Below, piece by piece: positions 1 through 64,000 of a stretch of DNA of 64,000 nt (position 1 is the first letter of the stretch; every line of letters begins with the position of its first letter). This DNA is from Nitrospirales bacterium. GTDB taxonomy: Bacteria; Nitrospirota; Nitrospiria; Nitrospirales; UBA8639. The stretch lies in the NCBI GenBank assembly GCA_031315915.1, contig JALDRK010000016.1, forward strand, positions 1 to 64,000, given 5' to 3'. The position numbers and the translations under genes are program-made. Under the pieces are notes generated by a model. The model searched no databases. It saw only the letters and a program-made list of their open reading frames with translations, and was not told where the DNA came from.

Positions 1-221
1 TTCTGGCTGGGTGGTTTTCCGCCTTCTGCCTCTAACTGCAACTCATGCCTGAACTCTCGTCGCGAATCGAGATAGCTATAACCATTCAGATTTGCTTCAA
101 GTTGTGAGCGCACTGAAGACTCCTCAAACTCTTCCGTTGCGCGTGCCCGGATATCGATCACGGCCTCCGCAATCGGCGCCTTTGGGAAATGCTCAAATTT
201 CTCGTCGATGTTGATTTCCAT
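1..221 (-). CDS. TIGR04255-like family protein, N-terminal part (runs off left edge)
   Basis: An open frame starts at the ATG at 221-219 and stays open to base 1, giving about 73 residues. It begins MEINIDEKFEHFPKAPIAEA and continues VIDIRARA. I recognise the F-x-x-APIxEAVIDI opening, with a later Y-x-YLDSRRE segment, as typical of the sporadically distributed TIGR04255 family, whose biochemical function is unknown. It lies 197 bp downstream of the HerA-type ATPase gene on the same strand, so it may be the third gene of that module or the next gene of a defence island. The C-terminus is outside the window. The family call rests on the N-terminal motif only. Confidence 0.6.
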   Translation of the reverse strand, partial: MEINIDEKFEHFPKAPIAEAVIDIRARATEEFEESSVRSQLEANLNGYSYLDSRREFRHELQLEAEGGKPPSQ

Positions 222-418
222 AATTAACTGAATCGTCACTAGGATCGAAATTCTTTACAAGAGAAAGGTTTGTAAGAACATATCACTTCATTGCCCTCGT
301 GGCCACTGACGCGCCGTCGTTAACTCTCATTCCACGGCAAATATGTCCAACCTATCTCCCGGGCGAATTTCAGGATGCGGACCTGGACATGTTTTATGTT
401 CGCGGGTACAAATATAGT

Positions 419-2269
419 TCAATTGATCATTCGCTTTGTAATGGTTGTAATTTCGTCTTCTGATAGCCTAGGCAAAGTCCATCCTTGCGCGAATTTTGCT
501 GTATCCGATTCTGGTAGCTTATCCTTGGGAAGATCGCGGATTCGAATACGTGCAGGTAGGGCAGCCCCTTCTCCAACAAAAATGGCTTCCTGCTGAGCTA
601 GATTCGGCAAGGCTTTGGTCATTCCTGAAAGTCCATCAGGAAGAAAGCGGGCAACATGCTGCTGGTCTGCGGAATTCGTTAGCCTTAGCACGAGCCATGT
701 ACCGCATTGAGAGATTACTGTACTTTCCACGTCAGCAGGGCGTTGACTCACGAGCATCAACCCTATCCCATATTTTCGACCTTCGCGAGCAATCCGCCTG
801 ATAGATGACTGTGCAGCGGCGTATTCAGCCTCTCCGCGATCCGGAACATAACGGTGCGCTTCTTCACATACGAGTAAAATTGGATCTCGCTCCCGTTCGG
901 CTACAGTCTGATAAAGTTTGTATTGGAATAGAAGCCTTGCGAGTACTGCCGACAAAGGTCCGGCCACTTCGTTTGGTAAGCCGGAAATGTCTATGATCCG
1001 AATATCGAGAGGCTGTCCATTTGCGCCTTTCAGGAGGCCAACTAATTGCCCAACGATTTGACCGAGAGATGGACTGGCACTTGTCCATTCAGTTATCAGG
1101 AATTGGATTCGCGGATCTCGGCGAAGCACTGCCAGTTTGTCTAATATGGACTTGAAAGATTTTGAAAATTCTGTGTCGGTAACGCGCTCAAGTTTGCCAT
1201 TTTTATCTCGAGCTGCCTGGAGGTATACGATGTGATTGTGAAACTCCTGAAGGGAGAACGGACGTGGTTTATCTCTATCAAATCCTGTGATTTGTTCCTG
1301 TGTGACACCTTTTTTGGGGCGAGGTTCGTCTGGAGGTAATCCGTCCGCTGGGGTATTAGTACCATATTTATTTGGTGCTGGATCAATGAGGTTTTCTGCA
1401 ACCATTCGTGCATGCGTGAGAGCCTTGTAAACGATGTTGTTTTGAGAGGTCGCTTCTTCTTCCGTTTTCCCAATCACGAGACGGCGAAACTCATCAGCGG
1501 ACATCAGCCAGTAGGGCAATTGAATGGGCTTACCGCTAGTTTCCTCGATGCCAATTGGGTCATAAGCACGATAGACTACCGCGCGATCGCCGAAAGCTTT
1601 TTTGTATTCGCCATGGGGATCAATAACTACGACTCGTGGAAAGCACACATCGTGGGCATTTGCCTTATGTTCAATTACGCTATGAAGCAAGGCAGCCACA
1701 GCGCCAGACTTGCCAGATCCGGTTGATCCCAGAATGGCACAGTGCATGCCAAACATCTTGTCGATATTTGCTCGGCAAAGCGCGTTGTCTGCACCAACAT
1801 AGTACGCAAACGGAACAAGGGGGTCATATCCGTTGCTGCTTTGCTGCCCCTCAGCAGACTTGTAAAGTTCGATAGTCTCCTGCCGGGTCAGAAGATAAAC
1901 TCCTTGACGAGGCAGAGGATAAGTGGTTACGCCACGGGCAAATCGCAATCTTTCTTCAGTCCCGTTCCATACGCCTTCGGCGAAAAGTTCGACTTCCATG
2001 ACGCGTTGATCGGCATCAGGAGGGATTGGCGTCGCGACCTCAAGCAGTTCCTCCGAACGCATTCGCAATAAGGTGACGAAACCAAAGACAAGCCGCCGTC
2101 CGAAGTGGACCTTCACGATGCTGCCGATCTGGCCAATCGGATAAACGCGCCCGTCATGAGTTCGGGTCAGTTCGGTGACGTCGCCGGAAAGTTCAACACG
2201 AATGGTTGTGCCGGTTACTTCGACAATGTGACCGATGTTCAGATCTGAGATGAGATCAAAGGAATTCAT
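419..2269 (-). CDS. HerA-type ATP-binding protein (DUF87), partner of SIR2-like NADase
   Basis: A 616-residue HerA/FtsK-superfamily hexameric ATPase. The N-terminal ~90 residues form the HAS-barrel-like part (NIGHIVEVTG..., VYPIGQIGSIVKV). The ATPase core shows Walker A GSTGSGKS at about residues 181-188, VIDPHGEY just after it, Walker B-like ILLVCEEAHRY and a C-terminal arginine-rich ATPase segment. I place the start at ATG 2269, inside the ATGA where the full-length upstream SIR2 frame ends; a longer frame opens at 2326. In known SIR2-HerA anti-phage systems the HerA hexamer binds SIR2 subunits and the complex depletes NAD+ on infection. The gene pair and motifs match that arrangement. HerA also occurs with NurA in DNA repair, but no NurA gene is nearby. 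Confidence 0.88.
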   Translation of the reverse strand: MNSFDLISDLNIGHIVEVTGTTIRVELSGDVTELTRTHDGRVYPIGQIGSIVKVHFGRRLVFGFVTLLRMRSEELLEVATPIPPDADQRVMEVELFAEGVWNGTEERLRFARGVTTYPLPRQGVYLLTRQETIELYKSAEGQQSSNGYDPLVPFAYYVGADNALCRANIDKMFGMHCAILGSTGSGKSGAVAALLHSVIEHKANAHDVCFPRVVVIDPHGEYKKAFGDRAVVYRAYDPIGIEETSGKPIQLPYWLMSADEFRRLVIGKTEEEATSQNNIVYKALTHARMVAENLIDPAPNKYGTNTPADGLPPDEPRPKKGVTQEQITGFDRDKPRPFSLQEFHNHIVYLQAARDKNGKLERVTDTEFSKSFKSILDKLAVLRRDPRIQFLITEWTSASPSLGQIVGQLVGLLKGANGQPLDIRIIDISGLPNEVAGPLSAVLARLLFQYKLYQTVAERERDPILLVCEEAHRYVPDRGEAEYAAAQSSIRRIAREGRKYGIGLMLVSQRPADVESTVISQCGTWLVLRLTNSADQQHVARFLPDGLSGMTKALPNLAQQEAIFVGEGAALPARIRIRDLPKDKLPESDTAKFAQGWTLPRLSEDEITTITKRMIN

Positions 2270-2430
2270 AGCACGCATGCCTCTGCACCGCTGTTCAGAA
2301 TCTTGGTGACTCCGGCGAATGTCCACCAGTCAAGTTTCTTTTCTGCAGATGGTGGAAAGAGGGGCCCTTCTGCTCCCACATATAACCCGGAATCAGTAAT
2401 GATGTAGAGACGTTTTCCCCAAGTAGTTCT
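2266..2430 (-). pseudogene. In-frame C-terminal remainder of the SIR2-like gene
   Basis: Directly after the TGA at 2433-2431 the same frame reads on as RTTWGKRLYIITDSGLYVGA, then a segment with DWWTFAGVTK, ending at a TGA at 2268-2266. The pattern 'KRLYxxTxxGLYVG ... DWWTF' is what I know from the C-terminal ends of SIR2-HerA-associated SIR2 proteins. The final TGA overlaps the herA ATG in an ATGA, the usual mark of translational coupling. This supports an intact ancestral gene of about 391 residues with one recent nonsense substitution, for example CGA or TTA to TGA. Confidence 0.75.
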
Positions 2431-3441
2431 TCACCAATTATCAAGGACCTCGCAAAGGGACCGAGAAAACGCCAGTATAGTAGTTTTGTTCTCTGGACGC
2501 TGAAGAGCCAGTTCAATCTCTTGATTGATGTGCTCGTCTCCGAAACTGTAGCCACAGACTGCCAAGACGTTTTCCCTGCCCGAGCCTAAAGCGCGCCGAA
2601 ACAAATCGAATTGAGCAGCAAAAGGATCCCTTTGTGTTGCGAGATATTTGGTGAATTGTGGATAAATGAGGACTCGACCTTTTCGCTCTGGATAGCCATC
2701 CACATCCCGCACTCGCCAAACTCGCTCATCTGGCCCTAGATGCCAATCAATCGAGCCATGGATTTTGATCACATGAGCTCTATAGCCTGAGTCAGGTTCG
2801 TTCTGACCATAGCGGTGGCTCCGATAAGCCACAGCGCCACCCGTAAAGCCGTCCCAATGAGAAAAGCAACCAAGGGCGAGTGCATCCTCCAAGAGCGTAT
2901 CGTAGTTGACTGTGAAGAAACGGACAGCTCGCCTCCTTTCTTCGATACCCTGTTGGTTTCTGTTGAAAAGGGCCTTGAGAAACTCTATATGCCCAGCCAC
3001 TGTGACAATGGTGTTCTCCCGAGATCCGATTTTTTCCGCATCATCAAGTATCTTCGGAACAAATCCCCACCGAATCGTCTCTGATATCCACTTCAACACT
3101 TTGGCGTGCAAGTCTTGCAACTGGTCGAGTTCGAGCCTTGTTTCTCCGACTAAAATGCTTTTGTCTTTTGATCGTTCTGCGATGGCTGCGAAATCAACTA
3201 GATGACTGAGGATGTGCTCAATATGGGAATTTTCTGGAAGCATGGCCTTCACCGCATCCAACACCTCCTTGGCCCCCTTGTCCTCGTCTTCGTCCGCCAT
3301 CGCAAACACGCGTGCTGTCAAAGGACCCATAAGGGGGATGTTCGCTGCGAAGCTTATGCCTGAGCCGAATAGCCAAGATTGATCTCCGGCAGCAAGTAGG
3401 TTATCGAGTTGCTTCAGGCAATCCGTGTCGATGGCTTCCAT
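2431..3441 (-). CDS. SIR2-like NADase of a SIR2-HerA defence pair, interrupted by in-frame TGA
   Basis: From ATG 3441 this encodes 336 residues of a SIR2-like protein (a TTG start at 3447 is also possible; GGGGA lies about 10 nt before the ATG). Numbered from the TTG, the Rossmann NAD-binding motif GSGISFAANIP is at 28-38, NYDTLLE near 181, the catalytic histidine in KIHGSIDWH near 230, and GYSFGDEH near 299. The expected activity is NAD+ hydrolysis during phage infection, together with the HerA ATPase encoded next. The frame stops at a TGA (2433-2431) after residues ...CEVLDNW, but the same frame stays open for 54 more sense codons that look like the family's C-terminus. The protein as read is therefore truncated by about 14 percent unless the stop is a sequence error or is read through. 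Confidence 0.85.
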   Translation of the reverse strand: MEAIDTDCLKQLDNLLAAGDQSWLFGSGISFAANIPLMGPLTARVFAMADEDEDKGAKEVLDAVKAMLPENSHIEHILSHLVDFAAIAERSKDKSILVGETRLELDQLQDLHAKVLKWISETIRWGFVPKILDDAEKIGSRENTIVTVAGHIEFLKALFNRNQQGIEERRRAVRFFTVNYDTLLEDALALGCFSHWDGFTGGAVAYRSHRYGQNEPDSGYRAHVIKIHGSIDWHLGPDERVWRVRDVDGYPERKGRVLIYPQFTKYLATQRDPFAAQFDLFRRALGSGRENVLAVCGYSFGDEHINQEIELALQRPENKTTILAFSRSLCEVLDNW

Positions 3442-3447
3442 GGTCAA

Positions 3448-3815
3448 GAGATCCCCACAAGGAGTTATTCGATGTCCAATATGTCAAAGCGATCCTTTGC
3501 CGTCATAAGCTAGTGCAACAGTGTGTGGAGAAGAACTCTGAGCACGGCATGGTTGTGCTGGTGTTGTAAGTGTTTTCGCGCCATCACCGCATTATTAGGT
3601 TCAGCATGTCATTGGTGCACAAGAGTACCCTTTTCCTCTTAAAAAATCACTCCTATACAAAGAGAAAATGGCTGTTTTTTCATAAGATTACCCATGGATT
3701 GAGTTGATCGACATAGTATTGAGGCCTGACATCCTATTGAACGACTTTTTCTGCTTAGCTGGCCTCGCGTGCCAAAAGATGATGGGGCTAGATCACCGAG
3801 AGCAAGAGCATTCCA
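3448..3815. other. Intergenic region between SIR2-HerA module and glycosyltransferase cluster
   Basis: This is 368 bp without a supported gene. It is AT-rich around 3640-3700 and separates two minus-strand units. I see no convincing tRNA, terminator or repeat in it. Open frames across it on the plus strand have no recognisable protein character. Confidence 0.5.
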
Positions 3816-5554
3816 CTACAAGAGGGGTTCGCTGGAGAGAAGAGAAAATCCACCATGGTCTAACACCACTTTCCACTCCGACATGGTTTCGGGGAGTTGT
3901 CCGCGCAGAGGAGTTTGCAGGATGGCCATTTTGCGGCCTGGCGCAGAAAGGTGTTGAGGCAGGTCTTCGTCATTGAGCCCGAGAAAGTGTACTTTGCGTT
4001 TCGCGTAAAAGCTGAGGGAGGGACGCTTGCGGCCAAATTGAATCAATCGATCATCCTTGCCAAGATTCAGCCCGGCAATCACGGCCAATTCCTGCGGTGG
4101 GCCGACAAAATATTGTTGGTAAACCGGCAAGCCCCATCGTGCCAGCACTACGGTAAAGATCAGCATCATGCCGCACCCTGCCCAGGAGGCCAAATGGCGT
4201 TTCGAGTCGGACAACATCCAATGCCGCATGAGCATGGTGCCCAGCACAATGACGATCCCCAGGATCGACGGAAGCCAGTTCAGATCCACATGCACGGCAG
4301 CCGGAAACTCCTTGGCAATCTGTTTCATGAACAATTGAAAGGCGGCCGGTGCAAAGGTCAAGGCAATGCCGAAAAGATACCCTGTCCAGATGAGCACCCG
4401 TGTGGATGTCGTCAGCCCGACCGGATTCTCTTCCGCCAGCAAGCGTTTCCACCATATGGCCGCAAGCACGGTCGCCGCCGGAAACAAGGGATAAATATAA
4501 TGCGGCAATCGGGTGGCCGAAAGGGTAAAGAACAGCAGTAACCCCACCACCCAGACACTGAGAAAGAACGTCAGATTGGATTCGGGCGAGGAAAATGCTC
4601 TGCCCCGCCAATAGTCCTTCCACCGTTTCAGCGTTTGGTATAACACCGAAGGCAGGACTGCACTCCACGGAAACAACCCCAAAAGCAAAACAGGCAGATA
4701 AAAGAACATCGTTCCCCCATGGCCTTCCATGGGACTCATGAACCGACCGGTGGTGTTGGCTTGCGCCGCCGCCCAATAGGCGTCGCCATGGATTTGAAAC
4801 ATCATATGAGATACCAGGGCGCCACGGCCATGACTAATAGACTGCCCACTAGGGGAAATCCACGGCGCCAAAATATTCCCCACTGGCGCGTAAGGATAAG
4901 ATACGGGATCACCCCCACCAGCGGAATGATGATGCCGACGGGTCCCTTGACCAACATGCCGAATCCCATAGCCAGATAAAAAACCGCGAATAACCAACGC
5001 CTGGCCTGGTCATGCTGCATGGCCTGCCAAAAGCTATAACCCGCCATCGTGGTAAATACCACCAGCTCCGGGTCGGTCAGCACCATGCGATTGATTCCCA
5101 TGAATTCGAGATTCAGCAGCAACATGAACGAAGCCCAGACGGCCACCGTTGAGCCCGCCCACTTGCGGACAAACACGTATTGAAGCAACAGGAGACAAAG
5201 GCCGGACATGGCCGACGGCCATCGTGCGGCAAATTCATTGACGCCGAACAGGGTATACGACCCGCTGATCAGCCAATACACAAAGGCCGGTTTGGCATAG
5301 CGAGGCTCGTAGTTAAGGGTTGGAGAAATCCAATCGCCTGTTTCCAGCATCTCCCTGGCCGCTTCGGCATTGCTGCCTTCATCACGATCGGTGAGTCCGA
5401 GTGCGCCAAGATCCGGACCGAACAGCCGGCCTCCGTCCAAGCCCAACAACCAGGCTGCCAACAGCAGAAGACACGCCACATGAAGAAGAGGAGAATGTGA
5501 AATGGGAGCACGAGATGAGACGGCGGAATGGTCTGGAGAGGGGGGGCTATCCAC
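3816..5554 (-). pseudogene. GT39/ArnT-like membrane glycosyltransferase, broken by a frameshift near 4803
   Basis: Two overlapping frames together make one polytopic dolichyl-P-mannose/ArnT-type transferase of about 580 residues. The first part (GTG start 5554, to 4802) has the GT-C hallmark TDRDEG in the first periplasmic loop, several membrane helices and ends ...VAPWYLI. The second part resumes in another frame at MFQIHGDAYWAAAQ and carries further helices (FYLPVLLLGLFPWS). The family's PWY-x6-HG spacing is restored if the local CTCATATGATG is read as CTCATGATG, so an extra AT (or one lost base) near 4803 explains the break. Such enzymes transfer sugars from polyprenyl phosphate to lipid A or other envelope acceptors. 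The gene overlaps the LAB_N gene by 8 bp and forms a unit with the GT2 gene upstream. It may be a real pseudogene or a sequence error. Confidence 0.8.
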
Positions 5555-5837
5555 TCATGACTCGCTTTTTGGCCTGATGCAGAAGCATGATATTGCGGAC
5601 ATACACCAGGGTTCCGACCCCTTGTCCGACGATGAATACCGGATCAACCCTATGGATCGCATAGGCCAGAACAATGACGCTGCCGATGAGGCTCATATAC
5701 CAAAACGATGCTGGGATCTGGCTTTCGGCTTTCCGTTCCGATACCACCCATTGAATCAACCAACGGGAGAAAAAGAGGCTTTGGCCGATAAACCCGATGC
5801 CAACCCAAATCATCTCAGTCGTGGACATATCCAGCAT
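5547..5837 (-). CDS. LAB_N (lipid A biosynthesis N-terminal domain) membrane protein
   Basis: A 96-residue protein with three predicted membrane helices and the LAB_N signature (WVGIGFIGQSLFFSRWLIQW, then ERKAESQIP, FWYMSLIGS and FIVGQGVGTLVYVRN). Stand-alone LAB_N proteins occur beside polyprenyl-phosphate glycosyltransferases and are thought to help move or present lipid-linked sugars; the exact role is not settled. It sits between the GT2 gene (80 bp upstream) and the GT39-type gene (8 bp overlap), which points to one transcript and a joint envelope-modification job. I see full-length family features and nothing unusual. Confidence 0.85.
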   Translation of the reverse strand: MLDMSTTEMIWVGIGFIGQSLFFSRWLIQWVVSERKAESQIPASFWYMSLIGSVIVLAYAIHRVDPVFIVGQGVGTLVYVRNIMLLHQAKKRVMSG

Positions 5838-5917
5838 GTACTTGGCACCTCAACGTCATCATTCATCCAGGTTGACTGGAGGTCTGTGAGGAGAATGAGA
5901 GAGAACCAACCCCGATT

Positions 5918-6682
5918 CTACTTACGATGATCCGAGTGATGATGAGGCCGGACTTCCTTCGTGGTGTAATTCAAACAGCGCTTCTGCATCCACCGAACGG
6001 CAAAGAGATCATACAATCCCACAAACAACCGGTTGCCGACTCCGTATTTGGAGACTCCATGGGCCCGCGGGAAATGCTGGACAGGCACCTCCGTCACCGT
6101 GAAACCATACATTTTCGCCAGTGCGGGAAAAAACCGATGCATATTCCTAAACGGAGGTAACCGTTCCACCACTTCTCTCCTGAAGATTTTCAGGGAGCAG
6201 CCGGTATCCGATATGCCATCATGGACCACCCAATTACGGACCCGATTGGCAATTCTGGAGGACACCCGGCGCACGAGATTATCATGCCGTGCCTGCCGCT
6301 TTCCACACACCAAATCGAAACGGTCACTATAGGCCAGGAGTTTGGCAAAGTCCCCCGGATCATACTGTAAATCCCCGTCCGTGGTCCCAATGAGCCGGCC
6401 CCGTGCCTGTCGAAACCCGGCATCGAATGCCGCAGTCTGACCATGGTTCCGGTCCAATCGAATGACACGAACGGACGTGGAATGAACGGTCAGCTCATCT
6501 AAGATCCCGCTGCTCCCATCCGTGCTCCCATCATCGACAAAGAGAATTTCAAACGGAGCCAAGTCGGTTTCCGGTCGGTTTTCAAAAACTTTCAGGAGCT
6601 GATTGGCCAGGGGCTGTATATTGTCCCGTTCGTCCTTGATGGGAACGACAATGGATATCCAGGGAATAGCGGAGGATGTCAT
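5918..6682 (-). CDS. Glycosyltransferase family 2, polyprenyl-phosphate sugar synthase type
   Basis: A 254-residue GT-A fold enzyme. ISIVVPIKDE opens the nucleotide-sugar fold, DDGSTD is at 50-55, TDGDLQYDP near 101-109 holds the DxD-like metal site, then DTGCSLKIFRR and the RAHGVSKYG motif of DPM1/ArnC-like enzymes. No C-terminal membrane helices are present, so it resembles the soluble, membrane-associated DPM1 form. The expected product is a polyprenyl-phosphate sugar that would serve as donor for the GT39-type transferase encoded two genes downstream. The sugar cannot be told from the sequence. It is the first gene of a three-gene minus-strand cluster. Confidence 0.88.
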   Translation of the reverse strand: MTSSAIPWISIVVPIKDERDNIQPLANQLLKVFENRPETDLAPFEILFVDDGSTDGSSGILDELTVHSTSVRVIRLDRNHGQTAAFDAGFRQARGRLIGTTDGDLQYDPGDFAKLLAYSDRFDLVCGKRQARHDNLVRRVSSRIANRVRNWVVHDGISDTGCSLKIFRREVVERLPPFRNMHRFFPALAKMYGFTVTEVPVQHFPRAHGVSKYGVGNRLFVGLYDLFAVRWMQKRCLNYTTKEVRPHHHSDHRK

Positions 6683-6937
6683 GGGAAGATAAACACGGAA
6701 TTGCGTTTACGACATACGTGACAGGCCTGTCCCGGAAAGATCCTGGAACCAAGGTGATATTTTACTGAATCCCTGAAAACGGAATCAAACATTCCCTTTC
6801 CATGAAACTCACCTGGTCTCATGTTCCGTGGCTGACATGATGCGATCGGTTCACATATTTCAAGAACCACCTGCCATCAGTTGACGGTCCCCACCGGCGA
6901 TTGTAAGGTGTTGGGAAACCTTCAGGAGGATGACTCG

Positions 6938-7186
6938 ATGACAGACGATATCATGCAAGCGTATTTGGAGATTGAACAAGCCATGGAGCGGTACACCCTG
7001 TTGCTTGATGAACAGGTCAAAGCCTTGCAGGAATCTCCAGATGGAAATCAGGAAAAGGCGATGCGCATGAAAGCCGGGTATAAGGCCATGCTCGACAGCA
7101 GCCAGATTTATCTTTCGTATGCGAAATTTGTGGCCTATGGGATGCCGGAAGGCGACGATTTAGAAGAGGATGATTTACAGGCCTAA
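6938..7186 (+). CDS. Small acidic helical protein of unknown function
   Basis: Eighty-two residues starting MTDDIMQAYLEIEQAMERY. I chose ATG 6938 because an excellent ribosome-binding site (AGGAGG) sits 8 nt before it; the frame itself opens earlier, at 6881. The sequence is almost entirely amphipathic helix, with a strongly acidic tail (EGDDLEEDDLQA). There are no cysteines, signal peptide or membrane segment, so a small cytoplasmic helical or coiled-coil protein is likely. It stands alone on the plus strand between minus-strand genes. I do not recognise the family. Confidence 0.65.
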   Translation: MTDDIMQAYLEIEQAMERYTLLLDEQVKALQESPDGNQEKAMRMKAGYKAMLDSSQIYLSYAKFVAYGMPEGDDLEEDDLQA

Positions 7187-7279
7187 CAGGGTGGTCGGCA
7201 GACGCAGAACTTCAGTCTATGTTGCACGTAACGTTTGCGACTCATCATGTAAGCCGGTATGGCATACGGTGAGAAAAAC

Positions 7280-7356
<77 letters not shown>

Positions 7357-7405
7357 ACACTTCCTTTATTTTTCGTCAATGCTTATAGTTCTCGCAATCT
7401 GGAAT

Positions 7406-7765
7406 CTAGACCATTTGGCGATCGAGTATTTTTAAAATGCCTTTTAATTCCGACTTGGCTTTTTCCACACGATCCTTGGGAACGTTCACGGCCTTACTCT
7501 CCCGTTTTTTCTTATACCAGTACCGCTTCAGTCCGGCAATCGTATAGCCTTCTTCATACAGCATTCGCTTGATCTCAAAAATCGTTTCGATATCCGCCTT
7601 GGCGTAGACCCGATGTTTGCCCTGGCTCTTTTTGGGCTTCAGGAACATGAATTCCGATTCCCAAAATCTGAGCACATATGCGGGCAGATTGGCAATGGCT
7701 GCCACTTCCCCGATTTTATAGGTTACTTTGTCATCAAGCTTGGGAGGAGCCCCCATACCGGCCAT
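7406..7765 (-). CDS. MerR-like transcriptional regulator
   Basis: About 119 residues (ATG 7765, with GTG 7768 directly before it). The helix-turn-helix is [24 protein letters not shown], written here as two halves [10 protein letters not shown] and [14 protein letters not shown]. It is followed by the wing (KSQGKHRVY) and [19 protein letters not shown], the usual MerR-HTH layout. The protein lacks a long effector or metal-binding domain, as in the short MerR proteins often found next to ihfA. It lies 30 bp downstream of the IHF/HU gene on the same strand and is probably cotranscribed. Its regulon is not evident. Confidence 0.85.
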
Positions 7766-7795
7766 CACCTATGGCGAAAGACACGCATTGCACCG

Positions 7796-8071
7796 TTAGG
7801 AATTGACATGTTTCTTCAGAAGCTGACTGGGACGAAAGGTCACGACACGGCGGGGGGTAATGGCAATCTCTTCTCCGGTTCTTGGATTTCTCCCTTTGCG
7901 CTCGCCCTTACTGCGAACCACAAAATTTCCGAATCCCGCAATTTTTACCACTTCACCCTTTTGAAGCATGGATTTGATGATGTCCAGCACTTTTTCCACC
8001 AATTCCATGGAATCGGTTTTTTGGACACCGGCCGTTTCACAGATCGTTTCCGCAATGTCAGCCTTCCGCAT
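7796..8071 (-). CDS. ihfA: IHF alpha/HU-type nucleoid protein
   Basis: A 91-residue HU-family DNA-bending protein. It shows the N-terminal dimer helices (MRKADIAETICETAG), the GFGNFxVR strand and the DNA-intercalating arm with RNPRTGEEI followed by the R-R-V-V-TFRPS strand. Its length and the following merR-like gene favour the IHF-alpha subgroup; a generic HU cannot be excluded. It acts in the nucleoid as a dimer, and no second subunit gene lies in this window. A GA-rich ribosome-binding site (GAGGGGGG) precedes the ATG. A candidate promoter lies at 8151-8179. Confidence 0.88.
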   Translation of the reverse strand: MRKADIAETICETAGVQKTDSMELVEKVLDIIKSMLQKGEVVKIAGFGNFVVRSKGERKGRNPRTGEEIAITPRRVVTFRPSQLLKKHVNS

Positions 8072-8150
8072 GGCACAGCCCCCCTCGAAAATGGTCTGAA
8101 CAGGAATTAGCCATCACCGCCTGCCCCTTACGGGTTTCTCATAAAACCAG

Positions 8151-8179
8151 AAGGTACCGATAAACGCCAATATTGTCAA
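8151..8179 (-). promoter_or_regulatory. Candidate sigma70 promoter of ihfA-merR
   Basis: On the minus strand a perfect -35 box TTGACA (8179-8174) is separated by exactly 17 bp from TACCTT (8156-8151), a 3/6 match to the -10 consensus. It lies about 80 bp before the ihfA ATG and directly after the cimA stop. Confidence 0.4.
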
Positions 8180-8202
8180 GGAGTTATGACCAAGGGGGAG
8201 GA

Positions 8203-9775
8203 TTACCCTTTATCGCGCATGAGTTTAAATTCGATGCTATCTGCCAGGGCCTGCCAGCTTGCCTCAATGATATTCTCGGAGACCCCGACCGTGCCCCATT
8301 TATCCTTGAGGTCACCCGATTCAATCAAGACTCTGACCCGAGAACCCGTCCCGTGCCGACCTGTCAGCACACGAACTTTATAGTCCAGTAATTTCATCTC
8401 CCGCAACTGGGGATAAAATCCTTCCAACGCTTTCCGGAGAGCGTTATCCAACGCATTGACCGGTCCGTGCCCTACAGCGGCCGTATGCTCCACCAGCTCT
8501 GACTTTCACCCATGATGGTGGCTTCGAGATGGATCTTCATTGGTCTTTCGTTTTTCCACGATGATCCGGCAGCTCAACAGCTCAAACGAAGGCGTGTGTC
8601 CCCATGGCCTTGCGCACCAGCAACTCGAACGAGCCTTCCGCCCCTTCGAATTGATAGCCTTCAAATTCCAACGACTTTAACGACGCCAACAGCTCTTGGA
8701 CCTTCGATTATCCTGGGGAAGGTCGAGACCCAGCATTTCCATTTTCAAACACGACTCGCCCGGTTGTTTTCCGAAATCAGTACCTTCGACGTTGATTCCC
8801 ACGACCCAGGATTCACGTGTTCATAGGTCATCTCGATTTTTCTTGGACGGCGTGAATATGTACGCCCCCTTTATGGGCAAATGCCGTATCGCCCACATAA
8901 GGCTGCCGTTTGTTGGGGGTCAGATTGGCCATTTCCGCCACAAAATGGGAAATGTTTCGGAGGTTGTTCAACCGGCCGTCTTCCAAAGCCTCGTACCCCA
9001 TCTTGAGTTCAAGATTGGCCATGATGGAACAGAGATTGGCGTTTCCACAGCGTTCCCCGATGCCATTGATCGTCCCCTGCACTTGAATGGCCCCGGCCCG
9101 AACCGCAACCAACGAATTGGCCACTCCCATCTCCGAATCATTGTGCGCATGAATGCCCAACGGCACCGAACAACAGGCCTTGACCTTGGGAAAAATTTCT
9201 TGGACTTCCCAGGGCATGGTCCCGCCATTGGTATCGCATAAAATAATTCGTTCGGCCCCTGCCGCAACGGCCGCCTGCAGGGTTTTCAGCGCATACGCCG
9301 GATCGGTCTTATAGCCGTCAAAAAAATGTTCCGCATCATAAAAGACCCGTCGTCCATGGTTTTTGAGAAAAGCGATGGAATCGCCGACCAGCTCTACATT
9401 TTTCTCTAGAGTGGTTTCCAGGGCCTCCGTGACATGTAACGTCCAGCTTTTTCCAAAAATCGTCACAATCTCGGTCTCGGCCGACAGTAACGCCTCCAGC
9501 GTGGGATCCGACTCTGCGGTATTTTTGGCTTTTCTGGTTGACCCGAATGCCACGATCCGAGCCCGCTTGAGGGGGAGAGACTTAAGAATCCGGAAAAACT
9601 CGATATCCTTGGGATTGGCTCCCGGCCAACCCCCCTCAATATAATGTACGCCTAGCTCATCCAACCGCTGAGCGATACGGACTTTATCCTCCACCGAAAA
9701 ACTCACGTCTTCGGCTTGGGAGCCATCCCGAAGGGTCGTATCGTAAATTTCGATACTGGAAGCAGAAATGGTCAT
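8203..9775 (-). pseudogene. cimA: Citramalate synthase, reading frame broken many times at about 8500-8840
   Basis: Citramalate synthase (pyruvate + acetyl-CoA to citramalate) opens the threonine-independent isoleucine route. The N-terminal 305 residues are intact ([12 protein letters not shown], the metal-binding [27 protein letters not shown]). The C-terminal regulatory domain is intact from about 8493 ([20 protein letters not shown]) to 8203. Between them, conserved family segments appear one after another in different frames: [75 protein letters not shown] (each given in short pieces). Total length, about 524 codons, is normal for the family, so bases were gained and lost rather than a block deleted. 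It is the last gene of the amino-acid operon, 42 bp after lysC. Confidence 0.85.
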
Positions 9776-9813
9776 GCTCTTGGGTTTCCCGAAACTCTCG
9801 ATTCGTTTTCCTC

Positions 9814-9839
9814 TGCCTCAGGCCTTTATGCCTGAGGCA
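9814..9839. repeat. Perfect 10-bp inverted repeat at the lysC/cimA junction
   Basis: TGCCTCAGGC (9814-9823) and GCCTGAGGCA (9830-9839) form a GC-rich hairpin with a 6-nt loop. It overlaps the last codons of lysC. No T-run follows on the minus strand, so it is not an obvious intrinsic terminator. It could stabilise or punctuate the lysC-cimA message. Confidence 0.6.
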
Positions 9840-11047
9840 TCCAAACCAAATTCCTGATGGAGGGTGCGCATCGCCAATTCCATATATTTTTCTTCGACCA
9901 CACACGAAATTTTAATTTCGGAGGTGCTGATCATCATAATATTAATGCCCTCGCGCGAGAGCGCCTGAAACATTTGAGCGGCCACCCCGGAATGCGACCG
10001 CATCCCAACTCCCACCATGGACACTTTGGCAATGGTTTCGTTCACTTCTACCGATCGGGCATTGATGGATTTGGCCACATCCTGGACGAGACTCATGGAT
10101 CGGGGCAGATCGGCACGCGGCACCGTAAAGGAGATATCGGTCAGGGAATCCTGGCTGACGTTTTGAATAATCATATCCACATTGATCGACGATTGGGCAA
10201 TTTGTCCGAATAGTTTTGCGGCGATTCCCGGCTGATCCGGCACACCCACAACGGTGACTTTCGCTTGATGTCGATCTCCCGTAACTCCCGATACCAGAAC
10301 TTGTTCCATATCTGCATCCTCTTCGACCACCAGGGTCCCTGGCCCATCTTGAAACGTTGACTTCACCACCACCGGCACCCGATATTTGGCAGCCAGTTCC
10401 ACGGAACGCGTCTGAAGAACTTTGGCGCCAAGACTAGCTAATTCTAACATTTCTTCATAGGACACTTTTTCCAACCGTCTGGCTAACGGCACAATATTCG
10501 GATCGGCGGTGTAGACCCCATCCACATCAGTATAAATCACACATGAATCCGCTTTCAGGGCGGCGGCCAAGACCACGGCAGTCAAATCCGACCCCCCTCG
10601 GCCTAACGTGGTGACATCCGAAGCCTCATTGATCCCCTGAAACCCGGCAACGATGGGCACCACGCCTTCTTTCAACGCCCCTTTGACGCGCTCGGTATCC
10701 ACCCGTGATACCCTGGCTTTCGTATGCGCACTATCGGTCACAATACCGACCTGACGACCGGTAAACGAGCGGGCTTTGATTCCCAACTTTTTTAAGACAA
10801 TCGCCATCAGGGCAATCGTCACCCGTTCTCCCGATGATAACAGCACGTCCATTTCCCGGTCATCAGGATCGGCACTGAGTTCCTTGGCCATTTTTAAGAG
10901 TCGGTCTGTTTCCCCGCTCATGGCGGACAGCACCACCACCAACTGATGCCCGGCTTTATAGGTCTGCTCCACCAAACGCGCCACATGTTGAATGCGCTCA
11001 ATCGTCCCCACCGAGGTTCCGCCAAATTTTTGAACGTAACAGGCCAT
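9818..11047 (-). CDS. lysC: Aspartate kinase
   Basis: A 409-residue monofunctional aspartokinase, which phosphorylates aspartate in the first step towards lysine, threonine and methionine. The kinase domain opens with [10 protein letters not shown] and has the SSGERV, GFQG and [12 protein letters not shown] motifs. Two ACT domains follow (from about residue 265: [18 protein letters not shown] and [16 protein letters not shown]), the usual site of feedback inhibition by lysine and/or threonine. Length is normal. It follows the ApgM-like gene by 7 bp and precedes cimA by 42 bp. The effector cannot be read from sequence. Confidence 0.95.
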
Positions 11048-11054
11048 AGGAAAA

Positions 11055-12278
11055 TTATTGCGTCACCAACCGTTCAAAAAATTTCGTGACATCCTCAAGC
11101 GGTCGAGTAGCCAAGACTTTCTCATGAAACCCAGGAGCAAAGGGTGAGCGCAGTGCTTCTTTTCCGTCACAGAGCAGATAACCCGATAAACCGTTGCCTC
11201 CTGATAATTCAGGAGCATCATCCACATACGGCGTCCCGATAACCACAAGACGATTCGGACCTTTGATCAGGAACTCATCCTGAAGCGGTCCGATCAGATG
11301 CGTATCAAGGGTCTCCCAGCACTGACCCATTGCATCTTCAGGAGACCCTAACTTGCCGGCTATAGGCACATGCACATAGGCAAATTCCTTTTTCCCGATC
11401 GCCTTCAGACTGAACTCTTTAGCCTCACGAAAAGCCTCGGACATGTTTTCGTAACCCATATCCAGCCTGACTGCTGAAAGACCGAGGAGCGACCCTGCGC
11501 CGAGGACGGCACTGTCGCCAGAAATAACCGCTCCGGTCACCGGCCAACGGTCGTTCAAGGGTAGAAGGTCCAGGGCCTTTCCCTGATCCCACATCCATAA
11601 ACAATTGACCGGCTTTCCTCCGTCCGCGATACGTTCCTGATTCAGCTCATGATGGCTTAGAATAACCCGGGAGGCCTCCATCAGCTCTCGAAGAACCGCC
11701 CCGCCATCTCCGGTCGGTAAAAAAGGCTCAATCGGCTGGCCGACGGCTTCAACAGGGTTTCGGGAAATGACCTTAGCTCCCCCTCCGGCCCATACCATAA
11801 GATGCCGATGGTGATGCCCCAGGTAAAACTGAATATTTTCCGACACCAATTGCTCATTGATGGCATCAAGCAGATCCCGCGCTTCTTCACTGGAGACTCC
11901 GCCTCCGCCAGGATCATCCATGATCAATTGGGGTCCTAACTTTTTCCCCTCGCCCCATCCGCCTTCAGAGCGCAACGTCACCAGATCACAGAGAAATGCC
12001 ACATCGTGTTTTTCCAGTTTGACCTCCAGGCCTGCAGCCGCAAACGGACCGGAACCTGCATAGCACTTGGTTGTCTCATATCCTAGCAAAGACAACAAGG
12101 CCAATGCTCCCCTCAAGGGCCTGGACTCTCCCGGCACCTGAAATTGCCCGATGTGTCCTCGGTTCGCCAACTGGTTCAAATGGGGAGTCGGAGCACGCTC
12201 CAACGGAGTCAAGCGGTGAGTCGGTTGTGAGCCCTGAAAAAGAAATCCTTCCACGTGAACAATGATCGTTTTCCTCAC
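11055..12278 (-). CDS. ApgM-like protein lacking recognisable catalytic residues, in threonine operon
   Basis: A 407-residue member of the archaeal-type 2,3-bisphosphoglycerate-independent phosphoglycerate mutase (alkaline phosphatase) superfamily. The scaffold is clear: [80 protein letters not shown]. By eye, the residues that bind metal and phosphate are replaced: the usual DG near the start reads HVEGF, the P-G-S-D nucleophile motif reads P-L-R-G-A, and the DxxGHxGD and final D-H motifs are absent. Such genes next to hom/thrC have been proposed (TIGR02535) to supply homoserine kinase activity, and no thrB is seen here. The altered site makes catalysis doubtful. The start is GTG. Confidence 0.8.
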
Positions 12279-12357
12279 GACCTTGGCCTCGCTGGTTTAA
12301 GGTGAATAGAGTTGGGAAAAAAGCCGAATCGTGTCGTTGATGGTAGAAAGGGTTCGG

Positions 12358-13416
12358 TTAGATGGATAATTGAGCAGCCACCCCTTCTCGGGTCGCAGGA
12401 ACGGTTACGGGCCGATAGGAAACCGACAGGGCGGTATCAGGATCTTTGAGACCATGTCCGGTCAATGTACAGACGATCGTGCCCTCCTGAGGCAACCGGC
12501 CGGCACGGCTCATTTTATAGATTCCGGCAAGAGAAGCGGCCGAAGCCGGTTCGCAAAAGACACCTTCCTCTCTTGCCACCAATTTGTAGGCTTGAAGAAT
12601 TTCTTCATCGGTCACCATATCGATGCAGCCGTGGGAATCCGCCACTGCCTGCATGGCCAATGTCCAACTGGCCGGATTGCCAATGCGAATGGCCGAGGCC
12701 ACGGTTTGAGGCGTCTCCACCACATGGCCCAGGACCAGAGGGGCGGCCCCTGCAGCCTGAAATCCAAACATGCGCGGAACATCTTGAATTTGCCCTGCCT
12801 GCCGATATTCCGTATAGCCCTTCCAATAGGCGGTAATATTCCCCGCATTGCCGACAGGTAATGCATGGATCTGCGGGGCGAAGCCCAGTCGATCGCAAAT
12901 TTCCATGGCAGCCGTCTTTTGGCCCTCCAAGCGATACGGATTGATGGAATTGACCAGCTCAATATCCGTTTCCTTACATAAAACCTTCACAATCGACAGG
13001 GCCTGATCGAAGTTTCCATCTATTTGAATCACTTTGGCTCCATGCATTAAGGCCTGCGTCAGTTTTCCAAGCGCAATATTACCGGCAGGAATCACGACGT
13101 ACGCAGGCAGCCCTGACTTGGCTGCATAGGCAGCCGCAGCCGCCGATGTATTGCCGGTAGAGGCGCACATGAAGCCTTTGACCTTGCCCTCCAGGGCCTT
13201 GGAAACCGCCATCGTCATCCCCCGATCTTTAAACGATCCTGTGGGATTGGCGCCCTCGATTTTCAAATATAACTCCATTCCGGGACACACCGTTTTGGTC
13301 AAACGTGTGGCAGGAAGCAACGGAGTGTTGCCTTCCAGGAGCGTCACCACGGGGGTCTTCTCCGTGACAGGAAGAAACTTCCGATATTCTTCGATTATTC
13401 CGCGCCAGGGAATCAT
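12358..13416 (-). CDS. thrC: Threonine synthase
   Basis: A 352-residue PLP enzyme converting O-phosphohomoserine to threonine. The PLP lysine is K63 in NPTGSFKDRG; ASTGNTSAAAAAYAA and the phosphate-binding PVGNAGN loop follow, with LTGHGLKDP near the C-terminus. This is the short bacterial thrC type, without the N-terminal extension of plant enzymes. It follows hom by 43 bp and precedes the ApgM-like gene by 79 bp, inside the aspartate-family operon. Confidence 0.95.
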   Translation of the reverse strand: MIPWRGIIEEYRKFLPVTEKTPVVTLLEGNTPLLPATRLTKTVCPGMELYLKIEGANPTGSFKDRGMTMAVSKALEGKVKGFMCASTGNTSAAAAAYAAKSGLPAYVVIPAGNIALGKLTQALMHGAKVIQIDGNFDQALSIVKVLCKETDIELVNSINPYRLEGQKTAAMEICDRLGFAPQIHALPVGNAGNITAYWKGYTEYRQAGQIQDVPRMFGFQAAGAAPLVLGHVVETPQTVASAIRIGNPASWTLAMQAVADSHGCIDMVTDEEILQAYKLVAREEGVFCEPASAASLAGIYKMSRAGRLPQEGTIVCTLTGHGLKDPDTALSVSYRPVTVPATREGVAAQLSI

Positions 13417-13459
13417 GCGGATCGCAGACCTCTTCTAATAAAGTATGGCAACACTCGGG

Positions 13460-14767
13460 TTATTCCATTTCTTCCATGCGCAACAAGGTTGTCGGCTCGG
13501 AAATCAAGGGCAGAGCATTGATTTCCTGAAGGGCCAATTGAACGGCGGCCTCTTGGGACCGATGTGTCAGGATGACCAACGGCACGGTCTGTCCCGCCTT
13601 TCGTCCCTTTTGTAAGACCGAGGAAATGCTGATGCCATGGGCACCTAAAATCCCGGATATTTTAGAAAGCACGTTCGGCTGATCTTTGACCATGCACCGC
13701 AAATAATACATGGATTCAATGTTTGCCATAGGCTTAATAGGAATTGCCTGACGCTGTTCCCATTGAAACGATGTCGGAGGAACTCTGCAGGATACCTGGT
13801 TGACCCGATTTCTGGCCAAATCGATGATATCCCCTACGACGGCGCTGGCAGTCGGCAGAGACCCCGCCCCTTTCCCATACAGGACCACATCCCCTACGGC
13901 ATCACCGACCAGATGAATAGCATTATAGACTCCACCCACTTGTGCGATTGGGGAACCGGTCGGCACCAATGTCGGGTGCACTCTGGCTTCAATACTCTGT
14001 TCGCGTAACTTCCCAATCCCCAACAGTTTCATGGTCAGTCCCAGTTCCTTGGCAAACTCCATATCCACCGTTGACAGTTTGGAAATGCCTTCGGTGAAAA
14101 TTTCAGACATCCGAACCGGGGTACCATAGGCCAGATTCACCATAATCGCTAGCTTGTGCGCAGCATCAATCCCGTCCACATCCAACGACGGATCCGCTTC
14201 CGCGTATCCTTCCCGCTTGGCCTCCTGCAAGATCTCAGAAAAGTCGCGGTGTTCGTTAGTCATTCGGGTCAAAATATAATTCGACGTGCCATTCATGATT
14301 CCCATGATGGACGTCATACGATTCGCAGCCAGGCCTTCAGTCAATGATCGAATAATGGGAATGCCGCCGCCCACGCTGGCCTCAAACCCCACATCAACGT
14401 TCGATTTAAAGGACGCTTCAAAGATCTCCTCGCCATGATCCGCCAACAGCGCTTTATTGGCCGTGACCACGCTTTTTTTTCGTTCAATCGCCTGCAGAAT
14501 GAACCGCTTGGCCGGTTCATGGCCGCCAATCAGTTCCACCACAATCTCGATATCGGGATCGTCCAGAATATCGTCAACCTTGGTGGTTAATATCCCATCC
14601 GGAACCTTGATTCCCCGGTCGGTTTTCACATCAAGGTCGGCAATACGACTCAAGACGACTGACCGTCCCACCCGCTTTTCAATGATCTCGGCGTTCTGTT
14701 GCAGGATTTTGACCACGCCCGTGCCGACTGTCCCAAATCCTATCAGCCCAACCTGTATGGCTCTCAT
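13460..14767 (-). CDS. hom: Homoserine dehydrogenase
   Basis: A 435-residue NAD(P)-dependent enzyme reducing aspartate semialdehyde to homoserine. The Rossmann motif [13 protein letters not shown] is at the start, then [37 protein letters not shown] and the catalytic [10 protein letters not shown] region. The C-terminal ~80 residues form an ACT domain ([19 protein letters not shown]) expected to bind threonine as feedback inhibitor. The start codon overlaps the stop of the aminotransferase gene in an ATGA, so translation is probably coupled. Confidence 0.96.
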
Positions 14768-15953
14768 GATTCCACCATACTGTCCATTTTCAACGCCTGT
14801 TTAATTCCCCGAACCGCTTGGAAGATCCGGTGTTCATTTTCCACCAAGGCAAATCGCACATACTCATCGCCTCCATCACCAAACCCGATGCCGGGTGACA
14901 CCGCCACCTTGGCATCCTGAAGCAAGAGTTTGGAAAACTCCAAAGAGCCCATTCCGCGAAACGGAGGAGGAATTTTTGCCCAGACAAACATGGTGGCCCT
15001 GGGATAATCCACTTCCCACCCAATTCGATTCAGCCCACGCACCAGGGCATTTCGACGACGCTCATACCGCCCGACAATGTCCTTGACGCAATCCTGCGGC
15101 CCATTTAAGGCAATAATACTGGCAATTTGAATCGGTTGAAACATCCCATAATCCAAATAACTTTTGATCTTCGTCAAGGCGCCGATGACCTCGCGATTCC
15201 CAACACAAAATCCGACACGCCACCCGGCATATTATAGCTTTTGGACAGGGAGTAAAACTCCACGCCGATTTTTTTCGCCTCGGGAATTTGTAGAAGACTC
15301 GGCGCTCGATAGCCGTCAAACACCAGATCGGCGTAGGCGAGATCATGAATCACCCAGACCTGGTGTTCCAACGCAAATTCCACGACCTTTTTAAAAAACT
15401 CCAGGTCCACCACCCGGGTCGTGGGATTGTGGGGGAAACTGATAATCAGCGCACGCGGCCTGGGCTGGGTTTGCTTAAACGCCCTCGTCAGGTTTTCAAA
15501 AAAATCGGACTCGGAATTCAGCTCGACGCCACGAACCTCTCCTCCCGCAATGATCACACTATACATATGAATGGGATAGGTGGGCGTCGGCGCCAACACC
15601 ACATCACCGGGTCCCACCATAGCCAAAGCCAGATGTGCCAATCCCTCTTTGACGCCCAAAGTCACAATCGCTTCGGTTTCCGGATCCAGACTGACCTCAT
15701 AATGACGTTGGTACCATCCGCAAATGGCATGCCGTAATTTGGTAATACCACGGGAAGCCGAATAGCGATGATTTCGACCTAATTGGGCCGCTTCCAACAG
15801 TTTATCGACAATATGACGTGGGGTGGGCTGATCCGGATTCCCCATGCCCATATCAATAATATCTTCCCCTCGCTTCCGTGCTTGGAGTTTCAACTCCTGA
15901 ACTTGACTAAACACGTATCCTGGCAATCGTTGAATTCGGTAAAAAGGTTCCAT
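14764..15953 (-). pseudogene. alaC: Alanine/aspartate-type aminotransferase (AlaC-like), frameshift near 15222
   Basis: A PLP-dependent class I/II aminotransferase of about 396 residues in two frames. The first (15953-15174) has the N-terminal [42 protein letters not shown] and the PLP lysine in [10 protein letters not shown]. The family's [10 protein letters not shown] then continues in the next frame: reading one extra base at CCGGGTGGC restores it and joins to [20 protein letters not shown]. The second frame ends at 14764, overlapping hom by 4 bp. Family members (AlaC, DapL-like or Asp aminotransferases) fit a role at the head of the aspartate-family operon; the substrate is not settled. 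One missing base is the simplest explanation of the break. Confidence 0.85.
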
Positions 15954-16201
15954 GTTATTTAGAAAGAATTGAGGAAAATTTCTGGTAATTGTGGGGAAAA
16001 GATTGGGTAGAACTCGCTTTTTTGCTTGAAAATTTCATTCTAGATGAGGAAAAGGAAGCAGTCAATTTCATGAGAACGCATTTTTTTCACGCACGAATCA
16101 CCTCCCTATTTTTCAAGCTCGGCTTTGATTGCAGGGTGTTCCTCCATTTGACATAATGACCCAGGTATGATGGTCCTGATTATTCCCGCAAAAGGTGTCC
16201 A

Positions 16202-16915
16202 ATGCCACGGTTAGGGGTCAATATCGATCACGTCGCCACGCTCAGACAGGCCCGAGGCGGGTATGAACCCGATCCGGTCATGGCGGCTTCCATGGTGCAA
16301 TTGGCGGGGGCTGATGGAATCGTAGTCCATCTTCGAGAAGACCGAAGGCATATCCAGGACCGGGATCTCATGATTTTGCGGGAGACTGTTCATCTCCAAT
16401 TGAACCTGGAAATGGCCGCAGAAGAAGCCATCGCCAAGATCGCCATCAACGTGAAACCGGACCTGGTGACACTGGTTCCGGAACGGCGGCAGGAACTGAC
16501 CACAGAAGGCGGGTTAGGGGTTGCGGAACATCGTGATCGCATTCAAGCCATGGTGGAATTCCTGCATAATGGGGGCATCCCGGTCAGCCTCTTTATCGAT
16601 CCCGATTTGACCCAGGTCAAAGCCGCATCCAAAGTCCACGCGGATGTCATCGAACTCCACACGGGGAAATATGCCAATACCAGAAGACTGTCCGAGAGGG
16701 ATGCGGAGCTGGAGAATCTCGTGCAAGCCGCCAAATTGGCCTGTAAACTCGGGCTTCGAGTCTCGGCAGGGCATGGTCTCAACTATCAAAACATTCAACC
16801 CCTAAAAGGAATTATGGAAATTGAAGAATACAATATCGGGCACAGCATCATTTCCCGCTCGGTCTTTGTCGGCCTGGACCGTGCTGTTCGGGAAATGCAT
16901 GACCTCATCAGGTAA
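16202..16915 (+). CDS. pdxJ: Pyridoxine 5'-phosphate synthase
   Basis: A 237-residue TIM-barrel enzyme condensing 1-deoxyxylulose 5-phosphate with 3-amino-1-hydroxyacetone phosphate in the DXP-dependent vitamin B6 pathway. It shows [53 protein letters not shown] and SAGHGLNY, the full set of PdxJ motifs. An AAAGGTG site precedes the ATG. It begins the plus-strand series pdxJ-nnr-tsaE-mutS, though a 160-bp gap separates it from nnr. Confidence 0.97.
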
Positions 16916-17075
16916 GGGTTCACGCAAACCCTGGGAACACACCCGCATCCTCGCTATCTCATTTGTCAGGCTTCCATGAAACTTCGGCTGAGACTTTTCG
17001 ACACGGCGTAACTCAATCAGCATGGTCGGCAAATTCCTTTTCGCGTGTTCATTGATCAACCCCTAGCGATTCCTT

Positions 17076-18662
17076 ATGTGGTTAGTCACCGCAGAACAGA
17101 TGCAATCCCTTGATCGCCGGACGATCCAGGAAGCCCACGTGCCCGGAATCACCCTGATGGAACGAGCCGGTCAGGGGGTTGTGGAGCACCTGATTTCGGC
17201 TTGGGGCTCACCCAAAGGACACACCATCCTGATTGTCTGCGGAAAAGGGAATAATGGAGGGGACGGATTTGTGGTGGCCAGGCTCTTACACAAAAAAGGC
17301 GCCAAGGTCCATACGATCCTCCTCAGCTCTCCCAAGGAATTGAGCCCGGATGCCAAGACCATGTATCGCCGCTTGACACAACTGGCTCCCAGTTCCCGGC
17401 TTCATATTCAACCATCATCCGAAAAGCTCCAATCGCTTCTTGAAGGCGGGCACGTCATTGTGGATGCCATGCTCGGAACGGGATTGACGTCAACCGTGCG
17501 GGAACCGTATCTATCCGCCATTGAGCTGATTAACCTATCTTCCGGAAAAGTAGCGGCCATCGATATTCCATCAGGACTGGATAGTAATAACGGAACAGTG
17601 CTGGGATCGGCAGTGAACGCGGACCTGACCGTCACATTCGGATATCCCAAAGTCGGCCTCTATCTGGGGACAGCCATTGATCGGGTCGGACAAGTGCACG
17701 TGGTGGACATCGGCATCCCGACTCAATTCGCATCGGATCTGTCTCCCCGCATTCAATTGCTCACACAAGACAGGGTGCGGCAGATGATTCCGGCAAGACC
17801 CCCGACAGCCCACAAAGGCACGTTTGGACATGCAGGGCTCCTGGCCGGATCGCCCGGGAAAACAGGGGCGGCTGCCATGGCCGGACTCAGTGCCCTGCGC
17901 ATCGGAACCGGATTAGTGACCATTGCTTGTCCTCACACTGTCTCCCCGGTCTTAGAAGCCAAGCTTCTGGAAGTCATGACTGACCCTATGCCGGATTCTC
18001 CTCAACATCAACTGGGAATGGATTCCTTCTCCGCATTACGGTCTTTTATGCAGAATAAATCCGCCTTGGGGGTGGGACCGGGACTCGGCGTATCGGAAGA
18101 TACTACTGCCCTCCTCATTAAATTACTGCCTCAGTCGGACATCCCCTGCCTTTTGGACGCCGATGCCTTGAATGGATTGGCAGGGCACCCTGAAGTCTTT
18201 TCGGCGACAAGAGTCCCTCCCATTTTGACGCCTCACCCCGGTGAAATGGCCAGGTTAATGGGCGAAGGGTATTCGGCAAACACTATCAATCAGGATCGCC
18301 TGACGGTCGCGACCCGTTTCGCCCAGGAACATCGGGCCATCGTGGTGTTAAAAGGCGCACGAACGATTGTGGCTGAACCTGGAGGCCAGATTGCCATCTG
18401 CCCAACAGGAAACCCCGGAATGGCCTCAGCCGGGATGGGTGATGTCTTGACCGGGATGATAACCGGATTGCTGGCCCAAGGAGTCGCTTCCTGGGATGCC
18501 GCCCAGGTGGGAGTATATGTCCACGGACTGGCCGGTGATTTAGCGGCAGCCCGTCTAGGGTATGCCGGGCTTATTGCCAGCGATGTCATTTCCGCTATTC
18601 CCCAAGCGCTCCAAACCATATTGGAGACTGCTTCAGGGGACAACACACTCCCCTCTCTCTAA
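17076..18662 (+). CDS. nnr: Bifunctional NAD(P)HX epimerase/dehydratase
   Basis: A 528-residue repair enzyme for hydrated NAD(P)H. The N-terminal ~215 residues are a YjeF_N epimerase (MQSLDRRTIQEAHVPG, GKGNNGGDGFVVARLL, DAMLGTG, DIPSGLDSNNG). The C-terminal ~280 residues are a carbohydrate-kinase-like ADP-dependent dehydratase (HKGTFGHAGLLAGSPGKTGAA, GVGPGLG, LDADALN, LTPHPGEMARL, PTGNPGMASAGMGDVLTG). The fused form is common in bacteria. tsaE follows after 6 bp, an arrangement seen in many genomes. Confidence 0.95.
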   Translation: MWLVTAEQMQSLDRRTIQEAHVPGITLMERAGQGVVEHLISAWGSPKGHTILIVCGKGNNGGDGFVVARLLHKKGAKVHTILLSSPKELSPDAKTMYRRLTQLAPSSRLHIQPSSEKLQSLLEGGHVIVDAMLGTGLTSTVREPYLSAIELINLSSGKVAAIDIPSGLDSNNGTVLGSAVNADLTVTFGYPKVGLYLGTAIDRVGQVHVVDIGIPTQFASDLSPRIQLLTQDRVRQMIPARPPTAHKGTFGHAGLLAGSPGKTGAAAMAGLSALRIGTGLVTIACPHTVSPVLEAKLLEVMTDPMPDSPQHQLGMDSFSALRSFMQNKSALGVGPGLGVSEDTTALLIKLLPQSDIPCLLDADALNGLAGHPEVFSATRVPPILTPHPGEMARLMGEGYSANTINQDRLTVATRFAQEHRAIVVLKGARTIVAEPGGQIAICPTGNPGMASAGMGDVLTGMITGLLAQGVASWDAAQVGVYVHGLAGDLAAARLGYAGLIASDVISAIPQALQTILETASGDNTLPSL

Positions 18663-18668
18663 CCATCT

Positions 18669-19199
18669 ATGACGAGGATTAAAGCCCCATCTCCACTCTG
18701 CCTTCGCTTGGATTCTGCGATGAAAACCCTGGAATTAGGCCAACAGATCGCCAAGATCCTGACTGGCGGTTCGATTCTCGCCCTGACCGGAGAGTTGGGA
18801 TCCGGAAAAACCCAGTTCACCAGAGGAGTCGGAATCGGACTCGGCATACCCGAAGAGCACATCACGAGTCCCACATTTACTCTCATACAAGAATACCCGG
18901 CCACCATCCCCTTGATTCATATCGATCTGTACCGCCTGGAAACCCACGCTGACATTCAATCGTTGGGACTCAGCGAATACTTCCAGACGCCCTACATCGT
19001 AATCATTGAATGGGCTGACCGTATGCAACGTGCCCTGCCTTCCGACTCTCTCCGCTTGCAATTCAGCCATGGCGAACACCATGAGGTCCGGGTTGTTGAC
19101 ATCCAGGGAACAGGATCGAAAAGCCGGGAATCCGTCAATCGTTTGAATGCTCTTCTTTCGCAAAATCCCGACAACGACTTTCCACGCATCAGTCGGTAA
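18669..19199 (+). CDS. tsaE: tRNA threonylcarbamoyladenosine biosynthesis ATPase TsaE
   Basis: A 176-residue P-loop ATPase of the complex that installs t6A37 on ANN-decoding tRNAs with TsaB, TsaC and TsaD (not seen here). Walker A is GELGSGKTQFTRG. SPTFTLIQEY and IHIDLYRLE follow, and the Walker B-like IIEWADRM is near residue 115. The C-terminal ~40 residues are longer and more variable than in the shortest homologues. It starts 6 bp after nnr. Confidence 0.94.
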   Translation: MTRIKAPSPLCLRLDSAMKTLELGQQIAKILTGGSILALTGELGSGKTQFTRGVGIGLGIPEEHITSPTFTLIQEYPATIPLIHIDLYRLETHADIQSLGLSEYFQTPYIVIIEWADRMQRALPSDSLRLQFSHGEHHEVRVVDIQGTGSKSRESVNRLNALLSQNPDNDFPRISR

Positions 19200-19302
19200 T
19201 CGGAAATCCATTCCATGAAGCAGGTCGCCAAGAACATCAGTTTCCCTGAGCAAACCGGGGGAAAAACCGGCATCCGTTTTCAATCCAAGGAACGCTCTCC
19301 TT

Positions 19303-21954
19303 ATGAAAGATCTTGATCTCACTCCTCTCATGCGTCAATTCCAGACAGTCAAGGCGCAATATCCCGGAGCCATTTTATTCTTTCGGGTGGGCGACTTTTA
19401 CGAAATGTTTTTCGAAGATGCCGAGGAAGCCTCGAAAATTCTGGAAATCGTCCTCACGGCCAGAGGTAAGGTCAAGGGAGACCCCATTCCCCTCTGTGGA
19501 GTGCCGTATCATGCCGCCACCGGCTATATTGCCCGCTTACTCAAAGCCGGGAAAATTGTGGCGTTATGCGAACAGGTTGAAGACCCGAAGCTCGCCAAGG
19601 GATTGGTCAAGCGTGAGGTGGTCAGAGTCTATACGCCCGGTACTCTGTACGATCAGGAATTACTCCCCTCACGGGAGGCTAACTACCTGACCGCCATCTA
19701 TTGCGATAGCTTGCCCTCGCCGGAAACCGGTCTATTCCCGAATGGCTTTGGATTGGCCACGCTTGATCTGTCCACCGGGGAATTTTGGGTGACGGAGGGC
19801 AAGAAGCCCGCTTCGCTCCAAGCCATCGCGGATGAAATCTTTCGAATCGAACCGAGAGAAGTCGTTTTTCCTGTTTCCCTGGACGACTGCCTTCCTCCGG
19901 CACTCAGAACATTCCCCATTTCCCGCTTGGTTCCTCGATCGGCTCATCCGTTTACTCTGGAAGAAGCCCGTCTATTGCTTGAGCACACGTTTCAGGCCCA
20001 ATCGTTACATGAGCTTTCCTCGGCCACCTTAGGACAGGCCATACAGGCAGCCGGCGGCCTTCTCCACTACCTGAAGGAAACCCAACCGGCATTGATCCAG
20101 GCTCATCTTCGCCCTCCAGCCTTTCGACCGCTAGACCAGGAAATGCATTTGGACCAGACGACACTACGGAATCTTGAAATATTCAAACCCCTATCCGAAC
20201 ATCAGAAAGCTCCAACCCTGCTGCAAGCTCTGGATTATACCCTGACACCCATGGGATCGAGGCTGCTCCGTCAATGGATTGTCCGCCCGATGACTCAGGT
20301 GGCGCGTATCACGGAACGCCAAGAGGCAATCAAAGAGTGTGTGGAGTCTCTGAACCTTCGCATGGAAATTCGAAGTTCACTCAAATCCATTAAGGATCTG
20401 GAACGATTAAATAGCCGGATCACATTAGCGGTCGCGAATCCGCGGGATCTCATGAATTTTCACCGTTCGCTGAACGCTCTCCCTCGGCTTGGCGAACTTC
20501 TCTCCACCTGTACGTCTCTGTTGCTGAAAAATATTTCTGTCTATTGGGACTCACTCCGAGAGGAGTCCAACTGGATTGTCCAGTCTCTCGTTCCTGACCC
20601 GCCGTTGTCCGCAAAGGACGGGGGAATCATGCAGGCCGGCGTGAGTGCCGAGCTGGATGAACTACGAACTTTGACCAAAGAAAGCACCCGCTTGTTGACC
20701 GAATTAGAAGCCAGAGAGCGCACACGCACGGGCATTGAGTCACTGAAGATTAAATTCAATCAGGTCTTTGGCTATTACTTTGAAGTCACGAAAGCCAACC
20801 TGGGTCGCGTCCCCCTGGATTTCCAACGAAAGCAAACGTTGGCGAATGCCGAACGATTCACCACCCCCGAACTCCAGGACCTGGAAGGACGGCTGTCCAG
20901 TGCAGAACAAAAAATGAACAGTTTGGAATTTCAACTATTCACGGAGCTCCGCGCCAAGATTGCCGAGAGCTCTTTGCGAGTTCAGGCCATGGCCCATCAG
21001 GTCGCCCAAGTGGATATCTTGGCCGGATTAGCCGAGGCAGCCACCTTGCACCGTTATCAGCTTCCGATTATTCATGACGGCGGTACCATCAAAATTACGG
21101 CGGGTCGCCACCCTGTGATTGAACAACTTCAACCTGGGGGAGGATTTGTCCCAAACGATACCTACCTGGATCTGGACACCCATCGTTTGCTCTTGATTAC
21201 CGGACCCAATATGGCCGGAAAGAGCACCTATCTTCGTCAAGTGGCGTTAACCGTATTAATGGCCCAAATCGGAAGCTTCGTTCCGGCTGACGCGGCCACA
21301 ATCGGCATCGTCGATCGCATTTTTACCCGAGTCGGGGCGGCTGACGATTTAAGTGCCGGACAAAGCACATTTATGGTGGAAATGACTGAAACCTCAAAGA
21401 TCCTGGAGTCCGCTACCTCGAGAAGCTTGATTTTATTGGACGAGGTCGGTCGAGGAACCAGTACCTATGACGGTCTGAGCATAGCTTGGGCTCTGGCAGA
21501 ATATATTCTCGACCGGTCAGCCCTAGGGGCTAGGACCCTTTTTGCCACTCATTACCATGAAATGACCCAATTGGAAAATGTAAGGGAAGGCATAAAAAAC
21601 TATACGGTCCTGGTGAAAGAAAAAGGACATGATGTTCTGTTTTTAAGAAAAATCGTGGAAGGAAAGGCCGACCGAAGTTACGGAATTCAGGTGGCCAAGC
21701 TAGCAGGGATTCCCGAACAAATTCTAGATCGGGCTAGGAATATCCTTGAACAACTCGAACATGAAAGTTCTCAGGCCAACCTGCCTAGCCAAGAGAACCT
21801 CACCAGCGACATCATCACTTTACCTCCAACACAACCCACCCCACATGTCATTCTGGAAGAGGTCAAACAAATGGATTTATTTTCCATGACCCCTCTTGAA
21901 GCGCTTAACCGATTAGCCGACCTAAAAGCCCGTTTGGAAGAAGAAAGGCCTTAA
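19303..21954 (+). CDS. mutS: DNA mismatch repair protein MutS
   Basis: An 883-residue MutS1. The mismatch-recognition domain shows the F-x-E motif as GDFYEMFFEDA. Connector, lever and clamp follow, then the ATPase with ITGPNMAGKSTYLRQ, DDLSAGQSTFMVEM, LLDEVGRGTSTYDG and FATHYHE, and the C-terminal helix-turn-helix. It recognises mismatches and recruits MutL, whose gene is not in this window. A strong terminator about 107 bp after the stop closes the plus-strand group. Confidence 0.97.
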   Translation: MKDLDLTPLMRQFQTVKAQYPGAILFFRVGDFYEMFFEDAEEASKILEIVLTARGKVKGDPIPLCGVPYHAATGYIARLLKAGKIVALCEQVEDPKLAKGLVKREVVRVYTPGTLYDQELLPSREANYLTAIYCDSLPSPETGLFPNGFGLATLDLSTGEFWVTEGKKPASLQAIADEIFRIEPREVVFPVSLDDCLPPALRTFPISRLVPRSAHPFTLEEARLLLEHTFQAQSLHELSSATLGQAIQAAGGLLHYLKETQPALIQAHLRPPAFRPLDQEMHLDQTTLRNLEIFKPLSEHQKAPTLLQALDYTLTPMGSRLLRQWIVRPMTQVARITERQEAIKECVESLNLRMEIRSSLKSIKDLERLNSRITLAVANPRDLMNFHRSLNALPRLGELLSTCTSLLLKNISVYWDSLREESNWIVQSLVPDPPLSAKDGGIMQAGVSAELDELRTLTKESTRLLTELEARERTRTGIESLKIKFNQVFGYYFEVTKANLGRVPLDFQRKQTLANAERFTTPELQDLEGRLSSAEQKMNSLEFQLFTELRAKIAESSLRVQAMAHQVAQVDILAGLAEAATLHRYQLPIIHDGGTIKITAGRHPVIEQLQPGGGFVPNDTYLDLDTHRLLLITGPNMAGKSTYLRQVALTVLMAQIGSFVPADAATIGIVDRIFTRVGAADDLSAGQSTFMVEMTETSKILESATSRSLILLDEVGRGTSTYDGLSIAWALAEYILDRSALGARTLFATHYHEMTQLENVREGIKNYTVLVKEKGHDVLFLRKIVEGKADRSYGIQVAKLAGIPEQILDRARNILEQLEHESSQANLPSQENLTSDIITLPPTQPTPHVILEEVKQMDLFSMTPLEALNRLADLKARLEEERP

Positions 21955-22060
21955 CCAGTTTTTATTACTTTTATCTAGCAAATATGCCTCCACGTTTATT
22001 GGCTGTCACTTTTGCCTAATAAATATTTCTCAACATTTTTTTCGACCAAATGGTACACGA

Positions 22061-22093
22061 AAAAAAAGGCCCGCGTATTACGCGGGCCTTTTT
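22061..22093. terminator. Bidirectional intrinsic terminator between mutS and the exported-protein gene
   Basis: AAAAAAA, then GGCCCGCG, loop TATTA, then CGCGGGCC and TTTTT. The perfect GC-rich stem flanked by A- and T-runs can end transcripts from both sides. It lies between the convergent mutS (plus) and the gene at 22125-22751 (minus). Confidence 0.93.
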
Positions 22094-22124
22094 AGGCCTA
22101 CCTTTAAAATTTTAGATTAGGAGC

Positions 22125-22751
22125 CTATTTTGTAGGATCCCAGATGCCTAAGCCTTGGTCGGAATTCGGAATGATCCCGGCAATTGCCGGTCCGCCTGGG
22201 ATTAGGACGTCGTAAAGCATCTTTCGATTATTTTGCCAGCTATCCGCTCGGATCGCATCCATGATAGGTATCTGACGGAGACTAGCCATGTTGCGTGGCT
22301 TTGTTGGAGACCCCGCCACTTCTTCGACCGATTTGACCGATTGGATAACCCGTTTGTTTTGCTCAACTTCCTGCACGACAATTTCAACCAATCCATAATT
22401 TGATGGCTTGGTATCCGTCATGACGGCCTGACTGGGTTCGGCTTTGCCTGCGGAAACCAGCATTTTCAAAATTTCATCATCGGCAGCATACATTTTGATA
22501 TTTTTGCCAGGAAAATACTTTTGCCAATAATAGCCGCTTTCCGCATTCCCACCAAAGACCGCCACATTGATCCACACGGCTTTATCATAAGGATCCGCAA
22601 CAGCAACACGGCCACGCAGAGTGGTTGGCTTGCTTAAATCACCCCACTCAAACCGCTCCTGAAATGCTTCAATAGCCATTGCACTGGAGGCCATTGTCCC
22701 CACAAGCGCCATGGCTCCAAATAGGACCCAACCTTTCTTAGCACCTTTCAT
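22125..22751 (-). CDS. Exported protein of unknown function
   Basis: A 208-residue protein with a Sec signal peptide (basic MKGAKKG, hydrophobic VLFGAMALVGTMA, cleavage after SSAMA). The mature part starts IEAFQERFEWGDLSKP and contains TLRGRVAVADPYD, a tyrosine-rich GYYWQKYFPG and a helix-like DDEILKMLVSAG. There are no cysteines and no membrane anchor, so a soluble periplasmic protein is likely. I do not recognise the family. It is the second gene of a pair with the exported protein 57 bp upstream; both have a short L-x-GRV motif soon after the signal, which may mean distant kinship. Confidence 0.7.
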   Translation of the reverse strand: MKGAKKGWVLFGAMALVGTMASSAMAIEAFQERFEWGDLSKPTTLRGRVAVADPYDKAVWINVAVFGGNAESGYYWQKYFPGKNIKMYAADDEILKMLVSAGKAEPSQAVMTDTKPSNYGLVEIVVQEVEQNKRVIQSVKSVEEVAGSPTKPRNMASLRQIPIMDAIRADSWQNNRKMLYDVLIPGGPAIAGIIPNSDQGLGIWDPTK

Positions 22752-22808
22752 AATGGCTTCCCTCCTACGCTTTAAGTTTTATTCAAAAAATAAATTTTTA
22801 ATTATTTT

Positions 22809-23339
22809 TTAGTTACTCATCACCTTGAAACCGGTCACCGTTCTTCCATCAAGCGTCACTTCCATAGCCACAAAATCCTGGGCCGCTTTCATGATTTGGT
22901 CCATTAATCCCTTGTCCTTGACGGCCAATCGGACCGTAGTTTGGGGGTTGTACCATCCGGCATAGGGATTGTTCTTTTCATTACCGCCTTGATACCCCCA
23001 CCCACAACAGACAAACAACGGGTCGGGAAGGGCTACATCACGGTCATCTGAGGCCCGACCAGGAGGATTTCCCGTTTCTGCTGGGCCTGAGGTATTCCAG
23101 TATTGAATACCAAAAAGAATTTCTCCATCTGGATTGTCAGCCCAATGCCCATAGACACGGCCCTTCAGACTTTTCGCTGCGACAGCTTTGAAGGAAAGGT
23201 CGCCCTGGCTGGTGATGTCATTTGGATCACCCTGCGACTTGTCCGGACCCGGACCGGCTGCAAACGCCGCACTTCCCACTCCCAAAAGCCCAAAGGCACA
23301 GAGAGCTACCAATGCCCGACGTAAAGATGACTTCTTCAT
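22809..23339 (-). CDS. Exported protein of unknown function with CC motif
   Basis: About 176 residues from ATG 23339, chosen because GGAGGGAGCAG directly precedes it. The signal peptide is MKKSSLRRALVALCAFGLLG, with cleavage after AAFAA. The mature part has SLKGRVYGHWADNPDG, LFGIQYWNTSG, a FVCCGWGYQGGN segment with adjacent cysteines, and a helical DQIMKAAQDFVAMEV near the end. I do not recognise the family. It is the first gene of a two-gene unit and has its own candidate promoter (23477-23505) and a long leader with a hairpin. Confidence 0.7.
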   Translation of the reverse strand: MKKSSLRRALVALCAFGLLGVGSAAFAAGPGPDKSQGDPNDITSQGDLSFKAVAAKSLKGRVYGHWADNPDGEILFGIQYWNTSGPAETGNPPGRASDDRDVALPDPLFVCCGWGYQGGNEKNNPYAGWYNPQTTVRLAVKDKGLMDQIMKAAQDFVAMEVTLDGRTVTGFKVMSN

Positions 23340-23430
23340 CTGCTCCCTCCTTACAGTGTTAGAATGACAAAAATGAAAATACAACTTGACCGTTTTTTAT
23401 TTGCGACTCCTGTTTTTTATTTCCCTTCAT

Positions 23431-23466
23431 TCACCCTTCAATCCCCTTTACTAGCCTGAAGGGTGA
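23431..23466. repeat. 10-bp inverted repeat in the leader of the exported-protein unit
   Basis: TCACCCTTCA (23431-23440) and TGAAGGGTGA (23457-23466) are perfect inverted arms around a 16-nt loop. On the minus strand it lies between the candidate promoter and the gene start. It could be an mRNA leader hairpin or an operator. No T-run follows, so termination is unlikely. Confidence 0.55.
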
Positions 23467-23476
23467 GGAGGGGACC

Positions 23477-23505
23477 ATGCTACTTATCTCGACCAAGGTT
23501 GTCAA
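23477..23505 (-). promoter_or_regulatory. Candidate sigma70 promoter of the exported-protein pair
   Basis: Minus strand: TTGACA (23505-23500), a 17-bp spacer, then TAGCAT (23482-23477), a 4/6 match to the -10 box. It would give a leader of roughly 130 nt before the ATG at 23339. Confidence 0.5.
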
Positions 23506-23532
23506 GATAATATTTGGTGATTTTTTCCCGGT

Positions 23533-24801
23533 TTATCCACATCTGAGAAGCGCTTTTCTGGGAATTGGGCCTAAGGCCGTGACGACATAATCATTGAGAT
23601 CCAATAATTTTTTGCTGAGGTCACGAAGATACTCCGGGGTAATCCTGTCAATGGCTTTGACCATTTCTTGGAGGGTGACATGTCGACCCTGGTACAACTC
23701 ATCCTTGGCCAACTTGTTCATCCGGCCATAGGTGCCCTCCAGACCCAGCATGAGATTCCCTTTGAGCTGTGTTTTTGTTCGTTCCAACTCCTTGATCGTG
23801 ACACTCCGCCTGGTTAACCGCTTGGCTTCTGTGCATATTTGCTTCACCACGTTTTCCACTTCACTCGGGCGCGTAGCAGCATAGACCGTTAACAGTCCGC
23901 CATCAAGAAAACTGGTGAGATGGGAGTAAATAGTATAGGCCAATCCTCTTTTTTCTCGAACTTCTTGAAATAACCGCGAACTGACCCCTCCTCCGAGAAC
24001 TGTATTCAAGACATGCGCCCCATATCGGTCGGGATGCCCAATCGGCAACCCCTTAAACCCTACACACACGTGAACCTGCTCCAAGGGCTTAGGATGCGCG
24101 CTTTGTCGATTATAGGTTTTTTCCGGCCATCCCCACTCGTGGAATTCACCGGAATGATCAGGGAGAGGCTTTCCCTTCCACTGGCCGAACTGCCCATGGA
24201 TTTCATCCAGAAACGTGGAGGTGGAAAAATTCCCAGCTATGGCGAGAATCGTGTTTTCCGGCCGGTAATGTTTGGCCACATATCGCAACAGATCTTTCCG
24301 TGTCACCTGCTTCATGGATCGTGGATTTCCTAGAATCGGCTTGCCCAAGGGATGGGGGCCCAGGATATCTCTGGCATGCAATTCATGCACAAAGTCCTCA
24401 GGATCGTCCTGGACGGTTCTGATCTCTTCCAAGACCACATGCTTTTCTTTCGCAATGTCTTGTGCGGAAAATCGGGAATGGTGAAACAGATCGGCGAGTA
24501 AGTCCAACGCTGCCGAGGCTTGCTGATCTAGGACCTTGACATAAAACGCAGTAGTTTCATGGGTGGTAAATGCATTCATTTCCCCACCCAAGGCATCAAT
24601 TTCGTTGGAAATCTGGGATGCCGTGCGATGGCGGGTCCCTTTGAACATCATATGTTCAATAAAATGCGAGAGGCCTTCTTCGCCTTTATTTTCATACCGG
24701 CTCCCCACCGTGGCCCACACTCCAAGTGCGACGGACTTCAGGGAAGACATACGCTCGAGAAGGACTCGAACTCCATTATCCAAAACAATTTTTTTATACA
24801 C
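23533..24801 (-). CDS. M16 family zinc metallopeptidase (insulinase-like)
   Basis: A 422-residue M16B peptidase. The inverted zinc motif HFIEHMMFKGT is near residue 46, with the downstream zinc-binding glutamate in the EEIRTVQDDPED region, and the second homologous half carries GLAYTIYSHL. Such genes very often follow pnp; here the GTG start lies 10 bp after the pnp stop. The protein has no signal peptide and is probably cytoplasmic. The substrate is unknown. Confidence 0.9.
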   Translation of the reverse strand: MYKKIVLDNGVRVLLERMSSLKSVALGVWATVGSRYENKGEEGLSHFIEHMMFKGTRHRTASQISNEIDALGGEMNAFTTHETTAFYVKVLDQQASAALDLLADLFHHSRFSAQDIAKEKHVVLEEIRTVQDDPEDFVHELHARDILGPHPLGKPILGNPRSMKQVTRKDLLRYVAKHYRPENTILAIAGNFSTSTFLDEIHGQFGQWKGKPLPDHSGEFHEWGWPEKTYNRQSAHPKPLEQVHVCVGFKGLPIGHPDRYGAHVLNTVLGGGVSSRLFQEVREKRGLAYTIYSHLTSFLDGGLLTVYAATRPSEVENVVKQICTEAKRLTRRSVTIKELERTKTQLKGNLMLGLEGTYGRMNKLAKDELYQGRHVTLQEMVKAIDRITPEYLRDLSKKLLDLNDYVVTALGPIPRKALLRCG

Positions 24802-24811
24802 AATAGGGCAA

Positions 24812-26917
24812 TCAGGCAGATTCAGAGGTTAATTCAGCACGCTCAGCCATCGCATCTTTTCGGCTTAAGCGCACTTTTCCCTGACGATCGACTTCCAGGA
24901 CCTTGACCAGAATTTGTTCGCCTTCTGAAATTTCATCGACGACCGACTGAACTCGATGTGGGGCCAATTGTGAAATATGAACCAATCCGTCCAGGTTGGG
25001 AAGAATTTCCACGAACGCCCCGAAATCCACAATCTTCTTGACCGTCCCCAGATAGATTTTTCCGACTTCAACTTCCTCGACCAATTTCATAATCATATCG
25101 GTGGCTTTTTGTGCCGACACGCCATCGACCGCTGCAATCGTGACGACACCCGAATCATCCACATTCACCTTCACCCCGCATTCCGCAATGATATTCCGAA
25201 TGACTTTCCCGCCCGGCCCGATCACTTCGCGGATTTTATCCTGCTTAATCTGTATGGTGGTAATTCTGGGAGCATACGCGGCCAATTGAGGACGCGAAAC
25301 GGAAAGACACTCGTCCATTTTCCCGAGGATCCATAATCGCCCTTCCTTCGCCTGCGCCAATGCCTGTCTCATCAGAGATGGCGTCACTCCCCCGATTTTG
25401 ATGTCCATTTGCAAAGCGGTTACGCCTTCCCTGGTCCCGGCGACTTTAAAATCCATATCGCCCAAGTGATCTTCTATCCCTAAAATATCCGAGAGAATGG
25501 CCACCTGGTTATTTTCCAATATCAATCCCATGGCAATCCCGGCGACCGGAGCCTTGATGGGCACACCCGCATCCATCAAGGCCAAACTTCCTCCACAAAT
25601 GGTGGCCATCGACGAAGAGCCATTAGACTCCAAAATATCCGAGACCAGTCGAATCGTATAGGGAAATGTGTCTTTTGAGGGAACGACACTTGCCAAAGCC
25701 CGTTCGGCCAGCTTGCCGTGCCCCACTTCACGGCGGCCGGGAGAGCGAAGCGGTTTGGCCTCCCCGACACTAAAGGGAGGAAAATTGTAATGCAGCATAA
25801 AAGCCCTGAAATATTCTCCTTCCAGAGCGTCGATCCGTTGTTCGTCATCAGAGGTCCCCAAGGTCACCACGGCGAGCGCTTGGGTTTCTCCACGCGTAAA
25901 TAGGGCTGATCCATGGGTCCGAGGCAATATGCCGACTTCACTGGTGATGGGCCGAATATCCGCCAAGCCCCGTCCATCGGCACGAATTTTTTTCTCGAGG
26001 ATCATCCGACGCACTTCCGAATATTCCAAATTGTGAAAAATTTTCTTGACCTGTGTTTTTCGGTCGGCATCCTCTCCGGCAATGGTTTGGACCGCCTCAT
26101 CCCGAATGTGATCGAATCGCTCCTGCCGTTCATGTTTGCCGGGGATATACATGGCTTCACAAATTTGAGGCGCCACCAGCGTCCGAACGGCCTTTTCGAT
26201 TTCAGGATCATGAACATCCACTTCGACTTCCCGCTTCGGACGTCCAGCCTTTTCGCGCAATTCATCAATCTTGGCCACGATTTTCCGGATTTCCTGATGC
26301 GCCAGTTCAATGGCATCGATCATGATATCTTCGGAAAGCCCATCGGCTCCGGCCTCCACCATCAGCACCGCTTGCTTCGTGCCAGCGACAACGAGATTTA
26401 ATTCGCTGGTCTCAATCTGACGATGATCGGGATTAACGATAAAGGCTCCGTTGATCCGCCCGATTCGGACGGCGGCCAACGGACCATCAAAGGGAATATC
26501 CGAAATGGCCATGGCGGCTGAAGCCGCGACGATGCCGATCACATCGGAAGACATCGTCAGGTCCACAGAAAGAACCGACACGATAACCTGGGTTTCATAA
26601 TAATATCCCTCGGGCATAAGCGGTCGAATGGGTCGATCGATTAACCGGCTCGTCAATACTTCTTTTTCACTCGGTGCACCTTCCCGGCGAAAATACCCGC
26701 CGGGAATTTTTCCTGCCGCATAGGCCTTCTCTTGATAGTTCACGGTCAGAGGCAAAAAGTCCGTATCCGGCTTCATGGTTTTTGACGAGACGGCAGTCGC
26801 CAGCACCACGGTGTCGGCATAGGTGGCCAACACCGCGCCATCCGCCTGTTTGGCCATCCGTCCCGTTTCCACTCGCAGGAGTCGTCCGCCGACTTCCAAT
26901 TCAACAGCATGAATCAT
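24812..26917 (-). CDS. pnp: Polyribonucleotide nucleotidyltransferase
   Basis: A 701-residue PNPase, a trimeric 3'-5' phosphorolytic exoribonuclease of the RNA degradosome. Two RNase PH domains come first (PLTVNYQEKAYAAGKIPGG, FFRREG-type loop as YFRREGAPSEKE, and the second core with DIRPITSEVG and GSALFTRGETQ). The KH domain (IREVIGPGGKVI) and the S1 domain (VGKIYLGTVKKIVDFGAFVE) follow. I chose ATG 26917 for its GAAGGGGG site and because homologues begin there; the frame itself opens at 26995. It lies downstream of rpsO, the usual order. Confidence 0.96.
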   Translation of the reverse strand: MIHAVELEVGGRLLRVETGRMAKQADGAVLATYADTVVLATAVSSKTMKPDTDFLPLTVNYQEKAYAAGKIPGGYFRREGAPSEKEVLTSRLIDRPIRPLMPEGYYYETQVIVSVLSVDLTMSSDVIGIVAASAAMAISDIPFDGPLAAVRIGRINGAFIVNPDHRQIETSELNLVVAGTKQAVLMVEAGADGLSEDIMIDAIELAHQEIRKIVAKIDELREKAGRPKREVEVDVHDPEIEKAVRTLVAPQICEAMYIPGKHERQERFDHIRDEAVQTIAGEDADRKTQVKKIFHNLEYSEVRRMILEKKIRADGRGLADIRPITSEVGILPRTHGSALFTRGETQALAVVTLGTSDDEQRIDALEGEYFRAFMLHYNFPPFSVGEAKPLRSPGRREVGHGKLAERALASVVPSKDTFPYTIRLVSDILESNGSSSMATICGGSLALMDAGVPIKAPVAGIAMGLILENNQVAILSDILGIEDHLGDMDFKVAGTREGVTALQMDIKIGGVTPSLMRQALAQAKEGRLWILGKMDECLSVSRPQLAAYAPRITTIQIKQDKIREVIGPGGKVIRNIIAECGVKVNVDDSGVVTIAAVDGVSAQKATDMIMKLVEEVEVGKIYLGTVKKIVDFGAFVEILPNLDGLVHISQLAPHRVQSVVDEISEGEQILVKVLEVDRQGKVRLSRKDAMAERAELTSESA

Positions 26918-27005
26918 GATTGCCCCCTTCTTATTGCTTCTATTTTCTTGATAAACCGAGCCATCCCCCGTTTTCGAAAACGAAAGAGGCCGCACACCGA
27001 ACCAC

Positions 27006-27275
27006 CTATTTCCGTATGCCTAACGCCGCAATGACCGATTGATATTTCGCCTCATCGCCCCTTCGTAAATAATCCAGCAATTTCCGGCGCCGGCTGACCA
27101 TGCGCAATAATCCTCTCCGGGAATGGTTGTCCTTTTTATTGGCCTTGAAATGCTCCGTCAGACTGGCAATATGTTTAGTCAATAACGCGATCTGGACTTC
27201 CGATGAGCCCGTATCCCGATCATGAATCCGAAAGCTGGTTATGGTTGCTGTTTTTTCTTCCTGTGTGACCGCCAT
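27006..27275 (-). CDS. rpsO: 30S ribosomal protein S15
   Basis: An 89-residue S15 that binds 16S rRNA helices 20-22 early in 30S assembly. It shows [29 protein letters not shown] and [12 protein letters not shown], all family-typical, at the standard length. AAAGGAGG precedes the ATG. It sits between truB and pnp, as in many bacteria. Confidence 0.98.
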
Positions 27276-27380
27276 ACATCCTCCTTTTCACTCCCTCTGC
27301 TTGTTTAAGTCAGATTGTAGAGTGAGTTATCTGTTTTGACACTGGGTATATCCACCCTCAAGACCATATTGTTTGAATAA

Positions 27381-28367
27381 TTAGAGCAAAACCGTTTCAA
27401 TTTTTAAATATCGATCTCCCGAAACCGAAACCGGGCCCAATCCTAAAGCCAACAGACGGCCGCGTTGATCCTTCACCCGAACCGGAACTCCTTCTGTGTG
27501 TTCGTTTTGCCCTGACACGCTTGCCTCAAGAACCCGCACCCAAGGAATGGCATTTCCATGCAGGACTTTTCTCACATCATCTCCCTGAACTTCTACAATC
27601 GGAAAATGCAACAATGCCTGGTCCAGCCCCCAAAAAGCCGACTCAACCTCTTGAAGAGTTTTGACTTTTTCCAATGATTCCACATTGATGGCCTCGCCGA
27701 TGTGAAGGGGCCCTACCCGGGTACGCTGCAAGGATTCCAAATGCCCGCCAACCTCCAACACTTCGCCGATATCGGCACACAGGGTTCGGATATAGGTGCC
27801 TTTGGAACAGGCCACCGTAAATGATACGACGGGCAGAAGGGCTTTGAGTATCTCTATTTTATGGATCGTGACCGTTTTAGGGGTCCGTTCAACACATTCG
27901 CCTTTTCTGGCTTTTTTATAGAGGGGCTGCCCCCCGACTTTCACCGCCGAAAACATCGGCGGGACCTGCTGAATGACTCCCTGAAACTCCATCAGAGCGT
28001 CGCACACCAGGTCAGGAGTTAATCCGTCGGTACTGGTTTCTTTCAGAACGGTTCCCCACGCATCCTGGGTGTCTGTGGCCTGTCCCAGTCGCAAAACTGC
28101 AGAATATTCCTTATCCCATTGAATTAAATGTTGAGCAATCCTCGTCCCCTTCCCAACCAAGATGGGCAACACGCCGGTTGCATGGGGATCCAGGGTCCCA
28201 GCATGCCCGACCTTAGGAATCCCCAGAATCGACCGGACCCGCTTCACGACATCATGAGATGTCCACCCATCAGGTTTATGGATATTTAAAATTCCGTCAT
28301 TGGTTTCCTGGCCGATATCCGCGGGAACAACTGGAAATCCATAGTCCGTTGTCATTTCAACAGTCAT
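27381..28367 (-). CDS. truB: tRNA pseudouridine(55) synthase
   Basis: A 328-residue TruB that makes Psi55 in the T-loop of tRNAs. NIHKPDGWTSHDVV, the catalytic aspartate in HAGTLDPHATGVL, GQATDT, QVPPMFSAVKVGG and SKGTYIRTLCADIG are all present, followed by a C-terminal PUA-like region. About 25 residues precede the conserved core. The start overlaps the rbfA stop by 4 bp. Confidence 0.96.
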   Translation of the reverse strand: MTVEMTTDYGFPVVPADIGQETNDGILNIHKPDGWTSHDVVKRVRSILGIPKVGHAGTLDPHATGVLPILVGKGTRIAQHLIQWDKEYSAVLRLGQATDTQDAWGTVLKETSTDGLTPDLVCDALMEFQGVIQQVPPMFSAVKVGGQPLYKKARKGECVERTPKTVTIHKIEILKALLPVVSFTVACSKGTYIRTLCADIGEVLEVGGHLESLQRTRVGPLHIGEAINVESLEKVKTLQEVESAFWGLDQALLHFPIVEVQGDDVRKVLHGNAIPWVRVLEASVSGQNEHTEGVPVRVKDQRGRLLALGLGPVSVSGDRYLKIETVLL

Positions 28368-28777
28368 GTGGGTGTCTCAGCGCCCGACGTGGGCTCTTGA
28401 GCGTCAACCGCCACCGAATCGTCAGAATCCACATGCAACGAATTCAACAACTTTTCAATCCGGTCACCGCGCTCGGCACTTGTGTCGCGAAAGAACACCA
28501 GTTCCGGGGTATACCGGAGATGTAAGCGTCTCCCCAATTCTGTACGAATAAAACCGACGGCACTGTTCAATCCCGGTTTCGTTTCTTGCTCAAAATGGTC
28601 CCGATTCATGGCGGTCACATAAATTCGCGCGATTTTCAAATCGGCCGTCATGGACACATCCGTGACCGTGACCAACTGGATTCGAGGATCCTTCGTTTTC
28701 CTGGCCAGGATATCCGCGACTTCCATACGAATTTGGTCGGCCACCCGAGTCGTGCGATTCGAGCCTGTTTTAGACAT
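28364..28777 (-). CDS. rbfA: Ribosome-binding factor A
   Basis: A 137-residue KH-fold protein for 30S maturation. The core (RVADQIRMEVADILA, KDPRIQLVTVTDVSMTADL, LNSAVGFIRTELGRRLHLRY, PELVFFRDTS) is complete, and a low-complexity acidic tail follows. It lies 20 bp after DUF503 and overlaps truB by 4 bp, as expected in the nusA-infB-rbfA-truB order. Confidence 0.96.
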   Translation of the reverse strand: MSKTGSNRTTRVADQIRMEVADILARKTKDPRIQLVTVTDVSMTADLKIARIYVTAMNRDHFEQETKPGLNSAVGFIRTELGRRLHLRYTPELVFFRDTSAERGDRIEKLLNSLHVDSDDSVAVDAQEPTSGAETPT

Positions 28778-28797
28778 AGCCGAACAACCATACTCCG

Positions 28798-29085
28798 TTA
28801 CAACAACTCAATTTGAGACCGAAGCAATTGGAGCGAGGGATTACCCTGAATGACGTTTAACACTTGATCAAGAGTCTGGTTCACCATACTCGACTCATTA
28901 GCCACACAGGCAATACCTAAAATGGCTTTTTGCCAGAGGTCATGGTCATCAATTTCTGCCACCGCAATATTAAATCGATTCCGTAGCCGAGACGTTAAAC
29001 TCTTCAATACCTGACGCTTCCCTTTCAACGATTGAGCCTCGGGAATATGGAGTTCGACCGTACATATTCCGACAATCATTCCCAT
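28798..29085 (-). CDS. DUF503 (YlxP-like) family protein
   Basis: About 95 residues: GMIVGICTVELHIPEAQSLK, then GKRQVLKSLTSRLRNRFNIAVAE in full family form, and a variable tail. DUF503/YlxP proteins sit between infB and rbfA in many bacteria and are linked to ribosome biogenesis by context. Several alternative starts (29088 GTG, 29085 ATG, 29079 ATG) lie within three codons. Confidence 0.9.
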   Translation of the reverse strand: MGMIVGICTVELHIPEAQSLKGKRQVLKSLTSRLRNRFNIAVAEIDDHDLWQKAILGIACVANESSMVNQTLDQVLNVIQGNPSLQLLRSQIELL

Positions 29086-29270
29086 CACATTGGCTCACGT
29101 GACTCACGGCCTGCTCACCTTATTCCAAATCCGCACAGCCCCCCTCATCGCGTTAAGCTGATGAAAGACATTAAAATAACCCTACCCTTATCATCGCTTT
29201 TCAAAAATTGCATCGATCTCAATGAGACATCTTGATTTCACAATCAACATCCGCAGGATTGAGTTTCTGC

Positions 29271-31816
29271 TTAAAGCTTTCCGGCTTCTTCTTCCAAGAC
29301 AAACGCTTCGAGGATATCACCCGCTTTGAGATCGTTATAATTTTCGACCCCTATTCCGCATTCGTATCCCTGCTGGACTTCCCGGGCATCGTCCTTGAAG
29401 CGACGCAAAGAGCCGATTTTCCCCTCATACATCACCACCTGATCACGAAGGACCCGAATACGGGCATTAGACCTGACGATAGTCCCATCACTGACATAAC
29501 ACCCGGCGATCACCCCGACTTTGGGTACCGTGAATAATTGTCGAACCTCAGCATGCCCGGTTACCCGCTCTTTTATGGTAGGCGCCAACAGTCCTTCGGC
29601 AGCCGAACGGATATCATTCAACACTTCATAAATAATGTTGTACAGTCGAATCTCCACTTTTTCCCGTTCAGCTAAACCGGTGGCTTTTGAATCAGGCCTG
29701 ACATGAAAACCGACAATGATGGCATTCGAAGCCGACGCTAAGAGCACGTCCGATTCGTTAATCCCCCCGACACCACTATGAATCACCCGAAGCTTCACGG
29801 CCTTGGTCGATAGTTTCTGAAGAGCCTCGACCAATGCCCCGATCGATCCTTGCACATCCGCTTTGACGAGAAGGGCCAATTCCTTGGTTTCCCCATCCTG
29901 GATATCGGCATAGAGATCCTCCAGGGTTTTTTTCGGAGCAGGCGACTGCCCTACATCTTTTTGTTTTTGCTGTCGGGCCCCGGCAATTTCCCGGGCCGCA
30001 CGATCATCCTTCACCACCACTAATTGATCTCCGGCCTCGGGGACACCCAATAATCCAATGACCTCAACAGGAGTCGATGGTCCGGCCTTCTTCAAGCGTT
30101 CCCCCTTATCAGAGGTCAATCCCCGAACCCGGCCACTCACCGCTCCCACCACAAATATATCGCCGATTTTTAATGTCCCACCCTGAATCAGCATTGTAGC
30201 CACCGGTCCACGACCGCGATCCAACTTCGCTTCCAGCACCACACCCCGGGCGGAACAGCCCACGTCGGCTTTGAGTTCCATGATTTCGGCTTGAAGCAGC
30301 AACATATCCAGGAGGTGGTCCAGCCCAAGATTTTGCTTGGCGGAGACCTCCGCATAGATGGTTTGACCACCCCAGGACTCCGAGTCAATCCATACTCGGC
30401 CAGGTTTTGCTTTACACGGTCCGGGTTCGCCCCGGGCTTATCCATTTTATTCACCGCAACAATAATCGGGACATTGGCCGCCTGGGCATGGTTGATGGCT
30501 TCAACGGTCTGAGGCATCACTCCATCATCAGCAGCCACGACCAGCACGACGATATCCGTGACTTGGGCTCCACGGGCCCGCATGGCCGTGAAGGCTTCAT
30601 GTCCCGGGGTGTCCAAAAATGTCACTGCCCGATCCCCGACCTTTACAAAAGAAGCCCCGATATGCTGCGTAATGCCCCCAGCCTCGCGGTCCGTCACTTG
30701 GGTTTTTCGAATGGCGTCCAATAAGGAAGTTTTGCCATGATCGACATGTCCCATAACCGTCACTACTGGGGCTCGAGGCTCTAATTGCTTGGCCTCTTCT
30801 CCCTCCAACGCCTCTTCAAGCAACGCCTCTCCGCTTTTTTCCACAACGGTCTCCACGGCAATACCATACCCCTCGGCAATCAAAACGCCCGCCTCTAAGT
30901 CCATGGGCTGATTCAGGGTTTTAATTACATTCAAGTCCATGAGTTTTCTGATGATTTCAGTCGGTTTTTGGCCTAACAATTCTGCGAACTCTTTGACTGT
31001 CATTCCGGACGCCACCTTTAACCCTTTTTTCCGTGGTTTGGTAATTTCCCCGACTGTAGCCGGTTGGACCTGGCGAGAGCGTTCTTCCCTTCTCAATGTC
31101 GGAAGAGGCCGGAGGTCCTGCCAAACAGCCGCATCCTCAAATCTGGCCGCAAACAGATCCTCATCCCGTAAGCGCGGAGATTTCTTGGTTTTCTTCCCCT
31201 TCTCTTCCGCTTCCTCACGACCAACGCTTTTTCTATCCGGCCTTCCTTCACTTTTCTTTTCTTTTTCTCCCTCTTTGCCTGTGACTACTTGGGGTCCTTG
31301 AACCGCCTCAAGGGAACCCGCCGCAGCCGTTTCACCCACAACTTCTCCCGGTCCCTTCCCAGACAAAACCGCCACATCAGTCGGGGAATCGTGTGATTCG
31401 AATTCCTGAGGAGGAACGACCTCTATCGTATCTGTATGGTCGTGGTGCCCATCACCATCACCCTCGGGTCTTGACGAAGGAAATTCCTCAGCTTCGCCGG
31501 AAATATCTTCGTCGGATTTTTTCCTCTTTATCAGAATACGTTTTTTATCAACCTTTTTCGGCTCTTCAACGGTGCTCTCGCCGCTTAACTTCGCGCCGAT
31601 GTGAGAGGAAGGGCTTTCGACCGCGGCACGACTAAAGGGCCCATCTTTAACGACCGGTTCAGGAATCTTGCCCTGCAACACATCAATAGCCCACTTCGCC
31701 ACATCTTCTTCCACGGCATTACTGTGAGACGTGACGGAGATTCCCAGTCGCACTAATTCGGGAATCAACAGACGGCTTTCCATCCCGACTTTTTTTGCTA
31801 TTTCATAAACTCGCAT
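29271..31816 (-). pseudogene. infB: Translation initiation factor IF-2, frame broken near 30382
   Basis: IF-2 of about 849 codons in two frames. The first (31816 to about 30382) has the IF2_N helical domain ([20 protein letters not shown]), a charged low-complexity linker, a second IF2_N-like segment ([20 protein letters not shown]), and the G domain with [23 protein letters not shown] and NKMDKPG. After LAEYGLT the frame is lost; restoring one C in ACTC-GGAG gives [19 protein letters not shown] and joins the second frame, which runs through domains II-IV to ELKADVG... and the C-terminal fMet-tRNA-binding domain ending at 29271. IF-2 is essential, so an assembly or sequencing error is far more likely than a true pseudogene. 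Confidence 0.93.
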
Positions 31817-31825
31817 TCCAATCCT

Positions 31826-33049
31826 TTACCCTGCTTGAGCCTCTCCCGGTAGCGGTGATGGACGTTCCGATTCGCTGGAAACCTCTTCAGACCCACTCAG
31901 GTCCGTGACGGCTTCTTGTTCCGCATTTCCAGTCGTTTCCCCTGACCCGCCTTGGATTTGAGCTGCCTCTTCGGCCAAAGCCGCTTTAATTTCAGCCTCT
32001 CGTTCCAGTTTTTCTTTTTCGTATTCCGAGGCGCTGATAATGTCAATTTTCCACCCGGTTAACTTGGCCGCCAATCGCACATTCTGACCGTTTTTCCCAA
32101 TTGCTAAGGAAAGCTGGGAATCAGCCACGACTACTAGGGCCGACTTCTTTTGCTCGTCGATTCCGACTTTTTCAATAGAGGCAGGATTTAGGGCTTCCCC
32201 GATAAAGACACGCGGATCATTGGTCCAGGGAATAATGTCAATTTTTTCCCCACGAAGTTCCCTCACAATAGCCTGGACCCGAGATCCCTTGACTCCCACA
32301 CATGCCCCGACCGGATCGACGGCTTTATCGCGAGAAACCACAGAAATCTTGGTTCGATCGCCTGGCTCACGAACCACGCCCTTAATTTCAACAATTTTTT
32401 CTGTAATTTCAGGGACTTCCAGCGCAAACAACTTCACCACGAATTGCGGATGCGCCCGAGACAAAATAACCTGGACATCCTTCGATGTCCGGCGGACTTC
32501 CAGAAGTAAGGCTCTAATTCGATCACCCCGACGGTGCGCCTCACGAGGAATTTGCTCTTGAATGGGCAGTAAAGCCTCAGTCTTCCCAATATCGACCAGA
32601 TAATTTCGTCGTTCCTGGCCTAAAATCACGCCATGAACCAAGTCTCCCACTTTCTTGGAATATTCCCGCTCGATGGATTCCCATTCCGCTTCCCGAACTT
32701 TTTGACAAATTACTTGCTTGGCTGCCTGGGCAGCAATGCGACCAAATTCCTCCATATCAATTAAGGAACCAATCTCGTCGCCCATTTCGGCTTCGCCATC
32801 AATCCGTCTGGCCTCCTCGAGAGAAATTTCCGTCCGTGAATCCACGACCGTTTCCGAAATGGTTTTTTTCGATACAATGGAAATTTCACCCGTTTCCGGG
32901 TCAATATCGACCTGGATATTTTCACCTTGTCCAAACCGTTTTTTTGCCGCCGTCAAAAGTGCAGATTCCAGGGCGGCCAACACTTTGGCTTTGTCAATCC
33001 CTTTTTCTCGACCAATCTGATCAATGACAGAGATTAATTCACTTTTCAT
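31826..33049 (-). CDS. nusA: Transcription termination/antitermination protein NusA
   Basis: A 407-residue NusA. The N-terminal RNA polymerase-binding domain begins MKSELISVIDQIGREKGIDK. S1 (GDLVHGVILGQERRNYLVDI) and tandem KH domains (VGACVGVKGSRVQAIVREL, LSLAIGKNGQNVRLAAKLTG) follow, then a short acidic tail instead of E. coli-type AR repeats. I chose ATG 33049, preceded by GAGAGGA, over the longer frame from 33082. It lies between rimP and infB (9-bp gap). Confidence 0.96.
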   Translation of the reverse strand: MKSELISVIDQIGREKGIDKAKVLAALESALLTAAKKRFGQGENIQVDIDPETGEISIVSKKTISETVVDSRTEISLEEARRIDGEAEMGDEIGSLIDMEEFGRIAAQAAKQVICQKVREAEWESIEREYSKKVGDLVHGVILGQERRNYLVDIGKTEALLPIQEQIPREAHRRGDRIRALLLEVRRTSKDVQVILSRAHPQFVVKLFALEVPEITEKIVEIKGVVREPGDRTKISVVSRDKAVDPVGACVGVKGSRVQAIVRELRGEKIDIIPWTNDPRVFIGEALNPASIEKVGIDEQKKSALVVVADSQLSLAIGKNGQNVRLAAKLTGWKIDIISASEYEKEKLEREAEIKAALAEEAAQIQGGSGETTGNAEQEAVTDLSGSEEVSSESERPSPLPGEAQAG

Positions 33050-33118
33050 AGGTTCCTCTCGCAAACTCGAAAGACAACCCACCGGCAGGCGGGTTTTCAG
33101 GGAAAGGTTAGCATACCG

Positions 33119-33622
33119 TCAGAATTCAACCTCTAATCTGGCTTTTACGATATCTTCCCATCTCACATCCACCATCTCTTGGGGTTGGAAGCGCCGTGGT
33201 GGAGAGACGCCTAAGTGAATACCCAGTTCCGACACCCCGACCAGACGCCCAAGAATCACGTGATTTTTTGCGATGGGGTTTCGAAGAGTGACCTTGACCA
33301 ACTTCCCCATGACCCGCTGAAAATCTGAAGAATCTTTGAGCGGACGATCAAGACCCGGTGAAGATACTTCAAAGCGACAGGACCGTACCCCTGATTTGGT
33401 CAGTTCCCATGTACGCCGGAGGGTGTGATGGAATTCTTCACATTCCTGAATTCCGATTCCCCCATCCTTATCCATCACCACGCGGGCTGAGGGGTTGGTG
33501 ATCTTCCCAAAGCATTGAACTTCAATGATTTCTAGCCCCAGGGCTCTGGCAATAGGCTCGGCCACTTGCCGAATTTCCTCAGCCAGATTTTTAACTGTCA
33601 AGGCCGGCCAATCGCCTCCCAT
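33119..33622 (-). CDS. rimP: Ribosome maturation factor RimP
   Basis: A 167-residue RimP, needed for 30S maturation. The N-terminal alpha/beta domain (LGLEIIEVQCFG, RVVMDKDGGIGIQECEEFHH) and the SSPGLDRPLK motif are followed by the C-terminal SH3-like domain (VDVRWEDIVKARLEVEF). It is the first gene of the rimP-nusA-infB series. A terminator-like hairpin lies only about 25 bp before its start. Confidence 0.94.
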   Translation of the reverse strand: MGGDWPALTVKNLAEEIRQVAEPIARALGLEIIEVQCFGKITNPSARVVMDKDGGIGIQECEEFHHTLRRTWELTKSGVRSCRFEVSSPGLDRPLKDSSDFQRVMGKLVKVTLRNPIAKNHVILGRLVGVSELGIHLGVSPPRRFQPQEMVDVRWEDIVKARLEVEF

Positions 33623-33645
33623 TTCTGTAGCCTTGATTCAAGACC

Positions 33646-33671
33646 AAAAAAAAGTGGGCTCACGCCCACTT
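33646..33671 (-). terminator. Intrinsic terminator/attenuator in the rimP-nusA-infB leader
   Basis: Reading the minus strand, AAGTGGGC, loop GTGA, GCCCACTT is followed by a T-run (8 A on the plus strand at 33646-33653). The stem is perfect and GC-rich. It lies immediately upstream of rimP and so would end any transcript entering from upstream, either as an attenuator or to stop antisense transcription from the 35-kb genes. Confidence 0.75.
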
Positions 33672-33877
33672 CACTAGGAGCCACGGTAGCACTTTCAACC
33701 CGCAAAGGCAAGCCTTGCCCATCCCACCCTGATGCCCCCCTCACCATGAATTCAGGCCAGAAACCTCAGGAAGCGACCATGGGCATAAGATAAGACCCGT
33801 GATAATGTAATCTTCACGGAAGTGTCCATCCCAGGGGAAACGCAGCCGTTTTTTAGTCCCAGAAGAGGAGCGGAGTT

Positions 33878-34813
33878 ATGGCCACAATTCTTTCAGTTGC
33901 ATCCGGAAAAGGCGGTGTGGGGAAAAGCATGGTCGTCAGCAATCTTGGACTACTCCTGTCCCGAAAAGGGAAAAAAGTCATTCTGGTCGACCTGGATATT
34001 GGCGGGGCCAACCTGCATATTTTGTTTGGAATGTTCCACCCACACTCCACGCTAACGGACTTTCTGACTAACCGGACCAAAACCCTTGAAGAGGCGGCCC
34101 ACCCCATCAATACCATTTCCCACTTGAAACTCATTCCGGGGACAGGGGAAACGTTAATTACCTCCAATTTGCAACATGCCAAGAAAAAACGGTTGATCCG
34201 GCATTTACAAAAATTGGATGCCGACATCGTTCTAGTCGATGTGGGGGCAGGCACCAGCTATCACACCCTGGACTTTTTCCTCCTAGCGGACTACTACTTG
34301 TCGGTGGCCACCCCGGACCCCACATCGGTTCTGGACCTCTATCGATTTATCAAACTCGCGGCTATTCGAAAGGTTCTCACGGCATTCCTGGCTCGTGACC
34401 CGGTATCCGAAACCTTATTAAACCAAGACTTTCATAGCGTCTCCGATGTGTTGGAATCGGTAGGTCGCACCAGTGAATCCGGAATGGCCGTGGCTCAGGA
34501 AGCCCTTAAAGACTTCAAGCCAGCTTTAATCTTAAACCGGATGACCCCCAAGGCCAGAATTAACACCTTGCAGTTACAACAACTACTGAAACAGTACGTC
34601 GGAACCACCCTGGCCGTGGTCGGGAATATTCCTGAGGACACCCAGGTCCATGATTCCATATTGAAATATCTTCCTGTGGTCGACTTTGCGCCAAAGAGTC
34701 CGTCGGCACAAGCTTTCCACCAACTGAGTGAGAATATCTTTTCTTTAATTAGCCAACCCAGGGAGAGGAATAGGGAAGAGATGATAGAAGAACCACGAAA
34801 ACTGAGGGCTTAA
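33878..34813 (+). CDS. MinD/FlhG-like P-loop ATPase
   Basis: A 311-residue ParA/MinD-superfamily ATPase. It has the deviant Walker A SGKGGVGKSMV, DLDIGGANLHILFG (switch I) and IVLVDVGAGTSYHTLDFF (Walker B). AT-rich MinD partners such as MinC/E are absent nearby, and the C-terminal end lacks a clear amphipathic membrane-targeting helix. The closest types I know are the FlhG/MinD-like 'ATPase involved in chromosome partitioning' proteins; the cargo is unknown. AGAGGAGCGGAG precedes the ATG. Nearby SWIM and HDOD genes suggest a regulatory setting. Confidence 0.85.
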   Translation: MATILSVASGKGGVGKSMVVSNLGLLLSRKGKKVILVDLDIGGANLHILFGMFHPHSTLTDFLTNRTKTLEEAAHPINTISHLKLIPGTGETLITSNLQHAKKKRLIRHLQKLDADIVLVDVGAGTSYHTLDFFLLADYYLSVATPDPTSVLDLYRFIKLAAIRKVLTAFLARDPVSETLLNQDFHSVSDVLESVGRTSESGMAVAQEALKDFKPALILNRMTPKARINTLQLQQLLKQYVGTTLAVVGNIPEDTQVHDSILKYLPVVDFAPKSPSAQAFHQLSENIFSLISQPRERNREEMIEEPRKLRA

Positions 34814-34938
34814 ATCGCAACTCATTCAGCTCAAGAGGATCCGGAACGGGAAAAGAGGCCGTAAGGGCATCCCTCGCTCATCCTAGCGCTGCAACCTCAT
34901 GGCGAATCCGGGTTGACTTTTTGAAAATGCCTGAGAAT

Positions 34939-35838
34939 CTAGGAAGAAGAATCGGAAGGTGCCAGGTTTCTAATGGCTTTTGAAAGAGATTTCAAGGTCA
35001 TGGACACACTTTCCAGTTCGGCTCCCTTGCTTTGCAGTTCAGACTGCATGGCTGACACTTTCCCGACCAATCGATCCCGTTCGTTCGAGATCTTCTCAAA
35101 ATCGATGAGTGACTTTTCCAACGCCTTCACTTTACTTTCCAATTCTTTGCAGGAGTCTTGGGCTCGACTGGATTCTCCCTTCACGACCTCAAGTTCTTTG
35201 GTCAGGGTTTCCAACCCGGCTTCCGCGGCTTGCAACCCTTTCTGGGCATCAATCCGGTCTTCTTCACTCTCCAAAAACTGTTGATTCAGCCGCTCAATGA
35301 CCCCAATCCACTCCCGTGCCGTTCCTCGAAGAGAAGGAGAGGCGTCCGGAAAACTCGAGGCTTTTCCCAATCGGCCCACCACCTGCTGGAACCAATCAAT
35401 AAACAGGGTGGCTTCTTTAAAGTTTAAATCCGCGGAAGACGAGGGTTCATCAGCCGAAAAGCCTGGCTCCTCTTTAGGCTGGGGAGGAGGCGTTGGTTCG
35501 ACCTTGGGAGAACCCGATTCATGATTTTGGGAAGACCCATTATGAAATTGGTGTAACAGCACAGCCACGCAATGTCGGCAAAAAGGCTGCTCGGTTGAAG
35601 GACAGGAACATTTCGTGGAAAGCGTCCCCCCTTTTAACTTAATGGTTTGAGAGTACACGCCATAGGTACCATTCACTTCCGCAACCACCTGAGTGGCGTC
35701 GGACTCAAGAATATTCACCCGGCTATCGGCAAAATATTGATTGCCGATTTTAAACACCTGCCCTCCCACCACCGATTGGACCATTTCAGGATCCAACTGA
35801 AACAACTCCTGAGCCGAACAGGCTATTCGATTTCTCAT
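34939..35838 (-). CDS. SWIM zinc-finger and coiled-coil protein
   Basis: About 299 residues from ATG 35838 (GAGG 5 nt upstream; a frame opens at 35859). The N-terminal part ends in a SWIM zinc motif, CSCPSTEQPFCRHCVAVLLH (C-x-C...C-x-H), usually a DNA- or protein-binding finger. A proline-rich linker (PTPPPQPKEEPG) follows, then about 140 residues of long coiled coil (ESKVKALEKSLIDFEKISNE type). The layout suggests a DNA-binding head with an oligomerising rod. I do not know the specific family. It is transcribed convergently to the MinD-like gene. Confidence 0.8.
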   Translation of the reverse strand: MRNRIACSAQELFQLDPEMVQSVVGGQVFKIGNQYFADSRVNILESDATQVVAEVNGTYGVYSQTIKLKGGTLSTKCSCPSTEQPFCRHCVAVLLHQFHNGSSQNHESGSPKVEPTPPPQPKEEPGFSADEPSSSADLNFKEATLFIDWFQQVVGRLGKASSFPDASPSLRGTAREWIGVIERLNQQFLESEEDRIDAQKGLQAAEAGLETLTKELEVVKGESSRAQDSCKELESKVKALEKSLIDFEKISNERDRLVGKVSAMQSELQSKGAELESVSMTLKSLSKAIRNLAPSDSSS

Positions 35839-36039
35839 GCCGTCCTCACTTCCCCACACGCTTGAGGTTTACAATCCGCTCTTCCCTTGAATCCTTTTTC
35901 TTAATCTTTGGGATCAATCAACCGAAAATCAATCAGAGGGCTAACCTGTGCCGCCTTTTTTATCACATTCATACCCCCTTTGCTCAAGTTTGGACAATTT
36001 TTTCTTGATCTGCTCAATTGAGGAATCTTTGCCCCCGCC

Positions 36040-37604
36040 ATGAAATCTCAAATAACGCACGACAGCCCTACCTCCTTTCTCAATAGTCTGTTGGAAGATG
36101 CTCCCGAAACACTCCCAATTCTCAGACAAAGCTGCATTCAAGTCCTCAACCTGACTGAAGATTCCCGATCCAGCGCCGGAGATGTGGGGGACGTGATTAT
36201 GCGGGATCAGGCCCTCATGGCCAATGTGATTAAAATCGCCAATAGCGCGGCGTTTCACACCCGGGTTCCGGTTAAAACTCCGACCCATGCGGTAGCGATA
36301 ATCGGATTTGATGTGATTCGAGCCATGACCGTCGGCTCTCAATTAATCGAACAAGCCGATGCCTACGGGGCGAACACGAAATGTTTAAAACATCTCCTGG
36401 CTCGGGCGCTAGTGGCCGGAACCCATGCACAAGAGATGGGAAACGCCATGAATTTCGGCGAACCCGGTTTTTTGTTTACCAATGCCATGTTGTATTCCCT
36501 GGGAGACTTAATCCTGGCCCTCTGTCGACCGGAATTTTCCGAACAACTGGAAACGATACGTCAACAGGATCCTGACAGTATCCCAAAAGCCGAATTGGCC
36601 CTGCTGGGACGCCCGCTCCGCACCATTGCCGCCGCCATGGCCCGGCACTGGCATTTGCCCGATACTCTGATTACCCTCCTGGATAAAAAACCTGTTTGGC
36701 CTGCTACCAAACCAACCTCTGAGCAACAAATCATGGAAGGCATTGTTCAGGCCGCCAATGCACTCAGCTATACCCTGCTCAACCCCACCGCAAAAGGGCA
36801 AGGCGACATCCTCAACAATCTGATCGAAAAGTTTCTTCCACCCTACGGGTTCTCGTTCGATCAATTAAAACAGATATCCACCAAAGCCTTTCTCAAAACA
36901 TCCGAGATGGCCAAAGTGATTAACATCGAATCTCACCATTTGACTCCTGTCATAGACCAAGACCAACCTACCATTCATTTTCAACCCTTAAACCAACTGA
37001 CCCAGGCCATTCAGCACGCATTAAACCCTGAAGAACACCCACCTGAAACATTAGAAGAGCCCGATTCCGTCACTCCTCCTGCCACACGTCCCGCCCCCAC
37101 ATCCGATCATCTCCTCTTTGACTTCACCCTCCAGGCGATGAAGATTCGTGAAGCCTCCACCTTAACCTTACCTTGGCCGGGAAAACACTGTATGCCTCTT
37201 ACGGATTTGAGCGAGTACTCCTGGCCCTCGTGACACCCAACAAAGAAAAAATCACCGGCAAAATGGGATTTGGAACCTACGTCGACTCCATGGTTCCGCT
37301 TTTTCAGGTGCCATTGAATCCCGGCACCTTCTGCTACCGGCTGTTGATCCAATATCAAACGTTCCGGTACCAGTCATTGGAAAAAGAACCGGATGCAGGA
37401 GTTATCCCGGAGGAATTTCTGAAACAATGGGGACCTTTCTCCGGTCTGGTCGGTGCGCTCTATGCCCCCAAAAAACCCATCGGTTTGATTTTTGCCGACC
37501 GCGGAGCCACCGAAGTCCAGCTGACTGAAGCCGATTTCGCCACATTTTCGATTGTGCTATCCCAAACCAACGCGAATCTGGCACGCATCACCCAACAAAC
37601 CTAA
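36040..37604 (+). pseudogene. HDOD-domain signalling protein, frameshift near 37170
   Basis: About 521 codons in two frames. The first part (36040 to about 37170) holds the HDOD domain: LPILRQSCIQVLNL, IMRDQALMANVIKIANSAAF, THAVAIIGFDVIRAMTVGS and a C-terminal MARHWHLPDTLI segment. The continuation in the next frame (LAGKTLYASYGFERVLLALVTP... to 37604) looks like the GAF-like C-terminal domain seen in some HDOD proteins. One lost base around ACCTTACCTTGG explains the break. HDOD proteins take part in signalling of stress or surface behaviour; the specific role is unknown. Confidence 0.8.
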
Positions 37605-37901
37605 CTGCCCACTCCCTCAATGTTTGTATTCGGCCGATGGGGAAGGTTCCGGCCCTGTCAAAGGACAGCATGGTTATCTTAACCGATGAGAGACGTTACG
37701 CAACCACCCGGTTATGCACACTTGTGCCGGGTGAAAAACAGCAATGGGGCTTTGATGATGAAAAGGGATTGAAAGAATTTAGTAAGCCGAATGCAACCCG
37801 AATATAAGCTTGTCGTACTTTGAAAGCCAATCGGGAAGAGCCGTTACAACCCAAATCGACCAAGTAAAGATAGGGAAACACACGCAGGTAGTTGATATTT
37901 C
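37605..37901. other. Intergenic region between HDOD gene and tRNA-Lys
   Basis: No gene is supported. A nested hairpin occurs at 37705-37733 (CACCCGG ... GCACA-CT-TGTGC ... CGGGTG). It has no T-run in either direction, so I do not call it a terminator. Confidence 0.45.
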
Positions 37902-37977
37902 TGGTGAGCCGCGTGCGGCTCGAACGCACGACCCTCGCCTTAAAAGGGCGATGCTCTACCAACTGAGCTAGCGGCTC
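37902..37977 (-). tRNA. tRNA-Lys (anticodon TTT)
   Basis: A complete cloverleaf on the minus strand: acceptor GAGCCGC/GCGGCTC, D stem GCTC/GAGC, anticodon loop CTTTTAA with TTT at 34-36, and T arm GTGCG-TTCGAGC-CGCAC. The discriminator A and CCA are encoded. Confidence 0.96.
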
Positions 37978-38059
37978 ACAGAAGAGGCGATGCTACCAAT
38001 GCATCCCCTAGTTGTCAAACCACCTTGAAGCTATCATCGAGCACAGAAGAAGATAGTAC

Positions 38060-39364
38060 CTACCGTTTTTTTGACGTGACAAGCGGGTTGCGCAACACAA
38101 TGGTATCTTCACGTTTCGAACCGGTGGAGATCATATCGATCCGGCATTCCGTGAGTTCTTCAATACGACTCAAATACCGTTTAGCCGGAACTGGCAGGTC
38201 CTTATAGGAACGCAAACCGGTCGTATCCGTCGACCAGCCCTCCCACCGTTCATACACCGGCTCACACCCATCCAGGACTTTCAACTCGGCCGGCATCTCT
38301 TTATGCATTTTTCCTTGATAGCGATAGCCTGTACAAATTTTCAATTCCTTGGCCTCGTCCAACACATCCAATTTCGTAATAGCCAGAGAAGTAAGACCAT
38401 TCGTTCGTACCGCGTGGCGAAGCAGAACACTGTCCAGCCACCCACACCGTCGGGCTCTTCCGGTCGTTGAACCATATTCGTGTCCCCGTGTCATCAACAT
38501 CTCGCCGATCGCATCCTTCAATTCTGTCGGAAACGGACCACCTCCGACACGAGTGGTATACGCTTTGGTGACTCCTAAGACGGCATCGATTTTGGTCGGT
38601 CCCACTCCACTTCCCGTGCACGCGCCTCCCGCACAGGAACTGGAAGAAGTCACAAAGGGATAGGTACCAAAATCCACATCCAAATGCGTGCCTTGGGCCC
38701 CTTCAAACAGAATGCGTTGGTTTTTGGCCATCGCTCGATCCAGCGCCAACGATACATCGGTAATATACGGGCGAAGACGTTCCCCATAGGCTTCATACTC
38801 TTTGGTGATGGACTCCACTGTAAAGATATCGGCTTTGTGGACATGTTCCAGAAACGCATTGGTCTCAACCAAATTTTCTTCAACCTTTTGGCAAAAGACC
38901 TCGTGATTCAATAAATCTCCCATGCGAATGCCGATTCGGGCCATCTTGTCGACATACGCCGGTCCGATGCCCCGCCCCGTGGTGCCGATGCGTCGCACGC
39001 CTTTGGCCTGCTCGGCGACTTTGTCGATCGCCTTATGATAGGGCATGATGACATGAGCCCGGTGGCTGATGAAAAACCGTTTGCCGACTGCAATGCCCTG
39101 CGCTTGCAGATGATCCAACTCACCGATGAGTCCGCCGGGATCAATCACAACACCATTACCCAAGATACAGGCCTTACCTCGATAGAGGATCCCTGAAGGA
39201 ATGAGATGAAAAATAAACGTCCCTTTGTTGGTAATCACCGTATGCCCGGCATTGGATCCCCCTTGATAGCGGACAATGACCTGCGCATCCTTGGCCAGCA
39301 AGTCCACGATTTTCCCTTTTCCTTCGTCTCCCCACTGGGAGCCCACCACAACCAAGGCGGCCAT
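38060..39364 (-). CDS. purA: Adenylosuccinate synthetase
   Basis: A 434-residue enzyme joining IMP and aspartate with GTP in the first committed step to AMP. VVVGSQWGDEGKGKIVD, GGSNAGHTV, GTTGRGIGPAY, FEGAQGTHLD, GVTKAYTTRVGGGPFPTE and ITKLDVLD are all present. The start is ATG 39364, with GGAGG 4 nt upstream; the frame opens slightly earlier. The leader contains both a promoter and a terminator-like hairpin (listed separately), pointing to transcriptional control. Confidence 0.97.
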   Translation of the reverse strand: MAALVVVGSQWGDEGKGKIVDLLAKDAQVIVRYQGGSNAGHTVITNKGTFIFHLIPSGILYRGKACILGNGVVIDPGGLIGELDHLQAQGIAVGKRFFISHRAHVIMPYHKAIDKVAEQAKGVRRIGTTGRGIGPAYVDKMARIGIRMGDLLNHEVFCQKVEENLVETNAFLEHVHKADIFTVESITKEYEAYGERLRPYITDVSLALDRAMAKNQRILFEGAQGTHLDVDFGTYPFVTSSSSCAGGACTGSGVGPTKIDAVLGVTKAYTTRVGGGPFPTELKDAIGEMLMTRGHEYGSTTGRARRCGWLDSVLLRHAVRTNGLTSLAITKLDVLDEAKELKICTGYRYQGKMHKEMPAELKVLDGCEPVYERWEGWSTDTTGLRSYKDLPVPAKRYLSRIEELTECRIDMISTGSKREDTIVLRNPLVTSKKR

Positions 39365-39397
39365 ATATCCTCCGCGTGAAGTCACTTGACAGTAGAC

Positions 39398-39430
39398 AAA
39401 AAAAAAGCTCCGACGAGAGTCAGCCAGAGC
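39398..39430 (-). terminator. Intrinsic terminator-like hairpin in the purA leader
   Basis: Minus strand: GCT..CTGAC-TCTC-GTCGG-AGC followed by nine T. The stem has one asymmetric bulge. It ends about 33 nt before the purA start and begins roughly 12 nt after the -10 box of the candidate promoter. Confidence 0.65.
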
Positions 39431-39441
39431 CGCAACAGGGA

Positions 39442-39470
39442 ATCGTAGGTTTTAATCGGAAATTTGTCAA
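39442..39470 (-). promoter_or_regulatory. Candidate sigma70 promoter of purA
   Basis: Minus strand: TTGACA (39470-39465), a 17-bp spacer, then TACGAT (39447-39442), a 4/6 match to the -10 box. The predicted start near 39435 puts the terminator-like hairpin at the very 5' end of the transcript. Confidence 0.55.
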
Positions 39471-39558
39471 CGTGAAAATCCTGTCGGAAAGGGCGGTCAC
39501 CATGGAGTCTCCTTTCCTTGACCCATCCCCAAACCCGTGATAGCATCTTTTTCGGTGT

Positions 39559-39634
39559 GGGGCTGTAGCGCAGTTGGGAGCGCGCGTGAATGGCATTCAC
39601 GAGGTCGCCGGTTCAATCCCGGCCAGCTCCACCA
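39559..39634 (+). tRNA. tRNA-Ala (anticodon GGC)
   Basis: A complete cloverleaf: acceptor GGGGCTG/CAGCTCC with one G-U pair, D stem GCGC/GCGC, anticodon loop ATGGCAT with GGC at 34-36, and T arm GCCGG-TTCAATC-CCGGC. The discriminator A and CCA are encoded. Confidence 0.97.
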
Positions 39635-39723
39635 ATTTTCATCCCTCCTTTCCGTCTTCCTCATCTACGACAAAGGGGTTTGGATATCTGAATTACTTCC
39701 AAGAGCTTGGCTGATCGGTCTGT

Positions 39724-41577
39724 ATGTTGCACATTGAACAGATTTCGAAACAATTCCCGACTAAAACCCTCTTTAATCAGGCCTCGGCACATTTAAAACC
39801 CAATACCCGTGTGGGGTTGGTTGGACCAAACGGGACGGGAAAAACAACGATATTACGTATGATTACAGGGGAGGATGAGCCGGAATCCGGGCGAATCCGC
39901 AAACGTCCCCACTTAAAAGTCGGCTATCTGCCTCAAGAGCTGGAAACCCTGCCCGGTCGAACCATTCTGGAGGCCACCCACCGGAACCAGTATCCTGAAT
40001 TTGAGGCCAAACGCATTCTGGCCGGTCTGGGATTTGGTGAAGGAGACTGGGACCGCAGCATGACGACCCTCTCCGGCGGATACCGGATGCGCGTCGCGCT
40101 GGCCTATTTGTTATTATCGGGTCCGGATGTGCTCATGCTGGACGAGCCGACGAACCACTTGGACAAACCGACACAGGCCTGGCTGGAGAACTTTCTTCTC
40201 TCCACCAAAATGACCCTGCTCATGATCAGCCACGACACCGCCTTTCTGGACCGCATGGTGACCCATATCTGGGAATTGCGGAATTACACGATTCAGGAAT
40301 ATCGGGGCAATTACACACGGTTTCAAAAATTGCGTGCCGAGCGAGATGCCCAGGAATTATCCGCCGCCAATCGTCAGGCCAAGGAAATTTCCCGCGTGCA
40401 GTCGTTTGTCGACCGGTTCCGGTATCAGGCCAATAAAGCCAGCCAGGTGCAGTCGCGCATCAAACAGCTCGATAAAATCAAACGCATCGAATTGCAGCGG
40501 GACACCAAACGCCTGCGATTTAAATTTCCCGAACCCGCGCCAAGCGGAAAAGTGGTTTTCGAGCTGAACGATATTGCCAAACGCTACGGAGAAAAGGTGG
40601 TGTACGATGGCTTGAATTTTTCCGTGGACCGCGGGCAGCGCGTGGCTCTCGTCGGCGAAAACGGCGCGGGGAAATCCACGCTGTTGAAAATTCTTGCCGG
40701 TGTTATTCCCTTTGACGACGGAAAACGCAACCTCGGACATGGCGTGACTCTTCACTACTTCGCCCAACATCAGGCGGAAATACTCAACCCCGAACATTCC
40801 ATTCTGGATTCACTGGAAGACGCGGCACCCTTGGCCGAGCGCAACGCTTTGCGAACTCTGGCCGGCGTGTTTCTATTTACGGGAGATGACCAGAAGAAAC
40901 CGATCAAAGCCTTAAGCGGCGGGGAACGCAACCGGGTGGCCCTGGCCCGTATGCTGATAGAACCGGCCAATACATTGCTGCTTGACGAGCCGACCAATCA
41001 TCTGGATCCGGCTTCGGTGGATATCCTGACCGATGCGTTGACCAACTTCCCCGGAACGATTGTGTTCATTTCCCATGATCCGACGTTTCTCATGCGCGTG
41101 GCCACGCGCGTGGTGGAAATCGATGAGGGACAGGCCAGGGATTACATCGGTGATTATGAATACTACCTGTGGAAGCGAGCCAAAGAATTGGAGGAAGAAG
41201 CTCCGCCCGAGGTGGCACAAATTAAAAAGGCCGGCAAGAAACAGAAGAAAGACAAAAACTCTACAGCTTCAAGCAATGGCGCACCCTCAACAACAGTTTC
41301 ACCAACCACGCAGCACACATCACGCCGCGACCTCAGCAAAAGTATCGCCCGGCTGGAAAAACATGTGGCCAAAGTAGAGCAGGAGGTTGCCGACCTGGAA
41401 TCCCGTATCAAGGATCGCGATGTTGAACTGGCCGATCCGGCCACCTATCAGGACTATTCCCGCTGGAATGTGCTCCATCAGGAACGCGACCAATGGGGCC
41501 ATGACCTCGACCGCCTCACCCACAAATGGGCCGACCTCAGCGCCGAACTCGAATCCCAAAAATCCCAGATTTCGTAA
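39724..41577 (+). CDS. ABC-F family ATPase (ribosome-associated)
   Basis: A 617-residue protein with two ABC domains and no membrane part. Domain 1 has GPNGTGKTT, LSGGYRMRVALA and LDEPTNHLD; domain 2 has GENGAGKST, LSGGERNRVALA and LDEPTNHLD. The linker (roughly residues 195-275) contains the arginine/lysine-rich YRGNYTRFQKLRAER and RFRYQANKASQVQSR helices that reach the ribosomal P/E site in ABC-F proteins. The C-terminal ~90 residues form a coiled coil after a low-complexity KKAGKKQKKDK stretch, as in Uup/YheS-like members. The exact subfamily and any antibiotic-protection role cannot be told. Confidence 0.93.
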   Translation: MLHIEQISKQFPTKTLFNQASAHLKPNTRVGLVGPNGTGKTTILRMITGEDEPESGRIRKRPHLKVGYLPQELETLPGRTILEATHRNQYPEFEAKRILAGLGFGEGDWDRSMTTLSGGYRMRVALAYLLLSGPDVLMLDEPTNHLDKPTQAWLENFLLSTKMTLLMISHDTAFLDRMVTHIWELRNYTIQEYRGNYTRFQKLRAERDAQELSAANRQAKEISRVQSFVDRFRYQANKASQVQSRIKQLDKIKRIELQRDTKRLRFKFPEPAPSGKVVFELNDIAKRYGEKVVYDGLNFSVDRGQRVALVGENGAGKSTLLKILAGVIPFDDGKRNLGHGVTLHYFAQHQAEILNPEHSILDSLEDAAPLAERNALRTLAGVFLFTGDDQKKPIKALSGGERNRVALARMLIEPANTLLLDEPTNHLDPASVDILTDALTNFPGTIVFISHDPTFLMRVATRVVEIDEGQARDYIGDYEYYLWKRAKELEEEAPPEVAQIKKAGKKQKKDKNSTASSNGAPSTTVSPTTQHTSRRDLSKSIARLEKHVAKVEQEVADLESRIKDRDVELADPATYQDYSRWNVLHQERDQWGHDLDRLTHKWADLSAELESQKSQIS

Positions 41578-41822
41578 TTCTCCACCAACCTGTTTTTCAA
41601 AAGGAATAGTTGGTAAATTTACTGTTCCATTTGAAATTAATTTTAGGGCATCAGGCTCCTAACATCCTTTTGTCCATCATGAGAAATTGCATCAAAAGTG
41701 ACACTGACTTTTCCTTCATTTTCAAACAAATCCGAAAAAATTAAAATGACGGATGCAAAATTATTAGGAATTCGGTAATTTTATTACCTTCTAATATTTT
41801 CAAATATAGATGGCTTCATCTA

Positions 41823-42410
41823 TTAATTATTGCCAAGACTCATAGTCGAGATTTTACGCCATTCCTTAAGGAACTCCTCAGTTTCTTGTTTCGCTTTTAG
41901 TCGAGACGATCCCTGATCCTTAAACATTTTAAAAATAATCTTTCGGTGAATTTTGTCCCATTCCTTTCTGAAAGATTTGGACGGAACTTCACATAGAATT
42001 CGAGGGTTATCCATTGTAGAACTGAGGCGATCACCGATTTTCCCCGGTTGAAGGTAAAGACCTTCGGCTTGGATTATTAGGTCAATGATAGCTTTGTGAG
42101 TCATAACGTCAAACTCCAGAACACATAAGCATTGACTCGGCTTCGTAAAATTTAGGATAAGTCCAAGCCTTTTTTTGCTAAACCGTGAAGGTAAAAACCA
42201 ACCACTTTGCACATCACCAGAGCCTAAATGCCTGTGAGCATTCACCATGTCCTCAAGGTCTGGCCTTTTAGATGTATCGATGATTAATACTGGAATGGTT
42301 CTTCCATCACCCACACCTCTTGTGGCCAAAGCTGGGTCAGAAATAATGGGGATTGGAATCTTTTCTGCTTTATTTTTGGCTTGGAAGGCTAGCCTTTTCC
42401 ACTGACTCAT
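41823..42410 (-). CDS. Hypothetical protein in AT-rich insertion
   Basis: About 195 residues from ATG 42410, preceded by AAAGGAG at 7-nt spacing. The sequence looks mixed alpha/beta (VLIIDTSKRPDLEDMVNAHR, RLGLILNFTKP, CVLEFDVMTHKAIIDLIIQ) with a strongly basic C-terminal third rich in Lys (KQETEEFLKEWRK). No signal peptide or membrane helix is visible. It overlaps the upstream membrane-anchored gene by 41 bp, so both are likely cotranscribed. I do not recognise it. Base composition is lower in G+C than in flanking genes. Confidence 0.65.
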   Translation of the reverse strand: MSQWKRLAFQAKNKAEKIPIPIISDPALATRGVGDGRTIPVLIIDTSKRPDLEDMVNAHRHLGSGDVQSGWFLPSRFSKKRLGLILNFTKPSQCLCVLEFDVMTHKAIIDLIIQAEGLYLQPGKIGDRLSSTMDNPRILCEVPSKSFRKEWDKIHRKIIFKMFKDQGSSRLKAKQETEEFLKEWRKISTMSLGNN

Positions 42411-42966
42411 CAACCAACTCCTTTAATAATATGGCTTCCGCTCCTGCTTTAAGCCCGAAGGCGTCTACAACCTCGACGGTGTATGATTCAACGACGGATT
42501 TTTTCGTTAGATCGTCAGGTAGGGAGAAAACTGCAACGCCACCAAGAACCGATCGCGCAGCAATGGAGAAAGGAGGATTTAAAGGCTCATGGCGATTAGG
42601 TTTTAAATATTCCATATGATCAATTTTGTGAGGTATGGCAACAGTCGAACTCACTCCTCGTTCCTTACCGTATTCAATAACGAGACGTACCTCCCTGACG
42701 GAATTCGAAGCATCAGAGGTGTTTGTAAGCCTAACTTGGAAGAAGAAGATTCGGGGAATTGGTGGAGATGCAGGGCGAATGTAAGAGTCCACAATATAAA
42801 GCTCTAAAGAAGGTTGAGTACGCCGTTCTTGCTCTAGCGAAAGAGCATAGGATTTTTTGGCAATTCTAGAACTTAGGAAGGACAATAAAAGGGCTATTAG
42901 TGCAATAATAAGTGAAGCGAGTGGTAGCCATTGCGACACAGTCTCTAGGTAAGAATTAATATTCAT
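42370..42966 (-). CDS. Hypothetical protein with N-terminal membrane helix
   Basis: A 198-residue protein. The N-terminal helix LPLASLIIALIALLLSFLSS likely anchors it in the membrane, followed by a short coiled stretch (AKKSYALSLEQERRTQ). The rest looks like a beta-rich domain (SLELYIVDSYIR, FFFQVRLTNTSDASNSVREV, VVESYTVEVVDAFG). Similar 'anchor plus immunoglobulin-like' proteins of unknown function are common in accessory regions. The ribosome-binding site before the ATG is weak. Together with the downstream partner it forms a two-gene unit inserted between the ABC-F and rarA genes. Confidence 0.65.
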   Translation of the reverse strand: MNINSYLETVSQWLPLASLIIALIALLLSFLSSRIAKKSYALSLEQERRTQPSLELYIVDSYIRPASPPIPRIFFFQVRLTNTSDASNSVREVRLVIEYGKERGVSSTVAIPHKIDHMEYLKPNRHEPLNPPFSIAARSVLGGVAVFSLPDDLTKKSVVESYTVEVVDAFGLKAGAEAILLKELVDESVEKASLPSQK

Positions 42967-43267
42967 TCTTCGATAGTATCTTTACGATTGGACAAAAATA
43001 TTTTCATTATCATGTAACAGAATGCGGTAAAGGGAAGTGTTACATTTTCGACGTTTTTTGTCATTTCATTTGTGAGTCCGTTTTAACCTGTTGGTTCTCT
43101 GTTTCTGCCGTCTTGCCTGGCCTTGTGGTTTGGCCGAGCATTACATAGTGCGTCTCGAAGAGCGCGACCCTTACCTTGGGTCCTTTTCCCGAAAGAAAAG
43201 GACCTCGACTGCCGGGTCGAAACCCGGCACTTTAATTTTTCGTTTCTAACAAAGATAAATCTTATAA
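42967..43267. other. Non-coding segment with two tandem hairpins between unknown genes and rarA
   Basis: About 300 bp without a supported gene. The two inverted repeats at 43179-43229 are the only structure I see. A 63-codon frame on the minus strand crosses both hairpins; its protein sequence is rich in Arg/Lys and follows the repeats, so I do not call it a gene. Confidence 0.5.
43179..43229. repeat. Two tandem perfect inverted repeats
   Basis: First: GGTCCTTTTC (43179-43188) and GAAAAGGACC (43195-43204), 6-nt loop. Second: TGCCGGGT (43210-43217) and ACCCGGCA (43222-43229), loop CGAA. They lie just downstream of rarA on the minus strand. They resemble REP/BIME-like extragenic palindromes; no T-run makes a simple terminator unlikely. 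Confidence 0.75.
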
Positions 43268-44599
43268 TTACCAAGAAGCCGTAATGTCCTCTTCATCCTC
43301 CGACGAGGGTCCACCTTTGGGTCGGTAATACCGGCGGCCTTCTAATTCTTTGGGGAGATGCGTTTGGACTTTGGCCCCCTGGGGGTCATCGTGGGCATAG
43401 CGGTAGTTTTTCCCATAATCCAAATCCTTCATCAAGGAAGTCACCGCATTGCGAAGATGAAGCGGAACAGGCAGGTTGCCCTTTTCCTTGGTGTCTTTCC
43501 TGGCAGCTAGGAGGCCGGCATAGGAGGCGTTGTTTTTTGGCGCCGTAGCCAGGTAGGTGGTTCCGTGGGCCAGATTAATTTGCGCTTCGGGCAATCCCAC
43601 CACTTCCACCGCATGAAAAACAGCCGAGGCGATCAGCAATCCCAGAGGATCGGCCGTCCCAATGTCCTCCGAGGCAAAAATTATCATGCGCCGGGCGATG
43701 AACTTGGGATCTTCTCCCCCTTCCAGCATGCGCGCCAGCCAATAGAGGGCTCCATCAGGATCGGAGTCCCGCATGCTTTTGATGAAGGCCGAAATCAGAT
43801 TGTAATGTTCTTCCCCATCCCGGTCATAGCGTAAGGCCTTCTGTTTCAGGGCCTGCTGGACCTGCGTTTGATCGATGATGGCAGATTTGTCGGACTCTGC
43901 ATACTGATTCACGACAAACTCCAACCCCGTCAGCATGGATCGGGCATCCCCGTTGCCGTATCCCACCAACAGTTGAGCGGCCTCGGGAGACAGCGTAACC
44001 TGTGAGCCACCGAGCCCACGCTTCTTATCAGTCAACGAACGATCCAGAATGTGTTTCATGGCTGCATCATTCAGGGGTTTCAGCACCACCACCATGGATC
44101 TGGACAGTAACGGCGCGATAACCTCAAAGGAGGGATTTTGAGTCGTGGCCCCGATGAGCGTGATATCGCCGCGTTCCACATAAGGCAGAAAGGCATCCTG
44201 CTGCGCTTTATTGAAGCGGTGAATCTCGTCGACAAACAGCAGGGTCCGTTGCCCTGACACCTTTCGGCGTTGTTGAGCGGTCTTCAGCAATCCGCGCAGT
44301 TCCGGCACGCCACTGAGCACGGCGGAAAACGGCACGAAGGCCGCTTGGGTTTTCTTGGCGATCAAACCGGCCAGGGTGGTCTTACCGCTGCCCGGCGGAC
44401 CCCACAGGATCAGAGACGGCACCCGATCAAGTTCAATGGCCATGCGTAGCGGCTGTCCTTCCGCCAGCACTTCTTCCTGCCCCACAAAATCAGAGAATTC
44501 CTGTGGCCGCATCCGATCGGCCAAAGGCGCCTGATGATCGGAAGAACCTTCCGGTTGCGGAAAGAGATCGGATTGAATGTGATTGCCGCTGAGTTCCAT
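43268..44599 (-). CDS. rarA: Replication-associated recombination protein A (RarA/MgsA AAA+ ATPase)
   Basis: From ATG 44599 it has 443 residues, the usual RarA length. The start is MELSGNHIQSDLFPQ, followed by PLADRMRPQEFSDFVGQEE. ATPase motifs are WGPPGSGKTTLA (Walker A), LFVDEIHRFNKAQQDAFLP (Walker B) and GATTQNPSFEV (sensor 1). The C-terminal MgsA domain is HYNLISAFIKSMRDSDPDGA, then RRMIIFASEDIG. RarA acts at stalled replication forks. A longer frame opens at 44671, but its extra 24 residues are unlike RarA. Confidence 0.93.
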   Translation of the reverse strand: MELSGNHIQSDLFPQPEGSSDHQAPLADRMRPQEFSDFVGQEEVLAEGQPLRMAIELDRVPSLILWGPPGSGKTTLAGLIAKKTQAAFVPFSAVLSGVPELRGLLKTAQQRRKVSGQRTLLFVDEIHRFNKAQQDAFLPYVERGDITLIGATTQNPSFEVIAPLLSRSMVVVLKPLNDAAMKHILDRSLTDKKRGLGGSQVTLSPEAAQLLVGYGNGDARSMLTGLEFVVNQYAESDKSAIIDQTQVQQALKQKALRYDRDGEEHYNLISAFIKSMRDSDPDGALYWLARMLEGGEDPKFIARRMIIFASEDIGTADPLGLLIASAVFHAVEVVGLPEAQINLAHGTTYLATAPKNNASYAGLLAARKDTKEKGNLPVPLHLRNAVTSLMKDLDYGKNYRYAHDDPQGAKVQTHLPKELEGRRYYRPKGGPSSEDEEDITASW

Positions 44600-44768
44600 G
44601 ATCTTCAGAATGACAACTTGCGTTTTTTCGCCTGCTTCTTTTTTCTCCGCTATGCTATAACCTTCGAACATCCGCCCGCAAATGAAGCCTCACATCTGCT
44701 GTGCGGGTGTATGCTCTGTCAGCATGTTCAGACAAGCGGACAATGAGGAGAAGCGAAAGGAAGGAATC

Positions 44769-45563
44769 ATGAAAGCCGTCATCAATGGGATTACATTGGG
44801 GTATACCGACCGGGGCAACGGCACGACCCTGGTGTTCATTCATGCCTTTCCTTTGTCCAAGTCCATGTGGCTGCCCCAGGTGGACGCCCTCAAGGATTCC
44901 TGCCGGGTCATCACTCTGGATCTGCGTGGACATGGGGAGTCCGACACAATGCTATGGAATTGGACGTTGGATGATTATGCCGCCGATGTTATCGGACTAC
45001 TTGATCATCTCGGCATTGCCCAAGCGGTGTTCATCGGGCTCTCGATGGGCGGATATACAGTCTTCTCGCTCTGTAGACACTTTGCCGATCGAGTACACGC
45101 CATCGTGCTGGCCGATACCCGAGCCCAAGCCGATACCGAGGAGGGAAAAGCCGGTCGCCGGGGCATGGCTCAAATAGCCTTTAATGAGGGAGCCTCGGCG
45201 ATCGCCGATCTGATGATTCCTAAACTTCTGGCTCCTTCCACAATTCAACGACAGCCGGACATGGTCGAACAGGTTCGTCAGATGATTCTTCAAACTCCCT
45301 CTGTTGGCATCGTGGCAGATCTCATGGCTATGGCGGCCCGGCCTGACTCAACCGATCTGCTCACGCTCATTACCTGTCCGACCTTAATCCTGGTCGGCGA
45401 ACAGGATGTCGCCACGCCCGTGGCGGAATCTCGGTATATGGCCGACCGAATACCGGGAGCTACATTGGTCACCATCCCTGAAGCGGGACACCTTTCCAAT
45501 ATCGAACAACCCCGGGCTTTCAATCATGCCCTGGAAACTTTCCTACAGCGATTGAAGGAATAA
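44769..45563 (+). CDS. Alpha/beta-fold hydrolase
   Basis: A 264-residue alpha/beta hydrolase. It shows the HG-like VFIHAFPLSKSMW, LDLRGHGES, the nucleophile elbow GLSMGGY, an acid loop LILVGEQDVATPV and the catalytic histidine in EAGHLSNIEQP. ATG 44769 has a good AAGGAAGGAA site; a frame opens earlier, at 44682. Members act as esterases, lactonases (e.g. 3-oxoadipate enol-lactonase) or lipases; no neighbour tells which. No signal peptide is seen. Confidence 0.85.
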   Translation: MKAVINGITLGYTDRGNGTTLVFIHAFPLSKSMWLPQVDALKDSCRVITLDLRGHGESDTMLWNWTLDDYAADVIGLLDHLGIAQAVFIGLSMGGYTVFSLCRHFADRVHAIVLADTRAQADTEEGKAGRRGMAQIAFNEGASAIADLMIPKLLAPSTIQRQPDMVEQVRQMILQTPSVGIVADLMAMAARPDSTDLLTLITCPTLILVGEQDVATPVAESRYMADRIPGATLVTIPEAGHLSNIEQPRAFNHALETFLQRLKE

Positions 45564-45601
45564 ATTCCATTCGTAACAGACCACTTTATTTTCTCGGTTT
45601 T

Positions 45602-46735
45602 TCAAGGAGCCTGACTATTTATCGGCATCAGTTCCACCATGATTCCCTTGGTGGCTTTTGGCGAAAATCCGAATTCGGACAAATGACTTAAAAATCCAGG
45701 AGGGCCCGAAATCTGAACGGAAATACGATTCTGAACAGGAGGAATATGAAAACCGGCCAACCCGTTACCATTCGTCATCTGAGTGAGCAGAAACGTGGTC
45801 CCCTGGTCCTGTCCCGGCTGCGTTTGGCTTTGTGCTCTGACGGACACCTGCACCCCCGCTAAGGGATTTCCGTTTCCTTTCACAAACACCAGCAATTCTC
45901 CGTGCTCGACTGAAGTCGGGTTGGTTGGGTCCGGTGGTGACGGTGGTTTTTGCAAATCCACCAAATAGGAACAGGCCGGAACCGGTGTCGGCAGACCACA
46001 TTGCCTCCACACCGTACGTAGAGTGTGATCGATCACGCTGGGATCCAGAGTGACTTCCCCTTGGGTATCCCGGTAAAGCATCATCGGCGGTTCACCCGTA
46101 GGCTCCTGCAAACACGTGCCAAGCTGCCCTTGAGGGATCAGATCCCACCAGCCTTTGGGCGGAGTCATCCGTTGCCCCCGATCGGACACGGCTTTTCGTG
46201 ACGACAGAAGAATCCCGGCCAGTGATCCCTGCTTCACTGCGCCGATCATCGCGGACGCATCCAGGCGTTCTTCTCCTCCACGGCTCATCATGGTCATCAG
46301 TCGTTGCTGCGCGCTAATATCGATTCGCTGATCGATAATGTCCGAGGTTTGCCAGACGCACTGCGGTGGTTGGACCGGAACCAGTGGTTCAGCCGGAGGG
46401 GTTCCAGCCCCAGCCGGCGGTTTGCCCGAGCCACCGGAGGGAGGCATTCCCACCGGTTGGTCCGGTTTGGGAATGATAATTTTGGGACGCGGCTTGAGTG
46501 GGACTTTCTTTTGCGGCAGCTTGAACCGTCGCACACCCCGCTCCGTAACCTCGCCTTCCTGACCTTCCTCCACAGCCGGAAGGTCTTCCTGTCCGGTTCC
46601 CTCAAGAGTTGCTTCCCCGGCCACCGCACTTTCAGAAACCTCCGATCCTGTTGCCGGGTTGTCCTCAGAAAAACCCGGTTGAACGCTGACGGCCAGACCC
46701 AAACCCATTGCCAAAAAAATAGCGAAATACTTCAT
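45602..46735 (-). CDS. Exported partner of the S8 protease with shared unknown domain and Ig-like domain
   Basis: A 377-residue exported protein with signal peptide MKYFAIFLAMGLGLAVS. After a spacer come the motif EGQEGEVTERGV, a Lys/Pro-rich stretch and, at about residues 126-258, a domain also found in the protease encoded just upstream: both have GQRMTPPKGWW, LIPQGQL and WRQCGLP. The C-terminal ~95 residues (HGELLVFVKGNGNPLAGVQV...) resemble a bacterial Ig-like (carboxypeptidase-regulatory-like) fold. It follows the protease by 40 bp on the same strand. Function unknown; it may be a substrate, inhibitor or structural partner. Confidence 0.75.
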   Translation of the reverse strand: MKYFAIFLAMGLGLAVSVQPGFSEDNPATGSEVSESAVAGEATLEGTGQEDLPAVEEGQEGEVTERGVRRFKLPQKKVPLKPRPKIIIPKPDQPVGMPPSGGSGKPPAGAGTPPAEPLVPVQPPQCVWQTSDIIDQRIDISAQQRLMTMMSRGGEERLDASAMIGAVKQGSLAGILLSSRKAVSDRGQRMTPPKGWWDLIPQGQLGTCLQEPTGEPPMMLYRDTQGEVTLDPSVIDHTLRTVWRQCGLPTPVPACSYLVDLQKPPSPPDPTNPTSVEHGELLVFVKGNGNPLAGVQVSVRAQSQTQPGQDQGTTFLLTQMTNGNGLAGFHIPPVQNRISVQISGPPGFLSHLSEFGFSPKATKGIMVELMPINSQAP

Positions 46736-46775
46736 AACGGTTTTCCATATCTCAGGGTTGTTGGTTTATTCATAG

Positions 46776-49271
46776 TTACTCACACTGGGCAATGGCCTGA
46801 GCCCGCTGTTCTGCAAACGGTTTCATGCAAGCATCATGTTTTTGAATGTCCGGACTGAGAATGCAGGGCACTCTTTGTTGACAGGAGTTGACTTGCCCTC
46901 CCGTCTCGCCAAGACATTTATTGAAGGCATTTTGGCAGGCATTTTTATCGCCAAACTGGGCGTTACACTGCTGTTCTCCCTGCAGAAAAGCCTCCTCGGC
47001 TTGATCTTGGCAGGCATTAGTTTGGGGTTTATTTCCCAGATTTTTCTGATACACGCAGGGGAACGGAAGATTCGGCAATCCACATTGCCGCCAGGCATTC
47101 CGGAGCATGTCATCCAACACAGGTGGGGACATCTCCTGTTCCCGGTAAATGATCATCGGAGCTTCTCCAGCCGGGTCCTTGAGGCACAGACTCAATTGCC
47201 CCTGCGGAATAAGTTCCCACCACCCTTTCGGAGGAGTCATCCGTTGGCCTCGAAGCGCCACGGGGCCTTTATTCCGTTGGAAGATGCCCGCCAGGGCGCC
47301 GCTCTCCGTGGCCTTAATCATACTGGAAGCCTCGCGGCGGGTTTCCACATCGCCATAAATCATCATCCGAAACAGGCTTTGCTTGGCACTGGTGGTTTGT
47401 GAATCGTTGTTTCCGATATCGATCTTCTGACTATGCACAATGTCCGTGGTTTTCACAAAACATTGCGGCACCGGTGGAGGTTCTTTCTGGTTCGGAGGCG
47501 GAGGAATGTCCTTACCGGGAGTGGGAGGAACCGGCTTTCCAAGTGGAAGGAAAGGACCGAGATCCGCATTTAACAGACCCGCCCCGCAGGAGCGGGGACA
47601 CTGATTGGGGTTTCTAGGAAACGCGGCATCCTGAAGGCCTTTCACGAGTTCAGCATGAGTCAGCGCAGGATTCACTGCTAACCATAAGGCCAGCACCCCG
47701 GATACATGCGGGGCAGACAGGGAGGTTCCCATCTCCCATCCATATCCCTTGGAAAGTTCTGCCTTTTCCGGATTTATGAAGTCTGGATGATTGAGCGTGA
47801 GCACACTGTTCGTCATGAGTGCCGGATTCGTTTCATCTTTTTTGCGCAATCCTCCCGGAGCCATGATCATGACAGGAGGGCCAAAATTAGAATAGGGAGC
47901 AAGTCGCCCCTGTTCATCGCTCGCGGCAACAGCAATCACGTTTTGACAATTAGACGGTGAATGAAACATGGCGGGACCGGAATTATTTCCGGCTCCGGCA
48001 ACTATCGACACCCCCCTTTTTGTCACCACTTCGTTAATGGCTTCCTGCATCAGTGGTTCACACAGTCCAATTGACCCTAGACTGATATTGATAATTCTTG
48101 CCGGATTCTGATTGAGAGGGGCATCAGGCACCGGCAATCCGGCCGACCACTTGATGGCATCGTACAAATCAACATCGTCTGCCCCGCATGTTCCACTCAC
48201 TCTCACCGGGAGAATGCCAACCTCCCAGTTCACACCCGCGATGCCTTCGGTATTATTGGTTTTTCCCACACCGATGACCCCGGCGACATTGTTGCCATGC
48301 CAGGTGTCCGTTCTCCCTTTCACCCCTGGAATACAATCACCCAACTTTGTTCCATCCCCCGGGTCGGTGGGATCGGCATCCCGTCCATTTCCATCATTGG
48401 CCCTTTTCAGATCGGAAATGAAATCGAATCCCGGCAAAAGATGTCCGCTTCCCACAATGTCCGGATGATTGCCGACAATGCCGGTATCCATCACCGCCAC
48501 AATCACATTTCTACTTCCGCGAATATTTTTTTTCCAAACTTTTGGCAGACCGATACCACCGGGTGATTTATTTGACCCGCTCCCGTTTTCCAGGTAGTGC
48601 CATTGTTGGAGAAACAACGGATCTTGAGGATGTGTTTCATCCTGCGGGACCTGGTCCGGCAAATAAATTCTATTCGGTTGGGCAAATAGCACGGAGACTT
48701 GTTTGGCTAATTCCTCTGCCACCGTGAGGGGATTTCTGACCTGCTCCATACCGGCCGGAACGGCAAACCGGAACAATATATGCCCCCCCGAGGTGGTTCG
48801 AATCGGTTGCAACCCAAAGCTAGCCATGGTGGAGGACGGCAGAGACATGCCGGGACGCAGCTTGACAATCACCTGATTCTGAACAAATCGGCTCAAATCA
48901 AGCTGTGGAGGCCTTCTTCCTTCAGTATCGGGAAGGTGACTTCCACCTGGTCGAAGAGGATCAATAGGTTTCCTCACTTGGGGAGGCTGTGCTTCGGGTT
49001 TGAGTCTGAATTTTTTCTGAGGGTTAATTTTCAAGCGCGGCGTTTGAGTCCCGCCGATGCCCGGTATGGTTATTTTCGGAACACCCCGTTCGGTGACCTC
49101 CCCTTCTTCACCCTCTGCCGGGAGGGGGGCTTCTTGATCTCCATCGTCCTGGACCGGAGCTTCCAATGCACTGGAATTCGTACTTTCTTCTTCTGCTAGC
49201 GCTCCAGTACCTGACAGGAACAATCCCAGAACCATGATGAAACCAGTCGTGATGTTGTTGAAATGGCGCAT
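46776..49271 (-). CDS. Exported subtilisin-like (S8) serine protease with unknown C-terminal domain
   Basis: An 831-residue protein. The start at ATG 49271 follows AAAGGAG at 7-nt spacing and gives signal peptide MRHFNNITTGFIMVLGLFLS. After the EGEVTERGV motif and a propeptide-like region comes the S8 catalytic domain, with Asp in AVMDTGIVGNHPD (about 262), His in DTWHGNNVAGVIG (about 325) and Ser in GWEMGTSLSAPHVSG (about 517). At 604-748 it shares a domain with the downstream protein (GQRMTPPKGWW, WRQCGLP). The last ~80 residues are rich in Cys and Gln (CQDQAEEAFLQGEQQC). Probably secreted or periplasmic. The physiological substrate is unknown. Confidence 0.88.
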   Translation of the reverse strand: MRHFNNITTGFIMVLGLFLSGTGALAEEESTNSSALEAPVQDDGDQEAPLPAEGEEGEVTERGVPKITIPGIGGTQTPRLKINPQKKFRLKPEAQPPQVRKPIDPLRPGGSHLPDTEGRRPPQLDLSRFVQNQVIVKLRPGMSLPSSTMASFGLQPIRTTSGGHILFRFAVPAGMEQVRNPLTVAEELAKQVSVLFAQPNRIYLPDQVPQDETHPQDPLFLQQWHYLENGSGSNKSPGGIGLPKVWKKNIRGSRNVIVAVMDTGIVGNHPDIVGSGHLLPGFDFISDLKRANDGNGRDADPTDPGDGTKLGDCIPGVKGRTDTWHGNNVAGVIGVGKTNNTEGIAGVNWEVGILPVRVSGTCGADDVDLYDAIKWSAGLPVPDAPLNQNPARIINISLGSIGLCEPLMQEAINEVVTKRGVSIVAGAGNNSGPAMFHSPSNCQNVIAVAASDEQGRLAPYSNFGPPVMIMAPGGLRKKDETNPALMTNSVLTLNHPDFINPEKAELSKGYGWEMGTSLSAPHVSGVLALWLAVNPALTHAELVKGLQDAAFPRNPNQCPRSCGAGLLNADLGPFLPLGKPVPPTPGKDIPPPPNQKEPPPVPQCFVKTTDIVHSQKIDIGNNDSQTTSAKQSLFRMMIYGDVETRREASSMIKATESGALAGIFQRNKGPVALRGQRMTPPKGWWELIPQGQLSLCLKDPAGEAPMIIYREQEMSPPVLDDMLRNAWRQCGLPNLPFPCVYQKNLGNKPQTNACQDQAEEAFLQGEQQCNAQFGDKNACQNAFNKCLGETGGQVNSCQQRVPCILSPDIQKHDACMKPFAEQRAQAIAQCE

Positions 49272-49314
49272 GTGCATTCTCCTTTTGAAGAGGAAGGAGA
49301 GATATCTATATACA

Positions 49315-49350
49315 TACGACACGAAAATAGCGTTCAATTGGTGTGTCGTA
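49315..49350. promoter_or_regulatory. Inverted repeat around a possible promoter of the protease unit
   Basis: TACGACAC (49315-49322) and GTGTCGTA (49343-49350) are perfect 8-bp arms with a 20-bp spacer. Between them, on the minus strand, lies TTGAAC (49337-49332), and a weak -10-like TGTATA follows 17 bp downstream at 49314-49309. The geometry suits an operator that covers the -35 region. Confidence 0.4.
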
Positions 49351-50076
49351 AGGTGTTCGAGAACGGTTCAACAACCTCATATTTGAACTCTGTGAATCCT
49401 ACGAGGATGCCACAACAAGGATAAGTCACGGACAATTCCTCTTGGTTCCCTGGTGAGAAGCTCAATCCCATATCATGTTTGAAAAATAAAAACAATTTGT
49501 TGATTTCCTGCCGGCCTTTGGCTGGAGGCACTTTTCTCCTCCCCGAGAGGGGGTTGGAACGAATCCGAAAGTGGGCCTTGACCAGCAAGCCAAAGTCACA
49601 AGGGTGCGTGGAGAAGAGAGGATGGCCAATTGGAGAGAAAGCACAGGAGCTGGAATCCACTCCAGAAATGGAAAATTTAGGTTTTCGTGAGAGTACGAAT
49701 CAACTGAGGAAAAAACCCGGCCCGCGCGAGGAATCAACTAATAATGACGTGAAGATTTTGAGGGAATCAGAAACGAAAAACGGAATTTCAAGGTTGGCAA
49801 CCGACCCATCCGCTCTAGGGCCTCCTGCCGGTGAAATGAAGAATTCCACTCACTTATGAAACCGGCGCCTCCTGCGCAACGAGCCCATCCCTGGGAAAGG
49901 GATATAAAAGGAAAGAATACAAGCTATTAGAGCGTAATTGGCCCAAAAGGTCAATGCTTCATGAGCCTTATGAGTCTTCTTTACTCGAAGGATTTCCCAG
50001 GGATGTCAGCAATGCATCGGCAGGAATTAACGGGGATACAGGGGGATCGGCTAAGCATTACCGGATATTCGCGGGC
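49351..50076. other. Long intergenic region between the protease unit and folE
   Basis: About 726 bp without a gene I can support. It contains GC-rich palindromic stretches around 49510-49555 (for example CCCC-GAGA-GGGG at 49541-49552). Open frames of up to 126 codons cross it but show no protein-like pattern and no good start signals. Confidence 0.5.
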
Positions 50077-50754
50077 CTAATCAGGATCGACGCTCCGGTG
50101 GCGAATGAGTTTGAGGAATTCATCTCGAGTCTGTTGCTGTTTGCGAAAGACCCCCAGCATTTCGCTTGTCACCGCGACCGTGTTTTGTTTTCCCACGCCG
50201 CGCATGCTCATGCAGAGATGACGGGCCTCCATCACCACCCCCACACCATGTGGATTGAGTTTTTCCTGGATGGTATGAGCGATCTGCACGGTCAATCGCT
50301 CTTGAACCTGGAGACGCCGGCTGAACATATCCACGATGCGCGGCACCTTGCTCAAACCCACGACATGCTTCCGAGGGATATAGCCCACGTGACACTTCCC
50401 AAAAAACGGCAACAAATGATGTTCGCAGAGACTGTAAAAATCGATGTCTTTGACGATGACCATCTCATCATATTGAATTGGAAAAAGCGCATGGTTCAGC
50501 AGAGTGTCAATATCTTGATGATAGCCCTGGGTCAAATAGGTTAAGGCCTTGGCCACCCGCTTGGGGGTCTCACGCAACCCGTTGCGGTCCGGATGTTCTC
50601 CTAGCTGCTTCAATAATTGCCGGACCGTCGGCTCCATGTCGGCAATGGCAGCCGGGGGTCTGACTTCGGCATCTTCCGAGCCCGCCCTCTTTCGTGTATT
50701 TCGATGTTTAATGGCTACTTTAGATCTGGATGATCGTGTTGATTGCGATTTCAT
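50077..50754 (-). CDS. folE: GTP cyclohydrolase I
   Basis: From ATG 50754 (GGAG 4 nt upstream) the protein has 225 residues. It converts GTP to 7,8-dihydroneopterin triphosphate for folate and pterin synthesis. The zinc/catalytic motif [30 protein letters not shown] and [12 protein letters not shown] are intact. The first ~45 residues are basic and not conserved. It forms a pair with the 6-pyruvoyl-tetrahydropterin synthase gene 43 bp upstream, suggesting joint pterin synthesis. Confidence 0.96.
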
Positions 50755-50797
50755 ATATCTCCAGGACTTCAGATGAGGCAACAACTACCGGAAGAGT

Positions 50798-51253
50798 TTA
50801 TGGGCGAGGATCACCGACATATCCAAAAAAATTGTCCCGGGTTTCGACCACCCCGATTTTTTCCAACCGTCCGCTTGGCAGCCGATCGACCAGTAGTTCC
50901 CAAATGAGTTTGGCAAGGTTTTCTCCGGTCGTCACTACGCCTTCGAACGCCGGATCAAAATTTAAATGTTGGTGGTCGAACCGCTTGACGACTAATTCCT
51001 CGACACGCTGATCCAACGCCTCCACATCCGTGATCAGGCCCGTTTCCTGATTCAACTCTCCCCGGACGGTCACATGGACAGTATAGTTATGACCATGCCC
51101 ATTAGCATTATTACATTTTCCGAATATTTTGTGATTCACCTCGGGAGACAACTGATCGGTATGCAGCCGATGGGCCGCACAGAATGTATACGAACGCGTA
51201 ATAGTAAAAACCGGCAAAGCGACTGAAGGCGTTGTCGTTCCCATTTGCATCAC
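50798..51253 (-). CDS. 6-pyruvoyl-tetrahydropterin synthase family protein (PTPS/QueD)
   Basis: About 151 residues (several close starts). FCAAHRLH, then FGKCNNANGHGHNYTVHVTV, carries the zinc histidines and catalytic cysteine, and DHQHLNFD and VVETRDN follow. The FGKCNNxNGHGHNY form is closer to animal-type PTPS than to E. coli QueD, which has a shorter KCRRLHGHSF. The neighbouring folE supplies the substrate of either enzyme. It may thus make 6-pyruvoyl-tetrahydropterin or 6-carboxytetrahydropterin (queuosine route). Confidence 0.88.
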   Translation of the reverse strand: MMQMGTTTPSVALPVFTITRSYTFCAAHRLHTDQLSPEVNHKIFGKCNNANGHGHNYTVHVTVRGELNQETGLITDVEALDQRVEELVVKRFDHQHLNFDPAFEGVVTTGENLAKLIWELLVDRLPSGRLEKIGVVETRDNFFGYVGDPRP

Positions 51254-51304
51254 ATGCTTTCCAGGTCTTTCCTGTTCTCTGCCATCGTCATTATCAAAAT
51301 ACGA

Positions 51305-51670
51305 TCAGGGTGTGGAAGTTTTCTCCATCCCCGACAGATTGGATCCGCCGGATACATCCGATTCCGAGCGACCCCACTTGTCGTCGGGAACCTGCACCAT
51401 AACATCTCCCAACACTTTCGCCTGGCAACTTAATCGGTGATAGGGTTCCGTCAGCGCTTCGCGATCCAAGAGGTCCTGCTCCTCGAAATCAATTTCGGAT
51501 AAATGGTCCCCCCCCGCCACCACATCGACGCGGCAGGTCGAACAGGATGCATTGCCTCCGCAATCGTGTTCGAGCGGAAAACCCAAGTGCTCCGCCGCTT
51601 CCAACAGTGAAATATCACGAGGAACTTCACCGCTTTTGCCTTCCGGGTGGATAAAAGTCACTCTCGGCAT
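51305..51670 (-). CDS. [2Fe-2S] ferredoxin
   Basis: A 121-residue plant/adrenodoxin-type ferredoxin. MPRVTFIHPEGKSGEV is followed by the cluster motif CGGNASCSTC and a final cysteine in RLSCQAKVLGD. ATG 51670 is 14 bp after the NuoF-like stop and is preceded by GAGGGACT. Redox partner and role are likely tied to the upstream NuoF-like gene, for example NADH-ferredoxin electron transfer. The C-terminal ~25 residues are low-complexity. Confidence 0.9.
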   Translation of the reverse strand: MPRVTFIHPEGKSGEVPRDISLLEAAEHLGFPLEHDCGGNASCSTCRVDVVAGGDHLSEIDFEEQDLLDREALTEPYHRLSCQAKVLGDVMVQVPDDKWGRSESDVSGGSNLSGMEKTSTP

Positions 51671-51684
51671 ACTGAGTCCCTCCC

Positions 51685-52980
51685 TCACCCGACTCCCACC
51701 GGAGCCGGTTTGTTCGGGCACCGGCCCAGACGAATATGTTCTTCAAACTCATGGCGGAACAGGCGAAGACTATTCTGAACGAGGACCGAGGCCCCCGTCA
51801 CCAGGGTGCAGTAACCGGTTCCTTTGACAAATCCGCAAATTTGCAGCAATTGCGCCAAATCTTTTTCCGTTCCCTGACCATCTTCAATCTTCCGAACCAG
51901 GGTGGCTAACTCCTGCGTACCGATTCGGCAGGGAGGACACTGGCCACAACTTTCACGCTCAAAAAAGTGAGAATATTTGAGCGTGAGTTCGATCATACAG
52001 GTTGCGTCATCCACAACAATCACGCCGGCCGATCCCAAACCCGTTCCGGCCTTTTTCAGTGAATCGAAATCCATGGGAAGATCCAATTGATCCGGACCGA
52101 TCATCGAAAATGATGGTCCGCCGGGAAACACCGCCTTGACTCCACGACCGTTTACCACTCCCTGGCCGCACACTTCAATCAGATGTCGTAACGGGGTTCC
52201 GAGCGGCAGTTCATACACACCAGGTCGATTCACCGCTCCACTAAGGGAGAACAACATCGCTCCAGGGCACGTAGATGGTCCGACTTCACGAAACCATTCA
52301 GGACCGTTCCGTAAGATATGAGGAATATTCGATAAGGTTTCCACATTGTTGACCAACGTTGGTTTCCCGTGTAATCCATATTCTGTAGGATAAAATGGGG
52401 GTTTTTGCTTGGGCTGTGCCGGTCGTCCCTGCATCGACTCCAACATGGCTGTTTCCTCACCGGCCACATAACTCCCATACCCGTCAAATATTTCGATATC
52501 GATATCGAGGCCGGTTCCTTGAACATTGTCACCAAGAAACCCTCTGTCCCTTGCAACGTCCTTGGCCCGTTGAAAATGCGACCGCTCTTCTTCAAACTCA
52601 TGATTGAGATAAATGTATGCCTTCTTCGCTCCCACCGTATAGGCGGCAATCAGACAGCCTTCCAAAAGCTGATGAGGGTAGTGACGCAACAAATAGCGAT
52701 CTTTAAATGTGCCGGGTTCATGTTCACCCGCGTTGCAGACAAAGTAATGTTCCGTAATCCGGTGATGCAGCACCTTGTCCCATTTCAAGCCGGTTGGAAA
52801 CCCGGCTCCTCCCCGACCTCGTAAGTGTGCCTCTTTTAAGGTATTAATCGTTCTTTGAGGGTCTGCAGATTTCAGACAGGAAAGCCAGGCTTCATACCCG
52901 CCCTGTCGGCAATAGACTTCAACATCCCACGGGTCTCCGGAATAGGGGCGGAGCAATCTCGGGGAAAATTCCTTAGGCAT
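51685..52980 (-). CDS. NuoF-like NADH:acceptor oxidoreductase subunit
   Basis: About 431 residues from ATG 52980 (GGAG 6 nt upstream; frame opens at 53019). The FMN/NADH site shows LRGRGGAGFPTGLKWD and CNAGEHEPGTFKDR, then an SLBB-like segment and the C-terminal 4Fe-4S motif SCGQCPPCRIGTQEL with a last cysteine ~40 residues on. NuoE and NuoG are not adjacent; instead a [2Fe-2S] ferredoxin follows. This suggests a stand-alone diaphorase module, perhaps moving electrons between NAD(H) and ferredoxin, not a classical complex I subunit. Confidence 0.9.
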   Translation of the reverse strand: MPKEFSPRLLRPYSGDPWDVEVYCRQGGYEAWLSCLKSADPQRTINTLKEAHLRGRGGAGFPTGLKWDKVLHHRITEHYFVCNAGEHEPGTFKDRYLLRHYPHQLLEGCLIAAYTVGAKKAYIYLNHEFEEERSHFQRAKDVARDRGFLGDNVQGTGLDIDIEIFDGYGSYVAGEETAMLESMQGRPAQPKQKPPFYPTEYGLHGKPTLVNNVETLSNIPHILRNGPEWFREVGPSTCPGAMLFSLSGAVNRPGVYELPLGTPLRHLIEVCGQGVVNGRGVKAVFPGGPSFSMIGPDQLDLPMDFDSLKKAGTGLGSAGVIVVDDATCMIELTLKYSHFFERESCGQCPPCRIGTQELATLVRKIEDGQGTEKDLAQLLQICGFVKGTGYCTLVTGASVLVQNSLRLFRHEFEEHIRLGRCPNKPAPVGVG

Positions 52981-53028
52981 GCCCATCTCCACACATATCA
53001 CACCGATTGAACCCTTCACCCATATTAT

Positions 53029-53154
53029 TCAGCATATCCTTTTTCCACGTAGCCCGGAATAATATTCCGCCGCATTATTACTCAACAGTTCCAATGATTT
53101 AAAGATTTCACTATACGAATCGTTTTCCGGAACCGTCAAGCCAAACCTACTCAC
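53029..53154 (-). CDS. Possible 41-residue protein upstream of the NuoF-like gene
   Basis: A GTG at 53154, preceded by AAAGGA at 7-nt spacing, opens a frame of 41 residues (MSRFGLTVPENDSYSEIFKS, then LELLSNNAAEYYSGLRGKRIC). The composition looks like a real, mostly helical protein. It would be translated directly before the NuoF-like gene, with which it could be coupled. I do not recognise it. Without conservation data it may still be chance. Confidence 0.4.
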   Translation of the reverse strand: MSRFGLTVPENDSYSEIFKSLELLSNNAAEYYSGLRGKRIC

Positions 53155-53231
53155 ACAACATCCTTTATTGGGTAACTCAGGTTATGATAAGAGAATCCCG
53201 TCGGAGACGAACAATGATGGTGCTTGAGCAA

Positions 53232-54179
53232 TCAGGAAGCTTTGCGTAACATATTCTCCACTTGAGCGCATAATTCCTTCACCGCTTTTGCAGAGGCATC
53301 CAAGGCAGATTTCTCCTGAGCTGTCAGGTCATATTCAATAATGGCCTCTGCACCGCCTATGCCCAGCTTCACCGGGACGCCTAAAAAGAGATTGTGATAT
53401 CCATATTCTCCCTCGCATAACGCGGCGCAAGGCAATATTTTCTTTTGATCCTTCGTAATGGCTTCGACCATTTCCACCACAGAGGCGGCTGGCGCATAGT
53501 AGGCGCTGCCGGTCTTGAGAAGGTTCACGATTTCGGCTCCTCCTTCCCGCGTCCGCTTAATGAGAGCGTCCAATTTTTCGGTGGAGAGCCACTCGTTGAT
53601 CGGTCGCCCTGCCACCGTGGTGTATCGAATCAAGGGCACCATGGAATCGCCATGTCCTCCCAGCACCATCGCATGAATATTTTCGACGGAGATCTGCAAG
53701 GCGTCCGCAATAAACGTGCGGAAGCGTGCCGAATCCAATACGCCGGCCATGCCTAACACCCGGTGCTTGGGAAACCCGCTCACTTTGTGCGCCACGAACG
53801 TCATCGCATCCAGGGGATTCGAGACTAAAATAAAAATGGCATGGGGCGAACGGTGAGCCGTTTCGCGCACGACGGAGGACACGATGCGCGTATTGGTTTC
53901 CAACAACTCGTCCCGGCTCATCCCCGGCCGGCGGGGAATGCCGGACGTAATCACGACAATGTCAGATTCCTTGGTCTCTTCATAATGATTGGTGCCGGTC
54001 ACCAACGAGTCATACGAACACACCGGTCCAGCTTCTAACAGATCGAGGGCTTTACCCTGTGGCATGCCTTCCACGATGTCCACAAGAGTGACATCGTACC
54101 AATTCTTTTCAGCAAGCCGCTGGGCAATCGATCCTCCCACATTTCCCGCTCCCACCACGGTGACTTTTACCCGCCTCAT
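53232..54179 (-). CDS. mdh: Malate dehydrogenase
   Basis: A 315-residue LDH-like malate dehydrogenase interconverting malate and oxaloacetate with NAD. The Rossmann motif VVGAGNVGG, the substrate-binding arginines in [39 protein letters not shown] and the catalytic histidine in [12 protein letters not shown] are present. It serves the TCA cycle in either direction. It lies 77 bp before the possible small ORF and the NuoF-like gene. Confidence 0.96.
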
Positions 54180-54224
54180 ACTCCACCTTTTCGTTTGAAG
54201 AACATGGGATCCTCTTGCCGGACA

Positions 54225-54632
54225 TTACTCCTCATGTGCCGTCCACCCACCAACCTTGAAGTTGATCGTACACACAAAGTTTTCGCCTTGATAAAAATTC
54301 ACTTTGATCTTTTTTTTCCCATATGTGGCTGCTAAAAATTCTTCCGGGGCATCGACGAAAGCCTGAAACGTCCCGGGCTCATAACTTCCCAACTCCAGGA
54401 ACGTCACGATCATTCCGGTCTTGACCTCCTGAAGCATCTTGGCGGAACAATGGGGATAAATCTCCCAGAATTTTTCCCGGATTTCATCCTGGGTGGGTTC
54501 CTCCCGTTCCCCGTCGGCCGATCGATCTTTTTTGGCAAACTTGGCCTGCCGCCGGACATAGGGATATTGATGCCCGGTAAATAGCTTATACAACCAGGGA
54601 GGCACTTCAGGTCGAGCCATCGATTCAGTCAT
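54225..54632 (-). CDS. Unknown protein downstream of the VWA gene
   Basis: A 135-residue protein (ATG 54632; ATG 54620, MARPEVPPWLYKLF, is an alternative start). It has a basic segment (YVRRQAKFAKKD), a single HCSAKMLQEVK region and a beta-rich end (KIKVNFYQGENFVCTINFKV). No signal peptide or membrane segment is seen. It begins 14 bp after the large VWA protein and probably functions with it. I do not recognise the family. Confidence 0.65.
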   Translation of the reverse strand: MTESMARPEVPPWLYKLFTGHQYPYVRRQAKFAKKDRSADGEREEPTQDEIREKFWEIYPHCSAKMLQEVKTGMIVTFLELGSYEPGTFQAFVDAPEEFLAATYGKKKIKVNFYQGENFVCTINFKVGGWTAHEE

Positions 54633-54646
54633 GGCGTGTCAGAATT

Positions 54647-57600
54647 TCAACGGGCGGTCAGACGTTGATAAATTTTAGGGAGCCGAGTGGGGAGGGAGTC
54701 AATTTCATCAACGACTAGATAACCCACTTCCCCATACATCCGTTTAACATAGTCGGTAGCTGCCTGGTCAATGGTAATACAAAACGGATGGATCCCCATG
54801 AGACGCGCCTCCCTGAGTGCCATTTTGGTGTCCTCTAAGGCATATTCATCCGTATAATGATCGTCAAGGGGCTTTCCATCACTTAATAACACCAACAGCC
54901 GCACCTTCGCAGATTGTTCGAACAACCGGGAGGCGGCATGCCGAATGGCCGCACCATCTCGGTTTTGCTGTCGAGGCCGGATTCCACTGATCTTCAACCC
55001 CACCCGGCCTCCGGCACGATGGGTAAAATCCTTGATCACCTGAAGATCGACCGATTGCCGCGATTTTCCGGAAAAACCATAAATGGCAAATTGATCTCCC
55101 ACGGCACTTAACGCCTCCGATAAAACCAACAGGCCCTCCTTTTCAATGTCATTCACGGTCCTCCCCCCGGAACCCATTTGGCGGCCGGTCGATCCGCTCA
55201 TGTCAATGAGAAAGGCCACGGCTACCTGACGATCACGTTTCTGGCGACTGGCATAGATTTGATCAGAAGGGTCGGCACCTCGCTTTCGGTCCACCAACCA
55301 GTTCACCATCGCATCACAATCAATGTCTTCTCCATCGGATTGCCGCCCAATTCGACGAAAGGCCTCCGGGCGAATGCCCTCAAAATACCGGCGGATCATT
55401 TTTATCACCGCCCCATAGGTCCGGAAGGTGTCATCCACAAAATCCGGTGACCCTTCCGAGGCCTCATGTTCTATCACCCTGCACCATTGAGGCCGATAAT
55501 CTCCGACAAGGCCATCCCATTCCTGATAGAGATACTGCCCTTCTCCCAATCGCTTTCCATGATGTTCCCGTACAGAGTCCGGCTCGGGTTGAAACCATTG
55601 CTGCAATGGGGATTCACCAAACATGGCGCTCGGATCAGCGTGTTGATTCGGCTGCATAGTCTTGGACTGAGACTCTTTTTGACCCCCTCCTCTGGGTTGG
55701 CCTCCCGCTGGAGGCTGACCCCCGACTTTTTCCTGATTTGCAGTTTGGTCGGTTTCCTGGTCTTCCGATATCCCGGCCAATACCTGAGGATCAAGAGGGC
55801 TCCGGTATCCCCAATTGTCAAAGGGACGATAATCCTCTTCCATTGTTTCCGTGGCCTCATGGGCCGTCCCGGCATGTTCCTCACCTGATTCACCGGGAAA
55901 CGGTTCCGGCTTTTCGGAGAGGGGCTTCCAGTGTCCGACCCGGCGCTCCAATTCATGGTACAAACGGTCGGCTAACACTACCGAGTCATTCACGGTCTTA
56001 CGAGGACTGAGAATCGTTTGCGCTTCAGTCCAAAGGGGTTCAATGATATCTTGAAGACCCGGCTCAGACACCAGTTCTTTGTCCAATCCTGAAAACCGGA
56101 GCAATAAGGCATCCAAAACCATCTCGCGAGCAGTCATCCCATGCGTCAGGGTTCGCAACTGAATCGCTTCTTTTATTAAGGTAGAAAAATCTTCTGCCAA
56201 GCCGGGATATTCGTGTTTCAGCAAAAAGTCCACCCGTCCATCCTCAAGGATTTCCCATAAATCTCTCATAAGTTCTGGTTGAGAATATCGTTGAAATAGA
56301 TCTCCCAGGGTATACACCGGTAACGGGGAGGAAGGCGATGTAGCTCCGGAACGTTTTCCAACCGCATCAGCTAGGTTGTGCAAGACTTGCGAAGAAATGC
56401 GATAGGTCCCAAACTCCAAATGCCCCACTTCATGAGCTACCATGGCCGTATACCATCGGCGGTTTCCCTCGAGAGTGGTCGACCGCTTCATAACCAGGGG
56501 CAAATAAATCGTTTGACCGTCCTCGGCCACCTTGGCTTTGGAACCTTGGCTCGAAGAAGAAGTTCCATGCAAATGTTCCAGAGGCGGCAAATCCGTATTC
56601 AAGGCTTCAATACTCACATCCTGCCCGGACAGGGCCCTGGCAAATATTTTCAGGGAACGGAGAACCTGGCGTAGGGAAACCCCCGTCATGGCCTCTTCTA
56701 CCGCTTCGCAAGCTTGACGAGTTTCCATGCCAAAGAATGCCCGCCCCGCTTCCGCGCTATATTCCAAAGCTTCCATGCCCTGACTAAACCAACCATCGAA
56801 CACTGAGGTATCTTCCGCATTGGAATACTGAATCACCTCGGGAACCCTTCGACAATATGCCAGAACGGCTTCGGCATCCCGATCCGCGATTAAAAGCCCG
56901 AATTTCAAAACACGGTTTTTCCATTCCTCGGAAGGAAGACCTGACAATATTCCCGGGGCCTCGGCCAAAAACAGAACGGCCTGCTCCGGCGACTGATCGG
57001 CAAGTGCAGTCCCTAAATCAATGACTCTCTCCTTCACCTCAGGTTCTGGAATTTCCAGAAATAAGCTGGGGCTTGACCGGAAAAACTCCAACGTCCCGAT
57101 ATAATCCGGTTTCCCCAGGCTATTCTGCACCATGAGCTTCATACCAAACCCCGTCCACCCTTTTGCCAACTCCAATGGAATAGCTCGTTGAACGTTGGGA
57201 CATTCCCGGAAAAATTCATTCCCCAACACATAGTCCCAACCGACTAATTCAAAACCCAATGCTGCCCATTGCTGCAGTTCTTCAATACTCACGTCTGCGG
57301 GGAATTCGGAAAGCGCTTTAAAATATTCATACGCACACTGGGCTGCCGTTTCAGAGGGACTATCCGCCAAATCCAGAACCATGGCAAGCAGGTGATCCGT
57401 TTTTGACGAAGGCTCCCAAAAACCCAGAATGCCAGGGCTTTCCTTAAAATATCGAAGACCCAATGCCCCGGACGCCTGAGACAGGGTGATCCCAAGATCC
57501 AACCAGGGGACAACACTGGACAGGGCTTTATTTCGGAATAATTCTCCCAATCCTCTGATTGCTTCCCCCTGAATTTTGGAAGAAACTTCCCTCAGCTCTC

Positions 57601-57730
57601 CCAAAAGCTCTAAAACCTGAATTTGCAGATTGGTATGACCTAATGCTTCCAAAATCTCCTGGACCGACCTTGAATCCAATTGATCGACCAAAAGGTCTTG
57701 AAGAGATTGATTTTTTTCCCTATCAGTCAT
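54647..57730 (-). CDS. NorD/CbbO-like VWA-domain protein with HEVGH motif and N-terminal repeats
   Basis: A 1027-residue cytoplasmic protein. Residues 1-330 contain a loosely repeated [YF]-F-[KR]-x-x-P motif (e.g. RYFKESPG at 93, EFFRECPN at 172, EFFRSSPS at 215, LFLAEAPG at 253), suggesting an alpha-solenoid. An HEVGHLEFG motif is at 433-441. A Gly/Gln/Pro-rich linker (650-700) precedes the C-terminal VWA domain, with MIDAS DMSGSTG at 843-849 and SDGKPLDD near 950. This is the NorD/CbbO layout; such proteins work with a MoxR/CbbQ AAA+ ATPase to insert metals or activate enzymes. No MoxR gene is in the window. Confidence 0.85.
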   Translation of the reverse strand: MTDREKNQSLQDLLVDQLDSRSVQEILEALGHTNLQIQVLELLGELREVSSKIQGEAIRGLGELFRNKALSSVVPWLDLGITLSQASGALGLRYFKESPGILGFWEPSSKTDHLLAMVLDLADSPSETAAQCAYEYFKALSEFPADVSIEELQQWAALGFELVGWDYVLGNEFFRECPNVQRAIPLELAKGWTGFGMKLMVQNSLGKPDYIGTLEFFRSSPSLFLEIPEPEVKERVIDLGTALADQSPEQAVLFLAEAPGILSGLPSEEWKNRVLKFGLLIADRDAEAVLAYCRRVPEVIQYSNAEDTSVFDGWFSQGMEALEYSAEAGRAFFGMETRQACEAVEEAMTGVSLRQVLRSLKIFARALSGQDVSIEALNTDLPPLEHLHGTSSSSQGSKAKVAEDGQTIYLPLVMKRSTTLEGNRRWYTAMVAHEVGHLEFGTYRISSQVLHNLADAVGKRSGATSPSSPLPVYTLGDLFQRYSQPELMRDLWEILEDGRVDFLLKHEYPGLAEDFSTLIKEAIQLRTLTHGMTAREMVLDALLLRFSGLDKELVSEPGLQDIIEPLWTEAQTILSPRKTVNDSVVLADRLYHELERRVGHWKPLSEKPEPFPGESGEEHAGTAHEATETMEEDYRPFDNWGYRSPLDPQVLAGISEDQETDQTANQEKVGGQPPAGGQPRGGGQKESQSKTMQPNQHADPSAMFGESPLQQWFQPEPDSVREHHGKRLGEGQYLYQEWDGLVGDYRPQWCRVIEHEASEGSPDFVDDTFRTYGAVIKMIRRYFEGIRPEAFRRIGRQSDGEDIDCDAMVNWLVDRKRGADPSDQIYASRQKRDRQVAVAFLIDMSGSTGRQMGSGGRTVNDIEKEGLLVLSEALSAVGDQFAIYGFSGKSRQSVDLQVIKDFTHRAGGRVGLKISGIRPRQQNRDGAAIRHAASRLFEQSAKVRLLVLLSDGKPLDDHYTDEYALEDTKMALREARLMGIHPFCITIDQAATDYVKRMYGEVGYLVVDEIDSLPTRLPKIYQRLTAR

Positions 57731-57912
57731 CGAATGACTCGATTTCTCTCAAAAAATCGTCAGCAGAGCCGCCTTGAGGAGCCTCACACCTTTCCCCAGA
57801 CTTCGTCCTTAATGCCATTTTTTAAGGAAAGGCATTATAAAATTGAGGTTGAAGGATGTAAACCAACATCACAAGGGGATACCGTACCTTCGTTTCTTAG
57901 AAAAGTGGAACG

Positions 57913-58251
57913 TCAATCGCTTTTCGGACTCCCACCGCTTCTCCCTTGGTTCAGCAATGAAAGCAGGAATGCTTGTAGCGTACCAAGAGTTTTCCCCTTA
58001 ATAAGAATTCGCTTATGCCGTGAACTCGCTCCAGACACAATTTGCACCGAACGTTGTGGAACACCCACCCGCTTCGACAGAAACTGGCATAGTTCCTCAT
58101 TGGCTCTCCCTTCAAGTGGTGGAGCTTGAATTCGGATTTTGATCTCTCCTCCTTGAATGCCCATGATCTGAGATTGCGCCGCTCGAGGCTGGAGAAGACA
58201 TTTCAGCTCCACCCCATCTTTTTTTTCCGTTGCCCATGGCTCGGATTTCAT
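57913..58251 (-). CDS. DUF167 (YggU-like) family protein
   Basis: A 112-residue protein of the DUF167 fold: LKCLLQPRAAQSQIMGIQGG, then IKIRIQAPPLEGRANEELCQ and the segment VQIVSGASSRHKRILIKG. These are the family's P-x-A-x-x and APPxxGxAN signatures. Biochemical role unknown. The C-terminal tail is short and basic. It stands alone on the minus strand between the VWA gene and the divergent Bfd-like gene. Confidence 0.9.
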   Translation of the reverse strand: MKSEPWATEKKDGVELKCLLQPRAAQSQIMGIQGGEIKIRIQAPPLEGRANEELCQFLSKRVGVPQRSVQIVSGASSRHKRILIKGKTLGTLQAFLLSLLNQGRSGGSPKSD

Positions 58252-58402
58252 CTACATCCTTTTTGGCTACCATGAAAGAGAAAGAAACCAGGCACTATCA
58301 TTGAAATTTATCCTGAAGCTAAAATGAAAAACATGAAAGAAGCATCTAATGATTCAATTAAAATTATCAATTAAATTAAGTACTTATAAAAATCAATCAC
58401 GC

Positions 58403-58431
58403 TTGACAGCTTCATGAATTGACTGTAATAT
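58403..58431 (+). promoter_or_regulatory. Candidate sigma70 promoter of the Bfd-like gene
   Basis: TTGACA (58403-58408), a 17-bp spacer, then TAATAT (58426-58431), a 4/6 match to the -10 box. A Fur-like site lies about 12 bp downstream. Confidence 0.6.
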
Positions 58432-58442
58432 CATTTAAAAAT

Positions 58443-58461
58443 GAAAACTGTTATCATTATC
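58443..58461 (+). promoter_or_regulatory. Fur-box-like operator
   Basis: The 19-mer GAAAACTGTTATCATTATC matches the E. coli Fur consensus GATAATGATAATCATTATC at 14 of 19 positions, perfectly over the last nine bases. It sits just after the predicted start of the transcript for a Bfd-like ferredoxin, a typical iron-regulated gene. Binding would repress the gene when iron is plentiful. Confidence 0.6.
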
Positions 58462-58475
58462 GAAACATAACTCTC

Positions 58476-58694
58476 ATGTACATCTGTCTTTGCAAAGGAA
58501 TCAAGGAGTCCGACGTCAAAAAACTTTGGCAAGCAGGAGTCACCTGCCCCAAAGAATTGACTTGTGTCCTTGAACTGGATGACAAGGAAAACTGCTGTGG
58601 ACGGTGCATTAAAAACATTTCAAAATTTGTTGATTTGGCTTCCGCAGAAGTATCCGAAGAAGTTACCGACAAACGATCCTCCCTCGTCAGCTAG
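58476..58694 (+). CDS. Bacterioferritin-associated ferredoxin-like [2Fe-2S] protein
   Basis: Seventy-two residues from ATG 58476. The Bfd fold is marked by MYICLCKGI (C-x-C) and ENCCGRCIKN (C-C-x-x-C). Bfd releases iron from bacterioferritin; this protein has the [2Fe-2S] cysteines, but no bacterioferritin gene is beside it. The upstream promoter and Fur-like box fit iron control. The last ~20 residues are variable. Confidence 0.85.
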   Translation: MYICLCKGIKESDVKKLWQAGVTCPKELTCVLELDDKENCCGRCIKNISKFVDLASAEVSEEVTDKRSSLVS

Positions 58695-58817
58695 ATTCTT
58701 CTTTTCAATCTTCCATAAGATTCTGCCTTCCCTGACTTCTTTAGCCTTGCCCTTTGAGTTCCTTGAATAGGGGATATTGTAGAGTCCTTGCCGATCTAGC
58801 GAAGCTCTTAATCTGAC

Positions 58818-59606
58818 CTAAAACACCTGGGTTAAGACTCCGATCCCTTCTACCCTCATCCACAAGGCCAATACAAGCACAAACCCCATAGCAGTCAATG
58901 CCACGTAATCCCACCAAACAAACCGGGATGGTACGGAATTTTTCCTGGTCGCTAATGGATGAAATCCTTTTGACTCCAAAGCCATGGTCAAGACATGGGT
59001 TTGCCGCAACGCCTGCCCGATTAAAGGAACCACGAGGGGTACATATTTTCGAATCCGGTCCACTATTCCACCCGTGCCTATATCCAATCCCCGCGACCGT
59101 TGGGCCTGCACCACATTCACTCCTGTCCCCAGTAAAATAGTCACCCACCGAAAAGCCAACGAAAAGGCAAAACTGACCCGACCGGGCAATCCTAATTGTT
59201 GTAGGGCAATGGCTAATTCCTCAATCGGGGTGACCGACAGTAACCAGACACCGGCCCAGACCATCGCGAGCAAGCGAAGTCCCATAGCAGCCCCAACCAT
59301 CAGGCCTTCCTCCGTCACCCCCACAACATTCAACCAAGAAACTGGGGTGGCGCCTTGAATAAAAAATGGCCAAAGAATCACGGAATAACAAAACAAGAGC
59401 GTCGTTAACACCCACATTTTTTTGATATTGGCATACGCTCCGGAACCCAGAAGCAACACAATCACTATCCCCAATATGGCAACCAAAAACAGAGGGTGAG
59501 AAAAACAGAGAGCGAGCATACACACTCCGATAGCCAAAAAAACTTTTGTCCGGCTATCCAAGCCGTGAAAAGGGGTTAGCTGATTCACATACAGCGAAAC
59601 ATTCAA
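58818..59606 (-). CDS. ECF transporter T component (EcfT/CbiQ-like)
   Basis: A 262-residue membrane protein with about six helices and two coupling helices, marked by the QAQRSRGLD (A-x-x-RG) and ALESKGFH motifs that touch the ATPases. The T component joins the ATPases to the substrate-binding S component. It follows the S-ATPase-ATPase fusion gene by 57 bp on the same strand, so together they make a complete importer. Confidence 0.9.
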   Translation of the reverse strand: MNVSLYVNQLTPFHGLDSRTKVFLAIGVCMLALCFSHPLFLVAILGIVIVLLLGSGAYANIKKMWVLTTLLFCYSVILWPFFIQGATPVSWLNVVGVTEEGLMVGAAMGLRLLAMVWAGVWLLSVTPIEELAIALQQLGLPGRVSFAFSLAFRWVTILLGTGVNVVQAQRSRGLDIGTGGIVDRIRKYVPLVVPLIGQALRQTHVLTMALESKGFHPLATRKNSVPSRFVWWDYVALTAMGFVLVLALWMRVEGIGVLTQVF

Positions 59607-59663
59607 GAAATCTCACCTCCACAACAATTCATTGGGATTCTCAGACAACAACCCTTCGTCATT

Positions 59664-62102
59664 TCAGGATAAGCTCTCGGTGGTGAAGGAAGCCCGCACC
59701 TCTTCCACCGTCAAAAGGGTATATCCCCATCGTTGACTAAACCGAGAAAGTGCCGGAAGGGTCAGGGAGGAATCGTGAAGCCACTCAGGATGACTAAACA
59801 CCTCGCGGGGGTGTCCTTCTCCCGCAATCCTCCCATTCTTCATCAAGATGCAATATGTGGCATATTGTGCGACTAACCGCATCGAATGGGTGATCATGAT
59901 GACGCTATGCCCATCTCGATTGAGACCCCGAATCATTTCCATCATCCGATCGGTTTCAAAAGCATCCAACCCCGTCGTAGGCTCGTCAAAAATTAAGATC
60001 CTCGGACGACTTGCCAGGACCGACGCCACGGCAAGGCGTTGTCGCTCTCCTTTTCGCAACGAAAACGGATCTAGTTCCCAATTCGCTTCCAAAGAAAACC
60101 CAACCGACGCAAGAGCCTCTTTCACCCGAAGTTCGATATCCTGTTCATCGTAGCCAAAATTCCTGAGACCGAAGGCCACTTCCTCCCAAATCGTCTCGGC
60201 AAAAATTTGATGATCGGGATTTTGAAACACCAGACCCACCTCTCCGGCCAATTCCTTTATGGCCGTCCGACGGGTATCCAAGCCGGCGACCACAATTCGT
60301 CCCGCCGTCGGCACCAATAATCCGTTCAAAAGACGCGACAGGGTGCTTTTTCCGGAACCATTGGCCCCGACAATAGCCAGAAACTCCCCGGATCGAATAC
60401 TGAATGAAAGATCATGCAGCACCTCCTGTCCGTCATAACCAAAGGACATCGCCTCCACCTGGATGACAGGAGGGGAACTACCGTGGGTTGTGCAATGAGA
60501 CGTTCCCAACCGCAGTTCATCAGTGATAACCGATGCGGGTGGATGAAGGCCCACGTGCAACGCATCGGCAACTTCCCAAGCTTCTGCAACGGAAATAGGT
60601 ATTGGTTCGCACTTTTGACCCTCAAAGCACTCGGTAATGGCGAGGGGGCGAAGTCCGAGTTCTCGCATCAGTTGTGGCTGTCGCAACAACTCTTCCGGAG
60701 GACCGGTCCAGGCCACGCCTTCCTCACCCAAAACCAGCAGCCGATCGGCATAGTGAATGTTTTCATATTCACGCTCGGTGACCAGAAGAGCCAATCCTTC
60801 TTCCTTCACCTGGAGCAACACGGCACGCAATTGTTCACAGCCGGCCGGGTCCAGATCCGAACCGGGTTCATCCAACACTAAGACGGATGGAGCCTGCGCC
60901 AGTACCGAAGCGAGGACCAACCGTTGTCGTTGCCCCCCGGAGAGTGTCACAGGATCCCGATCCAACCCAATGCGCAACCCCACACGATGAAGCGCATCTT
61001 GAATCCGTCTCGCCACTTCCTCTGCCCTCAAAGGCGGATTGCGATATTCCAACGGATGCCGCAATTCTCCATCAGCCGTAGAGGCCACCAATTGGGCATC
61101 AAAGTCCTGAAATACCATTCCGACCCGGCCGGCTTGAGCCCAGACCGGGTCGTTCACCGTCGGCCTTCCCATCACAGACATCTCACCGGAATAGCGTCCA
61201 TGAATGAAATGGGGAATCAGTCCGTTACAGGTATTGACGAGCGTGCTCTTTCCGGTTCCGCTTCTGCCCAAGACCATCACCAATTCACCCGGAGAAACGG
61301 AAAAGGAGAGATTGGCGAGAGTTGGAGCTACCGCTCCCGCATATTGAAATGACAAATGGGCACATTCCAAAACAGCCTGGTGTTTTCTTTCCATCAAACT
61401 GGAATAAGAGAATTGAGCGTTTTCTTCCCGACGCAATCTTTCCTTCTTCGAATTCTGCACATGATTCGGCGCGCTTCGGATATCCTCAAAACGCAACCTC
61501 CAACGCTGAACCCGGGGATAGAGAAATTTCAATAGAGGCGGTCCCAGAAGTAATCCCATGACGATATTATTAAAAAAAATAGCCGGAGCCAGGACGACAA
61601 AAGGCAACAAGCCCAGGGCTTCAACGCCCCACCCAATAGTTCCGGCACAGGCCGCGGAAGCCAGAACACATATCAGTGTATATTCCACTCCCTGTTTGAC
61701 CGAATTCACCAGAGGCGGGTTTCCGGAGGATAGCCAGCCCAAATGCCCCCAGAGGAGATACGGGAGGTAGCCAAAAAAGAAGTTTCCCCAAAATCCAAAA
61801 AAACTGGCAGGCCCCAGCGTTCCAAAACAATCACCGATGACATTGCCGATCCCCGCCCCCCACGCGGCTGCGGGACCGAACAACAGAGAAGCCACAATAG
61901 GGATGGCATTGGCCGGTCGCAATTCCACAAACCCGGGGATAATCGGAATGCCTGCCTTGAAGGGAATGAGAATGGCTGCGTAAATCGCCGCAATCTGAGC
62001 CGTGATCACGATCTGGCGGGTGTCCTGCCAGACCCCCGCCAGATCCATCACCCAATGGCGAGGGCCCCAAACTGAAAAAGAACCAGGCATCCGGGATAAC
62101 AC
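59664..62102 (-). CDS. ECF importer S component fused to two ATPase domains
   Basis: An 812-residue protein. Residues ~25-200 form a membrane S component (QueT/CbrT-like, with ELRPANAIPIVASLLFGPA and GAGIGNVIGD). ATPase 1 follows with GRSGTGKST (279-287), FQDFDAQ and LSGGQRQR (about 387). ATPase 2 has GANGSGKST (579-587), FQNPDHQ and a degenerate signature SLRKGERQR. The substrate binds the S part; its identity is not visible. The gene starts at GTG 62102, two bases after the stop of the 5'-nucleotidase gene, so nucleotides or phosphorylated vitamins may be dephosphorylated before uptake. Starts further in are possible. Confidence 0.88.
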   Translation of the reverse strand: MLSRMPGSFSVWGPRHWVMDLAGVWQDTRQIVITAQIAAIYAAILIPFKAGIPIIPGFVELRPANAIPIVASLLFGPAAAWGAGIGNVIGDCFGTLGPASFFGFWGNFFFGYLPYLLWGHLGWLSSGNPPLVNSVKQGVEYTLICVLASAACAGTIGWGVEALGLLPFVVLAPAIFFNNIVMGLLLGPPLLKFLYPRVQRWRLRFEDIRSAPNHVQNSKKERLRREENAQFSYSSLMERKHQAVLECAHLSFQYAGAVAPTLANLSFSVSPGELVMVLGRSGTGKSTLVNTCNGLIPHFIHGRYSGEMSVMGRPTVNDPVWAQAGRVGMVFQDFDAQLVASTADGELRHPLEYRNPPLRAEEVARRIQDALHRVGLRIGLDRDPVTLSGGQRQRLVLASVLAQAPSVLVLDEPGSDLDPAGCEQLRAVLLQVKEEGLALLVTEREYENIHYADRLLVLGEEGVAWTGPPEELLRQPQLMRELGLRPLAITECFEGQKCEPIPISVAEAWEVADALHVGLHPPASVITDELRLGTSHCTTHGSSPPVIQVEAMSFGYDGQEVLHDLSFSIRSGEFLAIVGANGSGKSTLSRLLNGLLVPTAGRIVVAGLDTRRTAIKELAGEVGLVFQNPDHQIFAETIWEEVAFGLRNFGYDEQDIELRVKEALASVGFSLEANWELDPFSLRKGERQRLAVASVLASRPRILIFDEPTTGLDAFETDRMMEMIRGLNRDGHSVIMITHSMRLVAQYATYCILMKNGRIAGEGHPREVFSHPEWLHDSSLTLPALSRFSQRWGYTLLTVEEVRASFTTESLS

Positions 62103-62104
62103 AG

Positions 62105-63649
62105 TTAAGAGGTTGCGGAAGGAAGGATGGTAATACGACCATCAAGATCAGCCTGGATGGGTTCTTTCTCCAAGGCTCTGAACAACACGTCCCGAATGGG
62201 AGTCTGATGATCCGTTCGCTCTCGGGCCTGCCCCAACATCACAAATCCATCACCGCCATCGGCAATGAACGCATCGGCAGCCACGGAATACACCTCCTCC
62301 GGATCAAGAGGCCGTTCCTTAATCAGCACATTCCGAACACGACTGCCGACAGGAGCGGACATATCATATGTCACACGAATTCCCGACACTTGCAAAAACC
62401 TGCCGCTGTGATTCGGCCACTGACTCACACTATGTTCCAACACCTGGAGGAGCACTTGCCCCGTTAACCTAAGCGTCACTAACGACGAATCGAACGGCAA
62501 CACCGACACTACATCTCCCAGCGTCACAGGGCCGGCATCGATGCTCCGACGGATCTGGCCCCCGTTGACCAACGCCACATCGGTCCGAAGTTTGATCCTC
62601 AACAGATCGGCCAGCAAATTGCCGAGATTAGTTTCCTGCGTCCGAACCGAAGGACGTTCTCCATTCAGGCGAACCCGTGTTTGCCCCACCACCTCGGAGG
62701 CTTGCTCGGAAAAACGCTCACGAAACGTGTCTAACACGGACTGCACCCCGGCATGCACGGGAATGGATTCCGTCACCGGAATATTTTCAGCGTGTGCATG
62801 CGTCACAGTTCGAAACTCCGAGGTGAGGTCCAAGCGTCCCAGAAATCGGCCTTGTCGATGAGTCTTGACAAAAACCGGTCCAGGGAATTTGAGAGAGGAA
62901 ACCGGCTGTGGTGTCCCGACGGCATAGAGTCCGTCAAATCCTTCCGTATGTCCTCCAATGATCACATCGATACCGACGGACCGGACGAGAAGATCTAAAT
63001 CCTCTTCCGTATCCTGATGGGTGAGAAGCACCATCAGATCAATGAGATGTTCCTCACGGAGCGCATTCGCTTCCCGCTGAATCACGGGCACGGAATCTTC
63101 CAGGGTGAGAGATTTGACGGCCTCCCGACTGAACGTATCCGGAAAATTACTCCTGCCGACAATTCCTAACAAACCGATCCGCCATCCACCGATACTGACC
63201 ATAGCCGAAGGTTGGCACGGGAGCGGCCGATCTTTCGACACCAGGTTGGTGCAGAGAAGAGGAAACGTGGCCAGTTGAGTTAATGTGGTCAGATGGTCAA
63301 CCCCGAAATCGAAATCATGATTCCCCGCTACCATGCCGGCATATCCCATCCTGTTCATGGCCAGAATATCCGGTTCGCCTTTAAACCAGGACGAAAAGGC
63401 TGTGCCGATGAGGATATCGCCGGAGTCGACAACGAGCACAGGGTGTCCTTCCCGCCGTACTTCATCAATCAAGGTGGCGCGACGGGATAGGCCTCCGACA
63501 AGGGAATCCCCTGGACGTTCCAATGGAAGCGCCACCCCATGGTGTTCACTGGAATGAAGAATAATCAGAGTTTCAGCCGCAAGTACCGGGCACTGCCCTA
63601 CCAACAGCGCTACACACCAGCTTATCCCCCAGTCTTTGATTTTTCGCAT
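62105..63649 (-). CDS. Exported 5'-nucleotidase/UshA-type metallophosphatase
   Basis: About 514 residues from ATG 63649 (a TTG-started frame opens at 63685). It begins with the signal peptide MRKIKDWGISWCVALLVGQC. The phosphatase domain shows VVDSGDILIGT, AGNHDFDFG and IGGHTEGF; the C-terminal domain has TNLGNLLADLLR, LVNGGQIRRSID and a Phe-rich end. The first metal motif reads SSEHHG where TNDxHG is usual. It probably hydrolyses nucleotides in the periplasm. It precedes the ECF importer with 2 bp between genes and lies 22 bp after the EgtB-like gene, so it likely feeds the importer. Confidence 0.88.
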   Translation of the reverse strand: MRKIKDWGISWCVALLVGQCPVLAAETLIILHSSEHHGVALPLERPGDSLVGGLSRRATLIDEVRREGHPVLVVDSGDILIGTAFSSWFKGEPDILAMNRMGYAGMVAGNHDFDFGVDHLTTLTQLATFPLLCTNLVSKDRPLPCQPSAMVSIGGWRIGLLGIVGRSNFPDTFSREAVKSLTLEDSVPVIQREANALREEHLIDLMVLLTHQDTEEDLDLLVRSVGIDVIIGGHTEGFDGLYAVGTPQPVSSLKFPGPVFVKTHRQGRFLGRLDLTSEFRTVTHAHAENIPVTESIPVHAGVQSVLDTFRERFSEQASEVVGQTRVRLNGERPSVRTQETNLGNLLADLLRIKLRTDVALVNGGQIRRSIDAGPVTLGDVVSVLPFDSSLVTLRLTGQVLLQVLEHSVSQWPNHSGRFLQVSGIRVTYDMSAPVGSRVRNVLIKERPLDPEEVYSVAADAFIADGGDGFVMLGQARERTDHQTPIRDVLFRALEKEPIQADLDGRITILPSATS

Positions 63650-63707
63650 CAGATGAATCACCATCCCCACCAAGCCAACCTTCAACGAGAAATGCCGTAT
63701 GAGCGTA

Positions 63708-64000
63708 TTAGGAAGAGGACGAATGTGTCACACAACGAAATCCGGTATGGGCATAGGGATATTCTTTGCGGAACCAATTTCGAAACGACCGACGAAGCAA
63801 ACGTTTGGCGGTTTGTGGACCACCGCCCTTGACCACAAAGTGATCATCATCAAAAAACCTGGATGAATACTCTGGGTAGGTGGGAAGAGGTTGAAATCCG
63901 GTAAACGGGGAAAAAATGGTAGACGTCCACTCCCAACCATTCCCGACCAATTGAGCGACCCCGAAATGACTCTCTCCCCGAGGGTAATCGGTCACGGACA
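63708..64000 (-). CDS. EgtB/SUMF1-type formylglycine-generating-enzyme-like domain, C-terminal part
   Basis: The open frame runs into the right edge; about 95 residues are visible. VGNGWEWTSTIFSPFTGFQP, YSSRFFDDDHFVVKGG and SFRNWFRKEYPYAHTGFRCV match the C-terminal SUMF1/FGE domain of EgtB-like sulfoxide synthases, which join histidine betaine to cysteine or glutamylcysteine. The N-terminal part is beyond the window, so EgtB versus another FGE protein cannot be decided. It probably heads the transcript with the nucleotidase and ECF importer. Confidence 0.8.
   Translation of the reverse strand, partial: SVTDYPRGESHFGVAQLVGNGWEWTSTIFSPFTGFQPLPTYPEYSSRFFDDDHFVVKGGGPQTAKRLLRRSFRNWFRKEYPYAHTGFRCVTHSSSS

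Follow-up and report, generated by a model that had tools for sequence, protein, structure and literature searches.

An in-frame stop codon ahead of a conserved C-terminal tail in the SIR2 gene of a SIR2-HerA (Nezha-type) operon from a Nitrospirales bacterium

Examining a 64,000-nucleotide stretch of contig JALDRK010000016.1 from a Nitrospirales bacterium (hereafter the window), we found what is, judged from its sequence, an ordinary SIR2-HerA (Nezha-type) anti-phage operon carrying a single lesion (Table 1). We see about even chances that this lesion arose very recently as a nonsense substitution, at a codon for Arg or Gln elsewhere in the family, and that it removed the last 55 residues of SIR2 without touching herA. 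An in-frame stop in a defence gene should be set beside the kinds of error seen in its own contig and the codon-level constraint on the tail beyond it; having done so, we lean slightly towards a real nonsense mutation of recent date over a base error in the assembly. If real, the stop would add to the cases in which mutation disables a costly abortive-infection gene and spares its partner. The locus belongs to a known defence family and bears one sporadic lesion, and neither a new mechanism nor a new reading of the genetic code is called for. We infer all three of the presence of the TGA in the cells, the loss of function and the cause of the lesion.

Table 1. Features of the SIR2-HerA locus and indel-split conserved genes, in window coordinates.
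Feature	Position	Strand	Description or basis
SIR2 (NADase-type), part before internal stop	2434..3441	-	336 codons from ATG 3441
In-frame TGA in SIR2	2431..2433	-	Arg or Gln codon in all compared homologues, closest CGA
SIR2 tail	2266..2430	-	54 sense codons and terminal TGA; conserved family C-terminal tail
ATGA overlap	2266..2269	-	SIR2 stop (TGA 2268-2266) and herA start (ATG 2269-2267); sequence and homologous junctions
herA ATPase	419..2269	-	616 aa, intact; PADLOC PDLC04105 (E = 3.9e-139), Pfam DUF87
Mannosyltransferase-like gene	near 4807 (4802-4808)		Indel split, against intact orthologues
Citramalate/isopropylmalate-synthase-like (cimA-like) gene	8194-9790		About seven indels in 8504-8842 (~340 bases)
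Aminotransferase	near 15224 (15198-15225)		One deletion, by frameshift-aware alignment
infB (IF-2)	near 30385 (30380-30389)		One-base deletion, frameshifted
Further conserved gene	near 37165 (37164-37167)		Indel split, against intact orthologues

The first-pass annotation had recognized a SIR2-HerA pair, and profile searches bore this out, with the part of SIR2 before the stop matching PADLOC PDLC04088 (E = 8.6e-130) and Pfam SIR2_2 (E = 5.1e-13), herA matching PDLC04105, and both motif sets present. Upstream of the TGA, SIR2 holds the NAD-binding GSGIS, the NYD motif (FTVNYDTLLED), the histidine of KIHGSIDW, and GDEHIN, while herA holds Walker A (GSTGSGKSG) and Walker B (LLVCEEAH) motifs. The locus shares both proteins, gene order, the ATGA overlap and the catalytic motifs with the two-gene SIR2-HerA (Nezha) system, but its SIR2, unlike that of the system, has an internal TGA 55 codons ahead of the normal end. 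The ATGA overlap that had been read at the junction is indeed there, at 2269-2266, and is kept in most homologous loci; the most likely start of herA is this ATG at 2269, matching the homologues, and not GTG 2326. The length of herA equals that of the homologues and its private changes are not in excess (2 at 270 otherwise invariant columns). The span of 419-3447 originally given for the locus needed one correction, in that SIR2 likely starts at ATG 3441, with 3447 being an upstream in-frame TTG.

Minus-strand translation confirmed that the TGA cuts the SIR2 frame at 2433-2431, and the earlier count of 54 sense codons beyond it, with the frame ending at 2266, proved exact (final TGA 2268-2266). 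The frame reads SRSLCEVLDNW up to the stop, resumes with RTTWGKRLYIITDSGLYVGA and closes with LDWWTFAGVTKILNSGAEACVL before the final stop. Alignment across the TGA is gapless and the lesion is of the substitution type, in contrast to the other breaks in the window, which are indels, as had been noted. The text after the TGA had been described as family-typical, and the tail by itself does match the PDLC04088 C-terminus (positions 344-389 of 390, E = 1.3e-11), which rules out a chance open frame; adding it lifts the whole-protein PDLC04088 score from 431 to 489 bits, and the read-through protein spans positions 5-389.

Scanning genome contigs, we found 18 clear SIR2 homologues (52-79% identity), and all 18 run past the point corresponding to LDNW, where the truncated protein ends. 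The residue at the TGA position is Arg in 14 and Gln in 4, with CGA as the codon in the nearest homologue, and 17 of the 18 reach the usual SIR2 end, so that a full-length subunit, absent from the given sequence with its TGA at 2433-2431, is encoded in every compared homologue but one. By descent, the locus described here is a SIR2-HerA member with a broken subunit. The closest homologue, in a Methylococcaceae MAG (L002; JAQTSI010000185), has 79% protein identity over the SIR2 body and 84% over herA, with a DNA identity to window positions 347-3563 of about 78%; its SIR2 is intact, with CGA at the TGA position, whereas the present one is interrupted. Reading by eye, we take the genes that this Methylococcaceae pair follows to be type I restriction-like genes of the hsdM/hsdS type. 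The exception among the 18, in Desulfogranum marinum DSM 2058 (L004), belongs to the same SIR2-HerA subfamily and has a broken SIR2 tail and an intact herA, but its break is a frameshift by a 7-bp tandem duplication (CGGCAAA-CGGCAAA, about 6045-6065 of L004), while the present break is a stop substitution.

To place the stop in time, we compared constraint on either side of it. Against the Methylococcaceae gene, the part before the stop gave dN 0.122 and dS 0.681 (dN/dS 0.18) and the part after it dN 0.118 and dS 0.735 (dN/dS 0.16). Of the 110 body columns that are otherwise invariant, 2 carry a private residue in the present protein (an S for the A of the GAGIS motif, and a C for an N a few codons ahead of the stop), and of 10 such tail columns none does; intact relatives are similar. 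Because dN/dS is equal on both sides, the stop is either very recent or not real, and the substitution pattern points to selection that kept the SIR2 tail until very recently, or still does. A long-standing pseudogene is ruled out, tail dN/dS being that of the body and herA being unremarkable.

We evaluated the error spectrum of the contig by aligning orthologues from eight relatives to the window and considering 29 conserved genes. The assembly is indel-noisy and of poor base quality: indels split 5 of the 29, and outside the window a tRNA-Ser(GGA)-like gene on contig 23 (L073 153-242) lacks one anticodon-loop base. Since the genome has no other good IF-2 match, the most sensible reading of the infB break is a consensus error. 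The most heavily damaged gene, which from its sequence we take to be a citramalate/isopropylmalate synthase (pyrG was rejected, since an intact pyrG lies elsewhere in the genome), has protein identity to a relative of 0.82 within its indel patch and 0.80 before it, compared with 0.85 and 0.83 for an intact relative; with identity undiminished in the patch and the same pattern in the intact relative, the patch reflects a faulty consensus, not decay of the gene. Nonsense substitutions were absent from the 29 conserved window genes aligned to relatives, the stops listed in this check lying in matches that are antisense or out of frame, in upstream extensions or in the indel patch. A substitution stop is thus less typical of errors in this assembly, though the bound that 29 genes set is a weak one.

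These observations bear directly on the two readings that carry most of the weight. That the TGA is an assembly base error, with SIR2 intact and ordinary and SIR2-HerA working, is quite possible while falling short of an even chance: the contig is rich in errors (infB, the cimA-like gene, the aminotransferase, two further split genes, tRNA-Ser), and an intact gene bearing a base error would likewise show even constraint on the two sides of the stop and no decay. Every recognized error is however an indel, none of the 29 conserved genes has a nonsense substitution, and identity is not lowered even in the worst indel patch, such that substitution errors seem rarer. Our rough estimate is that nonsense base errors expected per gene and fresh real nonsense in a defence gene would be of similar size, and it is the error spectrum, with indels as the window's breaks and a substitution stop as not its usual error, that slightly tips the balance to a real mutation. 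A recent real lesion also accords with the equal dN/dS and the few private changes, as in intact relatives, and the duplication in Desulfogranum marinum implies that such tail lesions occur in other genomes. The genome holds no second SIR2 copy, and 60 relatives yielded no same-species sequence for checking the base, the SIR2 subfamily being absent from them (distant SIR2 matches only, at 42% identity or less); the exact stop site was likewise not found in viral contigs.

Readings in which the interrupted gene still serves the cell fare much worse. The TGA might be read through or recoded, giving low-level full-length SIR2 and perhaps dosage control of a toxic NADase, and it is true that the frame stays open after the TGA with a conserved and constrained tail; we nonetheless consider this improbable. 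The stop is common to no homologue, and at its position the 18 homologues have no Cys, Trp or conserved UGA, all of them having Arg or Gln, by which the logic of selenocysteine fails. A C directly after a stop codon makes for a leaky context, and the base here is A. A UCA-anticodon tRNA was absent among 40 tRNA genes (in a genome 91.6% complete, so that this absence is not absolute), and the tRNA-Sec model gave only sub-threshold matches in the genome, several of which fall on ordinary tRNA genes; on these two results a selenocysteine or suppressor tRNA was rejected, as was an alternative genetic code by the presence of RF2. Among the three explanations put forward in the first-pass annotation, stop-codon readthrough is thus the least supported, with recent inactivation and base error the two likelier ones. 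We give similarly little credence to a truncated SIR2 that is a functional variant, or to tail lesions as a reversible off-switch of a costly defence gene. Both lesions seen in about 20 loci do lie within the final 15 percent of SIR2 or immediately ahead of it, with the body and herA intact, and the 7-bp duplication in Desulfogranum marinum can revert by slippage. These are however two cases only and differ in kind, a point nonsense is no switch, and in every other member the tail shows conservation and constraint. It is accordingly very unlikely that SIR2 tail lesions sparing the catalytic body and herA constitute a recurrent, tolerated or reversible off-state of SIR2-HerA, two in about twenty loci being too few for claiming a pattern.

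For the favoured recent nonsense mutation, a path to loss of function can be proposed from relatives, whose SIR2 dodecamer and HerA hexamer join in a complex that restricts phage, the NAD+ pocket opening once HerA is bound (PMC12198126; PMC11263360). In a working system, by homology, infection would switch on NAD+ hydrolysis by the SIR2-HerA complex. The AlphaFold model of the intact Methylococcaceae SIR2, of modest confidence (mean pLDDT 66, tail blocks 59-88), has SIR2-HerA complexes as its best PDB matches (8wld, 8uae, 8sub, 8j4u; E 4.7e-11) and places strands 347-351, 354-357 and 360-363 and C-terminal helices in the tail. The shortened SIR2 would keep its catalytic residues and lose this last conserved strand/helix segment, and it would probably misfold or fail to assemble. 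Its translation would also end 165 bases ahead of the herA start, probably weakening coupled herA translation; the outcome in this strain would be an inactive SIR2-HerA system.

Farther afield among SIR2-HerA pairs, a distant one in E. coli 65COLEC (L117 5989-9044) sits between phage-polarity-suppression/ogr genes and an integrase adjoining tRNA-Thr, and is apparently cargo of a P4-like satellite.
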